Assembly: GCF_003574135.1 (NCBI RefSeq)
Contig: NZ_AP018341.1
Location: 1,674,001 to 1,738,000 of the forward strand
DNA: 64,000 nt
Source of the DNA: a cyanobacterium endosymbiont of Rhopalodia gibberula
GTDB taxonomy: Bacteria > Cyanobacteriota > Cyanobacteriia > Cyanobacteriales > Microcystaceae
Direction: 5' to 3'
The position numbers were made by a program, and so were the translations under genes. A model generated the notes under the pieces. That model saw nothing but the letters and a program-made list of their open reading frames with translations. It was not told where the DNA came from and did no database searches. Shown piece after piece: positions 1 to 64,000 of the stretch (position 1 is its first letter; the number at the start of each line of letters is the position of its first letter).

Positions 1-317
1 ATAATTAGAGCTTAAAATAGACTACTTTTAAAATAAATCTAAGTATACTTTTAGGGTAAAAAAATTAGTGCAGTAGTTAAAAACCACACTAATTTAAGAA
101 AACTTAACAAATAATATAAAGAAAATAAATTAGAAATAGAGAAAATAGAATAGTTTTTTAAAAAAATTTATTAATTTAATTTTTATTGAAATGGTATATT
201 ATCACTTAAGACTAAGTTAAGAAGCTTCAACAATTTTTTCGATTCAAGAGGAAGATTTGAGACTACAATAGCCAAGGTGAGATAGAGACGGTGGCTTAAC
301 TCTAGGAAGTAATATTT

Positions 318-1376
318 ATGGGTGAATCAGAGAAAATACCAGTCGGGATTATTGGAGCTTCAGGGTACGGTGGTATACAACTGGTGCGGATATTACTAGA
401 ACATCCAAATATAGATATTGTCTATCTTGGAGGAAGTAGAAGTGCAGGAAAACCCTATTGGGATCTCTACCCCCATTTAGTACATCGCTTTGATCTGACT
501 ATCGAACCTATCGATATAGATGTGGTAGCTTCCCGTTGTGAAGTAGTATTTTTGGGACTTCCAAATGGACTGGCTTGCGAACTAGTCCCCAAATTACTGG
601 TAAAAGGCTGTAAAGTCCTCGATTTGTCCGCAGACTATCGTTTTCGTAATTTGGACACCTACACTGCCTGGTACAACAAGGACCGCACTGATCACGAAAC
701 CGCAATTCAATCTGTCTATGGGCTTCCTGAATTGTACCAAGAAGAAATTAAATCTACTTCTTTGGTTGGATGTCCTGGATGTTACCCTACAGCCAGTTTG
801 ATGGCTTTATCTCCCCTCCTCAAACAAGGCTTAATTCTTCCTGAAACCGCTATTATTGACGCTAAGTCAGGAACATCGGGGGGGGGACGTCAAGCTAAAA
901 CTCATCTCTTACTCGCAGAAGCACAGGGGTCATTCATGGCTTACGAAGTAGCTAAACATCGCCACACACCAGAGATTGAACAAATTTGTTCCGATTTAGC
1001 TGGGCATGAAGTTCGGGTTCAGTTTACTCCCCATTTACTCCCCATGGTCCGAGGTATTCTAGCAACGGTTTATGCATCTCTGCGAGATCCTGGGCTAGTT
1101 AGAGATGATATTCTAACCATTTATAGTGCATTTTACCGTTCTTTCCCCTTCGTAAAAATTCTACCTCACGGTATTTATCCTCAAACCAAATGGGCCTGGG
1201 GAACTAATCTTTGTTACATTGGAGTTGAAACAGATCCCCATACTGATCGTGTCATCGTTATGTCTGCTATTGATAACCTAGTCAAGGGTCAAGCAGGACA
1301 GGCGGTGCAATGTTTGAACCTAATGATGGGTTGGGATCAGACCTTAGGACTACCTCAATTGTGTTTTTATCCCTAA
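318..1376 (+). CDS. argC: N-acetyl-gamma-glutamyl-phosphate reductase
   Basis: ArgC reduces N-acetyl-glutamyl phosphate to the semialdehyde with NADPH, the third step of arginine synthesis in the cytosol. The 352-residue protein is of normal family length. It opens with the Rossmann loop GASGYGG (about residues 13-19) and carries the active-site cysteine in [10 protein letters not shown] (Cys155), followed by the glycine-rich SGTSGGGR segment. The start has an AGGA ribosome site about 10 bases upstream. It stands alone, with no other arg gene nearby, which is usual in cyanobacteria. A 20-base stretch of its 5' end recurs exactly at 9469-9488. The family assignment is firm. Confidence 0.96.
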
Positions 1377-2182
1377 TAAGAAACAGGCGATGGCAACAAT
1401 TTTAGTTTTCTATTGACCTTGACAATGTCGATTCGTGCTCCAGATGAGGAATTTTTGAGGAATCGTTGATGGACTTGATTCTTTACAGGATTTAGGTTTT
1501 ATTGTCTTAATGTTTTAATCCTATTTTTCAGTTTGCTAGTAATTATCGTTATCACACCTATGATTACTATACAGTTGATCTCCTTTTAGGCAGAAATGAA
1601 GCTTTTGAAAAATTGTATAAAAGAAGCCTATAAGCTTAACTTTGAAGTTATTTAAGATGTTTTTTATTCTTAGCATTGTATTTTTCTGAGCTATATAGTC
1701 AATTCATAGTGGAGCGTCCAATTAATATGAATGAGAGTAAATTTTGGCCTCTGCGTGGGAGCACTATACTCCAAACAATAGAGACACATTAAAATCATAG
1801 AGAGATTCCACAGTGTCTTAGCGTCGAGATGAAAATATGGTCAGGGCTTGAGATAAAGCTATAGAAACTGGAACACAATGAGTCTAACTAACGTCTGGAA
1901 ATAGGCTAAAAAATCAAAGGACGAACCTCGAGTTTGGGACAGTTAGGATATGTATCCATAGACCGCGCTAGATAGTCGAAAACGCGGAAAAACCAGAAAA
2001 GGGTAAAAGAGTTTTTCTAGTAGTTAAAGAGCTATATATTCACAGTTGATCAATAGTTTGCAATTTTAACTGTGAAGACGTTTAAACAAAAGTAGATAAA
2101 AGGCAATTTCTTATTTAAAAAGGACCGGTAGAGCAGCAAGGGAGCCTGTGCTGTTACCTCAGGTAGCTTGTCGGGAGTTATA
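1377..2182. other. Gene-poor stretch, probable gene decay
   Basis: No intact gene is visible. Short stop-interrupted open stretches remain on the plus strand, for example 1500-1640 and 1890-2040. The base composition there is less AT-rich than in true spacers, which fits an eroded gene. I cannot name the ancestor. Confidence 0.35.
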
Positions 2183-3250
2183 TCAAGAATCAAATCGTGA
2201 TTTGAACCATTGTTGAACTAAACCAAATTTTTGAGAATTTCTCTGCTGACGCAGTTGGTATTTTTCGTAAGCGCCATTAAGACGAGCTGTAACATAATGA
2301 GCTAGGGGATGTTGAGTTCGATCAGGATGCCAAAGACGAATTAAACCCTTATAAGTTTGCTCAACCTGCAACGAAGTGGGGAAAGGATGAAGGTCTAAAA
2401 CTTTCCACCAAGGAGATGACTCATCAAAGAGTGCACGGTTAAGGGGAAGTGGGTGTTCACTCACAATAGGTTGCAACCGTCCCCAAGGTGTTCCATAAAA
2501 CACTTGATAAATAGTTTTGAGGTTATTTAACCCTAGACGTTGGGTAGCTTGATGATGCCATTTCCGAAATCTGTCGATAGTTTCTTGGTTCCAAAAAGAC
2601 TGATCCTTTTTGGCTAAAGATTCTAGGATCAACTTTAGAGTTCTTTGAGGTTCAGGCAAATTCCATAACCATAATAATTCTGGTACAACTTGAGTGGCGA
2701 GAGGAAAATTTTTCCACTCCCAATAATTAACACCAGGTTTTGCTAATCTTTGGCGGTAAAAAATATACCACCCTTTTTCCCATAGACATGCTAAAGGAGT
2801 CATAAGAGGGCTAGCTAAAGAATAAGCTTGTCCACGCAGAGAACTTTGGGGAGCATCTTCTAATAGACACGCTAAAGGAGTCATAAGAGGGCTAGCTAAA
2901 GAATAAGCTTGTCCACGCAGAGAACTTTGGGGAGCATCTTCTAATAGACACGCTAAAGGAGTCATAAGAGGGCTAGCTAAAGAATAAGCTTGTCCACGCA
3001 GAGAACTTTGGGGAGCATCTTCTAATAGACACGCTAAAGGAGTCATAAGAGGGCTAGCTAAAGGATAAGCTTGTCCACGCAGAGAACTTTGGGGAGCATC
3101 TTCCAATAAACAAGTTAGTCGTCTAAATTGGCCCTCAAGACCTTTGTTTGAAGACTTAGACGAAGATAATAGCCAACAAATACCACAGAAAATAATGGTA
3201 AAGAGCAACAAGTTCTGGAGTAAATCTCCGACAAACGTTAAAAAATTCAT
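2183..3250 (-). CDS. Membrane-anchored J-domain-like protein with tandem repeat
   Basis: The 355-residue protein has an N-terminal membrane segment (about residues 8-28), a repeat region (about 45-155) and a C-terminal J-like domain (about 280-345) with the HPD tripeptide in LIRLWHPDRTQHP. J domains stimulate DnaK ATPase through HPD, so it may recruit DnaK to a membrane; that role is inferred. The repeat is a 27-residue unit containing LLEDAPQSSLRGQAY in about four copies, encoded by an 81-bp DNA tandem. The middle (residues 160-270) is unassigned. The repeat keeps the frame open. The repeat region looks like a recent insertion rather than part of the family fold. Confidence 0.7.
   Translation of the reverse strand: MNFLTFVGDLLQNLLLFTIIFCGICWLLSSSKSSNKGLEGQFRRLTCLLEDAPQSSLRGQAYPLASPLMTPLACLLEDAPQSSLRGQAYSLASPLMTPLACLLEDAPQSSLRGQAYSLASPLMTPLACLLEDAPQSSLRGQAYSLASPLMTPLACLWEKGWYIFYRQRLAKPGVNYWEWKNFPLATQVVPELLWLWNLPEPQRTLKLILESLAKKDQSFWNQETIDRFRKWHHQATQRLGLNNLKTIYQVFYGTPWGRLQPIVSEHPLPLNRALFDESSPWWKVLDLHPFPTSLQVEQTYKGLIRLWHPDRTQHPLAHYVTARLNGAYEKYQLRQQRNSQKFGLVQQWFKSRFDS
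2790..3113. repeat. 81-bp tandem repeat, four copies
   Basis: Four head-to-tail 81-bp units begin at 2790, 2871, 2952 and 3033. By eye the first three agree at almost every base, and the fourth differs at a few positions near its ends. The period is a multiple of three, so each unit adds 27 residues to the J-domain-like protein without shifting the frame. The near-identity points to recent slippage or unequal recombination. Confidence 0.93.
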
Positions 3251-3625
3251 GATTCAGATAATCAATAATATTCAACGCTCGCAAAAAAAGACGAGCAGGA
3301 AATATTCTTAACTTTATATCATATTTGACCTTGAAAAATCACCCAAAATTTGGTCAACAAAGATTACGAAATATTAACTGTAAACCAAATTGTTATCTCC
3401 ATTCTTGGCGATAATTACTAATGTCAATTTTTTTTAAAAATAATAGAAATACTAATATCTCTTATTGAGAAGACTACAGTCAAAGTCATATCGATATCTA
3501 TCGTAATAGATCTAAAGCCAGTAGAAGCTAAAGTTATAAAGTTCGTTTTCGTAGATGTCTGATTTATTTTTTATCAAAGATCGGCAGGTTAAATTATTTA
3601 AGAAATTGAGGCTGGTCCCCTGTTA

Positions 3626-3680
3626 TTTATTGACTTTTCTAGTTTATCTTCTAACAAGATAAACTAGAAAAGTCAATAAA
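3626..3680. promoter_or_regulatory. Perfect 25-bp hairpin in the crtH leader
   Basis: Arms 3626-3650 and 3656-3680 are exactly complementary around the 5-base loop CTAAC. It lies between two divergent genes and ends 20-38 bases before the possible crtH starts. It cannot be the terminator of either present neighbour. It may be the terminator of a lost plus-strand gene, or a leader structure affecting crtH. Confidence 0.75.
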
Positions 3681-3718
3681 TTGTTATCGTAACTGAGGAT
3701 ATGGATGACGGAGAAACA

Positions 3719-5263
3719 ATGATCGGACAAAACGAGCCTTCAACAAGGGTATCTACAAGCAGGGGGAAGACTCCGGACTATGATGTCATTGTGATTGGCT
3801 CAGGAATTGGAGGGTTAGTCACTGCCACTCAGTTAGCAGCCAGGGGAGCAAAAGTCCTAGTATTAGAACGGTATTTAATTCCTGGAGGAAGTGCGGGATA
3901 TTTTGAACGGGAAGGATATCGTTTTGATGTGGGTGCGTCTATGATTTTTGGGTTTGGTAGCGAAGGAACGACCAACTTACTCACTCGTGCCCTAGAAGCC
4001 GTTGACGTTGGTTTGGAAACAATTGAAGATCTTGTACAGATTCATTATCATTTGCCTCAAGGATTAGACCTAAAAGTTCATCGAGACTATGAGAAATTTT
4101 TAGAAGAATTAATCACTAAATTTCCGCAAGAAAGAACAGGAATTCGCCGTTTTTACGATGAATGTTGGAAAGTATTTAATTGTCTTAATTCTATGGAGTT
4201 ACTTTCCTTAGAAGAACCTCGTTACTTAACACGGGTCTTTTTCCAAAATCCTAGGGCCTGTTTGGAGTTGATTAAATATTTACCGCAAAATGTGGGAGAA
4301 ATTGCCAGACGCTACATCAGTGATCTCCAACTATTAAAATTCATTGATATAGAATGTTACTGCTGGTCAGTGGTTCGGTCTGATCTCACCCCGATGATCA
4401 ATGCGGGGATGGTATTTTCTGACCGTCATTATGGAGGAATTAATTATCCTAAAGGGGGAGTAGGACAAATTGCCCAGAAATTAGTGGAAGGACTTGAAAA
4501 AGTGAGGGGAAAAATTCAGTATAAGGCTAGAGTTACCAAAATTTTGCTAGAAAAGAAGAAAGCGGTGGGCGTAGAATTAGCCAGCGGTCAACAATATTTT
4601 GCTAAGCATATTGTTTCTAATGCCACTCGCTGGGATACTTTTGAAAAATTATTGCCCTCCAAAGTAATGCCGACTAGGGAAAAACGATGGAGGAATCGTT
4701 ATCAAAAATCCCCCAGTTTTCTCAGTTTACATTTAGGAGTTAAAGCTGATTTGTTGCCTCCTCAAACCGAATGTCATCACATTTTGTTGGAAAATTGGGA
4801 TAAGATGGAAGCTGAACAGGGAACGATTTTTGTTTCTATTCCTACGCTTCTTGATCCGAGTTTAGCTCCTCGTGATCGTCATATTATCCACATATTTACC
4901 CCAAGCTGGATTAAAGGATGGCAAGGACTTTCTGCTAGAGAATACCAAAAACAAAAAAAAAGAGCTACTAATGACTTAATTGAAAGGTTAGAGGCAATTT
5001 TTCCAGGTTTAAACCAAGCTTTAGACCATAAAGAAGTGGGAACTCCCCGTACTCATCGACGGTTTTTAGGACGAGATGACGGAACCTATGGACCCATTCC
5101 AAAGCGGAAATTAGCAGGGTTGTGGGGGATGCCTTTTAACCAAACTACAATTACTGGACTTTATTGTGTGGGAGACAGCACTTTTCCCGGACAAGGGTTA
5201 AATGCAGTTGCCTTCTCAGGGTTTGCTTGCAGCCATCTTATCTCCGTTGATCTAGGTTTATAA
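3719..5263 (+). CDS. crtH: Prolycopene (carotenoid) isomerase
   Basis: CrtH converts poly-cis prolycopene to all-trans lycopene in the cyanobacterial carotenoid pathway. The protein begins with the FAD-binding motif VIVIGSGIGGL and ends with the flavin-contact motif GLYCVGDSTFPGQG, both typical of the CrtISO branch of the phytoene desaturase superfamily. About 514 residues is normal. I favour the ATG at 3719, which has GGAG five bases upstream; the in-frame ATG at 3701 would add six residues. No other carotenoid gene is adjacent. It is notable that the gene is open in a genome where a chlorophyll gene nearby is dead. CrtO-type ketolase is less likely from the sequence. Confidence 0.88.
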   Translation: MIGQNEPSTRVSTSRGKTPDYDVIVIGSGIGGLVTATQLAARGAKVLVLERYLIPGGSAGYFEREGYRFDVGASMIFGFGSEGTTNLLTRALEAVDVGLETIEDLVQIHYHLPQGLDLKVHRDYEKFLEELITKFPQERTGIRRFYDECWKVFNCLNSMELLSLEEPRYLTRVFFQNPRACLELIKYLPQNVGEIARRYISDLQLLKFIDIECYCWSVVRSDLTPMINAGMVFSDRHYGGINYPKGGVGQIAQKLVEGLEKVRGKIQYKARVTKILLEKKKAVGVELASGQQYFAKHIVSNATRWDTFEKLLPSKVMPTREKRWRNRYQKSPSFLSLHLGVKADLLPPQTECHHILLENWDKMEAEQGTIFVSIPTLLDPSLAPRDRHIIHIFTPSWIKGWQGLSAREYQKQKKRATNDLIERLEAIFPGLNQALDHKEVGTPRTHRRFLGRDDGTYGPIPKRKLAGLWGMPFNQTTITGLYCVGDSTFPGQGLNAVAFSGFACSHLISVDLGL

Positions 5264-6660
5264 CATTTTTCCTGGAAAACTATTCTATAACGTATTTAGT
5301 TATTTATTGTCATGATTGAAGTCTAAACACAATTGAATATAACCAAAAATTTCTTAGTGCCCTAGACATTCAATCAAAATAAGTGGAGCAAAAAACTATT
5401 TTAAGTCATCAGTGAATGGTTAATAGCCAACAGCGACCCATTAATAATAACTGTTTACTACAGATTGTTCATTCAATTCCTAGACACAAAGTACTATTAA
5501 AGTGCCATATTCTAGAAAATTAGATAATTTATAACAATACATTATTCATGCTATTCAAACTATTGTTGATTAAAAGGTGACACCATCAAGTACTGGTACC
5601 ATTGTTACTAAGATATATAATTAGCAACTATTTTGAATTTATTAGCCGGACAGCTAGGTATATGTTTCAAGTTTCTCAGTAAATCCTGTCATGGTTGATA
5701 TTTCAACCTGGAATCGACAGACCAATCCGAACCACTCAAAGTGAGGACAATTATTAGTTTATCTAAAACCATCAATGATATTTGATCATACAATTCTACT
5801 AAAATTTTGAAATAATCATTTCTAGAAAAGAAAAGACATTTAATAAAAAAATTAATGTGATTGCAATTTAACAAAAAAAATCTCTATTTGATTGGATAGG
5901 AATTGTTTATTATTTTAGTTATTTAAAATAATCTATCACCAGTAATTTATCTTTAAAAGATAATCCTACTAATTACTCTTTAGTAGAAACATCTATAGTT
6001 CTTAAGATAAAAATCTATACTTAAATTTTAGTGGATAATCACTCGTAGACAACTTTTAGAAAACAACAACGAATCAATAATGTTGATTAGTTGTTGTTAG
6101 AAATAACAACCTAAACTAAGTAAAAGAACAAATCTACACTTAAAACATAAAATTTTGATGTCAGAAAAATTAACGTTTTATCTTCACCTTAGCTAATCCT
6201 AAGATTTTAATTAAAGAAATGACAGGTAAATCACAAAAAACAAAGACAAATATCAATTTTTGAATTTAGAAGTTAGCTTTAATCAGCTACTATCGGGGAG
6301 TTAAACTACTCATTTTACTTTTTTGAAGTCTACAAAAGATGTTAATTTAATGAAAAAATATTCGACATATATAGTATTTTTGAGAACTTTAACTACTTCT
6401 GTATCCCTAAAAAAAATATAAAAAAGCTATATGAAAACCTCTCAAGCTATTGTCAACTTACGTGATTTTAGTCGATGTTTTCATCATAATGTAAGCCATT
6501 ATTTTGATGGGCAAATTTTGACATACTCTCTTGAACCTTTTTAAGGATAAAAATTGGGGATTTGCACGGCGATTATGGCGATTATTAATATTAGCTTAGT
6601 TTTAGCTTTCTCCAAAAAAGAGTATTATTACTTAATAACATAATTAAAATAACTCATAAA
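5264..6660. other. 1.4-kb gene desert
   Basis: Very AT-rich, with frequent stops in all frames. It contains a hairpin at 6062-6098 and a short open stretch at about 6431-6541 with no recognisable product. No intact gene is seen. Confidence 0.5.
6062..6098. terminator. Orphan hairpin
   Basis: Arms 6062-6077 and 6083-6098 pair over 16 positions with one G-A mismatch around a 5-base loop. It sits far from any gene end, so it may mark the end of a deleted gene. Confidence 0.5.
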
Positions 6661-6689
6661 TTAATAGGTAATTTTGAATACGGTATAAT
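6661..6689 (+). promoter_or_regulatory. Putative sigma-70 promoter for the ABC1 kinase gene
   Basis: TTAATA at 6661-6666 and a consensus TATAAT at 6684-6689 are separated by 17 bases, about 45 bases before the start at 6734. In such AT-rich DNA, chance matches are common. Confidence 0.4.
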
Positions 6690-6733
6690 TGTTGTAGGAT
6701 TAAGTCATTACTTAATAACTATCTTCAATTTTT

Positions 6734-8422
6734 ATGTTTACCCAGAGAGTATTGTCTAAATCGCCACGTTGGCAACGATCTAAACTTTCTCCTATGATGC
6801 GTCAATGGGAGATTTTTGGGGTTAGTTTTAAATTTTTTTTAGGGTTAAGATGGGATAAACTAATTCGGAATAATTCCTCTAAACGTAGACACAAACGTGC
6901 AAAATGGTTGGTGAAAAACTTGTTAGAATTAGGTCCAACATTTATTAAAATCGGCCAATCCCTTTCTACCCGTGTTGATCTTATTCCCTTTGAATATATT
7001 CAGGAATTGAGTCAATTACAAGATCGGGTTCCTCATTTTAATTCCAATGAGGCAATCAACACAATAGAAACTGAACTGGGCAAGTCAATTGATGAGTTAT
7101 TTAAGGACTTTGATTCAATCCCCCTGGCCTCAGCAAGTTTAGGACAAGTTCATCGCGCTAAATTATATACAGGACAAGAAGTTGTTGTTAAAGTTCAACG
7201 GACTGGATTAGAAAAAATTTTTAATTTAGATTTTGAAATTCTACATCGTTTAATTCGTTTACTTAATCGCTATCTTTCTAATTTTAGACAATATCAGCTT
7301 GAAGAAATTTACAAAGAGTTTTTTGAGCTTTTATTTCAAGAAATAGATTATATCCGTGAAGGTAAAAATGCCGAGCGGTTTCAAAAAAACTTCAAACGCT
7401 ACTCACAAATTAAAGTTCCTAAAGTTTATTGGAAATATACTACTAAAAAAATCTTAGTACTAGAATATCTTCCGGGAATTAAAGTAGATGATCGTACCAC
7501 TTTAAAGAATAATGGAATTAATTTAGATAGTATTATTCAACTAGGAATTTGTTCTTATCTCAAACAATTATTAATTGATGGCTTTTTTCAATCCGATCCC
7601 CATCCTGGAAATATGGCTGTAAGTAAAAGAGGGGAGTTAATTTTTTATGATTTTGGTTCTATGGCAGAAGTTAAATTGATGGCCAAAGAACAAATGGTTC
7701 AAGCATTTTTTGCTGTCTTGAAAAGAGATACAGATAAAGTAGTTGAAACTTTAGTCTATATGGGGTTAATTGAACCTTTGAAAGATATGAGTTCTATCAA
7801 ACGGATTGTTGGATTTATATTGGAAAATTTTCGAGATAAACCGGTAGATGTTAAAGCATTTGAAGTGATTAGCGATGAAGTATATTTAATGTTCAAAAAA
7901 CAACCCTTCCGTTTGCCGCCTCAGATGACGTTTATTATTAAATCTTTAACTACCCTCGATGGTATTGCTCGTGTACTAGATCCTCAATATAACTTGTTAG
8001 CAGCAAGCAAACCTTTTGTTAAAAGTATTGCCTTAAGTAATGGACAAGGAATAATTATTAATGCCACAGCTCAACAAGCAAAAGACTTTATCAAAAAAAC
8101 CTGGCAAAATCCGAATTCAACTAATCGATTAATGCAAAAACTAGTCCAAAGAGTTGATCAAGGAGAACTGCAATTTCAGATTAGTTCTCTAGAAAATAAA
8201 AGAAACCTTAAACTTATTAGTTTAGGAATTAAATGCCTGATTTATACTTGTTTAACAGGATTTACTTTGTTATCAACTTTTATATTAGTCATCACCACAT
8301 ATATTAAATTTGCTGTAATTGGTTTCGGATTATCAGGGTTATTTGGTTTATTTTTTTTGCGTTCCATGGTTGCTTTAATGAATCAGGAAAAAATCAACAA
8401 TTCTATTGATAAAAAAAGTTAG
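6734..8422 (+). CDS. ABC1/UbiB (AarF) family atypical kinase
   Basis: A 562-residue ABC1-family protein. It shows the family KxGQ motif in FIKIGQSLSTR, the alanine-rich loop in PLASASLGQVHRAKL, the catalytic-loop sequence DPHPGNM and the metal-binding YDFGS. Two hydrophobic segments near the C terminus (about 490-545) should anchor it in a membrane. Family members are linked to quinone and lipid metabolism in bacteria and plastids; the substrate here cannot be told. Its stop codon lies inside a terminator hairpin, and the next gene is convergent. Cyanobacteria usually carry several paralogues, so no specific symbol is given. Confidence 0.9.
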   Translation: MFTQRVLSKSPRWQRSKLSPMMRQWEIFGVSFKFFLGLRWDKLIRNNSSKRRHKRAKWLVKNLLELGPTFIKIGQSLSTRVDLIPFEYIQELSQLQDRVPHFNSNEAINTIETELGKSIDELFKDFDSIPLASASLGQVHRAKLYTGQEVVVKVQRTGLEKIFNLDFEILHRLIRLLNRYLSNFRQYQLEEIYKEFFELLFQEIDYIREGKNAERFQKNFKRYSQIKVPKVYWKYTTKKILVLEYLPGIKVDDRTTLKNNGINLDSIIQLGICSYLKQLLIDGFFQSDPHPGNMAVSKRGELIFYDFGSMAEVKLMAKEQMVQAFFAVLKRDTDKVVETLVYMGLIEPLKDMSSIKRIVGFILENFRDKPVDVKAFEVISDEVYLMFKKQPFRLPPQMTFIIKSLTTLDGIARVLDPQYNLLAASKPFVKSIALSNGQGIIINATAQQAKDFIKKTWQNPNSTNRLMQKLVQRVDQGELQFQISSLENKRNLKLISLGIKCLIYTCLTGFTLLSTFILVITTYIKFAVIGFGLSGLFGLFFLRSMVALMNQEKINNSIDKKS

Positions 8423-8437
8423 CTCATCAACTTTTTT
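8412..8437. terminator. Bidirectional terminator of convergent genes
   Basis: A 9-bp stem (8412-8420 with 8429-8437) is flanked by runs of A and T. It overlaps the stop codon of the plus-strand kinase gene and lies just past the stop of the minus-strand gene at 8464. Confidence 0.75.
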
Positions 8438-8463
8438 CTTTTGTCTTTTTTTATGTAGAATCA

Positions 8464-9339
8464 CTATTCATGCCAACTCGAACGCCAGGCAGTTTCGGCT
8501 TCCACTTTTGCGTATTCCTGTTGTGCTTGACGATAACTTTGATGTATTTTTTTCAATTTTTCTAAAAAATTACGAATCTCTTTTCGTTTCAAACTTAAAG
8601 TCGCATTAGCAAAGACTATTTCTGATAATTGTAACTGAATAGCAGAAAATCTAGTAATTTCTGATTCAGATTCTTCTCCTTTTTCCTTTTTTTCTCGATT
8701 AGTCTCCACTAACAAATTAATGATGTTAGGTGTTCTCCCAGCAGACAGTTCTCCCTCTTCAGCTTTAAAAGTCATTTCTAATAACTGAGAAGGCAAATCA
8801 GTAGGAATAATTTGAGCTTGCTGCAAATAATTATTTGCTTCTTTAGAAAGATTTTCTAAAGTATCATTAATTCTCTGTTCTATCGTCTTACACCAGTTTA
8901 CTAACTCTTCAGGATTTTCACTTGTCAAAACTTGAGATTCTGGATCCACTTCTGAATCATCTATCTTAGATGAATGTTCTTCCTTCGATGAAGGTTTTTC
9001 TAACTCAGATAACTGAAACACTACCTGCTCCTTAACAGTAGCCTGTAGAACAGAAGAAGGAAGTTCTGAATAAAATAAAAGTTGGTCTTGAATCCCTTGA
9101 CATAATTGACGTAAATTATTTTGTAGTTTTTCCCTTTTACTAAAAGATAATTTTAAAAATTGTTCAGGATAAATTTGAGTACAAATATGATAGCAAGCTA
9201 AAATTAATTGTTGTTGAACCGATTGACTTAAAGACTCTAAGTAGTTACTATAAAGTCGATTTAATTCAAGTGCAATTTCCTTAGTTTTCTTTTCAAAGAC
9301 TGTCAGATCTTGTCGAATTTGCTGGAGAGATTTGGACAT
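8464..9339 (-). CDS. Conserved cyanobacterial coiled-coil protein
   Basis: I do not recognise a characterised family. The 291-residue product is soluble, rich in Glu, Lys and Gln, and probably largely helical. Likely coiled coils lie at the N terminus (about 5-50) and C terminus (about 235-285), around an acidic centre (about 110-135). It has no membrane segment or signal peptide. Codon use resembles its neighbours and the reading frame is long, so it looks real. It lies downstream of tsf, separated by a strong palindrome at 9407-9448, so it is probably transcribed separately. Confidence 0.65.
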   Translation of the reverse strand: MSKSLQQIRQDLTVFEKKTKEIALELNRLYSNYLESLSQSVQQQLILACYHICTQIYPEQFLKLSFSKREKLQNNLRQLCQGIQDQLLFYSELPSSVLQATVKEQVVFQLSELEKPSSKEEHSSKIDDSEVDPESQVLTSENPEELVNWCKTIEQRINDTLENLSKEANNYLQQAQIIPTDLPSQLLEMTFKAEEGELSAGRTPNIINLLVETNREKKEKGEESESEITRFSAIQLQLSEIVFANATLSLKRKEIRNFLEKLKKIHQSYRQAQQEYAKVEAETAWRSSWHE

Positions 9340-9406
9340 AATTTAAGATCGGTTTAGATAACTTTATAACTAATAGTTTACCTCGTAGATTTACGATTAA
9401 TGTAAG

Positions 9407-9448
9407 AAAGGCAAAAGAAATAGCAATATTGCTATTTCTTTTGCCTTT
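9407..9448. terminator. 42-bp perfect palindrome downstream of tsf
   Basis: Every base from 9407 to 9427 pairs with 9428-9448. It lies about 175 bases beyond the tsf stop on the minus strand and ahead of the next minus-strand gene, which is the position of a terminator. The spacing is longer than usual. Confidence 0.65.
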
Positions 9449-9468
9449 TACAAAAAGTCTATATAAGA

Positions 9469-9488
9469 ATTGGAGCTTCAGGGTACGG
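9469..9488 (+). repeat. 20-base exact copy of the argC 5' end
   Basis: The 20 bases 9469-9488 are identical to 351-370 inside argC, where they encode the Rossmann loop. In one frame here they read IGASGYG, then the reading continues without argC similarity. Confidence 0.7.
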
Positions 9489-9622
9489 AAGACTATTCTT
9501 TATTCTTCTTTTTTTACAGAGGATCTCTAAGGTATTCCAACTTCAGCTGACGGAGCCGATTTTATTTTTACAGAAGTTCTAATTTGAGGGGAAACTCCTT
9601 CGACTCCCCTTTCTACTATAAT

Positions 9623-10294
9623 CTACAGCTCGGAACTTATTAGACCAGTTTGTTCCGCTACTTCTTTAGCAAAATCGGTTTCCACCTTTTCAATCCCTTC
9701 TCCAAGAACAAAGCGAGTAAAACGGCGGACTTGAATATTTTCCCCTAGTTGAGAAATAGTTTGTTTAATCAACTCTTCAATATCAATGCTTTGGTCGCGA
9801 ATATAGGGTTGATTCATTAAAGATAATTCTTTGATCCGTTTGTCAATACGTCCTTGGACAATCTTTTCCTTGATGTTGTCAGGTTTATTAGCTAAGTCAT
9901 CCCGCCCCATCTCGATTTCTTTTTCCTTAGCAATGACGGCTTCTGGAATATCCGCACCTTGAATATACTCTACATTAGGACAAGCGGCAATTTGCATAGC
10001 CACATTGCGAACAAGATTTTTAAATTCATCTCTGCGAGCAACAAAGTCAGTTTCGCAGTTAACTTCTACGAGAACCCCAATGCGGCCTCCCGTGTGAATA
10101 TAACTTTCCACCAATCCTTCTGCCGTTTGTCGTCCAGATTTTTTCTCGGCTGAGGTGATCCCTTTTTGCCGTAGCCATTCTATGGCTTTAGTCATGTCGC
10201 CTCGGCTTTCTTGAAGTGCTTTCTTGCAATCCATCATGCCAGCACCCGTTTTTTCTCGAAGCTCTTTAACCTGTTTTGCTGAGATTTCCGCCAT
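9623..10294 (-). CDS. tsf: Elongation factor Ts
   Basis: EF-Ts catalyses GDP/GTP exchange on EF-Tu during translation. The 223-residue protein starts with the signature [18 protein letters not shown] and contains the second signature [12 protein letters not shown]. Its short length is typical of cyanobacteria and plastids, which lack part of the longer E. coli core. It follows rpsB on the same strand after about 390 bases, the classic rpsB-tsf order. The gap is longer than normal, so co-transcription is likely but not certain. Confidence 0.96.
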
Positions 10295-10683
10295 GTTAAC
10301 TTTATGTTCCTAATGCTTTAACTATAATGACTTGAACCGCTAAGATCAAACTGTGGTTGCAGTCTTAGATTCTCAGCAATATCACTTCTGCTACATCCCT
10401 TCTATCGAATTAGTGTTCGATATTTGGATTTCCAGACTGATTAGGTTTTCCTGATCATCTTTTCAAAATTACACTGTTAGTTTGAGTGTTAGGCTTAACT
10501 TGTTGAGTAACCATCATTAGGTGTTTTTCGATCCATCCTAGAATCCTATCACAAGTTACACTCTACAATTTCTCTTGAAATATAAGGAAACCTGGTAGTA
10601 GTAATTTTGTTTAACCAGAATGGTGGGGGATATCTAGATACTACAGAGACATCCCGTCAACTTAGTCCTAAAATGAGGCGAAT
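10295..10683. other. rpsB-tsf spacer
   Basis: Nothing coding is visible in this spacer. I see no strong terminator, which is compatible with read-through from rpsB into tsf. Confidence 0.5.
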
Positions 10684-11535
10684 TTACTCCTCTTCATAAC
10701 TTGTTTCAGCTTCATAACTTGTTTCGGCAATGATCTCTTGTGAGTCTACACTTTCTGTCTCATCCTCTTCTTTTTCATAATCATCATAGCCTTCATAATC
10801 ATCTCCTTCGAGGTTTTCTTCAAACTCTTCGTAATCCTCTTGGGAGTCAAGTTCACCATGACGACCTTCATAAATAGCATCAGCTAATTTACCTAGAATC
10901 AGCTTAATCGAACGAATAGCATCGTCGTTAGCTGGAATAGGAATATCAGCAAAGTCAGGATCACAATTAGTATCTAGAAGAGAGATGATGGGAATTCCTA
11001 GTTTTTGGCACTCAGAAATGGCATTGTATTCCCGTCGTTGATCGACAATTACAACCACATCGGGGGGTTTACGCATGGTTTTAATCCCACCTAGGTACTT
11101 ATCTAGTTTCCCTAGTTCTCGTCGCAACATCGATCCTTCTTTCTTGGGACGGCGAGCCAGGTTTCCACTAGTTTCCATAGACTCTAATTCTTTGAGGCGT
11201 TCAACCCTGGTTTTAATCGTTTCCCAGTTAGTGAGCATTCCTCCTAGCCAACGTTGGTTAACGTAATTTGCTCCACAACGAGAGGCTTCTTGAGCAATAA
11301 TCCCAGCTGCTTGACGTTTGGTTCCCACGAAAAGAAATCGCTTCCCTTTACCTGAAGAGAGACGTACATACTCGTAAGCGTCTTCCATTAACTGGGCGGT
11401 TTGTACTAAATCTATTATATGAACCCCATTACGAGCTGTGTAAATATAAGGGTCCATTTTGGGGTTCCAGCGGCGGGTTTGATGACCGAAGTGGACTCCA
11501 GACTCTAGCAATTCTGCAAGGGAAACAACTGACAT
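10684..11535 (-). CDS. rpsB: 30S ribosomal protein S2
   Basis: S2 is a late-assembling protein of the small subunit. I chose the start at 11535, giving [19 protein letters not shown], because that is the family N terminus and AGGAG lies about seven bases upstream; the open frame extends 20 codons further. The protein has the S2 core (about 1-225) with RWLGGMLTN and [11 protein letters not shown] very acidic, tyrosine-rich tail (about 225-283) is common in cyanobacterial S2. The end of the tail contains a small tandem duplication (TSYEAE then TSYEEE). It heads the rpsB-tsf pair. Confidence 0.97.
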
Positions 11536-11541
11536 TTTTAA

Positions 11542-11550
11542 CTTTCTCCT
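11542..11550 (-). promoter_or_regulatory. Ribosome binding site fixing the rpsB start
   Basis: On the minus strand AGGAGAAAG lies just upstream of the ATG at 11535 and supports that start over the longer open frame beginning at 11595. Confidence 0.8.
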
Positions 11551-12231
11551 ATTCGGGTTTATCCTCCATTCAGATGGATTTCTCACAAGAAACACCCGAA
11601 GTCCTGAATGTGCGATATGTTGAATGTACTCTGACTATATCACATTTGATATCTAAATTTTGAGTGTACTATTAAAAAATAGTAAGTCTTGTTTTAATAA
11701 TGTTACAGAACAATAATGGTGGTGACCGCGCGATTCAGTGGAGAATTAAATTTCATCCATTCAATCATTCAATTAAGAAAGAAGCTCTAGTTAAGTATTA
11801 AAGAAACTAATTATTTTGTATTTTTATATTTTAATTTAGGCCATTATAGCTCAATTTATATTAATTTAGCCTGTATTGTTTAAGGCAACTCTTTTGAGTA
11901 ATACTTTGTTTTATTTATCTTGGCTAAATTATATATATTCACCTTCGAACATCTCTTCGATAGTTTCATAAGTTTTATTATGATGTCATTCCCCTCCTAT
12001 TAAATTCCGTACTGGACTATAAATTTAGTAAAATTATAGATACAATTATGTCTATTTATTGTTTTATTGGGATTTAACCAAATAGCTCTTTTGCATACAC
12101 TAAATAACAATTAATCATAACCAAAAGCAGTATTTGCCATTCTTGGTTTCCTTGTTATTTAAAATAATTAACATTTTTTATTATGTCTTATAAGACAGTA
12201 ATTGACTAATTATTATCTTTATTCTTTTGTT

Positions 12232-12277
12232 TATATTGATTGTTATTTTTCACAAAAAAAAAATAACAATCAATATA
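12232..12277. terminator. Orphan 19-bp hairpin
   Basis: Arms 12232-12250 and 12259-12277 pair perfectly. The lower stem is TATATTGATTGTTAT and the top is a T/A run. It is located between divergent genes. Confidence 0.65.
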
Positions 12278-12310
12278 GTTAATATATAACTATGTTATAT
12301 ATTAACTATA
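12274..12310. terminator. Orphan 17-bp hairpin abutting the previous one
   Basis: Arms 12274-12290 and 12294-12310 pair perfectly around a TAT loop. It shares four bases with the foot of the preceding hairpin, so only one of the two can be fully formed at a time. Confidence 0.6.
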
Positions 12311-12650
12311 ATTACCCTAGTTATAAAACTGCTAAACTACGATCAATTAATAATGAATACGGAACTAGAATTAACAATTAGGAGAGAATAATAATTCTCA
12401 CAATAAATCAAAAGCCTTTGGGTCTTCTGAAGTAATTTTCAACCCAAAATGAGTTAAACCTTTTCTAATCTGTCGATCCTAGAAAAGATATCATCTTTTT
12501 ATCACTGTGAAAAACTATTTTAAATAATTCCCCACCCCACGCTTCTAATCACCTTTCTGGTAATAGATTTTCTGTTGTAGAGCAAGTAATAACAAATATG
12601 CCTCAAATCCTTTTTTTTATTTTTTAATTAATGTCCCTTGTTCAAAAAGA

Positions 12651-12659
12651 TGTTACAAT
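12651..12659 (+). promoter_or_regulatory. Possible extended -10 element for map
   Basis: TGTTACAAT has the TGn extension and a good -10 hexamer, about 35 bases before the map start. No clear -35 box is seen. Confidence 0.35.
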
Positions 12660-12694
12660 CAGAATCTATTAATGTCTAATTACTGATAGAACTG

Positions 12695-13456
12695 ATGGGA
12701 GAAACAATCACTCTATTATCGAAACGAGAAATAGAAAAAATGCGACGAGCTGGACGTTTAGCAGCCCAGTTATTGGATCATCTAGCCCCAATGGTGAAGT
12801 CAGGCGTAAGTACCTTGTACTTGAATGACGAGGCTGAACGTTGGACTCGATCGCACAACGCCACCAGCGCGCCCCTAGGTTATCATGGCTTTCCTAAATC
12901 AATTTGTACTAGCATCAACGAGGTGATTTGTCATGGCATTCCTAATGCTAAACAAATTCTCAAAGAGGGAGACATCATCAACATTGATGTTACACCTATT
13001 CTTGATGGTTATCACGGTGATACCTCCCGTACTTTTTTTGTTGGAACCCCTTCCCTAAAAGCTCGACAATTAGTAGAAGTTACAGAAGAATGTTTAAGAA
13101 GAGGGATTGCTGCAGTGAAGCCTGGAGCTAAAATTGGTGATATTGGGGCTGCAATTCAAGAATACGCTGAATCCTACGGTTTCTCAGTAGTTAGAGATTT
13201 TGTTGGTCATGGAGTTAGCAATATTTTCCATACACCTCCCCAAATTCCCCATTTTGGAAAACAGGGAAAAGGAAAACGCATCCGTCCAGGGATGGTATTT
13301 ACAATTGAACCCATGATTAATGAGGGAACCTGGGAAGCAGTGGTGTTAGACGATGGCTGGACAGCAATTACGAAAGACGGCAAACTTTCAGCCCAATTTG
13401 AACATACTCTGGCGGTAACAGAAACAGGGGTGGAAATTTTAACTTTACCTAATTGA
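12695..13456 (+). CDS. map: Methionine aminopeptidase, type I
   Basis: It removes the initiator methionine from nascent proteins. The 253-residue length and the metal ligands fit type I MetAP: DVTPILDGYHGDTSRTF gives two Asp ligands, VGHGVSNIFH gives the His, and FTIEPMI and QFEHTLAVT give the Glu ligands. It lacks the N-terminal zinc-finger extension. It stands alone. Cyanobacteria often have more than one map gene, so the paralogue cannot be fixed. Confidence 0.95.
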   Translation: MGETITLLSKREIEKMRRAGRLAAQLLDHLAPMVKSGVSTLYLNDEAERWTRSHNATSAPLGYHGFPKSICTSINEVICHGIPNAKQILKEGDIINIDVTPILDGYHGDTSRTFFVGTPSLKARQLVEVTEECLRRGIAAVKPGAKIGDIGAAIQEYAESYGFSVVRDFVGHGVSNIFHTPPQIPHFGKQGKGKRIRPGMVFTIEPMINEGTWEAVVLDDGWTAITKDGKLSAQFEHTLAVTETGVEILTLPN

Positions 13457-14134
13457 TGATTTTACTTAAGATTTTGTGCTTGATTTAAAATTAGCTAGTC
13501 AAGAAAAGGAAACATCGTAAAGGTCAACATTTAAATAGAATTTAAACCTTACGGTAACTGTTTGAAATTAATTTTATCTACGTTCTTTATTAAGTTTTTT
13601 TTTGTGCTAAAGTATGAGTTGTGCTGAACTATCGCAAATCATGAACTTAGACTCTGAAGAGTGCATAAACAAGACTTTAGTATTTCATTAATTATCGGTT
13701 TAATATAGTAAATGTGGTGGGAATATTTTTGTGTTAATACAAGATTCTAGTTTAAATTATTCAGACGGCATTTGTATACGATAGCTACCGTAAACTTTGG
13801 TTACGATAGTTGGATTTTGCCAACAACTTTCGACTCAATCTCCCAATCCTCATCTTCATAAATGTCGTACTGAATTTCAACTATCTGGATTACGGTTAGG
13901 GATTTTTTATCTTAAGTGGTAGTATGAGTCTCTGTTTAGAAATAGAAAATGAAAAATTTAGAAATAACGGTCACCTGTTCGAATTCATTGAGGACTAAGC
14001 TATCTAATTGTATTACCATTGCTTCTCATGGCAGGGAAATCTATACTTACGATCTCACAGGAAATAGATTGATATTACATAAGTCGATTCTCTAATTAAT
14101 TACACAAGTTACCTGATAGGTAGGAGCATAATTA
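13457..14134. other. Decayed region upstream of the sugar permease gene
   Basis: No intact long gene. Stretches of less AT-rich sequence (about 13760-14095) with interrupted frames suggest a recently lost gene. A 48-codon open frame, 13949-14095 plus strand, contains ASHGREIYTYDLTGNRL and could be its remnant. Confidence 0.4.
13949..14095 (+). pseudogene. Short open frame, possible gene remnant
   Basis: A 48-residue frame begins with ATG and ends just before the sugar permease gene. Its composition is protein-like (ITIASHGREIYTYDLTG), but it is too short to classify and has no clear ribosome site. It may be the tail or head of an eroded gene. Confidence 0.3.
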
Positions 14135-15019
14135 ATGCTAACAAGCAAATTAAAAATTATGTCTAAAATAACTCCCTATTTATTCTTATTTCCAGCTATT
14201 TTAGTATTGGGAATGACTGTTATTTTTCCAGCATTGCAAGCTTTTACCTTAAGTTTTACCCAGTACGGTTATGATATCACTCAAGCACCAAAGTGGATTG
14301 GGTTAGAAAATTTTCAACGTTTGGCTAAGGATCCTGTATATTGGAAAACTCTCTACAACACTTTTTTGTACTTAATAGTCGTTGTTCCTATTTTAGTAAC
14401 CATTCCTCTAGCGTTAGCCATATTAGTTAATAAAAAAATTCGAGGAATTAGTTTGTTTAGAGTCGCTTTTTATACTCCTGTTGTTATTTCTATGGTAGTA
14501 GCCGGTATTGCTTGGAAAGCCCTTTATCTTTCTAAGGGATTGCTTAATCAATTTCTCAAAGAATTTGGATTTTCTGAAGGGATTTCTTGGTTGACAAGTC
14601 CCCAAATTGCTATTTTTAGCGTTATGGCAGTTACTATCTGGAAAGGACTAGGTTATTACATGGTTATTTATCTAGCGGGACTACAATCAATTCCCAATGA
14701 ATTATATGAAGCTGCTGCTATCGACGGGTCGGACGGTTTGCGTAAACACTGGGATATAACTATTCCTTTAATGCGTCCTTATTTATTATTAGTTGGGGTT
14801 ATTTCTGCTATTGCGGCGACTAAAGTCTTTGAAGAAATTTATATTATGACCCAGGGAGGCCCCAGAAATAGTTCTAAAACTGTTGTTTATTATTTGTATG
14901 AAAAAGCTTTTCAAGACTTAGAGATTAATTATGCTTGTACTATGGGATTAACCCTGTTTTTAGTAATTCTTCTGCTTTCTATTATTAATTTAAAAATTTC
15001 TCAAAATCACACTTTATAA
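14135..15019 (+). CDS. Sugar ABC transporter permease (MalF/UgpA type)
   Basis: A 294-residue inner-membrane permease with six predicted helices. It has the ABC-permease EAA loop reading ELYEAAAIDGSDGLRKHWDI, which contacts the ATPase. This type works as a heterodimer with a MalG-like permease, a binding protein and an ATPase, importing sugars or glucosyl-glycerol-like solutes. None of these partners is in the window. The AGGAGC ribosome site ahead of 14135 supports the start; a second in-frame ATG at 14159 would be closer to the family N terminus. It converges on rnc with only 11 bases between stops. Substrate unknown. Confidence 0.85.
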   Translation: MLTSKLKIMSKITPYLFLFPAILVLGMTVIFPALQAFTLSFTQYGYDITQAPKWIGLENFQRLAKDPVYWKTLYNTFLYLIVVVPILVTIPLALAILVNKKIRGISLFRVAFYTPVVISMVVAGIAWKALYLSKGLLNQFLKEFGFSEGISWLTSPQIAIFSVMAVTIWKGLGYYMVIYLAGLQSIPNELYEAAAIDGSDGLRKHWDITIPLMRPYLLLVGVISAIAATKVFEEIYIMTQGGPRNSSKTVVYYLYEKAFQDLEINYACTMGLTLFLVILLLSIINLKISQNHTL

Positions 15020-15030
15020 GAATTACTAAT

Positions 15031-15726
15031 CTATCCTAATTCATCAAAAATTGACAATTTATTTAAAGCATCTTGGGCAGCGGCTTTAGTCGCTGCCTGT
15101 TTGCGGCGACCTTTTCCCGTTCCTAACAGTTGCTCATTAATCTGTACACCGAAAATAAACTCTTTTGCATGATCAGGTCCTAATTCCTCAATTAAAAAGT
15201 ATTCAGGTACTTTTTTGTAGTTAGCTAATGCCCATTCTTGAAGACGATTCTTTACATCAATAATTTTACTAGAAACTTTTTTTGACTCAGGGACTATTAG
15301 AGTATCAATTGCATCTTTAAAGAGTGATCGCACAAACCCTTGTACCGCCTCTATTCCTGCATCAAGAAAATATGCACCTACTATAGCTTCAAAGGTATCA
15401 CTCAATAAAGCAGGATTGTTCTGTCCCCCATCTTTGATCGCCCCTTGTCCAAGATACATAAATTCTCCTAAGTCTAAGATCTTTGCAAATTTAGCTAATT
15501 GAGGTTCATCAACTAATTTTGACCGCAAACGAGTCAGTTGTGCCTCGCTTAATTCAGGATGACATCGATAGAGTTCTTCACTTACGACAAATTGTAATAC
15601 TGCATCACCCAAAAATTCTAAGCGTTCATTATGTTCTGTAACGTCACGATGTTCGTTAACGTAAGAACGGTGGGTTAACGCACAATCTAATAACGCTTGA
15701 TTTTTAAACCGAAGAAATATAGTCAT
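15031..15726 (-). CDS. rnc: Ribonuclease III
   Basis: RNase III cleaves double-stranded RNA in rRNA and mRNA maturation. The 231-residue protein has the nuclease signature HNERLEFLGDAVLQFVVSE (about 32-50), the downstream catalytic acid segment LSDTFEAIVGAYFLDAG, and a C-terminal dsRNA-binding domain (about 160-228) ending with the GKGRRKQAATKAAAQDAL helix. It lies convergent to the sugar permease gene. Cyanobacteria often also encode Mini-III; this is the full-length two-domain form. Confidence 0.96.
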   Translation of the reverse strand: MTIFLRFKNQALLDCALTHRSYVNEHRDVTEHNERLEFLGDAVLQFVVSEELYRCHPELSEAQLTRLRSKLVDEPQLAKFAKILDLGEFMYLGQGAIKDGGQNNPALLSDTFEAIVGAYFLDAGIEAVQGFVRSLFKDAIDTLIVPESKKVSSKIIDVKNRLQEWALANYKKVPEYFLIEELGPDHAKEFIFGVQINEQLLGTGKGRRKQAATKAAAQDALNKLSIFDELG

Positions 15727-15750
15727 AATTAACTATCAACTATTAACTAA

Positions 15751-16125
15751 TTAACCCAAGTTTTTAATAACCATCTTAAAATAACTATCACAGCACCAAA
15801 ATGGACAAATTGCCAAAAATTTTAATAAATTAAGACTTTCTAGAAGAATTAATGCTTGATTTTCTTTTTTGGAAGACAGTCTACTTTTTAAGATAAGCGA
15901 TAATTTTTTAACTCCTCTGTTTGTCTGGAATAAATGGAGAAAAAGTTTTCTCGAACAAAAATATCCTACAAAGTATTGTTGAATTTCTACTTGGCAAATT
16001 CTTTGGTAGCCTTCTTTGAGTTCTATGAGAGATAACTGTGTATTCTTGAGAGCCGCTTCAAACGCTTCAAACGCTTCAAACGCTTCAAACGCTTCAAAAT
16101 ACTGATACTCACCTTTTGGTTGTTT
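15751..16125 (-). pseudogene. C-terminal remnant of an unidentified protein
   Basis: A 124-codon open stretch on the minus strand has no start codon at its upstream end and is preceded by a stop at 16126-16128. The reading appears to continue in another frame upstream, so a frameshift is likely. It begins with FEA repeated five times, encoded by the 9-bp tandem repeat at 16054-16098, then NTQLSLIELKEGYQRICQVE, a basic middle and a hydrophobic end. Protein-like composition over this length argues for a real, truncated gene upstream of rnc. I cannot name the family. Confidence 0.55.
16054..16098. repeat. 9-bp tandem repeat, five copies
   Basis: CGCTTCAAA is repeated five times without change. 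On the minus strand it encodes Phe-Glu-Ala five times inside the truncated open frame. Confidence 0.95.
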
Positions 16126-16333
16126 TTACTTGGCTTAAGTAAGGCATACTAGAGACAATTATTAGTTAAACTAAAGAGTAGAGCATAGTAGTCGCGTCGT
16201 CGGTATTGACTAATTAAAGTTAGGTACAATAGCTAAAACCTTTGTGTTTAACAGGTAACCTGGTTGAACTGTGTTTTTGCCGACCGGCTACGCAGTAATC
16301 CTACGCTTTCTAATTTTAAACCCTAGACTTCTT

Positions 16334-16636
16334 ATGTCTCAAATCACTCAAGTTTCTAACTCTGGACAGAATCAAATCATTAGTTCTCTAGAACTTGCCC
16401 AGGCATTAGCTGAACAACTTGCTATTACACCTAATGATTGGCATCGCTTTAAAAATGACCGTAAAGCACAAGCTCAGCAACAAATAGCCTCTGCACTAGT
16501 TTTTTTACTTAGAGATCAACCACAAGAAGCTCTAGACCATTTGAAACAAGCAGTTGGTTGGTTAGACCGTTCTATTTCTGCTCTTCCTTGTCCAGGTCAT
16601 GGGACTTCAACTAGAACTAAACCTGAAAACCTCTAA
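16334..16636 (+). CDS. Small conserved cyanobacterial protein (DUF6439-like)
   Basis: The product is about 100 residues from the ATG at 16334 (MSQITQVSNSG). The frame is open further upstream to 16271, but that extension does not look protein-like. It is helical and soluble, with NDWHRFKNDRKAQAQQQIAS and a conserved-looking WLDRSI near the end. I associate it with a small cyanobacteria-specific family of unknown function, from general resemblance only. It converges on the RsbW-like gene with 20 bases between stops. Confidence 0.65.
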   Translation: MSQITQVSNSGQNQIISSLELAQALAEQLAITPNDWHRFKNDRKAQAQQQIASALVFLLRDQPQEALDHLKQAVGWLDRSISALPCPGHGTSTRTKPENL

Positions 16637-16656
16637 CTATCTAAGTCAACAAGAGT

Positions 16657-17091
16657 TTAGTCGTTTTTCTTAATCACTTGCTTGCACAATTTAACGCGAG
16701 TTCCATCTTGATCCCAGTAAACTTGATCAAAAATTTCGTGGAGTAGACATAACCCTCGTCCATGTTCAGCTTCTTCGGGCGGTAGGTGTTGGGGTGTTAA
16801 ATTGTGACAATTGCACCCACTGGTAAATCCTAATCCTTCGTCTGAAATTACCCATGAATAACCTTCTTCAGTCACCGAAAAATTTACTACAATTGACTTA
16901 CTAGGATCTAACTTATTACCATGTTTAGCAGCATTAACTAAAGCTTCTTGCAAACCTAACCTAATTTCTGGTCTTAAATAGATAGGAATATTAGTTAATA
17001 ATAAGTCAAGCACTGGACATAAATAAAGAGTAGATGTGAAGCTCATTGTTGTCCAGGGTTTTTTTGTAGGAGGCAGTGAAATAGAAATCAC
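16657..17091 (-). CDS. RsbW-like serine kinase / anti-sigma regulatory factor
   Basis: A 144-residue HATPase_c domain protein of the RsbW/SpoIIAB type. These kinases phosphorylate anti-sigma-factor antagonists and may bind sigma factors. Visible motifs are the N box EALVNAAKHGNKLD, the G1 box DEGLGFTSG and the G2 box HGRGLCLLHEIFD. There is no histidine-kinase phosphoacceptor domain. No partner antagonist or phosphatase gene is adjacent, so its circuit is unknown. A run of histidine- and cysteine-containing residues between G1 and G2 (GCNCHNLTPQH) is characteristic of cyanobacterial members as I recall them. Confidence 0.85.
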   Translation of the reverse strand: MISISLPPTKKPWTTMSFTSTLYLCPVLDLLLTNIPIYLRPEIRLGLQEALVNAAKHGNKLDPSKSIVVNFSVTEEGYSWVISDEGLGFTSGCNCHNLTPQHLPPEEAEHGRGLCLLHEIFDQVYWDQDGTRVKLCKQVIKKND

Positions 17092-17586
17092 GCGTTTTAC
17101 CTCAGTTGTTAATCTTTTAAGGATCTCATCTTTTTGAAATGCTTGTTTGTGTCATATTCAGTCCTCTGCTAATCAGGCCTTAGCCAGTTTTAGTCTTAGC
17201 AGATGTCACGTCAAGCTTTTATAAAAATCTAATTAATAGATCAAGATATAATTTATATGAGTCATGGTTAAGAATTAAAAAAAATCAATCAACCAAAATT
17301 TTAGGTAGAATCATTACTACAGTCAAATCTTAATGTTAATTAATTAAATATTCTTTGAGAAAGCCATTAAGAAATAAACCGCTCCTACTACTATAATAAA
17401 CTCTTGGTTCATGGTTGTCTAAAATAAACTGATTTAATAAAGTCGCTAATAAATGATAAGTAATATGAAATTAAATTCTCCTATAATTGAAGACCATAGA
17501 AAAATAGACTAGAACTACGAACTACCATGGAAAAATAGATAGAAACACTTTCATAGACTAAAGTTCATACTATCATCATAGCATAC
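17092..17586. other. Gene-free spacer
   Basis: About 495 AT-rich bases between two minus-strand genes. I see no recognisable gene, RNA or strong hairpin here. Confidence 0.5.
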
Positions 17587-19035
17587 TTAAGAATTGAGTC
17601 TTAACAAGGCTGCACATTCAGTATGGACGGTCTGTGGGAAAAAATCGCTCGGTTGTACCCAAATTAACTCGTAAGCCTTTCCCTTACATAATTTTTGGAG
17701 ATCTCGTGCTAAGGTTGGTGGTTGACAACTAATGTAGACGATATAAGATGGTCGAACGTTTCTGAGAGTTTCGATAACTGATTGATCGCAGCCTTTACGA
17801 GGAGGATCAAGAATTACAATATCAGGTAAGAATGATAGTTGGGGCAATAAACTTTCGACAGTTCCCACCAGAAATGAAACATTGTTAATACCATTAAGCC
17901 GGGCATTTTTCCGCGCTTGGGTAACTGAATTGGAGTTAACTTCTATACCGATAATTTGTCGCACCTGTTGAGCTAAAGGTAAGGTAAAAGTCCCTATGCC
18001 ACAGTAAGCATCGACTAACTGTTCGGTTCCTGTTAGATTAAGTTGTTCAATAATTTTGTTTATCAGGGTTTCGGCCGCTTCGGTGTTGACCTGGAAAAAT
18101 GTATCAGGACCTAAGTGCAGTTCCAGTCCTACAAAGATTTCCCGTAAATAAGAACGACCAGCAATAGTTAGAGTTTCTTGTCCTGAAATGATATTACCCC
18201 GATTAGGGTTATGATTCAGGGAAACTCCGACTAAATCAGGATACCTTTTTAACCATGTTTGTGCCTGTGTATCAAAATTGCGCAGTTTTTTTTCGGTACT
18301 AATCAAGGTTAAAAATACTTCTCCGGTATGCCGTCCTATTCTTAGAGAAAGATGACGTAGTCTTCCCTGATGACGTTTTTCATCATAAATAGACCACCCT
18401 TGTTCTTGAATATCTTTTTTTACCTCAGCTAGGAAAGGGTTAAGGCGAGAGTCTTGGATAGGGCATTGGTTAATATTAATAATTTGATGACTATTTCTGC
18501 GAAAATAGCCTCCTTGAACGTTGCCTGCGGCTGAACGTCCTAGAGGATAGGTAACCTTATTACGATAGCCCAGCTCTATTTTTTGTGCCAAAATAGGGGC
18601 AACAGGAGGATCCTCAAATCCACCAATATGTTTTAGAGACTTGATAACGTGGTTCTGTTTAACAATACGTTGGTAAGTCTCATCGATGTGCTGCCATTGA
18701 CAACCTCCACACTTATCAGCCACGATACAAGAGGGACGAAGACGATATGGGGAAGGAGAGAGAAGTTGCTGTAATTTTCCGTAGGCGTATTGCTGTTTGA
18801 GGTGAACCAATCGGACTGAGATGTAATCACCAGTTACCGTATCAGCAACAAAAATAGCACGTCCTTCAAAATGTCCAACTCCATCACCATTGTTACTAAG
18901 GTCAGTAATTTTTAGTTCAACGAGACTTCCTTGTTGGTAACCTTGGGTCATGGCAATGAAGTGTTTAACCTTCGCTAAAATTTGGAATAATTTCATTTTA
19001 ACTTGTTCCATCTCACCCTTGGAAAAAGTATTCAA
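17587..19035 (-). CDS. rlmD: 23S rRNA (uracil-5-)-methyltransferase, RlmD/RumA family
   Basis: It transfers a methyl group from SAM to C5 of a 23S rRNA uridine. The protein has an N-terminal TRAM domain (about 30-90) and four cysteines for an Fe-S cluster, CIVADKCGGCQWQH plus the later INQCPIQ. The methyltransferase domain has VDAYCGIGTFTLPLA, LDPPRKG and the catalytic cysteine in YISCQPPTLARD. The open frame gives 482 residues. Homologues usually begin near MTQGYQQGSLVE, which would place the start at 18951, so the first 28 residues are doubtful. The exact target uridine (RlmD or RlmCD type) is not decided by sequence. Confidence 0.9.
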   Translation of the reverse strand: MNTFSKGEMEQVKMKLFQILAKVKHFIAMTQGYQQGSLVELKITDLSNNGDGVGHFEGRAIFVADTVTGDYISVRLVHLKQQYAYGKLQQLLSPSPYRLRPSCIVADKCGGCQWQHIDETYQRIVKQNHVIKSLKHIGGFEDPPVAPILAQKIELGYRNKVTYPLGRSAAGNVQGGYFRRNSHQIININQCPIQDSRLNPFLAEVKKDIQEQGWSIYDEKRHQGRLRHLSLRIGRHTGEVFLTLISTEKKLRNFDTQAQTWLKRYPDLVGVSLNHNPNRGNIISGQETLTIAGRSYLREIFVGLELHLGPDTFFQVNTEAAETLINKIIEQLNLTGTEQLVDAYCGIGTFTLPLAQQVRQIIGIEVNSNSVTQARKNARLNGINNVSFLVGTVESLLPQLSFLPDIVILDPPRKGCDQSVIETLRNVRPSYIVYISCQPPTLARDLQKLCKGKAYELIWVQPSDFFPQTVHTECAALLRLNS

Positions 19036-19112
19036 CTATTCCTAACCATTTCATCTTGATGATCGCATTAGATACAATTAAATCTTAACTAACTCGCCTC
19101 CTCTTCTAAAAA

Positions 19113-20483
19113 ATGTCTTGTCCCCCCAAACTCAAATATGATCGCGGAACTCTAATTCTTCATCCTCCCCCCAGGGGAAAAGCTTGGATCGAATTTGCAA
19201 CTTGGGATGTTCGCATCGAAAAATTCCGTATTCAAGCCATTCACTATCACCTGTTAGTAGAGACCCTACAAGCTGACAAAGTTCACTTTATCGATGAAGC
19301 GAAAGCCTTTATTTCATTAGAATTAAACCCTAGTTTCCAACGAGATCCTTATCCCCATCAACTTGGAGCCCTTGCTGCTTGGAAACAATATAACCGTCGA
19401 GGGGTAGTTGTTCTTCCCACAGCAGCGGGAAAGACTTATTTAGCCCAATTGGCTCTAGAGTCTACTCCCAAAACCACTTTAATTTTAGTTCCTACCTTGG
19501 ATTTAATGCACCAGTGGTACACCCAAATTATGGGGGCGTTTCCTAATGTCGAGGTGGGGTTATTAGGAGGGGGTTCGCGTGATCGCACTCCCATTTTAAT
19601 CGCTACTTACAATAGTGCAGCTATTCACGCAGAAATATTGGGGAATCAATATGCTTTTCTAATTTTTGATGAATGTCATCATTTACCGACAGATTTTTTT
19701 CGAGTCATCGCTGAATACGCCATTGCCCCCTATCGGTTAGGGTTGACAGCAACGCTAGAAAAGGCTGATGGCAGTCATCGGGACTTAGAAGCTCTTATTG
19801 GTCCGGTAGTTTATCGCAAAGGAGTGAAAGATCTAGCGGAAGAAACTTTAGCACAACATCAGATTGTTCAAATTAAAGTTAAATTATCCAAGTTAGAAAA
19901 AGAAAGATATAAACAAGCGATCATTATTCGCAATGAATTTTTAAGAAAGTCTAATATTTCTTTGGGGAGTTTAAGTGGTTGGCAATTGTTTGTTAAAACA
20001 AGTTCTAGATCTTCTTCAGGAAGACGGGCAATGTTGGCTCATAGGAAAGCCAAAGAAATTGCAGCAGGAACTGATGGAAAGCTAAAAATACTAACGGATT
20101 TAATTTGCCAACATTCCGAAGAATCTATCCTGATTTTTACTAATGATAACGCCACTGTTTATCGAATTTCCCGAGAATTTTTAATACCCGCTATTACTCA
20201 CCAAACTCCTGTGAAAGAACGTTACAATATTTTAACTCGGTTTCGAGAAGCAATTTACACAACTTTGGTCACTTCTCATGTTCTCAATGAAGGTGTAGAT
20301 GTTCCTGAAGTTAAGATTGCAATTATTTTATCGGGGACAGGTTCTGCACGGGAGTATATTCAGAGATTAGGCCGAATTTTACGCAAAGGAACCAGAAAAA
20401 ACGGATTAGCTATTTTATATGAGGTCGTAGCTGAAGATACTAATGAGGAAAGAATATCTCAACGGCGACGAGGAGAAAACTAA
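19113..20483 (+). CDS. XPB/SSL2-like DNA/RNA helicase
   Basis: A 456-residue superfamily 2 helicase. Motif I is VVVLPTAAGKTYLAQLAL, motif II is LIFDECHH, motif III is LGLTATLEK, and motif VI is YIQRLGRILRKG. This resembles the XPB branch that unwinds DNA in repair or transcription, and such proteins are common in cyanobacteria without a known role. An N-terminal damage-recognition-like segment (about 1-90) precedes the helicase core. It is divergent from the rRNA methylase gene, sharing a 77-base promoter region. No nuclease partner such as Bax1 is adjacent. Confidence 0.85.
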   Translation: MSCPPKLKYDRGTLILHPPPRGKAWIEFATWDVRIEKFRIQAIHYHLLVETLQADKVHFIDEAKAFISLELNPSFQRDPYPHQLGALAAWKQYNRRGVVVLPTAAGKTYLAQLALESTPKTTLILVPTLDLMHQWYTQIMGAFPNVEVGLLGGGSRDRTPILIATYNSAAIHAEILGNQYAFLIFDECHHLPTDFFRVIAEYAIAPYRLGLTATLEKADGSHRDLEALIGPVVYRKGVKDLAEETLAQHQIVQIKVKLSKLEKERYKQAIIIRNEFLRKSNISLGSLSGWQLFVKTSSRSSSGRRAMLAHRKAKEIAAGTDGKLKILTDLICQHSEESILIFTNDNATVYRISREFLIPAITHQTPVKERYNILTRFREAIYTTLVTSHVLNEGVDVPEVKIAIILSGTGSAREYIQRLGRILRKGTRKNGLAILYEVVAEDTNEERISQRRRGEN

Positions 20484-20684
20484 TATATCTCTAAACTAAT
20501 AAGCAAAGTTCTAAATAAAACTTAAAAATTAGAATTGTTCCCTGACGATAACCCTTAATGACATCACCTTTAATATATTTTGACTAAAGCGACAGAATAT
20601 AAATTCTATATTGGACTATGATCTTTAAGTTTTTTCTAGTTAAGTTAGCTAATCTTAACAATCTTCTTCATAAGACGTAAAGCC

Positions 20685-21323
20685 TTAAGGAGCTAAACGG
20701 TAAATCTCCCAAGTTTTATTATCCTGCAAATTGTAGCAAAAGCGATCATGTAATCGATTAGGTCTACCCTGCCAAAACTCAAAATAATGAGGAACAATTC
20801 GATAGCCACCCCAAAATGAAGGAAGAGGAATTTCTCCTCGATCAAACTTACGCTGCATCTCATTAAATTTAATTTCTAAAAGTTGTCTAGAAGAGATAAT
20901 AGAACTCTGAGAAGAAGACCAAGCACCTAGTTGACTGCCTCTTGGTCGAGTAACAAAGTATTTAAGGGATTCTGCCGTTGAAACTTTAGCTGCTTTTCCC
21001 TTGATTTTGACCTGACGTTCCAGAGGAAGCCAAAGAAATAAGAGAGCAACAGAGGAATTTCTTTTTATCTGTTTAGCTTTATTGCTTTCATAATTCGTAA
21101 AAAAAACAAACCCTTGAGGATCAAAGTATTTTAAAAGAACGGTTCTTAATGAAGGTTCGCCTTTAGCTGAAGCGGTTGCTAGACTCATAGCATTCGGTTC
21201 AGGCAGTTCAGCTTCAACAGCCTGTTTAAACCAGGTTTCAAATTGTTTAAACGGTTCAGTTTCAAGGTTTTCACGAGATAAACCATTGTGGGTGTACTCT
21301 TCTCTTAAGGCTCCAATGTCCAT
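20685..21323 (-). CDS. pdxH: Pyridoxamine 5'-phosphate oxidase
   Basis: PdxH makes pyridoxal 5'-phosphate from pyridoxine or pyridoxamine phosphate with FMN and oxygen. The 212-residue protein has the expected landmarks: [23 protein letters not shown] in the FMN site, [16 protein letters not shown], and the C-terminal substrate motif [13 protein letters not shown] followed by a terminal RLAP. Length is normal. It is divergent from the TauE-like gene, with about 110 bases between starts. Confidence 0.95.
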
Positions 21324-21432
21324 GAATTTTTGAAAATGTTAATAGCTAACAGTCCATTTTAAACTAATAACTCAGATAATAACTATTGATGCTTACAATC
21401 AATTGTAATTAGCTGAGTGTTAAAATCGCTAG

Positions 21433-22215
21433 ATGCTAGATAATATATTAATTTTAATTGTTAGTGGTTTATTTTCGGGGTTGTTATCTGGACTATTAGG
21501 CATTGGGGGAGGAACTGTATTAGTTCCTTTATTAGTAACCCTTGGTTATATTCCTATACAGGCTGTTGCCACAAGTAGTTTAGCAATTGTTCTTACCTCT
21601 TTATCAGGAAGTCTTCAGAATTGGCGTATGGGTTATTTAGATTTACAGCGCGTTATCCTCTTAGGGTCTCCGGCCTTAATCACAGCTCAATTTGGAGTAT
21701 ATACTGCTAATCTACTTCCCGATTATATGTTGTTAACTACTTTAGGGATTTTACTAATTATTAATGTTTTCTTAGGAAACTTACGTCAACAGTTAGCTAC
21801 CAGAACAACTCCTACTCCTACTAAAACCACCAAAATCCTTCCGATAATAGCTCGTTTAGGAACCGGAGGAACCGCAGGATTTCTAGCAGGTTTATTCGGT
21901 ATTGGTGGGGGAGTCATTATGGTTCCGCTACAAATCTTATTTCTAAGAGAAACCATTAAAATTGCCATTCAGACAAGTTTAGGAGTGATTGTAATTACCA
22001 CCATTTCTGCCACCATAGGCCACGCCCTACAAGGAAATGTTTTATTCCCTACTGGATTTATATTAGGAGCCGGAGGATTAGTCGGCTCGCGAATAAGCAC
22101 TAGTATCCTACCGAAGTTACCAGATAGAGTCGCTCGATCTTGTTTCTATGGACTGTTAGTCGTTTTAGCAGCTTATACTTTTTGGCAAGCCTGGCAAAGT
22201 TATAGCAGAACGTAA
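21433..22215 (+). CDS. TauE/SafE (TSUP) family membrane permease
   Basis: A 260-residue protein with about eight membrane segments. It has two internally similar halves, each starting with the glycine-rich GLLSGLLGIGGGTVLVPLL or GFLAGLFGIGGGVIMVPL motif. That duplication is the hallmark of the TSUP family, which exports or imports sulfite, sulfonates or other organic anions. The substrate is unknown. The two halves are separated by a threonine-rich linker (about 120-135). It converges on glgB with about 90 bases between stops. Confidence 0.88.
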   Translation: MLDNILILIVSGLFSGLLSGLLGIGGGTVLVPLLVTLGYIPIQAVATSSLAIVLTSLSGSLQNWRMGYLDLQRVILLGSPALITAQFGVYTANLLPDYMLLTTLGILLIINVFLGNLRQQLATRTTPTPTKTTKILPIIARLGTGGTAGFLAGLFGIGGGVIMVPLQILFLRETIKIAIQTSLGVIVITTISATIGHALQGNVLFPTGFILGAGGLVGSRISTSILPKLPDRVARSCFYGLLVVLAAYTFWQAWQSYSRT

Positions 22216-22305
22216 AATTTGAAATGAACGACTTTCAAAAATTAGGAGAAATCAATAACTGTTGACCCCGAGATTAGTTCTTTATCTACTATTTATTATT
22301 CATCA

Positions 22306-24612
22306 TCAACCTAATAAGTTCTTAGATTCTACTATCGTTTGAGTCTTGGTTCTATCTAACTTCAGAATTAAAACTCCTAAAGGCGGCAAACATAAATCAA
22401 GAGAACATGGAAAGCTATGGAATGACCATTGATCGGTCCATTTACCGCCTAAATTTCCCATATTACTGCCGCCGTATTTCTTAGCATCACTATTAAATAA
22501 CTCAGTATAAAATCCCCCTTCAGGAACACCAATTCGGTAATGACTATGAGGTTGAGGGGTAAAATTACAAACGACAATCACAAACTCTGTAGGGTTTTTA
22601 CTCCATCGGACAAAAGACACTACACTATGACGGTTATCGCTACAGTCAATCCACTGAAACCCTTCTTCTTCAAAATCACGGTCATAAAGGGCGGGTTCAC
22701 TTTTATAAAGGGCATTCAGTTCAGTAAAAAACCGTTTAAGCTGTCGGTGGGGGACATATTCCAACAGATGCCATTCTAAATCTTCCCAAACATTCCACTC
22801 ACTCCACTGTCCAAATTCCATGCTCATAAACATGGTCTTTTTTCCAGGATGGGTAAACATATAGCTAAACAACGCGCGTACGTTAGCATATTTTTGCCAT
22901 TCATCTCCTGGCATTTTCCCCATCATATTGCTTTTGCCATGTACCACTTCATCGTGGGATAACGCCAGCATATAGTTTTCACTATGATGATACCACATAC
23001 TAAAGGTGATATTATTTTGGTGAAATTGACGAAACCAAGGGTCTATCCCAAAATAGTCGAGTGTATCATGCATCCATCCCATATTCCACTTGAGGTTAAA
23101 CCCTAGTCCCCCAACATAAGTAGGCCAAGAAACCATTGGCCAGGAGGTAGATTCTTCAGCGATAGATAATACTCCCGGAAAGTAGTTATAAAGAACACTG
23201 TTGACTTGTCGCAAGAAATCAGCCGCCTCTAAATTCTCCCGTCCCCCATATTCGTTGGCTATCCATTCCCCGTCCTTTCGCAGATAATCACGGTAAAGCA
23301 TAGAGGCAACTGCATCTACTCTAATGCCATCAATATGATACTTATCGAACCAAAACAGAACATTAGCCACTAAAAAGTTACGAACTTCATTACGGCCATA
23401 GTTAAAGACGAGAGTCCCCCACTCTTTATGTTCTCCTTCACGAGAATCAGCATATTCATAGAGGTGAGTGCCATCAAAAAAGGCTAACCCATGACCATCT
23501 TTAGGAAAATGACCTGGAACCCAGTCTACAATGACCCCAATGCTATTCTCATGGCATTTATCTACGAAATACATGAAATCTTCGGGACGGCCATAACGCG
23601 AGGTTGGAGCATAGTATCCGGTTACTTGGTACCCCCAGGAACCATCAAACGGATGTTCAGCAATGGGTAATAATTCAATATGGGTATACCCTAATTCCTT
23701 AACATAGGCAATTAGCTTATCCGCGAACTCATAATAGCTAAGAAAACGCGCCCCTGTATTCCATTCTGAGACTTGGACAGGATCTAATTCTCCATTAAAG
23801 ACAGAGGTTTTTTCTTCCGAAGAAGCGTGTAACCATGAACCTAAATGAACCTCATATACTGAAATTGGTTGACTGAGGGGATCTCGGTTGCGGCGTTTCT
23901 CCATCCAGTCAGCATCTTGCCATTGATAGCTTTCGAGATCGGCAACAATAGAGGCAGTTTTGGGACGAACTTCCTGAAAAAAGCCATAGGGATCAGATTT
24001 TTCATAAATATGACCTTCCCAGTTTTTAACTTCATATTTGTAGTGGGCTCCCACACCAATTTCGGGAATAAATAATTCCCAAACATTATTGAAGCGTTTA
24101 CGCATCTGATGTTGACGTCCATCCCACTGGTTGAAATCTCCCAAAATAGAAACATTACGAGCATTGGGAGCCCACAGGGCAAAATAAACTCCTTTTACCC
24201 CATTAACCTCCGCCGAATGCGCCCCTAATTTTTCGTAAATGCGGTGGTGGTTTCCTTCAGCAAACAAATGTAAATCAAATTCAGTTAAGTTAGGAGAACA
24301 GAAACCATAAGGATCATATATAATCCGCTCGTTTTCTCCTTCTTTTATTCGCAATTGATAATTGTTTAACTGGGAAGTTTCAATAATACATTCAAAAAAG
24401 TTAGGGTGATGAACCGCTTCCATTTCGTATTCTTGGCGTTCGGTAGGACATACTATCCAAGCGGCTTGAGCGTTTGGTAAATAGGCGCGGACCACCCATC
24501 GAGGACAAGAGCTATCGCTATTGAGAGGATGGCAACCTAACACCTCAAAGGGATCATGGTGTAGGTTGTAGACAATTTGATTAACTTGATAAGGGGAAAT
24601 AGTTGGGGTCAT
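22306..24612 (-). CDS. glgB: 1,4-alpha-glucan branching enzyme
   Basis: GlgB introduces alpha-1,6 branches during glycogen synthesis. The 768-residue protein has an N-terminal CBM48-like domain ([24 protein letters not shown]), the GH13 catalytic barrel with [12 protein letters not shown], the nucleophile segment [15 protein letters not shown], the acid/base glutamate in [10 protein letters not shown] and the transition-state Asp in [11 protein letters not shown], and an all-beta C-terminal domain. Length is normal. It converges on the TauE-like gene. An intact branching enzyme implies that glycogen storage is retained, although no other glg gene is in the window. Confidence 0.97.
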
Positions 24613-24705
24613 TCAGTTACCAATTTTAACAAACTCCAAAGGCAAAACTGCCCTAGTGAATCTTACTACTTACTTTACAATTAGTTGCTAAAAAGCCTAC
24701 TAGCC

Positions 24706-24833
24706 CTAGTCATACCAATGCGGTTTGCCCTGATAGGGAAAGGTCTGTCGGACGGTTTTGTATAATTTTTCTTGAGCGAATTATCCCGGAATCGCATCCA
24801 GGCACCACTGACCCATCCGGACCGCTTAACCAT
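24706..24833 (-). pseudogene. Frameshifted C-terminal gene remnant
   Basis: The stretch is noticeably richer in G and C than its flanks. On the minus strand one frame reads MVKRSGWVSGAWMRFRDNSL, and a shifted frame then reads LYKTVRQTFPYQGKPHWYD before a TAG at 24706-24708. The two fit together if one indel at about 24770 is repaired. Upstream sequence has stops in all frames. I do not recognise the parent protein. Confidence 0.5.
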
Positions 24834-25000
24834 CTCTACTTTCACAGTAGCTAGCTAGAGGTGGGGCTGTCTTCAGTCGTTTGGCTGATTAAACCTAGTT
24901 TTTGTACGTCTTCCAACACTGTTTAGTGAAATTCGTATATTTTATTTGAGTGATTAGTATAAGTATAACGGTAAGCAACCACTCTGAAGTAATCGGTCCC

Positions 25001-25687
25001 TTAAAAGTTGAGGAGTTCTGATAACCGCCGTTGAACTTTACTGATGTAGGGATCACCGATCAATAATTCTGATAAAGCGCGACGATAGTCTGCAGTCGCA
25101 CAATTCCAATCTCCACAAAGATAATAGGTATATCCCCGTTCTCCATAAATTCTTCCTTTAAGGGGTTTTCCAATTACCAAGGAAAAATCAAAAGTTTCCA
25201 AGGCTAGATCGTGCCATTCCAATTCTCGTAAAGTAATTCCTTTATTAATCCATGCTCTTTGATTATAAGGATTTAAATCTAAGCATATTTGATAGTCTTC
25301 TAACGCCTTGACTAAGTTACCTAAATCAGCATTACAGTTACCTCGATTATTATAAGCTTTGTCGAGGTAAGGGTTAAGGATAATAGCTTGTTCAAAGTCT
25401 TCTATAGCCCTAAGAAAGTTCCCTTGTTTACAGTACATTAACCCTCGGTTATTGTAATCAATAGCACTGTTGGGATGACGATCAATCAATTGGTTAAGCA
25501 GAGTAATAGCTCCTCGATAGTCTTCTTGTTCAGCTTTTTCTCTGATATACGCCCGTAACCCTTGGTCTGAGATTTTCTGATGCTCTGTTGAACAACTTAG
25601 AACTAAAGAACGCCAATGATTCCCTTGAGTTTGTATTGATGGTTCAGATCTTCTTGAATTAGAGTTGTAAATTGTATTAATTTCCAT
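25001..25687 (-). CDS. TPR-repeat protein
   Basis: A 228-residue soluble protein made mostly of tetratricopeptide repeats. Successive units read AIDYNNRGLMYCKQGNFLRA, DKAYNNRGNCNADLGNLVKA and RAWINKGITLRELEWHDLA, followed by a fourth, less regular one. There are probably four to five repeats between residues 45 and 215. TPR proteins act as interaction scaffolds; the partner is unknown. The first 40 residues are polar and unordered. It stands alone, with a 2.4-kb desert upstream of its start. Confidence 0.85.
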   Translation of the reverse strand: MEINTIYNSNSRRSEPSIQTQGNHWRSLVLSCSTEHQKISDQGLRAYIREKAEQEDYRGAITLLNQLIDRHPNSAIDYNNRGLMYCKQGNFLRAIEDFEQAIILNPYLDKAYNNRGNCNADLGNLVKALEDYQICLDLNPYNQRAWINKGITLRELEWHDLALETFDFSLVIGKPLKGRIYGERGYTYYLCGDWNCATADYRRALSELLIGDPYISKVQRRLSELLNF

Positions 25688-26255
25688 GATTTACTCTCTT
25701 TATATATCTTAATATTCACCGTACCCGACAATTTTTCCGATAACTAATTGCATTGTGTCAATCTAATAACTGTCTTGAGTTAATAAATTAGCTTTTTTAG
25801 AAAATCTACAAACAATAAATATTAAATATTAAGCAAAAGCTTTCTTGTACAAAGCTATTAACTTTATAAAAACTTGCTTTAAAAAATTAAACTTTTTTAA
25901 AGCAAATCACAAGATACAGTCAGAATAATAATTCTGGAAGTTATTAGTCACCAATTTATCATATCTAGCCTGAAAGAGCCAATTTATTTTAAAGTGAAAG
26001 TCTTTATTAAGAACTATAATAGCTTGTTTTAAGGTTTTCTTAAGTTTTTTAAAAATTTTAGTTTATTCTGTATATTTACGGAGAATAGGAGATAAATAAA
26101 GAAAAAATTCTACACCATATAAGATGATGTTTGCTTTAGTCTTCATTCAATCATAGTATCATGACTAGCTTAGGAAGAAAAGTATTAGGATAAATATTGA
26201 ATAATCGGATAATTTTCTACATATATTTTGAGTATATTTTACGTTCTTATTTAAG

Positions 26256-26300
26256 AAAAACTTAATTTTATCTCTAAAATAGAGATAAAATTAAGTTTTT
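26256..26300 (+). terminator. Orphan terminator-like hairpin with T tract
   Basis: A perfect 20-bp stem (26256-26275 with 26281-26300) has the loop AAAAT. Its 3' arm ends in TTTTT and the run continues into TT, giving a rho-independent terminator on the plus strand. No plus-strand gene precedes it for several kb. Confidence 0.7.
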
Positions 26301-26312
26301 TTATGTTTAGAA

Positions 26313-26364
26313 AAAAATATGTATTAAATAACTTTTGCATAAGTTTTATTTAATACATATTTTT
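26313..26364. terminator. Orphan 18-bp hairpin
   Basis: Arms 26313-26330 and 26347-26364 pair perfectly. A further 4-bp upper stem and a two-base bulge lie inside. It directly follows the previous hairpin. Confidence 0.55.
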
Positions 26365-26953
26365 ATACGATGATTAGTTATTTTTCCTTGTCAAAATTTT
26401 CCGTAAAATTAGCATAAACTGGTCGGTTCAGATTATTTTGTTTATACAAATCAATTATTGTATCTTTTAAGAGATATAATGATTGATTTATTGAGAGTAA
26501 ATTTAATAAAAAACAACTTTAATTATTAAAAATAATATCGATTACAATCAATATTTAACATATTTTTTTATTAATCAGAATTATTAAACAGTCACTATTC
26601 CCACTACACTAAAAAAGTGGGGTTGGCAAAATTATAATTCCATTGTCTATAAATCTTATAGATTTAGTTCAGACTATGTTACTGAGTATTTTTGTCTATT
26701 TTAGCTTAGGTTTTAATGCAAATGCGTATTAAGGCTGTTTTAACAGAAAAAATTAAGATAATTTTTTAAAAGTTAAGATAATTTTAAATTGTACTGAATC
26801 TATCTGTGAGAATCAATTCCTAATAATAGATAAATAATCTAGATAAAAACGATGTCTAGAAAATCTTGGTCCTCTCCAAATCTTCATTTACTTAAATCTC
26901 AAAATCACATCTATTTTTAATAAAATCTCAGAAATTAACACTTAAACAAAGTG

Positions 26954-27009
26954 TATTATCTTTATTAAATACATTTTTTATATAAAAAATGTATTTAATA
27001 AAGATAATA
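26954..27009. repeat. 56-bp perfect palindrome
   Basis: All 28 bases of each arm are complementary with no loop. The centre is between 26981 and 26982. No gene lies within a kilobase. Confidence 0.85.
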
Positions 27010-27824
27010 AATTAAAAAAATAATTTACAAATTTAAGGAATAAGATTTTGAAATAAAGGGGATGATAGAAATTCTGATTAATTGATAAACTACTTAAACA
27101 ACTAACCTACCAATTAGTATTAAGACTATGTAGATAGAATAATCTGGAAAGGACTGAGACTAACTCACTGGATAGAAAAATAAAATTGTGTTGAAAAAAT
27201 TGTGACTAAACAAAGAGGATGATTTTACTAAAAGACTCATCTACTCTTGTTAGAGTCCGAGACTAATATTTAGAAAGTAAGTGCTTTTTGAACAAGAAAG
27301 ATTTACTTTTAAAGTTTTAAAAATCATAAAAAAGATATCCATAAGTCGAAGTATACGTATGATTATTTAAAAAAAATAGAGTTATATTAAGGATAATAAG
27401 AAGACAAGTTCAGAGGCCCATTTAACAATGATAAACTACTATGGTAAGCCAAAACTATGAATGCTCATATATATATGAATTTGTCAAATCACCAACTAAA
27501 AAAACTTTATATAGTTTAATTATAATAGTGAATACAAAATAAAAGTGAATATAAAATAGTTGAGTTTATCAATACTTGGTTTAAAAAAAGCTATACTAAA
27601 AAAGTAATGATAGGAATAAAATGGAATAATAATAGCAGATAATTTTGTAGAAAAAAATAGTAAGTTTTTTTAGGTAATTATTAGAAAATATTTTCCATAT
27701 TATTCTCTATAATTAGATCCAGTATAGAGGTTAATAGATGCACCTTAAGTTAATGAGTATTTTAAAAAAATCTATAAAATGGAAAAATTCTTACTGAATC
27801 GTCATGATCTACTCAGTAAACTCA

Positions 27825-27878
27825 AAGAAATACAGAAGATTTAACTTAATATATTAAGTTAAATCTTCTGTATTTCTT
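27825..27878. repeat. 54-bp perfect palindrome
   Basis: Two 27-base arms pair perfectly around 27851/27852. One arm and the adjoining sequence resemble 59475-59525 on the other strand, so the palindrome is attached to a dispersed relic. Confidence 0.85.
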
Positions 27879-28104
27879 CAGTAAAGTATGGCAATCGAGT
27901 TCAGTATCATGTCAAGTTTTACATTTGATAAAATTTTTTCTTTACTATATATATGGTTGATTGTATTGTCTGTTTGGTTATCTTCCGTCTGAAAAAGTAC
28001 GGAACAATTTTAGTTAATTACGAAATCCTTAATTGCGACTAAATAGTTAAAGATTTTTCAACTTATAATAATGATGGTAGTCGGCATTGCTTCCTCTATT
28101 TCCT

Positions 28105-30273
28105 TCATCTCTTCTCCTCATTCCCTAACCACTCCTCGACAAACTCTAAAGAACTATTAACCAAAGTTAATAAAGGTCCAGTTTGTTCGGTTCCTTTTAT
28201 GCTGAGATCGCTGTGACATAAAATAATTTTTTCTTCAGCGCGTCCCAACAAGTCCTTTAAAATCCTTCCTAGACGGGCTTTATCCGCTTTAAATTCATCT
28301 TCAGGAGTTAACATTTTTCTCGGGCATCCTCGTGCAAATAAAGGTGCACCAAACAACACTGATGCCCCTCCTTTCTCCCATAAGATTGAAGACGTGTCTA
28401 GCCAAAATTGCCAACGGTGGGAACTACGTAACGAACGGTATTGAAAAATCGTTGCCAATGTAACAAAACCAGGTGTTTTACCTAAATAACAAACGGGTTG
28501 AGGATTTGCTGTAATGGTTCCCCGACGCAACAATTGAATAAACTTAATTAGGGTTTCCCGCTGTGATGGAGGTGTGGCATTATGTTGACGCAAACGGCGA
28601 TCAACTTCCCAAAAATGTTGGGCAGCTTCCATTAATTTCCGTAATGCTGCAATTTGCTCGTAAGGCATGTGACTCTTGATCTTCACAAAGCGTTTAATTG
28701 CTCGATCCAAGATAGTTACTGGAGTGGTCAATGGTTTCTCCTGTAACAGAGTTTTACTGTCGGTGATCCATTGACAAATTGCTCGATAAGCTTGGGTAGC
28801 ACGATGTCCTAGACGATCCCAACGAGAAAAAGTTTCAATGGATAGTAATTTGGGGTATTCCGGATCGATATGGTAGCAATAATCTGCAATTAAGCCTGCT
28901 CTGACTGGATCGATTACCGGAACTAAAGTTTGAGTTTTATCTATGGTTTGTTGACTCAATACCGTTAACATTTGGGCGACATCATCAGTCAAAATTAGTC
29001 TTCCTACCCCTGGATATACCAACCCCAATAAGGATAATAAAGCACGGACTATCGAATAACTAATTAAAGGTCTTTGTTCATTTAGAGGTTGAATAGGAAT
29101 TCCGGCGTTTGAAATAATTGAAATTAAAGTATAACGGGCAATTTCATCTAATCCCGGAGCGATAATAGCGATGTCTTCGGGAGTAGCTCGGTTAACTTTA
29201 ATTGCTTCAATAATTAGTTGTGCAGTTTTACGGAATAATTCCGCACGGGAAATAGTTTGAATTGATGAAATATACCCAGGCAAATTAATGATTTCTGAGG
29301 GATCAGTGGCCAATTTAACTAGTAATTCCCCGCAGTCTGTAACTAGTCCTGAACGTGAAGGCAATACTTCTACCCGACAGCGAGAGGCTAATTTATATAG
29401 ATATTGAGGATCAGCGTCGAGTCCTAAACGAACTTGTCCATCGTAATTGTACGTAAATACCCCAAATATTCCATTGTCAAGGAGAAAGTCGAATAAATTT
29501 TTAGTTATCGCCGGATAATCATCAACATCATCAGCAAAAACACCTTGGTAACGATTAATTAAATGTTGTTGATACCTGGGGTTAGGAAGAAGATATCGCC
29601 AATAAAGAGTATAGATTAATCCATAGGTAAGTAAACCTTTATCCAAACACCAATTATGCCATTTTAAAATCAACTTTCCTCTCAATTGCCAATCTAATTC
29701 TAAAGAAAGTTCCGGGTTATTTAAGGAATTATTATAGCGATCACCTTCGAGCAAACCCTGTTTTAAAATATAGGGGATATCTTCAATCGGAATACCACTA
29801 GCCCCTGTAAGATGTAATAAATCTAAGGTTTGACGGACAAAGCGGGACTCACTGGTTTCGGTTAGTCGAATCTTTGCTGGCTCTAAATGTGACCGCCATA
29901 GCTGGAGAGCTAATTCCTGTTCTGTTTCTGGACGCAATAGTAAGGGAAAATGAGCTTTCAAGGTTAATTCTTCAAATAGAAGTGGCCAAAAAAGGGTGAC
30001 CTCCTTGGTAATAAATCCTAGAGGAGTTTTGCAGATAATGGGGTAACTGCCCTGAATAGATAGAGAAAGTCTGTCGGCAAGTTTTCGGCAATTGTCACTG
30101 TTTGCTGACAAAATTAGGAGTGAAGACGCTAAATTTTGAGGGACGAAATTAGGAACCGAAATTGTTTGAAGGGAATCATGTTTTTGGTTGAGCCAATGAC
30201 AAAATTCCTTAGCAAGATGAGTTGTTTTCCCACTGCGGGTTATTCCTTCAATCCAAAGGGGTTGACTGTTCAC
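28105..30273 (-). CDS. UvrD/AddB-like P-loop ATPase, probable recombination factor
   Basis: A 722-residue protein with a Walker A motif in WIEGITRSGKTTHLAKEF at its N terminus. A UvrD-like Walker B region reads YQGVFADDVDDYP (about residue 245), and a helicase-like core follows. Overall it resembles the inactive-helicase AddB/RexB or a cyanobacterial UvrD-family protein of unknown role. The typical AddB C-terminal Fe-S nuclease cysteines are not seen. Its start is divergent from pxcA with a 74-base gap. Codon use matches the other intact genes. I would call it a putative recombination or repair factor only. Confidence 0.7.
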   Translation of the reverse strand: MNSQPLWIEGITRSGKTTHLAKEFCHWLNQKHDSLQTISVPNFVPQNLASSLLILSANSDNCRKLADRLSLSIQGSYPIICKTPLGFITKEVTLFWPLLFEELTLKAHFPLLLRPETEQELALQLWRSHLEPAKIRLTETSESRFVRQTLDLLHLTGASGIPIEDIPYILKQGLLEGDRYNNSLNNPELSLELDWQLRGKLILKWHNWCLDKGLLTYGLIYTLYWRYLLPNPRYQQHLINRYQGVFADDVDDYPAITKNLFDFLLDNGIFGVFTYNYDGQVRLGLDADPQYLYKLASRCRVEVLPSRSGLVTDCGELLVKLATDPSEIINLPGYISSIQTISRAELFRKTAQLIIEAIKVNRATPEDIAIIAPGLDEIARYTLISIISNAGIPIQPLNEQRPLISYSIVRALLSLLGLVYPGVGRLILTDDVAQMLTVLSQQTIDKTQTLVPVIDPVRAGLIADYCYHIDPEYPKLLSIETFSRWDRLGHRATQAYRAICQWITDSKTLLQEKPLTTPVTILDRAIKRFVKIKSHMPYEQIAALRKLMEAAQHFWEVDRRLRQHNATPPSQRETLIKFIQLLRRGTITANPQPVCYLGKTPGFVTLATIFQYRSLRSSHRWQFWLDTSSILWEKGGASVLFGAPLFARGCPRKMLTPEDEFKADKARLGRILKDLLGRAEEKIILCHSDLSIKGTEQTGPLLTLVNSSLEFVEEWLGNEEKR

Positions 30274-30347
30274 GCAGACTCCTTGATCCGATTTGTTAAC
30301 ATAACATATACAATCTCCTTATTTTAAGACTGCAAGTTCCTATTCCC

Positions 30348-31706
30348 ATGAAACTTAAATCCTTCATTCAAAATACCTCAGATTGGTTCTTAGCAATCCC
30401 TGAAAAATCATTAAGCAGCGCCTATAAATCTGCTTTGAAAATCAAAGAGATTGAAAATAAACATTTTGGAGGAAAAAAAGTATCTGTTGAAAATTCTAAC
30501 TATGGAACAAGCATTCTTACTTATTTCGAAACAGAAGTTAATGGCTATTTACAAAAGATAAACACGGGATTAGCTTTTTTTAAAGCTAGCCGTTTTTTTT
30601 TAAAAATATCTGATTTACAAGATAAACAACCCCATTTAAGAGATCAACGAGATCACCAGGATCAAGAGACAAACACTTCTATTATTTTTGATAAGCTTGA
30701 GTTTATTGATGAAGTAACAAATCACTATCAAACTCCTAATCTTAATCCAGAAGTAGAGTCTGAGAATAAAAGACTAACTTCTGGAGAAAAAATAAACAAA
30801 AATCAGCTAAGTTCTACAAATAATGAAAACTTCAGTGAATTTAGAAATGCTTCCATTAGCCGGAAAAAAAATAATGACAATTCTAACTTAGCCTCTGCTT
30901 CAAAAAAGACTGGGGTACTTCCGAGATCTTTTATTAATACCCTCAACCGAATTAAACAGGAAATTGATCCTAAATCAGGAGAAACTGAAGAAGAGGTTTT
31001 AGTTAAGTACCGTAAATCTCGCTACCGAACTGCTTTATCAATTAAGTTTATTTTGTTGTTGATTATTGTTCCTTTACTTACCCATCAATTAACTAAAACT
31101 TTTTTTTTAACACCTATTGTTGAGAGATATTTTACAAGTCATGAACAAGTAATTTTTATTAATAGAGATTTAGAGGAAGAAGCATTAAGTGAATTACAAC
31201 ATTACGAAGAAACTTTAAGATTTAGGGGACTGATTGGATTAGGACCAGAATTTACCCCCGAAAAAATTAGGGAGGAAATTAAACATAAAGCCGAAGAAAT
31301 AACCGATGAATATCGACATCATGGAATTGATTCTATTGCCAATATATTTGCAGATATTTTCTCTTTTGTCTCTTTTTTTGTAGTCATAGTAACTAGTAAA
31401 AAAGAAATAGAAGTGGTTAAATCTTTTCTTGATGAAATCCTTTATGGTTTAAGTGATCCAGCTAAAGCTTTTTTGATTATTCTCTTTACCGATATGTTTG
31501 TGGGGTTTCACTCTCCCCACGGATGGGAAGTAATTTTACAAGGAGTTTCTCGTCACTTTGGACTCCCAGAAAATCAAGAGTTTAATTTCCTATTTATTGC
31601 GACCTTTCCTGTAATATTAGATACGGTTTTGAAGTATTGGATCTTCCGTTATCTTAATCGTATATCACCTTCTGCGGTAGCGACTTATAAAAATATGAAT
31701 GAATAG
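30348..31706 (+). CDS. pxcA: Proton extrusion protein PxcA (CemA family)
   Basis: PxcA is an inner-membrane protein needed for light-induced proton extrusion in cyanobacteria; its plastid relative is CemA. The 452-residue protein has a long polar N-terminal half (1-225) with the family start KLKSFIQNTSDWFLAIPEKS. The C-terminal CemA domain (about 230-450) has hydrophobic segments at about 228-248, 330-348, 375-395 and 415-435, and includes FHSPHGWEVIL. Length is normal and the frame intact. A hairpin (31734-31764) follows the stop. Its retention in a lineage losing chlorophyll synthesis is surprising. Confidence 0.9.
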   Translation: MKLKSFIQNTSDWFLAIPEKSLSSAYKSALKIKEIENKHFGGKKVSVENSNYGTSILTYFETEVNGYLQKINTGLAFFKASRFFLKISDLQDKQPHLRDQRDHQDQETNTSIIFDKLEFIDEVTNHYQTPNLNPEVESENKRLTSGEKINKNQLSSTNNENFSEFRNASISRKKNNDNSNLASASKKTGVLPRSFINTLNRIKQEIDPKSGETEEEVLVKYRKSRYRTALSIKFILLLIIVPLLTHQLTKTFFLTPIVERYFTSHEQVIFINRDLEEEALSELQHYEETLRFRGLIGLGPEFTPEKIREEIKHKAEEITDEYRHHGIDSIANIFADIFSFVSFFVVIVTSKKEIEVVKSFLDEILYGLSDPAKAFLIILFTDMFVGFHSPHGWEVILQGVSRHFGLPENQEFNFLFIATFPVILDTVLKYWIFRYLNRISPSAVATYKNMNE

Positions 31707-31733
31707 CAGCATTTCATGTTCTTATAGGATAGG

Positions 31734-31764
31734 TAGTTGTTTAAATGATGATTTAAACCAACTA
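31734..31764 (+). terminator. Terminator after pxcA
   Basis: Arms 31734-31746 and 31751-31764 form a 13-bp stem with one bulged C, closing a GATG loop. It lies 28 bases beyond the pxcA stop and is followed by AAAAATAG. Confidence 0.6.
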
Positions 31765-31924
31765 AAAATAGAATATTTTCACTGGATAAATTAATAGGAT
31801 ATAGTGTTATTGCAATCGATGGTTAACTCGGTTAAAGTCGAGCTTAAAATATAATTAACAGGTAAAAATTCCCCAAAAAATAGGTTAAATTAACAGAACA
31901 ATACTTTGAATTAGAGGAAAAACA

Positions 31925-32020
31925 ATGACAATTGGTCAACTCGCCTTACTGATCGCCTTATTATTCCCTGGAATTTTATTGTCTGCCCTAGTGATGGGAA
32001 GTTTTGCAAAAGGAGGATAG
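31925..32020 (+). CDS. 31-residue single-helix membrane peptide
   Basis: A short open frame reads MTIGQLALLIALLFPGILLS, then ALVMGSFAKGG and TAG. It is one hydrophobic helix with a small polar tail, the style of the tiny subunits of photosystems, cytochrome b6f and NDH-1. GAGG lies just upstream. I could not match it to PetL, PetM, PetN, PsaM, PsbX or Psb30 from memory. Its position between pxcA and petG hints at a thylakoid role. Its clean frame in an AT-rich spacer, and its higher GC content, argue that it is a real gene. Confidence 0.65.
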   Translation: MTIGQLALLIALLFPGILLSALVMGSFAKGG

Positions 32021-32099
32021 GTCAGCTATCAGTCAGCAGTCATCTATTTAAAATACTTATGTCTGTTGACTGTTGACTGTCCACTGTTTACCTATTCGA

Positions 32100-32423
32100 C
32101 TACAAAGAGTCTGTATTAGACAAGTTAGCTTCTAAGTTTTTTCGTTGTTCCATCTGTCCTAAAAAATAGCCTGTCATCATAGCGGAAGCTAAAAGATTAG
32201 CCAAACTTTCCCGATCTGTTGTTACTTGAATGTTAAAATCCTCAGAGGGAAGCATTCCCACTAGTCCTTGCACGTTTTGGGTGATGATCTGCCTGATTTC
32301 GGGGCTAGCAGATTGAGCTATACGAGCTAATGCCTCGGGGTGCTGTTGTCGTAGGTATTGGATGAGGGCGTTAGCGTCTTGTTCTCCTTGTTCAGAAGCA
32401 AAAAAATCAAAGTTGAATGCCAT
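32100..32423 (-). CDS. DUF760 family protein
   Basis: A 107-residue soluble protein of the DUF760 family, found in cyanobacteria and plastids with no firmly known role. It reads MAFNFDFFASEQGEQDANAL, then a central segment resembling the family core (SPEIRQIITQNVQGLVGMLP) and the helix NLLASAMMTGYFLGQMEQR that ends the domain. Length is typical of the short cyanobacterial form. It lies on the minus strand between the 31-residue peptide gene and petG, which are both on the plus strand. Confidence 0.8.
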   Translation of the reverse strand: MAFNFDFFASEQGEQDANALIQYLRQQHPEALARIAQSASPEIRQIITQNVQGLVGMLPSEDFNIQVTTDRESLANLLASAMMTGYFLGQMEQRKNLEANLSNTDSL

Positions 32424-32604
32424 TAGAACTCCAAAAATGGGGGTCGCCTGTTTTTCAGGGTTACATGTTTTCTACTTTAACACTCTTAGTGATTCACGTC
32501 AGGGGGTCTAGAAGCTTAAATAATTGTCTATTTCTGGTTTTATGATTTGTCAATTGCCAGTACAATGGAGGACAGTCTATTAAGTCTGATTAAGGAGAAA
32601 CACT

Positions 32605-32721
32605 GTGATTGAACCCTTACTGCTAGGTATTGTTTTAGGATTAATCCCCATCACCTTAGCCGGTTTATTTGTTGCGGCTTACTTACAATACAGACGCGGT
32701 AATAAATTTAGTCTTGATTAA
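32605..32721 (+). CDS. petG: Cytochrome b6f complex subunit PetG
   Basis: PetG is a single-helix subunit required for assembly and stability of the cytochrome b6f complex. The 38-residue product starts at GTG (read as Met) with AGGAG eight bases upstream. It reads [20 protein letters not shown], then [17 protein letters not shown], matching the family over its entire length. Cytochrome b6f also serves respiration in cyanobacteria, so its retention does not by itself imply photosynthesis. A GC-rich hairpin at 32774-32797 follows. Confidence 0.96.
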
Positions 32722-32773
32722 TTTAATTTAAATAATGTGTAAAAGCTCTTTAGAATAAGCTAAAGACAAAAGT

Positions 32774-32797
32774 GGGGGTCAACATCCGTTGACCCCC
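32774..32797. terminator. GC-rich terminator between petG and tsaE
   Basis: A 10-bp stem containing GGGGGTCAAC and its complement closes the loop ATCC. It is 52 bases past petG and 40 bases past the tsaE stop, so it can serve both convergent genes. Confidence 0.75.
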
Positions 32798-32836
32798 GTC
32801 GTCGATCATGGTGATACCTTATTTATTTCCTCAGTC

Positions 32837-33310
32837 TCATAATAATTGCCTTAAACTGCCCCAAAAACTAGCTTTTAAAGAGAGATTCCCTATCTCCTTG
32901 AGGATAGCTTGACGGCCTAGTTTAGGTAAGTTGATTAACTGAATCTTTAAATAATCTGATGGTTGATAGGGAAGTTGTTGCGCCCATTCAATTGCGGTAA
33001 TTCCCTGAGGAACCTCTTGATATTCCCAATAAAGTTCGGGATATAACTTCTCGACCTCAAGAGGTTCTAGACGATATAAGTCTAAATGATACAATCGTAA
33101 CCGTCCTCTGGTGTATTCGTTGATGAGGGTGAATGTAGGACTAACAATTGGTTCTGTTATGTTTAAACCCTTCCCAATTCCTTGTACTAGGGTAGTTTTT
33201 CCTACTCCTAAATTCCCTTCTAGTAGAATGACCGTTCGAGCTGGTAATAATTTTCCTAATTGCTCTCCTAGGCGCAGGGTTGCCTTTGTTGAGGGTAACT
33301 CAATAATCAC
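32837..33310 (-). CDS. tsaE: tRNA threonylcarbamoyladenosine biosynthesis protein TsaE
   Basis: TsaE is the small ATPase of the TsaBDE complex that makes t6A37 in ANN-decoding tRNAs. The 157-residue protein has the P-loop LLEGNLGVGKTTLVQGIGKG, the threonine-containing PTFTLINEYTRGRL, the acid segment HLDLYRLEP and GITAIEWAQQLP. It is the last gene after yvcK on the same strand, with 12 bases between them, so the pair is almost certainly co-transcribed. Length is normal. Confidence 0.95.
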   Translation of the reverse strand: MIIELPSTKATLRLGEQLGKLLPARTVILLEGNLGVGKTTLVQGIGKGLNITEPIVSPTFTLINEYTRGRLRLYHLDLYRLEPLEVEKLYPELYWEYQEVPQGITAIEWAQQLPYQPSDYLKIQLINLPKLGRQAILKEIGNLSLKASFWGSLRQLL

Positions 33311-33322
33311 TTTTAATTAAAA

Positions 33323-34699
33323 TTACTTGCTACTATACCAACGTAACAAAACCTTAGCTAATCGCTGAGGGTCATGGCTAACTCTTCCGGTAATTTCGTC
33401 TTCGGTCATCACATTGCCTAAAATAATACGACATCCTAATTTAGCCACCTCTTCACGATCAGGAAAAACAGGATGACAGTTTTCTAGAGCATAACATTTT
33501 AACGCTTTCGGAGACGGAGGTCTACGTTGAATTAAAACCGCATCAAATAACCGTTGTTCACAAACGTAATCAATAGCTTTTAGGTGATCACTAACAGTAT
33601 AGCCGTCAGTCTCCCCAGGTTGGGTCATAATATTACAGATATAGATCCGGGGAACCTTTGCTTCAATCAAAGCTTTTCTAATGTCCGGAACCAAAAGATT
33701 GGGGATTACACTTGTGTACAAACTCCCAGGCCCGATAATAATGTAATCTGCATCTTTAATAACATTTATAGCCGCTGGTAAGGCTAAAGGATGAGCAGGA
33801 ATGCAGCCAATACGTTCAATTTTTCCCCTGGCTTCAGTAATATTAGATTCCCCTTCAATGAACCGTCCATCACTTAACTCTGCCCAGAGACGGACATCGT
33901 TAAGAGTAGCGGGTAAAACCTTACCTCGTATGGCTAAAACTTTAGAACTGGCTGCAATTGCCTGTTCCAAGTCTCCGGTAATGTCGGTTAAAGCCGTAAG
34001 AAACAAGTTACCAAAGCTATGCCCAGTGAGTCCATCCCCAGCCTGAAAACGATATTGAAACAATTCCGTTAAAAGTTTTTCTTCATCTGCCAAAGCAGCA
34101 ACACAGTTGCGGATATCTCCTGGAGGAAGAACACCAATTTCCCGTCTAAGTCGTCCGGATGAGCCGCCATCGTCGGTTACGGTGACAATAGCAGTAATAT
34201 TACTACTATATTGTTTAAGTCCTCTCAACAGAGTTGAAAGGCCAGTTCCTCCTCCAATAGTTACTATTTTCGGTCCTCGATTTCGACGACGGTGGGCTAG
34301 AAGACGATCAACAAGTTCTTTATTTCCTTCAGGATATAATGCTTCGGTAATTGATCCCACGGTACGACTTTGCCCCCATAACAGCAAAAATAGCCCTGAG
34401 AGAATTGCTAACGGACCAGAAATATAATTGGGAACATAAGTAGTCAGAAATTCTAGTAAGGCAGAGATTAACTCTAACAAGCGATACACTGGGGTTAACT
34501 TAAGAAAAACAGCTAACCCTAAGAAAGTTAAGATTAGACCAGTGGTACTGATAAGTAACCAGCGTTTGACCAAGAGGCCAGGAGATAACCATTTAAACCA
34601 TCGATTTACCTGTTTAGGCGTATATTGACCAACAGCCGCCCATTTTCTTTGTTTTGACCGAAGTCTATGTATTACCTGTTTTAAATGGCTCTTGGGCAT
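33323..34699 (-). CDS. yvcK: YvcK/CofD-like UDP-sugar binding regulator
   Basis: YvcK proteins bind UDP-GlcNAc and affect cell shape and carbon metabolism in other bacteria. Here the 458-residue protein has two N-terminal membrane helices (about 43-65 and 90-108), which are typical of cyanobacterial members. The CofD-like fold follows, with [43 protein letters not shown] and [20 protein letters not shown]. The spacing to tsaE indicates an operon. It lacks CofD's exact F420 context, so a role in F420 synthesis is unlikely. Confidence 0.9.
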
Positions 34700-34943
34700 A
34701 GGATAATGACCAAATAAATCTTTTTTTCAGAATTGTTATTTTAGGCATTGTAACGGATGTCAATACTCAAAAGATATGCTTGTCAGTACAGATATGAGTG
34801 AACGGGTAAGGCTGGTGCAGACAAATTTTAGGTCGTTAACGATGGTTTACTAAGTTAAAATACTCACGTGTCTACTGAACTTTGAATAAAATCTAAGCAG
34901 TGGGATTAATAACTAAGTTCCTGAGTGACTAAATCAGATATTT

Positions 34944-36133
34944 TCAATTCTTTGGCAATATCAATTGCCAAAGAATTGGCTTAGCGAATTCGGGAACATG
35001 CTAAGGTAATTTGCGGGGATAGTTGCGTTTCATATAAAGATAATTACGGGTGAAATGGGAGTCTATAGAAAAGCGGGCATACTCTAATCCTTTGGGAGCA
35101 ATTTTTTCTACAATTATCCTTATTAACTTTGCTGCCCACATGGACAGAGTAACTTCTTGATCATAGGCAAAAATACTTTTTTGTACTGTCTGTTTTCTAT
35201 CCCCCTTAGCAATTAGGGCTTTAGTATCTAGTTAGTTTTTGAGTAACCCTAACATTTATTGTCCAGTTTCATTGCGAACGGTAATCCATTGCCAACCGAA
35301 TCCCGCCCCCATATAGTCGACCACTAAATCGGCTAAAACATTAACATAATCAAAACAACTCATGCAGGAAGTAACAAAAACATCTTTCAGTTTATTGGTT
35401 TTTAAGCCCCAAAAATCTACTTTTTCAATTGACCCATCTTGGTGTTTAAAATAAATACAAAAGTACCGCATAAATTCATGATCAACAATGATTTTAGGAG
35501 ATCTACTCGTGGTCTTAATGAACTTTCGTAATCCGTCACGGGTTACATTGCCAACACAAGTAGTCCCCAAAACATAAAGCTTTTCCAAAGACAATTTTCT
35601 TTGTACAGCTCGTAATGCTTGAATTTGACAACTAACTCCAATTACTAATAATAATTCTATTCCTGATTGTTGAATTTGTTCCAAAATGGAAAGATTTGGG
35701 GATAAGGTGAATTTATTCATCCTAGCGGCTAAAATTTCTTCTTTCGTCCTAGCAATCACAGGCATGAGTTGAAAATGGTCTTCTATGATATTCTGAACAC
35801 AGACAACCCCCTCTACCCATCCTTGGGTTAACATTTCACTAGCAAACTAACAATACCCGTCCATTGTGCTCCCTCAATAGGCTGTTTTTTCCGCACTTCT
35901 GTCATACTTTGATAAACTCCAAAACACAGGTCATTTTCGTCATTTAAATTACGACTGCGACCATGAGCTATCTCTTCGAGTTTGCTGATTTGTCGATTAA
36001 GAAAGGCGCAAGCTTCTTTACCATGGTGGACGTAGTGAGTATCGCATAATCCACGCTCACTACAGAGTTCTTTGTCCGGACGGTTACTTCTTAGTTTGAG
36101 AGCTTTGGCTTTACTTTGGGGAGTAATGGACAT
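34944..36133 (-). pseudogene. bciB: Broken 8-vinyl reductase gene of chlorophyll synthesis
   Basis: BciB is the ferredoxin-dependent 3,8-divinyl (proto)chlorophyllide 8-vinyl reductase (FrhB/HCAR family, about 400 residues). The minus strand still reads its N-terminal part (AKALKLRSNRPDKELCSERG, about residues 7-26; PIEGAQWTGIVS) to about 35828. A frameshift follows, then the middle from 35834 (EGVVCVQN, FGLKTNKLKDVF, SCMSCFDYVN), ending at a stop at 35256. The tail persists in pieces (KGLEYARFSIDSHFTRNYLY), with a TAG before HVPEFAKP and a stop at 34944. A cysteine expected in CSECGLCDT, as I recall the family, is Arg here (CSERGLCDT). The gene cannot give an active enzyme. Confidence 0.9.
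34945..34978. terminator. Hairpin at the 3' end of the bciB pseudogene
   Basis: A perfect 15-bp stem (34945-34959 with 34964-34978) has the loop ATCA. It overlaps the last dozen codons of the decayed bciB, so the hairpin is partly made of former coding sequence. Confidence 0.6.
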
Positions 36134-36557
36134 ATGGAGAGTGATGGACAAACATAGATTAGAAGTGTGAAGAAATCTCACAAATGATTGTTTAGTGTAC
36201 GGTAAAAATAATTATCAACGGCGATAGTTTTTGAAGGAATGTAACGAGATTTGTGATGAGATTTGACATTTGACTGATTCTAAACATACTGTACAATCAA
36301 AGTTTTTACTCGAGAATCTTTCACCATAAGTTTTTTAACCATTTATCAAAACGTAATTTTTAAAACTTTGTAACAGGATGTTGTCCTCACTTCTCCTTTA
36401 ATTAACTTAAATAAAGAGTGTAAACTCTAGAAGAGATAATATTATTATGATCTTGTTTACTATTTACCTATTCTTATCTTTGATTTATTTTCAGTTCATT
36501 ATATAATAAAGCTCTTGACATAAGTCTAGTTCATAAAATAAGTCAACAAGAAAAGTT
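36134..36557. other. Promoter-containing spacer between divergent genes
   Basis: AT-rich sequence separates the dead bciB from the epimerase-like gene. No gene or hairpin is visible. Old bciB promoter sequence would lie near 36150-36250. Confidence 0.45.
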
Positions 36558-37430
36558 ATGGCATTTTCAGTTACTTTCAAAAAAGAGCAATATTTAACCT
36601 ATACTCTCTCAGACTCTGAAGCTATCTCTCAAATAACAGTTGTTCCTGAACGAGGAGGTATTATTCTCCTTTGGAAAATTCAAGGTCAAGATATTCTCTA
36701 CTTAGATAAGGAACGGTTTTCCAAACCTGAAATGAGTATTCGTGGTGGAGTTCCTGTTCTCTTTCCTATCTGCGGAAATATTCATAATAATACCTATACT
36801 TATCTCAATAGAACTTACATTCTTAAACAACATGGGTTTGCTCGGGATTTACCCTGGAAAGTAACTCAACAAGGAACAGATGACTGTGCTAGTTTAACCG
36901 TAACCCTGAAAAGTAATGAACAAACCCGCCTAGTTTACCCTTTTGAGTTTCAATTAGATTTTACCTACGAACTTAAGGGTAACTCTTTAATTATTCGTCA
37001 AAAATATGCTAATAAATCTGAGAAAAAAATGCCTTTTTCTTTTGGTTTTCATCCTTATTATTATGTTCCTAATAAAAGCAAAGTTTTCTTCGATATCCCC
37101 TCTTCAGAATATCAAGATCAAACAACCAAAAAAACTTTTTCTTATGACGGAACCTTTGACTTTGACCAAAACGAAATCGATGTGGGGTTTCATTCTTTGA
37201 GTCGTTCTTTAGCTACTATGACTGATTATCACCGAAAGTTAAAATTAGTTCTCAGTTGGTCAGATATCTATTCTACCTTTGTCTTTTGGACTCTTAAAGG
37301 AAAGGATTATGTATGTCTTGAACCTTGGACAGCACCCCGTAATGCCTTGAATACAGGCAATAACCTAACGGAACTTGACCCTGGGGCAACCTGCGAGGCA
37401 ATGTTTGAGATGAGTGTCAAATCAATTTAA
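36558..37430 (+). CDS. Aldose 1-epimerase / hexose-6-phosphate epimerase-like protein
   Basis: A 290-residue member of the galactose mutarotase superfamily. It shows the early segment RGGVPVLFPICGNI and KQHGFARDLPWKV with the conserved histidine. A second histidine lies in FSFGFHPYYYVP, and a terminal LEPWTAPRNALNTG segment follows, whose glutamate is the usual general base. The RGG/RhGFAR pattern fits the YeaD-like hexose-6-phosphate epimerase group, but substrate choice cannot be read from sequence. It stands alone, in front of the tRNA-Lys gene. Confidence 0.85.
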   Translation: MAFSVTFKKEQYLTYTLSDSEAISQITVVPERGGIILLWKIQGQDILYLDKERFSKPEMSIRGGVPVLFPICGNIHNNTYTYLNRTYILKQHGFARDLPWKVTQQGTDDCASLTVTLKSNEQTRLVYPFEFQLDFTYELKGNSLIIRQKYANKSEKKMPFSFGFHPYYYVPNKSKVFFDIPSSEYQDQTTKKTFSYDGTFDFDQNEIDVGFHSLSRSLATMTDYHRKLKLVLSWSDIYSTFVFWTLKGKDYVCLEPWTAPRNALNTGNNLTELDPGATCEAMFEMSVKSI

Positions 37431-37520
37431 GTATTTTTTAAAAGTTACAACTTCCTAGTGTATTCTAAATCTAACTTTATTAATCCCCTAGAGGTTTTTA
37501 GGCAAGTTCTTCAATGGGGC

Positions 37521-37549
37521 TTGCACTTCTTTAAAATCGATGTTATCAT
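37521..37549 (+). promoter_or_regulatory. Promoter of the tRNA-Lys gene
   Basis: TTGCAC at 37521-37526 and TATCAT at 37544-37549 are 17 bases apart. The -10 box ends 26 bases before the mature tRNA 5' end. Confidence 0.6.
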
Positions 37550-37575
37550 TTGCCACAGTGTGTAAAAAACACAGC

Positions 37576-37647
37576 GGGTCGCTAGCTCAGCGGTAGAGCA
37601 CTCGGCTTTTAACCGATTGGTCTTGGGTTCGAATCCCAGGCGACCCA
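37576..37647 (+). tRNA. tRNA-Lys (anticodon TTT)
   Basis: A full cloverleaf folds by eye. The acceptor stem is GGGTCGC with GCGACCC, the D arm is GCTC-AGCGGTA-GAGC, the anticodon loop is CTTTTAA, the T loop is TTCGAAT, and the discriminator base is A. CCA is not encoded. The outermost anticodon-stem pair is C-T and one T-stem pair is a T-G wobble. Confidence 0.97.
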
Positions 37648-38396
37648 TTGGTGATGCGATGAAAAAAAATATTTGTCAGCTGTGACAGGTGTTCATTTCA
37701 GAAACCAGTTAAATGTCAATATGATTAAGTTGACATAGTTGTGTTTATGTATCAACAGAGTCAAGACACTTGATACCATAGCTAAACTTATGATCTGTTT
37801 AGCTGAAGTCGGTCATAGTTGTGGTTATGCAGTTTGTCTATCTTCTTTAGCTGTTACTATTCAAACCTTAAATTTTAGTGCTTTATTAATTATAATTACT
37901 ACTGCCCCTCACTGGTCACTAGAATCTTACATTACAAAAGATTTTATTTATGGAATAACAACTATATATCTGACTAGAAACAAATTAATAATTTCTAAGT
38001 TATTTAAAGTTTCAAATGTTTATATATTCAATCAAACCCATCATGTAAAACTAATACTTTAAGAGGAGGTAACAGAGAACAGATTTTAACTTTTTTATCT
38101 AATGTATTCCACCCTATATAGTTTTCTACATCTTCCTGCTATATCGGCCGAAATTAAGATAGCACTTTTTTTTCTTTAGATCAAACCGTACATCGACTTT
38201 CTGGAATATTTTTAGTGAAGAGACAGTATTTTTCTGTAATATCCGAACCTTTTTACTAAATTTTTAAGTCTTTAAAATAATTAATATACGACATCTTTTT
38301 GATCTTTTCCCTTATACTATTTTATGTTCCAGATTTATAACTATCAGTCTACCATACACAAGTTTGGTAAAACCAATTTATATCTAAAAATAACCT
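37648..38396. other. Spacer with a weak open frame
   Basis: AT-rich DNA between tRNA-Lys and the permease gene. The only long open frame, 37739-38062 on the plus strand, has the look of a decayed gene in its first half (GYAVCLSSLAVTIQTLNFSA) and of random sequence in its second. I cannot assign it. Confidence 0.4.
37739..38062 (+). pseudogene. Possible gene remnant, unassigned
   Basis: A 107-codon frame whose residues about 20-70 are protein-like and hydrophobic, while the rest is rich in Ile, Lys and Asn as expected of AT-rich noise. No ribosome site and no family match come to mind. It could equally be chance. Confidence 0.25.
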
Positions 38397-39599
38397 ATGC
38401 CTAATTCTGTTTTACCTCCTGCACATCATACCAGTATTTTAATTTGGATAAAGAAGAATCTTTTTAGTACTTGGTATAACATCCTTCTCACTTTCATTAG
38501 TATTCTTTTTTTATACTGGACTAGTTCAAGTTTAATTCATTGGTCTTTCAACCAAGCACAATGGGAAGTTGTTGAAGCAAACTTGCGGTTATTTTTTGTA
38601 GGAAGATATCCCATTAATTTATTGTGGCGCACTTGGTTAAGTCTGGGAATAATTATTACTTTAGCTGGGTTTTCCTGGGGAATTATATACTGCAAAATTA
38701 AACTGTTTAATATAACTACTATTAGTTTACTTTCTCTGTTAGCAGTGTTTTTTTCTCTATTAGCTATTCCTGTAGGTACTCAATCTAGCTTATTACTTCT
38801 AGGACTACTAATTTTATCAATTATCAGTAGTTGGGAGGGACAAAAATTAGGACAAGAACTTCCCACTCTAAAAACTTGGTTAGGATTAATTTGGGTATCA
38901 ACCTTTTTTGTTGTTCTCTGGGTAATTCAGGGAGGACTATTTTTTCAAACTGTTAGGCTGGATGACTTAAGTGGATTAATTCTAACTCTGTTAACCGCTA
39001 TTGTAAGTATTACATTATCTTTTCCTTTTGGAGTTTTATTGGCCTTGGGACGACAAAGTGATTTACCTGTAATTCGATGGTTATCTATTGCTTATATCGA
39101 AATAATTCGCGGTTTACCCTTAATTGGTATTCTCTTCATGGCTCAGGTTATGTTACCTTTGGTTTTGCCTATAGAAGTACGTCTTGATCGGGTGATTCGA
39201 GCGATTGCAGGGTTAACGTTGTTTAGTTCGGCTTATTTAGCAGAAAATGTTCGAGGAGGATTACAATCAGTTCCCAAAGGACAAATAGAAGCAGCCAAAG
39301 CATTAGGATTTAATACAATCTTTATATCGATATTAATTGTCTTACCTCAAGCATTGAAAGCTGTTATTCCTACTATTGTTGGTCAATTTATTAGTTTATT
39401 TAAGGATACTTCTTTATTAGCTATTGTCGGATTAGTCGATTTATTAGGAATCTCTCAATCAATTCTAGCGAACCCTAAGTTTATTGGTCGTTATGCAGAA
39501 GTTTATTTATTTATTGCTGTAATTTATTGGGTATTCTGTTATTTGATGTCCTTAACAAGTCGTCGGTTGGAACAAAAACTAAGTACAAGTAAAACTTAG
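38397..39599 (+). CDS. Polar amino-acid ABC transporter permease (NatH/AapM type)
   Basis: A 400-residue permease of the general L-amino-acid type, with about eight membrane helices. The first half (1-190) holds the extra N-terminal helices and soluble-loop region of BztC/AapM/NatH proteins. The second half is the HisM-type permease core with the coupling loop GQIEAAKALGFNTIFISILIV. The partner permease (NatG/AapQ), binding protein and ATPase are not nearby. Cyanobacterial N-II systems often scatter these genes, so absence here is not proof of loss. A bidirectional hairpin follows at 39614-39676. Confidence 0.85.
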   Translation: MPNSVLPPAHHTSILIWIKKNLFSTWYNILLTFISILFLYWTSSSLIHWSFNQAQWEVVEANLRLFFVGRYPINLLWRTWLSLGIIITLAGFSWGIIYCKIKLFNITTISLLSLLAVFFSLLAIPVGTQSSLLLLGLLILSIISSWEGQKLGQELPTLKTWLGLIWVSTFFVVLWVIQGGLFFQTVRLDDLSGLILTLLTAIVSITLSFPFGVLLALGRQSDLPVIRWLSIAYIEIIRGLPLIGILFMAQVMLPLVLPIEVRLDRVIRAIAGLTLFSSAYLAENVRGGLQSVPKGQIEAAKALGFNTIFISILIVLPQALKAVIPTIVGQFISLFKDTSLLAIVGLVDLLGISQSILANPKFIGRYAEVYLFIAVIYWVFCYLMSLTSRRLEQKLSTSKT

Positions 39600-39613
39600 A
39601 TTTAGTCATCCAA

Positions 39614-39676
39614 AATCAAAACTACGAATCTCCTGCTAAGCATCGTCAATTTGACGGGAGATTCGTAGTTTTGATT
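39614..39676. terminator. Bidirectional 20-bp terminator
   Basis: Arms 39614-39633 and 39657-39676 pair perfectly across a 23-base loop that itself contains the small hairpin CGTCAATTTGACG. It sits between two convergent stop codons (39599 and 39695). Confidence 0.85.
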
Positions 39677-39694
39677 ACTGCACTACCTCCCTAA

Positions 39695-40165
39695 TTAAAG
39701 TATTTGACGTGCATGAGAATGCTGCTTCACATTATCTTCTTTCCGTACAATATTAACCTCATTAAGAACTCGCTTTCTTTCTAATGAATAGTTAAAATCA
39801 TCTCTAGAAGTTCCTTCAGGAATATGAGCTCTTACTTCCGTTCGTGTCTTATAAGTTCGTACTGTTGCTACGACTCTTTCAGCAAAATTAAAACAAAATT
39901 TGGCGTTATCAGGAAAATCTGAGGGTTTATGTAATACTTCTTTTTCTATTTCTATAACTTCCCCTACCGATCTTGCACAAGCTAATTGATAGGAAGTAGG
40001 AATACCCTTCAAAATAGTTTCTAATGCGGCAGAAGGAATAGGTTCTATCACCTGAATTTCAAAAAATTCTCCATCTTCTTTCAAATAACATGTTGCTAGG
40101 CCAAAAACACAGTAATCATCTGTTGAAATATCAGGTGCGTTAGGAAGTAAGGTTACAATTGCCAT
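39695..40165 (-). CDS. Conserved cyanobacterial protein of unknown function
   Basis: I chose the start at 40165 (MAIVTLLPNAPDISTDDYCV) because the upstream 14 codons look unlike the rest; the frame is open to 40207. The product is 156 residues, soluble, with a mixed alpha/beta character, IPSAALETILKGIPTSYQLA in the middle and a basic C terminus with DFNYSLERKRVLN. It resembles a small family I recall only from cyanobacteria. It is 39 bases after the start region of glk's neighbourhood on the same strand, so it may be co-transcribed with glk. Confidence 0.65.
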   Translation of the reverse strand: MAIVTLLPNAPDISTDDYCVFGLATCYLKEDGEFFEIQVIEPIPSAALETILKGIPTSYQLACARSVGEVIEIEKEVLHKPSDFPDNAKFCFNFAERVVATVRTYKTRTEVRAHIPEGTSRDDFNYSLERKRVLNEVNIVRKEDNVKQHSHARQIL

Positions 40166-40246
40166 AAACGCGAGGTAAAATTCTGTAATAAAGAGTAACT
40201 CAAACAATCCTATCAGTTATTAGCAGTGGTAACCGCGTCGATTAAT

Positions 40247-41296
40247 TCATCTCGCCGCATATAAGGCAGCACCAATTAGGCCAACTTTAGAGTTTAGAAC
40301 GATATACACCGGAATTTTTTGCATCAACGTTTTCATCCGTCCTTTGGAATGAAATGCTTTAAGAAAGTCTCCCTGTTGCATCAGGGGTAAAATTTTGGAC
40401 GCAAAACCGCCAACAACGTATAATCCTCCGTAGGGTAATAATTTTAGTGCTAAGTTTCCTGCTTCTGCACCGTAGGCTTCAACGAATAATTGCATTGCTA
40501 GCTGACAAAGGTAATCGTCTTTTTTTATGGCTTTTTTAGAAATTTCAGCCGATAAATCAATATTTTTGTAGGGTTCCTCTCGCCAAGTCTGATAAATTTT
40601 AGCTAATACTTCTGATTCTTTATTGGGATAGCGATCACGTAAAAATTGATAAATAGTGACAATTCCCCTTCCAGAAACCACTCTTTCTACCGATACCCGC
40701 TCTAAATTATATTTTTCACTGATATAGTTAAGCAATTCAAATTCTAGGGCGGAACGAGGAGCAAAATCTGCGTGAGCTCCTTCTGAGGCAAAAACACGAG
40801 TATTTCCTACGCTTAAAGGCACTAAAAAGCATTCTCCTAAACCAGTTCCAGCTCCTAAAATGGCGATTGGAGCTTGGGGATTAGACTGAACATCTTGTAA
40901 AACGAACAAGTCGTCAGAAGTTAGTCCTAAAATACCATAGCCGATAGCAGCATAATCATTGATTAGGGTCACCTTGTTTAAGAATAGATCTTGTTGTAAG
41001 CGATCACCGTCTAAATACCAATTTAAATTGGTTAGTTCTGAAGTATTATTCACCACAGGTCCTGCTATCCCAAAACAAGCTTTTTCTAGCTTAAAAGATT
41101 GATTTAAGTTCTCGGTTGCCTCTTGGACGAATTCTTGTAACATCGGTACGAGATTAGAGTATTTTTGACTTGGATAGGTTTTTTCATATAAGGTTGTTTG
41201 CTCTGGTAGGTTGTTCGTATTATCAGGAAATTTTGACTCAACTATACGTAAACTGGTTTTGGTCCCACCAATATCTCCAGCTAATAAAATACTCAC
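40247..41296 (-). CDS. glk: Glucokinase
   Basis: Glk phosphorylates glucose with ATP. The 349-residue protein is of the E. coli-type Glk family. It starts with LLAGDIGGTKTSLRIVES (phosphate 1 motif), has TLINDYAAIGYGI with the catalytic Asp, GAGTGLGECFLVP (phosphate 2) and a C-terminal GGLYVVGGFASKILPL. Length is normal. It lies between the thymidylate genes and the conserved protein at 39695, all on the minus strand. An intact glucokinase suggests that host or stored glucose is used. Confidence 0.95.
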   Translation of the reverse strand: MSILLAGDIGGTKTSLRIVESKFPDNTNNLPEQTTLYEKTYPSQKYSNLVPMLQEFVQEATENLNQSFKLEKACFGIAGPVVNNTSELTNLNWYLDGDRLQQDLFLNKVTLINDYAAIGYGILGLTSDDLFVLQDVQSNPQAPIAILGAGTGLGECFLVPLSVGNTRVFASEGAHADFAPRSALEFELLNYISEKYNLERVSVERVVSGRGIVTIYQFLRDRYPNKESEVLAKIYQTWREEPYKNIDLSAEISKKAIKKDDYLCQLAMQLFVEAYGAEAGNLALKLLPYGGLYVVGGFASKILPLMQQGDFLKAFHSKGRMKTLMQKIPVYIVLNSKVGLIGAALYAAR

Positions 41297-41444
41297 GACA
41301 AGACTTCTCTCCGTTTTAAATTAGAGGTAAAGGTTCAGAGCTAAGGGTTCAAGAGGAAGCGATATTACTTACAATCTCTTAGGACTTAGATCTAAAGTAT
41401 ATTGTAAAAATACAATTTGCGAGTAATCGCTTAAATTGCTATTT

Positions 41445-41978
41445 TTACTTAGAAATTGATATCGGATTTAATAGGAATAATGAGGCTCGTTGTGCCATTT
41501 TTTTAGAAAGTCTAATTTTAGTTAAAGTCACTAAACCATCTTTAACAAAAGAATCTCTAACCAAAAGTTTATCTCCACTATTAAATTCGGTTTCGTAGAA
41601 AACTTTTTTTATACCAGCAGAAATGATTAATTTCAAACAGGAAATACAGGGTTCCAAGGTAATATAAACAACAGAACCATCGGTGGTAATTCCATGTTTT
41701 GCTGCTTGGGCAATTGCGTTTGCTTCTGCATGAACCGCACGAGATGGCAAGCCGCTAGAGGCATTGCAGCTACTTAATTCGCTATAACAAAAACCTTGGA
41801 CAGTACAGTGAACGGCTCCTGACGGAGAACCATTATACCCTGTGGCTAATACTTGTCGATCTTTGACAATAACTGCACCGACAGGAAATGCTAAACAGGT
41901 CGATCTCGTCGCTGCCAGTTTAGCGATCATTAAAAAGTATTCATCCCAGGTTGGTCGTTGTTCTTCTAATAGTTTCAT
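41445..41978 (-). CDS. Deoxycytidylate (dCMP) deaminase
   Basis: It deaminates dCMP to dUMP, the thymidylate synthase substrate. The 177-residue protein has the cytidine/deoxycytidylate deaminase zinc site: HAEANAIAQAA supplies His and the catalytic Glu, and EPCISCLKLII supplies two Cys. The preceding ATGYNGSPSGAVHC loop is typical of dCMP deaminases (ComEB type) and separates it from tRNA or guanine deaminases. It lies 81 bases after dut, in line with ThyA and Tmk on the same strand. Confidence 0.92.
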   Translation of the reverse strand: MKLLEEQRPTWDEYFLMIAKLAATRSTCLAFPVGAVIVKDRQVLATGYNGSPSGAVHCTVQGFCYSELSSCNASSGLPSRAVHAEANAIAQAAKHGITTDGSVVYITLEPCISCLKLIISAGIKKVFYETEFNSGDKLLVRDSFVKDGLVTLTKIRLSKKMAQRASLFLLNPISISK

Positions 41979-42059
41979 TTGCTATTATGGAGTTATTCTT
42001 TATAATTAACTCTTTTATTTTATGAATGAGTTATTAATTTTAATTTCCTAGAAAATGAC

Positions 42060-42488
42060 TTAAAAACCAGTTGAACCAAATCCTCTAGGACCCCTGGTTG
42101 TATCACTTAAATCATCTACTTCTTCAATTCTAACTCGAATTACTGGAGCAATAACCATTTGAGCGATTCTCATTCCCTGTGTAACTCGAAAAGATGTTTT
42201 TCCATGATTAATTAAGATAACCCCAATTTCTCCTCGATATCCCTCATCGATAGTTCCTGGCGTATTTAAAACGGTGATTTTATGCTTTAGTGCCAGTCCA
42301 CTTCTGGGACGTATTTGTGCCTCAGTATTTGGAGGTAATTCAATAGAAATTCCTGTTTTAATTAATTGACTTTCTCCCGATTTAATTTCTACATTTTCTA
42401 TAGAAATTAAATCAAGACCTGAATCATTGTTATGTTCGTATCTAGGAAGTACTGCTTGTTCTCTTAATTTTATAATTTTAAGTTTCAT
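42060..42488 (-). CDS. dut: Deoxyuridine 5'-triphosphate nucleotidohydrolase
   Basis: dUTPase hydrolyses dUTP to dUMP, keeping uracil out of DNA and feeding dTMP synthesis. The 142-residue trimeric-type protein shows all five motifs: [45 protein letters not shown] and the C-terminal [10 protein letters not shown] that closes the active site. It lies between the dCMP deaminase and ThyA genes on the same strand. Confidence 0.96.
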
Positions 42489-42975
42489 TTACTTATGTTT
42501 TCTTTTTGTTTTTGACAGATGTCTTTATCTCTTAGAATAATCTTTGTTGAAAAAAATCAAAGGTTACAATTCTAGTCTTACAGTAAAAGGGAAAATTTTT
42601 AAAAAACTTTTGAAAAGTGCATTATTTTTTTAGTGTGTATTTTTTCAAAATCTAATAATTTTATCAAAACTTTAATATAAGCTTTTAAAGCTAGACTATT
42701 TTCTAAGTTTTATTAAATTTAATTCAAATGTTTGATCACAAAATATTCCCGATTTTGTCTATATTTACCTAATAACTATTTTTTAAAGAGCGCACTAGTA
42801 TTTTTTGTAAGTTACTAAAAAATAATTTTTATTGACTTTCTTTTGATAACTTTAATTTTTAAAATTTAAAATTATCTCATAAAGAATATAAACTACTTCT
42901 ATTTAACTTGAGATCATTATATTTAATATCTGTTATTCTTTTTTATAAAAAAACAGTATAATACGTATTTATTGA
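42489..42975. other. Gene-free spacer between thyA-like gene and dut
   Basis: Extremely AT-rich, 487 bases, with no gene or clear hairpin seen. It separates dut from the thyA-like gene, so they may not share a transcript. Confidence 0.5.
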
Positions 42976-44481
42976 TTAAAAAATTAGTGGTATATCTTGT
43001 TGATAACAATTTAGTTTGTTAACTAAACATAATTCTGCTTTTTGTAATTCTGTCCCTAAATACATCGCATGTTCAATTTGAATGCTAGGGGAATTTAAGG
43101 CTATCTTCTGATACAGTTGACGAGCAAGTTTACCTGAATAGCAGTTGACAATTTCTCCTGACCCTGGAGTTAAATGTTCAACAACAATACGATTATCCTT
43201 GACCGAAATTAAAAAGCTACCACTGGGGTCATCAAAATTTCTTTTCTGGTTCCTCTTCGTATATTCGGTATCAATAATTTGTTGTGTATGTTCCCAGCAG
43301 TCATTATAAATATGCGCGCTTTGACTAATAATGATTAGAGGACCTAAAGTTAAATTATGATCTGACTTTTTGATAACTTTATCTTGAATAAATTGCTGCA
43401 TAAATCTTAATCCCATTGCATTAGCTGGCCAAGCAGAAAACATATCATTGCTACGAAATGTAGCAGTTAAGGATAATTCATTATCAACAATTCTCACCCA
43501 AATATGATTGAGACAAGGAGGACTATCGCTATCTTCATAATCGCTTACATCCCACAATGACATGACGGCTCTTGATGAGTGAATATCTTCTACCAATTTA
43601 TTAATTAGTTGTTCAATTTGATCTCGTCCAAACCATGATCTTAAGCGTTGTCCGTATGTATACTTTACTCCTTCTCTTTGGGGCGCGTCGTCTAAGATTT
43701 GTTCAATATAATCTTTGAGAAAACTTCTTTTAATAGGTAAATAATTAGGCTCAGGAAAATAAAACTCTGGTGGTTCATCGGTAACAATAGCTATTAGATC
43801 AATTAATTCTTGCCATTGTCCATACATTGTTTGTCTAATTGTTCCTATTGTTTTAATTCTATGTAATATTTTAACCCAGGTTTCCGCAATAGTTTTTCCT
43901 TCAATTCGATGACCATATCTAGGACCTGGTAAAACTGTTGGATAACTTTCTCTTTCAGGAAAAGTTAACGGTTCTCCCCAAGGTTCTATTTTCAATTGAT
44001 TAAATTCTTGGATTATATTCATTGCTTTTTCAATTGATATTGCTTCTTGGTATTTTAAAGAACGACGTAAATTTTCTAAGATATCAGCAGGAATTTCAAT
44101 GTCAACATATCCAGTAATCTTAGAATTAATCACCCATATATTTCTGCCTGTATCGCTAATTCCTTGTCTAAAACCTTGTCGTAAAAAATCCAATAAACAT
44201 CGACATCCTCCAGCATTTTTATCTTCTTTTGTTGCCTGCAAAATTACTAAATACCGGACATGAGGATTAGCTAATAAATTACGAATTAAGGGACTAATTC
44301 CCCTAGTAGGACTATACAAATTACCAATAACTGCATAGTCTTCTGAGTTTAAACGTTTAGCTATTGACTGTCGAACTGTCCATCCAGTGATGATGGCAGT
44401 CCGTCCATAACCACAGATCAGTTGATTAGGTTGATAATGAGGAATGTATTCAACTTTACATTTTGATTGAGTGATTCTCAT
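42976..44481 (-). CDS. Thymidylate synthase (ThyA type) with N-terminal MtrA-like domain
   Basis: The C-terminal part (about 190-501) has the thymidylate synthase active site: catalytic Cys323 in DSDSPPCLNHIW, the phosphate/dUMP contacts in FRSNDMFSAWPANAMGL (Arg343, Ser344, Asp346, Asn354), and SAHIYND (His390, Tyr392). This enzyme converts dUMP and methylene-tetrahydrofolate to dTMP. The N-terminal 150 residues (GRTAIITGW, SEDYAVIGNLYSPTRGISPL, LANPHVRYLVILQ) resemble MtrA of methanogens and the DUF4346 domain, which is sometimes joined to archaeal-type ThyA. At 501 residues it is about twice the size of E. coli ThyA. It lies in line with tmk, dut and dCMP deaminase. Confidence 0.8.
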   Translation of the reverse strand: MRITQSKCKVEYIPHYQPNQLICGYGRTAIITGWTVRQSIAKRLNSEDYAVIGNLYSPTRGISPLIRNLLANPHVRYLVILQATKEDKNAGGCRCLLDFLRQGFRQGISDTGRNIWVINSKITGYVDIEIPADILENLRRSLKYQEAISIEKAMNIIQEFNQLKIEPWGEPLTFPERESYPTVLPGPRYGHRIEGKTIAETWVKILHRIKTIGTIRQTMYGQWQELIDLIAIVTDEPPEFYFPEPNYLPIKRSFLKDYIEQILDDAPQREGVKYTYGQRLRSWFGRDQIEQLINKLVEDIHSSRAVMSLWDVSDYEDSDSPPCLNHIWVRIVDNELSLTATFRSNDMFSAWPANAMGLRFMQQFIQDKVIKKSDHNLTLGPLIIISQSAHIYNDCWEHTQQIIDTEYTKRNQKRNFDDPSGSFLISVKDNRIVVEHLTPGSGEIVNCYSGKLARQLYQKIALNSPSIQIEHAMYLGTELQKAELCLVNKLNCYQQDIPLIF

Positions 44482-44728
44482 GAATTAATTATGAGTAATT
44501 AATTTAGTTTTAACGAACCTGTCATATAAAAAATTAAAACACGGAGACAAAGTTTGATTGCCAACAATCGCTTTATAAAAACTGTAATTATTATACAGCT
44601 AATATTCTAGTAAGCTTGATGTTGAAGTTAAATTATGTTAAGCTAAACGTTCTAATTTTACTTATACTTTTAGTATTAAATACTTAACTTAGTTTAATAA
44701 ACGAGATTTTAAATTTAGAAAAACTTAT

Positions 44729-44772
44729 TATTTATCACTCATTATTTAGATCTAAATAATGAGTGATAAATA
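44729..44772. repeat. 44-bp perfect palindrome
   Basis: Arms of 22 bases pair perfectly with no loop around 44750/44751. It lies about 250 bases upstream of the thyA-like start, within the repeated relic. Confidence 0.8.
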
Positions 44773-45144
44773 GAGATAAAAATAACTTATATTTATGTTT
44801 TTTTGTTAGCAAAATACTTATTAAGTAATGAATTAATAACTATAAAAATATTTTCTATAAATAATCTATTTATCTTGAAATAGATACAATCAATGCGTAA
44901 ATAAATTTAAAGAAAATTTTAACTGTTGTTTTTTAGACAAAAAACTAAAGTATTTAAAGCAATACTTATTTTAAGAAGATGAAGTAAATAAACAAAAAAT
45001 ATAGATCATACTAATAAATTTAAATAATTAATTATAGCTAAAAACAATAATTAATTAATAGAATTGTTTTTGTCAAAGAAATAAATAGTTATTCTGTTGC
45101 GTTATGATACTTAAATAAGGAAGTGAGCATAATATTTATAGAAA

Positions 45145-45825
45145 TCAGAAAATAAGAATAAATTAATAGCAAAATAACTAGAAGTTTTTTGGAAAATAGA
45201 TTTTTAATTTTAGTAAAAATCTAAATATAGATCTAGAAAAACTTTTTCTATAAATAAATTATCAATAAATTAATATCACAAGCTGAAGTAGTAGTAAATG
45301 CATTCCGTGTAATGAACCCAGTCAATTCTCAATTGGATAATTAAGGAAAAACAATTAAAATAGAAGCTAAAAAGCTTAAAAATACTAGTCAAAAAGAAAA
45401 AATGTAGTAAATAAAAACAAATACATTTTAATTTAAAAAACAAAAAAATAACAAAAATAAAAATATAAGTTAAAATAACTATATAAAAACTAGCTATTTA
45501 TTTCAAAAATACACTAATCTAAATAGTAATCTAGAACAAATTTTGAAAAACCTTTAAACTGGGTATTAGGACTCTTAAAACTAGCTTTATGGTTAAAAAA
45601 CTCATTTACTATAGCTAAAAATTATTGTAACTAAAAAACTGTGGGATAGTTAGGTGTTGAATTGAAGAAACCATTACCTAAAATAATGGTAGGTATTAAT
45701 AATAAATTGAAGTTTTCTAAAAAGAGAGTTTATAGATTAAGAAAATTTAGTATTTTTAAACTTTAAAGTGTTTGGTTTTAGCATTTTATTAGTTGACTCT
45801 ACATTATTCAGTTCAGTGTAATATC
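45145..45825 (+). repeat. Degenerate repeated sequence, copy A
   Basis: Shared blocks with copy C (60130-60806), in order, include AGAAGCTA plus CTTAAAAAT near 45362/60351, ACTGGGTAT plus TTAAAA near 45557/60522, and CAGTTCAGT near 45810/60764. Spacing between the last two blocks is nearly equal in both copies. Each copy ends just beyond the 3' end of a minus-strand gene (tmk and sbcC). Confidence 0.55.
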
Positions 45826-45830
45826 ATAAG

Positions 45831-46469
45831 TTAAAAACTACTAAAAGTTTCTTTAAGATAAGTTAAAATTTTTCTATGTATTTCTTCTATGGATCCAGTT
45901 CCATCTAATTTGAACATTTTTCCTTCATAAGTTTTAAAAATATTTTCGTAGTTATGTCTGACTTTTCTGAGCTTTTTTTCTGTCTCATATATTTCTCTAA
46001 GAGAATAATTATTGAGTCTAGATAAAGCAATTTTTAAGGGAATATCAATATAAAAAACTACATCAGGATCAGGAAATCTTTGATTTAGTGTTGCCACAAA
46101 AATAAACTCATTTTGAGCATCGCAATTATAAGCCAAAGATGAAAAATAATAACGGGTTGCTATGACATGAGTATGGTCTTCATTAATTAATTTGTAAACT
46201 CCATTTATGTCATTAAATAAATGATAATGCCTATCGGCTGTAAATAAATAAGCCATTTGTTCATCAAAGCTTTCTTTCTGTTTAATTGCAATAATTTTAC
46301 TTTGCATAGCTTCACGAATTAATTTACCAATTGGCCCATCAGTAGGTTCAGAGCTAATAACAGCTTGCTGCTGGTGAGTAAGAAAGTAGTTTTTTAATAA
46401 TTCTGCCTGAGTTGACTTCCCTGCCTTGTCAATTCCTTCTAATACAATAAATAATGATTTCATAGTCAT
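45831..46469 (-). CDS. tmk: Thymidylate kinase
   Basis: Tmk phosphorylates dTMP to dTDP. The 212-residue protein has the P-loop LFIVLEGIDKAGKSTQAELL, the dTMP-binding EPTDGPIGKLIRE and the lid-like region near ADRHYHLF. At the DRY/DRH position, which is normally Asp-Arg, it reads THVIATRYYFSSLAYN, so the Asp is Thr. The rest, including FPDPDVVFYIDIPLKIALSRL, is normal. It may start two codons downstream at 46463. It heads the minus-strand series thyA-like, dut, dCMP deaminase, although a 1.35-kb desert follows it. Confidence 0.9.
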   Translation of the reverse strand: MTMKSLFIVLEGIDKAGKSTQAELLKNYFLTHQQQAVISSEPTDGPIGKLIREAMQSKIIAIKQKESFDEQMAYLFTADRHYHLFNDINGVYKLINEDHTHVIATRYYFSSLAYNCDAQNEFIFVATLNQRFPDPDVVFYIDIPLKIALSRLNNYSLREIYETEKKLRKVRHNYENIFKTYEGKMFKLDGTGSIEEIHRKILTYLKETFSSF

Positions 46470-46475
46470 CTCATA

Positions 46476-46598
46476 TTAAATCAGTATAGTAGTACGGACT
46501 GCTCCGATGACAGCGATGCCTTCATCTTGGATACTCCTTCTCAATGAGAGGCTTCTAAAATCCCCTATCGGGTAATTGTGTTGAGGATAGAAAAATTT
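46476..46598 (-). pseudogene. Short C-terminal gene remnant
   Basis: On the minus strand an open stretch reads FYPQHNYPIGDFRS, then SIQDEGIAVIGAVRTTILI and a stop at 46476. The sequence is less AT-rich than its surroundings and protein-like, but it has a stop directly upstream and no start. I do not recognise the parent. Confidence 0.4.
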
Positions 46599-46665
46599 CT
46601 ACTTAATTCCACTTTTAAGGAGAAAAAGAGAACTACTACGACCCCAGATATGCAGGGTTTTGGGA

Positions 46666-46695
46666 CTGACATCACCAATTTGTTTCCTATATAGT
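46666..46695 (+). promoter_or_regulatory. Promoter of the small membrane protein gene
   Basis: CTGACA (46666-46671) and TATAGT (46690-46695) are separated by 18 bases, placing transcription start about 26 bases before the ATG at 46728. Confidence 0.6.
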
Positions 46696-46727
46696 AAAAG
46701 CGTTCACATAAAAAAGAAACCACCAAG

Positions 46728-46934
46728 ATGTTTACCAAAATAACTACTGTTAACGAAAACGTCATCGTTATTCGTAACTATATCATTCTCGCGGCTACTG
46801 TCATGATGATGAGTTCTGGCTTAGTTGATACTTTTGTATCTCCTTTTCGTGCTGCTCAACAAGATCGTCTCGATAATTACGGACGTTATGTGAGTGCCGG
46901 ACTGGTTGCTCAAGCTCAAAAATTTAGCCATTAA
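46728..46934 (+). CDS. Small membrane protein of unknown function
   Basis: A 68-residue frame with a polar N terminus, one hydrophobic helix (about 17-36, YIILAATVMMMSSGLVDTFV) and a soluble tail reading SPFRAAQQDRLDNYGRYVSA. The tail is amphipathic and protein-like, and the sequence is less AT-rich than the deserts around it. A good promoter lies upstream. I do not recognise the family, though the FSPxRxAQxxR-type tail gives an impression of a conserved cyanobacterial protein. It is on the opposite strand to tmk. Confidence 0.65.
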   Translation: MFTKITTVNENVIVIRNYIILAATVMMMSSGLVDTFVSPFRAAQQDRLDNYGRYVSAGLVAQAQKFSH

Positions 46935-48075
46935 TTAATTTAAATAAATTTAATAATCCAAAAAAACAACGAAGAATTAATAGTCCCAAAAAGATTTTTA
47001 TAAAAAAATAATAAATTTTTTAGGAGAACTAATTTATTGTTTGAAATTGATAGAACGATAATTAACTTAAAATTAATAGTTGCACCTGATTTAGGATATA
47101 GAATCAACTAGTTACTAGTTACATACTAAGTCTCACACTTCAAGACTAAAAACTTACAAAATTTATAAACCAATAAGCTTTACTCTTAATAAGTTTTAAT
47201 TAATTGTTAATATCTTTTACCATCTATTGAACTGTTTTTTAAATAAAAATAGAAAATAATTACTTTACAGTTAGGTGCGATTAATAAAAAGTTGGCACAA
47301 ACTAACTAACTTAAATAATCACGATACCTTATCTTGGGTTTTTCAAAAATGTTTCTAAATTCGCTTTTAACTTAGTAAGTATTTTATCTTATCGATGATA
47401 CCTTATACACCTAGTCTAATTTAGACCTTACTGTTTGTGTAAATCTTTTTTATCTTTAAGTGAAATAAATAGCTCTTTTAGAAGAAGTACTATAAATCAA
47501 TAGTCGATGACTCCAAAAAATTTTTTTATTAATGTATTCTTTAACTTTATAAATCTAATTTACATTCTTTTTAGGAAATTAGAGATTTTTCAAAGTAAGG
47601 ATTTAAGTTTACTATTGAAAAATAGTTAATATAGAATAGTCCAAAATACTTACTATTATTCAATTTTATACCCTCTCTTGTTTAAGACCTAGTTATTTTG
47701 ATGTTATTACTTTCTTAGTTTAGATTTTTAACATCTTTTTAGGTATTCTCTTTTTAGAATTTTAAATATTTCATTTTCCTTTGTTATGAAAATTATTTTT
47801 TATTAGAAAGAAAAAAGTTATTTATTTTATATTTAATCTGTGTCAAAAGACTATATAAAAATATTATTTAATTGTCTTATTTGTTTAGATGTTAATTTTT
47901 ATTTGTTCTACTAATTGAAGACTTATTAATAAATATAAAGTCCACAATTGATATATTAATCTTTTAATGTTGCTCATATAAACCCAACCATAAATAGTAG
48001 GGTTAACCGTCTTAACCTAGAAATTTATCGCACTTACAATATTTGGTATGGCTTTACTATACTTGCTCCTAAACA
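46935..48075. other. 1.1-kb gene desert upstream of clpB
   Basis: AT-rich; no gene or strong hairpin seen. It must contain the clpB promoter; no sigma-32-like or CIRCE element is visible to me. Confidence 0.5.
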
Positions 48076-50694
48076 ATGCAACCGACTAATCCTAATCAAT
48101 TTACCGAAAAGGCATGGGAGGCTATTGTTCGAACTCCCGATATTGCTAAACAACATAGTCATCAACAAATTGAAAGCGAACACTTGATGGCATCTCTTCT
48201 CGAACTAGAAGGGTTAGCTACCAGCGTCTTTAATAAAGCGGATATTAGTATTCAACGTCTGCAAGACCAGACCGAAAAATTTATCCGTCGTCAACCCAAA
48301 GTATCTAACCTTGGCAAATCTATTTATTTAGGACGGAGCCTAGATAGTCTTCTTGACAGGGCTGAACAATTTCGTAAAGACTTTGGAGATGATTATATTT
48401 CTGTTGAGCATTTGCTGTTAGCTTATGCTAAAGACGACCGTTTTGGTCAGGCTTTACTACAAGAATTTGGTATCAATGAAACTCGATTAAAAGAGATTAT
48501 TCAACAAGTCAGAGGAAATCAAAAAGTGACTAGTCAAAACCCTGAAGAGACATATGAATCGTTAGAAAAATACGGTCGGGATTTAACCCAATTAGCGCGA
48601 GAAGGTAAACTTGATCCGGTTATTGGACGAGATGACGAAATCCGTCGAACTATTCAAATTCTTTCTCGTCGAACTAAAAATAACCCTGTCTTAATTGGGG
48701 AACCTGGAGTTGGTAAAACTGCTATTGTTGAAGGGTTAGCACAACGGATTATTAACCGTGATGTCCCTGAATCTTTGCGAGACCGAAAGTTAATTGCCTT
48801 GGACATGGGAGCATTAATCGCCGGGGCAAAATATCGCGGAGAATTTGAAGAACGTCTTAAAGCAGTTCTCAAAGAAGTTACAGATTCTCAAGGGAATATT
48901 ATCATGTTCATTGACGAAATTCACACCGTCGTTGGAGCGGGAGCAACACAAGGAGCGATGGATGCAGGGAACCTCCTAAAACCCAGATTAGCACGAGGAG
49001 AATTGCGCTGTATTGGGGCAACAACCCTTGATGAATATCGTAAATATATCGAAAAAGATGCTGCTTTAGAACGGCGTTTCCAAGAGGTCATAGTTAATGA
49101 ACCAAATGTAGTCGATACTATCTCTATTTTACGGGGACTTAAAGAACGTTATGAAGTTCATCACGGAGTAAAAATTGCCGATACCGCTTTAGTTGCTGCG
49201 GCCATGTTATCTAACCGTTATATTAGTGATCGTTTTTTGCCAGATAAGGCTATTGACCTAGTAGATGAGTCAGCCGCTAAATTAAAAATGGAAATCACTT
49301 CTAAACCTGAAGAATTAGATGAAGTGGATCGCAAAGTTATTCAGTTAGAAATGGAACGATTATCTTTACAAAAAGAAGTAGATATCGTCTCTATAGAAAG
49401 GTTAGAAAAACTTGAGAAAGAACTTGCAGATCTCAAAGAAGAACAATCTCAACTTAATGCTCAATGGCAATCAGAAAAAGAGGCTATTGATGAAATTAGT
49501 AAGATCAAAGAGACTATCGACCAAATCAACTTAGAAATTCAACAAGCAGAACGAGATTATGATCTTAATAAAGCAGCAGAATTACGATATGGAAAACTAA
49601 CAGATTTACAACGACAGATTAAGGAACTTGAGATAAAAATTGCAGAACGTCAAACGACTGGAAAAACTTTATTACGAGAAGAAGTTTTAGAATCAGATAT
49701 TGCTGAGATTATTTCTAAATGGACAGGAATCCCTATTAGCAAATTGGTGGAATCAGAGAAAGAGAAATTACTTTATTTAGAAGATGAAATCCATAAACGA
49801 TTGATTGGACAAGAAGAGGCTGTAACAGCTGTCTCAGAAGCTATTCAACGTTCACGTGCTGGGCTTTCTGATCCTAACCGTCCTACTGCAAGTTTTATTT
49901 TTCTTGGACCTACAGGGGTTGGTAAAACGGAATTGGCCAAGACATTAGCCGAGAATCTTTTTGATACGGAAGAAGCTTTAGTCCGCATTGATATGTCTGA
50001 ATATATGGAGAAACATACAGTATCCCGTTTAATGGGTGCGCCTCCGGGGTATGTTGGCTATGATGAAGGAGGACAATTAACTGAAGCTATTCGTCGTCGT
50101 CCTTACTCTGTAATTCTGTTTGATGAAATCGAGAAAGCCCATAATGATGTTTTTAATGTCATGTTACAAATTCTCGATGATGGGCGATTAACTGACGCTC
50201 AAGGTCATGTAGTAGATTTCAAGAATACTATTATCATCATGACCAGTAATATTGGGTCGCAATACATTTTAGATGTGGCTGGAGATGATTCTCTTTATGA
50301 GGAAATGCGTTCCCGTGTGATGGATGCAATGCGTCATAGTTTTCGTCCTGAATTTCTTAATCGTATCGATGAAATCATCATCTTCCACGGGTTACAGAAA
50401 TGTCAATTACAAAAGATTGTTGACAGGCAGATTCAGTTATTAAGAACACGATTAGCTGAGCAAAAAATCAGCCTGAACTTATCGGAATTAGCTTTAAATT
50501 TTCTAGCAGAAATAGGCTATGATCCAGTGTATGGTGCAAGACCATTAAAACGAGCAATTCAAAAATATTTAGAAACTGCGATAGCTAAGTCAATTTTGCG
50601 GGGAGAATTTAAAGCAGGAGATACTATTTTTGTAGATCTAGAAAATGAACGACTGACGTTTAAATGTTTGTTTGATGACAAGCAAATAGTTTAA
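48076..50694 (+). CDS. clpB: Chaperone ClpB (AAA+ disaggregase)
   Basis: ClpB hexamers extract polypeptides from aggregates together with DnaK. The 872-residue protein has the N domain (1-150), AAA-1 with Walker A GEPGVGKT (208-215) and the pore loop [15 protein letters not shown] long coiled-coil middle domain (about 400-530, with [19 protein letters not shown]) follows. AAA-2 has [20 protein letters not shown] and the pore tyrosine in [12 protein letters not shown]. There is no ClpP-binding IGF loop. Length is normal. A 50-bp palindrome follows about 108 bases after the stop. Confidence 0.97.
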
Positions 50695-50801
50695 ATTGTA
50701 TTGTAGAGTGTGTAATATTCACCCTCTAAAATAAAAACTAGAAGCTAGAAGTTGAAATATTTATCTATTTTTATAGACTAATAATGATAGCTTCATTATT
50801 C

Positions 50802-50851
50802 CAGAATCCCAAAAACTTAATTCTTATAAGAATTAAGTTTTTGGGATTCTG
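50802..50851. terminator. 50-bp palindrome downstream of clpB
   Basis: Arms of 25 bases pair perfectly with no loop. It lies 108 bases after the clpB stop and could end that transcript. Confidence 0.75.
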
Positions 50852-51014
50852 TGAGCTTTATAGAGCAAAACTTTAAATTTTTATTTATTTAATTTCATTA
50901 AACCTCTTGTGTAAAAATACAGAATATACAAACAAGGTTAGATTATTAATCATAAGCTTATAAATAAAAAGCTGTAATTTTTTTATATAAACGGCGTTAT
51001 ATTAGTCTTTTTAT

Positions 51015-51190
51015 TTTAATTAAATCAAGTTAAGATATTTACTTTGACTTGATTGATACTTATGATACTAAATGCTCAACTCAGTTTAATAAATTAGATT
51101 CTAAATTTGGAATAATTCACTATTAATCATGAGGAAATCGTTGATCAGATAGGGAATAGTTTAACTTTTCAAGAAATAGACCAAACAACA
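51015..51190 (+). repeat. Degenerate repeated sequence, copy B
   Basis: It aligns with about 44620-44800. Both contain AGTTTAATAAA followed by GATT and TAAATTT, and later AACTTATATTT, in order and at compatible spacing. Stops interrupt all frames. Confidence 0.45.
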
Positions 51191-51980
51191 ACTTATATTT
51201 GTTTTGCTTAAAGCTATAATAAACTTGACTAAAATGATAAATTAACTATTAGAAATTTACTTTGGACTAAGAAAATTATCTATATAAAAATTCATCTTTA
51301 TAAAATATGATATGATCAGTACTATGATATAGCACTACGCAAAAATATTTTAGCAGTTTTTAAAAGTAGTTTCTGTACATTCTCTAATCATTCCAAATTA
51401 TCGACTATTTAATTATTTTTTTTCTGATTAGCAAAGTTCTTTAATATCTTTATACAGTTTTATGAATCTTCACAATAGTTATCTTCTTAGATAAGAAAAG
51501 AATATTTTTTAGAAAAATAGAAGAATAATAAATAAATTAAGTAAACAATAAATAAAAATAATATTAAAATAGTTAAATCAATAATTATAAATATAAAAAA
51601 CTAAAATATAGAAATATTTTTTAATAAATAAAATCGCTTTTTTTTTAAAAAAAAGAAGTTTTAATAAAAGAAATTTTAGAAGAGATTGTTTTCTCTTTAC
51701 TATTACGCAATCCGTAATTATATTCTATTAATAATATTTTTTCAAAGTGATTATTCATAGCCTGAGCTTCGCATAGCAGTTTCCTCCCAATCTGACTCTA
51801 AATTTTATCTTCTGATTGGCTTTAATTCTACTATAGAATTGATAATTAGACTTTATCTTTATATTTTTGATTTTGACATGACAAGCTCGCTAGAATCAGT
51901 GATTTTGATAGAAATTCATATTTCCACGTTTAAACCCCATAGAATTTTTACTAATAAACCGTCACGTTTTAGATTAATGA

Positions 51981-52154
51981 AAAAATAATAAAGTCTCATC
52001 TTCTAATTTAACTCCTGTCCCCATATCTCAACCGGAAATAAACATTACTCTTCGTCTCAGAAGTTATCTAACTAAACCTATCGTAGGTAACATAATTAAT
52101 AACTTCTCTATTACTATCAATGACATACCATATTATCTCTTAATAATCCCCTAA
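51981..52154 (+). pseudogene. Possible NIL-domain gene remnant
   Basis: A 57-codon open stretch without a start codon reads PVPISQPEINITLRLRSYLT, then KPIVGNIINNFSITIND. The pattern of a beta strand, a Pro-Ile-Val turn and a helix is reminiscent of NIL (ferredoxin-like) domains in cyanobacteria. The match is from memory and weak. A stop (52152-52154) ends it before a full domain. Confidence 0.3.
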
Positions 52155-52401
52155 AATCTGACTTCAGATTACCATTAACATTTTATCAGAAATAACTCTA
52201 TTTATATCTATCTTAAATAGATCTAAGAATCGCTCAAATTGATTCCCTTCATCATTGAAGAATTCTGGAACTTGTGCTGTTTCTCTTTTTTATTATCATC
52301 AATTAACTTAGCCGTCTTTCTATCATAGATTTGCTGTTTAATATAAGTTGACCAGTCACCGTATTACTGACAACTGGTCACTATTAATTATCAACCATTT
52401 C

Positions 52402-54528
<2,127 letters not shown>

Positions 54529-56835
54529 ATGATTAATCCCTTTGAACCAGAAGAAATCGCCGCAGAAGGTATCAAACCCCAAGAATATGAAGAAATTGTT
54601 CAAAGACTAGGGCGCCATCCTAACAAGGCGGAATTAGGAATGTTTGGGGTCATGTGGTCAGAACACTGTTGCTATAAAAATTCTCGCCCCTTGCTACAAC
54701 AATTCCCGACAAAGGGTGATCGCATTCTCGTTGGTCCAGGAGAAAATGCAGGGATCGTAAATTTGGAGGATGGACTACAATTAGCCTTTAAAATTGAATC
54801 CCATAACCACCCCTCTGCGGTCGAGCCTTTTCAAGGAGCAGCCACAGGGGTTGGTGGTATTCTCAGAGACATCTTTACCATGGGAGCACGTCCTATAGCT
54901 TGTTTGAACTCTCTGCGCTTTGGTAATTTGGAAGACGCCAAAACACGAAGATTATTTGTTGGGGTAGTTGAAGGAATCTCTCATTATGGTAATGCGGTTG
55001 GAGTTCCTACTATCGGAGGTGAAATTTATTTTGATACTACTTATGCCGGCAATCCCCTAGTGAACACTATGGCCCTGGGGTTGATGGAAACTTCCGAAAT
55101 TGTTAAATCCGGGGCGTCAGGTATTGGCAATCCAGTTTTATACATCGGTTCAACTACTGGAAGAGATGGCATGGGAGGAGCGAGTTTTGCTAGTGCGGAA
55201 CTTACGAACCAATCTATGGCTGATCGCCCTGCAGTACAGGTGGGAGATCCTTTTTTAGAAAAATCTTTAATTGAAGCCTGTTTAGAAGCCTTTAAAACTG
55301 GTGCAGTTGTCGCCGCTCAAGATATGGGGGCAGCAGGAATCACCTGTTCCACTTCAGAGATGGCAGCTAATGGAGGAGTAGGAGTTGAATTAGACTTAGA
55401 TAAGATTCCTGTACGAGAAACCGGAATGGTTCCCTATGAATACCTGTTGTCGGAGTCCCAAGAAAGAATGTTATTTGTTGCCCAAAAAGGTAGGGAACAA
55501 GAATTAATTGAGATTTTTCACCGTTGGGAACTTCAAGCAGTGGTTGCTGGAACCGTTATTGGTGAACCCATTGTTAGGATATTATTTGAAGGAGAAATTG
55601 CTGCCGAAATTCCAGCTACGGCCTTAGCCAACAATACTCCTATTTATCATCGAAAACTACCAGAAAATCCCCCTGAATATGCCCAGATAGCTTGGCAGTG
55701 GACGACTGAAAGTTTACCTGATTGCACAGTAAATGGGATTGAGATTAACGGTCAATTGAAATCCTGGAATGAAATTCTTTTAGAATTATTGGATACTCCT
55801 ACTATTGCCTCAAAAAAATGGGTCTATCGTCAATATGATCACCAGGTTCAGAATAATACTTTAATCTTGCCTGGAGAGGCTGATGCGGCGATAATTCGTA
55901 TTCGTCCTATTGAAGCAAACCCAAACACCTGTAAGATTGGGGTGGCGGCTACCACTGACTGTAATTCACGCTATGTTTATCTTGACCCCTACGAAGGGGC
56001 AAAAGCCGCTGTGGCTGAGGCTGCTAGAAATTTGAGTTGTGTGGGAGCCGAACCTTTAGCAGTTACGGATAATCTCAATTTTAGTAGTCCTGAAAACCCT
56101 ACTGGATATTGGCAATTGGCTCTAGCATGTGAGGGTATTTCTGAAGCTTGTCGAGATTTAAATACTCCAGTGACTGGGGGAAATGTTTCCCTTTACAATG
56201 AAACGATTGATTCTGCCGGAAAACCTCAACCTGTTTATCCTACTCCAGTCATAGGAATGGTGGGATTAATTCCTGATATTACAAAAATATGCGGTCAAGG
56301 GTGGCAAAAAGTAGGGGATTTAATTTATATTTTGGGAATAGGCAATAAGCCTACCTTAGGAGGGTCAGAATACTTAGCTAGCTCGCATGGGATAGTAGCG
56401 GGGAAGCCACCTAAAGTAAACATTAATACTGAAATTTTAGTACAAAAAGTATGCCGTAATGCCATTCGTCAAGGTTGGGTAAAATCTGCTCATGATTGTT
56501 CAGAAGGCGGACTAGCTGTTGCCTTAGCCGAATGTTGCATTAGTGGTAGATTAGGGGCGGAGATTTTCCTACAAGTGGAAGATGAGAAACGACTTGATGA
56601 GTTGTTATTTGGAGAAGTAACTGGACAAATAATTATTTCTGTTAGTCCCATAAATCGAAATAAATTGGAAAGCTATTTGAATCAAGAGTTGAGCAAAAAT
56701 TGGCAAAAAATAGGTAATACTTCTGCTAAGAGTTTAAACATCGCTGTTTATGACAACTTTTCTCTGATTAATTTAGATATCAAGCAGATGCTGAAAACCT
56801 GGTCAACAGCAATTGAAAGACGGTTGAAAGTTTAG
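54529..56835 (+). CDS. purL: Phosphoribosylformylglycinamidine synthase subunit PurL
   Basis: PurL is the large subunit of FGAM synthase, the fourth step of purine synthesis, and works with PurQ and PurS. The 768-residue protein has the start [20 protein letters not shown], the substrate segment [15 protein letters not shown], the glycine-rich [21 protein letters not shown] and the second half's [16 protein letters not shown] and [16 protein letters not shown]. It is the small-type PurL (no glutaminase domain), so purS and purQ must lie elsewhere. A terminator begins five bases after the stop, so purF has its own promoter. Confidence 0.97.
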
Positions 56836-56839
56836 ACTT

Positions 56840-56884
56840 AAATAAAAGTATAAATGTCTGCAGCAGACGTTTATACTTTTATTT
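56840..56884 (+). terminator. Terminator of purL
   Basis: A 21-bp stem (56840-56860 with 56864-56884, one G-T pair) closes a CAG loop and runs into TTT. It begins five bases after the purL stop. Confidence 0.85.
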
Positions 56885-57239
56885 TTTAATGTTTAAATAA
56901 AACTTAATAAACTCATTAATTAAATGTCATAAAATTTTTGAAAAATATGCATAAGTACAGTTAGTAGCAGATTTTTGAATACCGTAATAATGGTTCTTAT
57001 GAAGAAATGATCAGTTTTTTTAAACTAAACATCCAATATTAATTTTAAATTAAAAACAATTTAAATTAGTATCACTGGTCTATACAAATTAGAGGGCTGC
57101 GCTTTATAATCGTTTAACCTTAGATAAAAGTTTTGGTTAAACTAGATAAAAAACTGTTAAAGCATGTTCGTGTATTCTTAACTAGACCGATTTCAGCTAA
57201 AATTGCCAGACCGCCTCTTTCAGGAGCAAAATCCTATCC
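56885..57239. other. Spacer between purL and purF
   Basis: About 355 AT-rich bases that must hold the purF promoter. No gene, hairpin or recognised riboswitch fold was seen. Confidence 0.5.
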
Positions 57240-58733
57240 ATGACTGCTAACGACCAGATTCTTAATTCTCATCAGCAACTGACTGCTACCATTGACCCTC
57301 TTTATCAGCCTTCTGGAAAACCAAAAGAAGCCTGTGGTGTTTTTGGACTTTATGCCCCCGAAAAAATCGTTGCAAAACTAACATATTTTGGACTTTATGC
57401 CCTACAACATCGAGGACAAGAATCAGCCGGAATTGCAACTTTAGATGAGGATGGTGTTCACATTCACAAGGACATGGGGTTAGTCTCCCAAGTTTTTAAA
57501 GAATCTATTTTAGATAAATTGATTGGAAAAATAGCAGTCGGACACACCCGCTATTCAACTACAGGATCTAGTAAAAAAGCTAACGCTCAACCTGCTGTTC
57601 TCAACACCCGTCTAGGTCATCTAGCTCTTGCACACAACGGCAACCTTGTCAATACTCTAGAGTTACGTCAGATACTAAAAAAACGAGGCTGCCACTTTGA
57701 CACTAGCACCGATTCAGAGATGATTGCAGTAGCGATTGCCCAAGAAGTTGATGAGGGCAAAGACTGGTTAGAAGCAGCTATTAGTTCGCTTCAATTGTGT
57801 TCTGGCGCCTATAGCTTAGCTATTGGAACTCCAGCGGGATTAATGGGAGTAAGAGATCCTAACGGTATTCGTCCCTTAGTTATCGGTACTTTAGAAGGAA
57901 ATCCTGTTCGTTATGTTCTTGCCTCAGAAACTTGTGCCTTAGACATTATTGGGGCAGACTATCTACGGGATGTAGAACCAGGAGAATTAGTTTGGATTAC
58001 TGAAAATGGTTTATCATCTTTCCACTGGGTAACTCAACCGAAACGGAAATTGTGTATTTTTGAAATGATTTATTTTTCTCGTCCTGATAGCATAATGCAC
58101 GGTGAAACTCTGTACAGTTATCGAGTGCGTTTAGGGCGACAATTGGCACGAGAATCTATTGTTGAAGCTGATTTAGTGATGGGAGTTCCTGATTCTGGTA
58201 TTCCGGCAGCTATTGGGTTTTCCCAGGTATCAGGAATTCCTTACGGGGAAGGGTTAATAAAAAATCGTTATGTAGGAAGAACATTTATCCAACCTACTCA
58301 ACAGATGCGAGAGTCGGGGATAAAAATGAAGTTGAATCCCCTTAAAGATGTACTGGCAAACAAACGAGTGATTATAGTAGATGATTCTATTGTACGAGGA
58401 ACCACTAGTCGTAAAATTGTCAAAGCCTTACGTGATGCTGATGCTAAGGAAATACATATGAGGATTTCCTCTGCCCCTGTCACTCATCCATGTTTTTATG
58501 GCATTGATACTGACAACCAAACTCAGCTAGTGGCAGCCACCAAATCTGTTGCTGATATTGCAAGACAAATAGGAGTAGATTCTTTGGCTTATCTGAGTTG
58601 GGACGGAATGTTAGAAGTAACGGGAGAAGATCCTAATAGTTTCTGCTCTGCTTGTTTTACTGGAGATTATCCTGTTAGCATTCCCGAAATAATTAAGCGA
58701 TCTAAGCTCCTTGTGGAAGAAGCAACAGTATGA
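57240..58733 (+). CDS. purF: Amidophosphoribosyltransferase
   Basis: PurF makes 5-phosphoribosylamine from PRPP and glutamine, the first committed step of purine synthesis. The 497-residue protein has a short propeptide that would be removed to expose the catalytic Cys32 in KEACGVFGLYAPE. The glutaminase domain contains HTRYSTTGSS and LAHNGNLVN. The phosphoribosyltransferase domain has the PRPP motif VIIVDDSIVRGTTSRK. C-terminal cysteines in SFCSACFTGDYP fit the Fe-S type seen in Bacillus PurF. It follows purL on the same strand. Confidence 0.97.
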   Translation: MTANDQILNSHQQLTATIDPLYQPSGKPKEACGVFGLYAPEKIVAKLTYFGLYALQHRGQESAGIATLDEDGVHIHKDMGLVSQVFKESILDKLIGKIAVGHTRYSTTGSSKKANAQPAVLNTRLGHLALAHNGNLVNTLELRQILKKRGCHFDTSTDSEMIAVAIAQEVDEGKDWLEAAISSLQLCSGAYSLAIGTPAGLMGVRDPNGIRPLVIGTLEGNPVRYVLASETCALDIIGADYLRDVEPGELVWITENGLSSFHWVTQPKRKLCIFEMIYFSRPDSIMHGETLYSYRVRLGRQLARESIVEADLVMGVPDSGIPAAIGFSQVSGIPYGEGLIKNRYVGRTFIQPTQQMRESGIKMKLNPLKDVLANKRVIIVDDSIVRGTTSRKIVKALRDADAKEIHMRISSAPVTHPCFYGIDTDNQTQLVAATKSVADIARQIGVDSLAYLSWDGMLEVTGEDPNSFCSACFTGDYPVSIPEIIKRSKLLVEEATV

Positions 58734-60813
58734 GTCTTTTTACCTAAAAATAATTAGTAGACTTATCCTATTATTCTCAATAATTAAATAAAACCAAGAA
58801 GTTTTGAAACTTTACAGATAAAATTCCCTTTAAGTTTGCTATAAATAATCAGTGGAAACATTTTTATGTTTAAATTTAAGGAGATGGAAAGGCAGAGAAA
58901 TTGCAGATTTGATAAATCTATAAAAAAATGTATTTTGGGAAAACAATTTTTGGATTGATTATAAAAGGAAAAGAAATAATTTGGAAAGAAAAAGATATTA
59001 AGATCTCTTAAAGAGGGAAAGCTTGGAAAAAGATAAAAAAACTAATAATCACTAACAATTATTTAATTTTTAAAAAAATTTTATACCGAGCTTGTTATCT
59101 GAAAATCAAAAATATAAAATAAAGACAAATTTTGAGTGTCAATAATGAGTTCGTAAAAAACATAATTATGGTATAAATTTAATTTAAAAATAGTCTGATT
59201 TATCGAAAAAACTGACCAAATATAAATTAGTATTTATATTTAGTCAGCTGCCCTTAGATTCTATTAAAACAATAAATTGACTATCGAAAATTTGCCTTAA
59301 GGAGAAAGAGGCGTATATATCAGGCTTAATGATCATCAATGAAATAATCAAACAAGAAATAGAAATAATACTTAAAAATTTTGATCAAGTATTACAGATA
59401 TCAAAACCTTAGAAGTTAAAAGAGTTTGCTTTTGATTAAATTGCTATGATTAAAAGACAAAAAAATTATTATACTAAATTTGATTGCCATACTAGCCTGA
59501 AAAAATACAGAAAATTTAACTTATGATTATTGATAAAATTTTTCATTTCTTTTAAATTCATTAAATAGCTATATACCTATTTTTACTTCTGAATATCTTT
59601 CATATAGTTTTTTTGTAAAAAAGTTTGATTTTTAAGAAATATTTTCTATTCAGGAGACTCTATATTTTGATCTTAGACTTTGACAAGAGTATCTAAACTT
59701 TTTTTAGTAAAATTATTTTCTTTACCTGTCCAACTGACTACTGTCGGTTATGTCCATATTCACCTATCTGCTAGTCTGGATTTTAATTTATGAGCTAATT
59801 TTTCAGATAGTTTATTAGTTGATAATTTTCTTAGCCTCTTTGTTTCAAATTCTTATCCTTAAAATTTTTAATTAGTTATTTTTAAAATTTTCTTACTATA
59901 AGAATCAACCATGATTATAGTAAAAAATTTTTTTGAGAATCCATTGCCAAGATACTTTCAAAAGAAAATGCTATCTTTTTTATTTCAGTAAACTAGAACG
60001 TGGAACTTAATATTGTCTATACAATACTTCTATTTAGACTATTGCCCTCTTATTATAAGTTAATTTTCATAACTATACTTAGTATTATATAGTGTCAGTA
60101 GATTTACATAAAGTAATAACGGTGATATCTAAGAAATAAGAAAATTTTAAGAAAGAGCAAAATAGTTATAATTTTGGGAGAAAAATTTAGGAGAAAAAGA
60201 CTTTGAAGGAGATTAAAGAAATTTGTCTAGATTTTATAAAAACCTATAAATATGAATAAATTAATGTTATAAACTTAAATAGCAGTATATATATTTTATG
60301 TCATCAAACAAGTCAATGCTTAATTAGATGATCAAAAAAAATTCAAATAAGAAGCTATAGAACTTAAAAATTAAGTTAAAATTAAATAAATCAAGAATTA
60401 AATAAGAGTATAAATATTTAATTTATTGAATTTAAAAACAAAAAAATGAAATAAATAAGTTAAATTAGACTTATAAAATATAACTAGTTCCTGAGAGATA
60501 CACCAATTGTAAAAAAATTTAGACTGGGTATCAGAACTATTAAAATTAACTAATCGATGTAAAAAAAATTACTAATTACAGTTAAAAAGCTGTTTAAAAT
60601 ATATTAGATTAGACAAATATTATTTTTTTTAGAAAAGAATATTAGAAGATATAAACAATAAATTTAAGTTGATTAAAAGAAGAGTTTCTTGATTCAAAAA
60701 TTTTGCCAATTTTTAACTCTGAAGTTTCTTAAATTGGTATTTAACCAGTTCATTCTATATAAGCAGTTCAGTAAAACCACATTTATTAAGAAAAGTTACT
60801 CTAAAATAGTTAC
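58734..60813. other. 2.1-kb gene desert
   Basis: AT-rich, no intact gene. It holds two relics: about 59475-59525, similar in inverted orientation to the 27.8-kb palindrome region, and 60130-60806, similar to 45145-45825. Other stretches (for example 58860-59060) look like eroded coding sequence rich in Lys codons. Confidence 0.55.
60130..60806 (+). repeat. Degenerate repeated sequence, copy C
   Basis: It matches 45145-45825 in several ordered blocks (see that copy). It ends just past the 3' end of sbcC, as copy A ends just past tmk. Confidence 0.55.
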
Positions 60814-63800
60814 TTAACTAACTAACTTTAATTTAGATCCCTGATTGTCTTTATATACTTCAATACGACATTGAAAAGCCTCTTTAAATCGTGGCATATG
60901 AGTAACACTTAAAATACAAGAAAACTCTGAAGCGATGGCATTAATTGCTGCAATTAATTGCTCACAACCTTGAGCATCCTGGGTTCCAAATCCTTCATCA
61001 ATGATAAGCATTTGTAGAGAAGTTCCTGCCTGTTGTGCTAGTAATTTTGCCAAAGCTAAACGAATAGAAAAATTAATTCTAAATGCCTCCCCACCTGAAT
61101 AAGTTTCATATGAACGAGTTCCTTGATAATCAGAAATTAAAATATCTAAAGTATCAATAACTTTTGTAGTTTTCTTTCGAGAACTGCCACTACGTCCTTT
61201 TCTTTGAGTAAAGAATTGAATATGGAGTTGATTATCTGTTAATCGAGCAAGAATTTGATTAGTTTCAGCTTCTAATTGAGGTAAAATATTTTCAATCATT
61301 AATGCCTGGATCCCGTTTTTCCCAAAAGCTTTAGCTAATTCTGTATAAACACGATATTTTCTATAGATATCTTTAAGTTGTTTTTTATCATCAGTAAATT
61401 GTTGTTTAACGCTTTCTAATTGAGAAATAGATTGTTCTAATCTTCCTCGGTTTGCTAATAACTCATCTAATTTTTGTCGTTGACTTTGAATACTTTTTTC
61501 TAAAAAAGCAATTACTTCTCTTTGATCTGCTGTGTGTTTTATCTTAAAAGATAAGACATCAATTTCTTGTTTAATTTTCTTTTGTTCAGTCAGGTTATCA
61601 TTTAATCGTATTTCTACAATTTCTAACCGTTTTTGTAATTGGGGATATTGTTGTTTTGCTTGTTGCAATTCTTGAAATTTTAATTCCCAAAAATGGGACT
61701 CGCGAAGAGACTTTAGTAATTTCTGGTGATCCGAATTTTTATAGCCTAAATTTTGAATTAATTGTTCTATTTCCTTAATTTCTTGTTTAATCTTTGAGGT
61801 TTGATGCAAGTCTTTGATTTCTTGTTTAAGAGCAGATATTTTTTTAATAAGTTGAGGTTTTTGTTGTGAAATAATTGACTGACGGTGATTCGCTTCTTCT
61901 AGTTTAGCTTGTATAATTTCTGCTTTACGTAATTGTTCGACTTCTCCTCTAACTAGAGCATGGGTTTGCTCGTCATAATTGAGATGTTTTAATTCTTTAT
62001 TTAGAGTATTAAGTTCAGATTGTAAATCTACAGCATAGCTATTTTGGGTCAATTTTTGTTCGATTTCTTGAATTTTTTTTCTAACTTGTTTGAGTTTAAA
62101 ATTGACTGCTTCAATAGTTTCTAGTTGTGCTTCTAATTGTCCAAACTTTTTCTGTAATAAAGGATAAGCAGTTAAGTCTTTGTTTAATTTAGTATATTCT
62201 TCTCGTAGTGTTTTTAATTCTTTTTCTACAAGGGACATCTGTTCTTGTAACATCCAAATTTTATCTTTGATTTCCTGTTCCTGCAATTGAGTTTTACTAA
62301 TGACATGATTAAGATGAGTTTCATTTAATGTCTGTTCACATAGAGGACAAGTCGAATTTGGGATGTTTAGTTTTTGCAATTTTTGCTTTAGTTCTTCAAT
62401 TTTTTCTTTAAAAATTCGATGATTTTCTCTGAGCCTTTCTTGATACTCTCTTTGTTTTTGACCTTTTTCTTCCACTCGTTTTTTATAAACTTTTTTGTTA
62501 TTAAGATTTTGTATATTAGTATCAATTTCTGATATATATTTTCGTATTTTGGGGATTTTATCCACTTGTTTTAAACACTCAGTTTCAGCAATATAAAGCT
62601 GTTCTAGCTGAGCCTTTAAATTAGCTTTAACTTGTTCAATTTCAGATTGTAAATTATAGTATCTTTGTTGAATTGGTGCAACTTTATGCTGTAACTTATC
62701 TAATTCATATAGATATCTACGACGATTGAATAGGTGTTGCAAAGTAGTTTTAACTTCATCAGAATTCTTCAGAATATGCTGCAGTTCTTTTTCCTGTTGT
62801 TCCAATATATCTAATTGAGTTTGAGCTTGATGAATTTGTAACTCAATTACATTATGTTCTTTATTAAGTTTTTGGGTTAATAATTGTTGTCTTTTAGTTT
62901 TATCTTGATGAACTTCAAACTTAAGAGATAAGCTTTTTTCTTTCTTTTGTAATTCTGATAACTGCTGGCAACCTTTAATAATATTATCTTCTTGGTTGGT
63001 AGTTATTATGATACGATGTAGATGTTGATTAATTTCATCCTTTTCCTTTTGCAATCTTTGTTCGTCTTTGACTAGTTTATTGTATTGTTGTTCTTGCCAA
63101 TCTAGTTGGTTAGACCAAGTTTTTCTCTGCTGTTCTTCTCCTTGAAGTTGCCCGAGCTTAATTTTTTGTTGTTCTTGATTAAGTTTAAGTTTTTGTATCT
63201 GTTCTGCTAGAATTTCTTGTTGTTCTTGAATATCTTTTTTCTTTTCTAGTTTTTCTTTTATAGATACTAGACTAAATTCAATTTGTTGAGCTTGTCCTTG
63301 ACATTGTTTAGATAAATCCTTCGCTCGATTAGATAATTCTTGATACTGTTCAAGCTTTAATAAGTCTGCTAATATCTGTTTCCGTTCTGTTGGGCGACGT
63401 AGCATAAATTCATCAGCTCTTCCTTGACGTAAATATGCTGAATTAATAAACGTTTCATAATCCAGTTTTAAGGAGGAAACTACTTTTTCTTGAGTAGCTC
63501 GTGTTCCTTTGCTAGTCAATGAACGAAATTCTCCTAAACTTTCTATTTGAAATTCTAGATGACTACTACGTCCTCGATGACGATTACGGATGATTCGATA
63601 AACTTCTTGATTACTAATAAATTGAAAATCAACTCGCACATAGTCACATCCTGTATAAATAACATCATCATCAACTAAGGCGCGACTTTTACCCCAAATC
63701 ACCCAGGTAATTGCTTCGAGTAAAGATGATTTTCCTGCACCATTTGCACCACAGACACAGGCTGTATGTAACCCTCGAAAGTCTAGAGTTGCTTCTCGAT

Positions 63801-63840
63801 AGCTAAGAAAGTTTTTCAGAGTGAGTTCGAGGGGAATCAT
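60814..63840 (-). CDS. sbcC: SbcC/Rad50-like exonuclease subunit
   Basis: SbcC is the SMC-like ATPase of the SbcCD nuclease, which cleaves DNA hairpins and processes ends. The 1008-residue protein has the N-terminal Walker A CVCGANGAGKSSLLEAITW, a Q-loop region (YLRQGRADEFML), long coiled coils (about 170-470 and 530-850) split by a zinc-hook motif STCPLCEQ (about residue 500), and the C-terminal signature YSGGEAFRINFSIRLALA and Walker B LQMLIIDEGFGTQDAQG. No sbcD gene lies in the window. Long palindromes such as those here are what SbcCD attacks. Confidence 0.95.
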   Translation of the reverse strand: MIPLELTLKNFLSYREATLDFRGLHTACVCGANGAGKSSLLEAITWVIWGKSRALVDDDVIYTGCDYVRVDFQFISNQEVYRIIRNRHRGRSSHLEFQIESLGEFRSLTSKGTRATQEKVVSSLKLDYETFINSAYLRQGRADEFMLRRPTERKQILADLLKLEQYQELSNRAKDLSKQCQGQAQQIEFSLVSIKEKLEKKKDIQEQQEILAEQIQKLKLNQEQQKIKLGQLQGEEQQRKTWSNQLDWQEQQYNKLVKDEQRLQKEKDEINQHLHRIIITTNQEDNIIKGCQQLSELQKKEKSLSLKFEVHQDKTKRQQLLTQKLNKEHNVIELQIHQAQTQLDILEQQEKELQHILKNSDEVKTTLQHLFNRRRYLYELDKLQHKVAPIQQRYYNLQSEIEQVKANLKAQLEQLYIAETECLKQVDKIPKIRKYISEIDTNIQNLNNKKVYKKRVEEKGQKQREYQERLRENHRIFKEKIEELKQKLQKLNIPNSTCPLCEQTLNETHLNHVISKTQLQEQEIKDKIWMLQEQMSLVEKELKTLREEYTKLNKDLTAYPLLQKKFGQLEAQLETIEAVNFKLKQVRKKIQEIEQKLTQNSYAVDLQSELNTLNKELKHLNYDEQTHALVRGEVEQLRKAEIIQAKLEEANHRQSIISQQKPQLIKKISALKQEIKDLHQTSKIKQEIKEIEQLIQNLGYKNSDHQKLLKSLRESHFWELKFQELQQAKQQYPQLQKRLEIVEIRLNDNLTEQKKIKQEIDVLSFKIKHTADQREVIAFLEKSIQSQRQKLDELLANRGRLEQSISQLESVKQQFTDDKKQLKDIYRKYRVYTELAKAFGKNGIQALMIENILPQLEAETNQILARLTDNQLHIQFFTQRKGRSGSSRKKTTKVIDTLDILISDYQGTRSYETYSGGEAFRINFSIRLALAKLLAQQAGTSLQMLIIDEGFGTQDAQGCEQLIAAINAIASEFSCILSVTHMPRFKEAFQCRIEVYKDNQGSKLKLVS

Positions 63841-64000
63841 TCAAATCCTTATCAATGGACAATTTCCTATAATCTCTAAAATTGTTGAGAGTATTTTTTA
63901 AATAAAAAGTTATCTATTCCTTTTGCTTAGTCTATCTAATAGCTACTAGACAATTCTAGCTTGTTCATCTAAAACCTCACCATTATTTATCTAATTGTTG

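Follow-up and report, generated by a model that had tools for sequence, protein, structure and literature searches.

A bciB pseudogene in the spheroid body of the diatom Rhopalodia gibberula was reported by Nakayama and Inagaki in 2017 (PMC5638926); the pseudogene is therefore already known, and it is nothing unusual in an endosymbiont whose genome is being reduced. The same study detected no functional gene of PSI or PSII in this genome (PMC5638926). A study of 2026 in BMC Genomics described the rhopalodian endosymbionts as lacking BciB, Lpor and ChlP, with the remaining pathway retained in RgSB, EcSB and EpSB (PMC12903740). Two [4Fe-4S] clusters were reported for BciB (PMC13297055), and a working enzyme would reduce the C8-vinyl group of divinyl chlorophyllide with reduced ferredoxin, the two [4Fe-4S] clusters and FAD.

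The bciB locus of the R. gibberula spheroid body

The chromosome of the R. gibberula spheroid body (RgSB), a nitrogen-fixing diatom symbiont, consisted of one 3,020,309 bp contig, as tabulated in PMC5638926 and PMC11131595. The window was a stretch of 64,000 nucleotides of this contig, and the positions given below for the bciB locus are those of the window. Four spheroid-body genomes were compared: RgSB, that of Epithemia turgida (EtSB, G003), G001, which was taken for the E. clementina symbiont and kept its chl genes, and G004, which was taken for the E. pelagica symbiont (PMC11167328). The nearest free-living relative, G002, served as the reference with intact bciB, and a second free-living genome, G006, matched Rippkaea orientalis PCC 8801; the names of these relatives rest on genome features and not on a comparison of accessions. 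In a tree of 23 concatenated genes, RgSB and EtSB were sisters with 100% bootstrap. The features of the locus were as follows.

34944..36133, minus strand: bciB pseudogene (ferredoxin-dependent 3,8-divinyl chlorophyllide 8-vinyl reductase), from alignment, Pfam and a PDB match
36133-36131, minus strand: start codon ATG of bciB
36053..36055, minus strand: Cys28 changed to Arg (CGT) in CSERGLCDT; Cys in G001, G002, G003, G006 and 5DQR
between 35845 and 35846, minus strand: frameshifting deletion of 4 bases at codon 98, from alignment with G001, G002, G003, G004 and G006
35256..35258, minus strand: in-frame TAA at codon 295, private to RgSB
35232..35234, minus strand: in-frame TAA at codon 303, common to RgSB and EtSB (G003)
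35001..35003, minus strand: in-frame TAG at codon 380, private to RgSB
34946-34944, minus strand: terminal codon TGA of bciB

The earlier note, made from the letters of the window, had placed a dead bciB at 34944-36133, and the ATG, the TGA, the frameshift and the three stops agreed with that description. The frameshift which it put near 35828 was real but lies upstream in the gene, at the codon-98 deletion, and 35828 is close to where the resulting frame ends. This deletion was private to RgSB among the genomes compared. With one frameshift and three stops, an open frame of about 398 codons was absent.

Comparison with the intact bciB of G002 (398 codons) gave 74.7% amino-acid identity over 396 aligned codons. 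The read-through protein, with X at the stops, matched the Pfam domains FrhB_FdhB_N and FrhB_FdhB_C, and its closest PDB chain was 5DQR, 7-hydroxymethyl chlorophyll a reductase (HCAR), with a phmmer E of about 1e-107, which excludes a chance match. The RgSB copy thus had the domains of the BciB family and full-length similarity to cyanobacterial BciB/HCAR; judged from its sequence, it is a pseudogene of this family and not an active member. Eight cysteines were common to intact BciB and 5DQR, of which the RgSB copy kept seven. The missing one, Cys28, is the Cys-to-Arg change pointed out in the earlier note, and among the bciB copies that still had the stretch CSECGLCDT it was altered in RgSB alone. 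Cys28 would be an Fe-S ligand, considering the conserved set of eight cysteines and the two [4Fe-4S] clusters of BciB (PMC13297055). An Rfam scan around bciB returned a tRNA and nothing else, and a scan of genome contigs with the read-through protein matched only four loci, all from distant cyanobacteria (Rhizonema, Scytonema) and none from symbionts.

The bciB gene was intact in all free-living relatives tested and broken in all four spheroid-body genomes, mostly by private lesions. This pattern supports the earlier proposal that bciB was probably lost within the history of the symbiosis. Decay had gone much further in G004 than in RgSB. Dating of the loss by shared stops was dropped, since the patterns were mutually conflicting (codon 303 in RgSB and EtSB; codons 177 and 280 in G001 and EtSB; codon 55 in G001 and G004); because of this conflict and the AT-rich genome, shared stops are weak evidence.

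Chlorophyll genes and selection

The genes chlH, chlI, chlD, chlM, chlE (acsF), chlL, chlN, chlB and chlG were open in RgSB, and the intact chlL adjoined chlN. ChlH was assigned to the 1329-aa gene at 687924-691286. A 1257-aa CobN/Mg-chelatase match was rejected as ChlH on length and is CobN; both assignments follow the usual protein sizes of ChlH and CobN. The same nine chl genes were open in G001 and G004, where chlP and bciB were dead as in RgSB. In EtSB the chl genes sought were broken, except chlB and chlD, which were undetected. The symbionts of R. gibba and E. adnata are likewise reported to lack most or even all chl genes.

The survey of pathway genes proposed in the earlier note gave a divided result, with chlG open and chlP and LPOR dead. 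In RgSB chlP was fragmented, and it was dead in 4 of 4 spheroid bodies. The LPOR relic, and an intact LPOR of G004, were located as follows.

G000:C1:1666922-1667869: LPOR pseudogene broken by eight stops, lying some 6 kb ahead of the window
G004:C1:2180233-2181177: intact LPOR of 320 aa with a YKDSK motif, dN/dS 0.13 against G002

Like bciB, the LPOR pseudogene of RgSB could be traced along its whole length. Dead chlP and dead LPOR are stronger marks than bciB of an inability to make normal chlorophyll a. A CP43/CP47-type PSII gene was present in RgSB as fragments with many stops, and, together with the published absence of functional PSI and PSII genes (PMC5638926), this remnant bore out the loss of photosystem genes.

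In ChlG of RgSB, residues that are conserved elsewhere had changed (EGDRQ to EGDHQ and YFLRDPL to HFLKAPL); this step may be lost next. An intact gene of the CemA/PxcA family (452 aa, PF03040, window 30348-31706) was kept in this symbiont without photosystems; in cyanobacteria the family is tied to light-induced proton extrusion. In G013, a UCYN-A-like genome of 1.4 Mb, ChlP, ChlG, ChlM, ChlH, two AcsF and the DPOR subunits ChlN and ChlB were present; BciB was unmatched, LPOR was absent, and for ChlI there was no match above the cut-off and only one at the level of ChlD. If G013 makes chlorophyll for photosystem I, it may obtain the 8-vinyl reductase and ChlI from its host, or may use divinyl chlorophyll.

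Pairwise dN/dS was estimated by maximum likelihood under a codon model, with a GY94-type script of our own, for bciB, the nine chl genes and 82 controls. The controls came from the window and from segments, none longer than about 20 kb, around chl and nif genes; they include conserved nif genes and are not genome-wide. For bciB, dN/dS was 0.67 between RgSB and G001 (2dlnL 3.6) and 0.87 between RgSB and EtSB (2dlnL 0.5), and neither value rejected 1. Along the RgSB branch it was about 0.82. The RgSB-G001 test was borderline and allows an early functional phase within the interval. The dN/dS and the lesions showed that bciB of RgSB has evolved near-neutrally since about the separation of the three freshwater spheroid-body lineages compared.

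Between RgSB and G001, the nine chl genes had dN/dS of 0.10-0.39, and each rejected 1 (2dlnL 17.5-296). Their median did not differ from that of the 82 controls (0.118 vs 0.147, p=0.8). On the RgSB branch their dN was slightly above that of the controls (0.026 vs 0.019), without significance (p=0.11). The least constrained were chlG (0.34) and chlM (0.40), which had the highest dN/dS on the RgSB branch among the chl genes. ChlG was nevertheless under selection in RgSB, G001 and G004 (2dlnL 17.5-66). Across 4543 chl codons, 0 disabling lesions were observed against 34 expected at the private rate of bciB; with this rate at its lower 95% bound, 7 would be expected. The nine Mg-branch genes were thus shown to be constrained in RgSB and in two related symbionts without BciB and ChlP.

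Since these nine genes are kept intact by selection, bciB is not a marker of the loss of the whole pathway. The claim that dead bciB marks the loss of chlorophyll synthesis is accordingly not supported: intact chlorophyll genes, which the earlier note itself had named as contrary evidence, were found elsewhere in the genome. Bulk accumulation of divinyl chlorophyll is unlikely, because the spheroid bodies of related Epithemia gave no chlorophyll fluorescence (PMC11070190, PMC8831587). We put at about 0.8 the probability that bciB is a pseudogene and that selection on it has become uncoupled from selection on the chl genes. As RgSB and EtSB are sisters, the same span of time was long enough to wreck the chl genes in EtSB; those of RgSB remained constrained and free of lesions, which argues that the pathway was kept despite the loss of BciB and ChlP. 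That nine chl genes stay constrained while bciB drifts almost neutrally, in a cell that has no photosystems, suggests a continuing need for some chlorin.

Possible reasons for retention of the pathway

The reason that we prefer, ahead of regulation by chlorophyllide and then of passive decay, is supply of cytochrome b6f. Once the photosystems were lost, bciB would have become dispensable, and the pathway would most likely still run at a low level. Without BciB and ChlP its product would be 8-vinyl chlorophyllide or, via ChlG, geranylgeranyl 8-vinyl chlorophyll, as the order of the pathway implies. The evolution of PetD suggests that chlorophyll would be supplied to cytochrome b6f, kept for respiration. 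The complex holds one chlorophyll per monomer. Chlorophyll a is its specific cofactor (PMC12112970). We propose only tentatively, at less than even odds, that spheroid bodies keep the chl pathway minus BciB and ChlP for the chlorophyll of b6f, and that the chlorophyll site has degenerated in EtSB.

Both petB and petD were open in 4 of 4 spheroid bodies. Private changes in PetD numbered 11 in EtSB and 0 in RgSB, and the rate in EtSB was above all 57 control genes. PetD was conserved where the chl genes persist, with dN/dS of 0.011 between RgSB and G004. PetB of EtSB was not accelerated (18th percentile). The changes in EtSB PetD included G136A and T137I (locus L192), at positions with Gly-Thr in all other genomes compared and in the aligned PetD chains of solved b6f; the chance of hitting both residues within 11 random changes was 0.004, for residues picked after they had been seen. 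Five of the 11 changes were in the N-terminal segment, residues 9-19. We take G136 and T137 to be the residues that keep in place the water which ligates the Mg of the chlorophyll in b6f crystal structures; in the papers covered by a literature check, nothing was found on them as a chlorophyll site. A text search of PMC12903740 found cytochrome b6f unmentioned. EtSB retains petB and petD without the chl pathway, so b6f apparently can do without its own chlorophyll. If b6f is the user, the debated role of its chlorophyll can be tested directly by comparing the spheroid bodies; the sister lineage EtSB may then have lost both the pigment and its binding site, a natural experiment on b6f chlorophyll.

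A rather unlikely alternative, next in order, is that chlorophyllide a or a precursor signals tetrapyrrole flux via the chlorophyll-binding domains of Scp or HemH type (PMC12903740). The presence of Scp or of an extended HemH roughly tracks chl retention (PMC12903740), and the position of ChlG among the least constrained steps fits an unesterified product. However, ChlG was selected in all three symbionts that keep the pathway, although it would be superfluous if the pathway ended at chlorophyllide. All that RgSB has, moreover, is a dissimilar HemH tail, and no single partner of Scp type is common to the three symbionts (PMC12903740).

Passive decay, the reading of 2017, would make bciB the first visible casualty of a useless pathway whose other chl genes are to follow as in EtSB. 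EtSB does lack these genes (also PMC5638926), a raised chl dN was reported in 2017, and chlG and chlM were relaxed on the RgSB branch. Decay is nonetheless improbable, as a dN/dS of 1 was rejected for 9 of 9 chl genes across the same span of evolution that left bciB seemingly neutral, and lesions were absent from codons in which about 34 were expected. G001 and the more distant G004 also have these genes open and under constraint; in G004 bciB is far more decayed, so the pathway there has long survived the death of bciB. The possibility that an intact bciB had been misassembled or misread was rejected, and its probability is negligible, given four independent disabling lesions in addition to the Cys-to-Arg change, near-neutral dN/dS, and orthologues that were also dead, mostly by other lesions, in the three other spheroid-body genomes, each sequenced independently.

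Comparison with described systems

The finding of 2026 that Lpor is missing from the rhopalodian endosymbionts (PMC12903740) differs from the intact LPOR of G004 found here, and the two disagree if G004 is EpSB. The chl dN of RgSB was reported as significantly raised in PMC5638926, and the genes were read as already dead; here the direction was equal and the difference was not significant. Nakayama and Inagaki (PMC5638926) concluded that constraint on the pathway was relaxed and that it was probably dead, whereas the selection test here parts near-neutral bciB from constrained chl genes. The locus resembles Synechocystis Slr1923/BciB through the intact bciB of free-living relatives (62-74% identical), the FrhB_FdhB domains and the eight cysteines as in 5DQR. 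Unlike Slr1923/BciB, the RgSB copy is broken and lacks Cys28.
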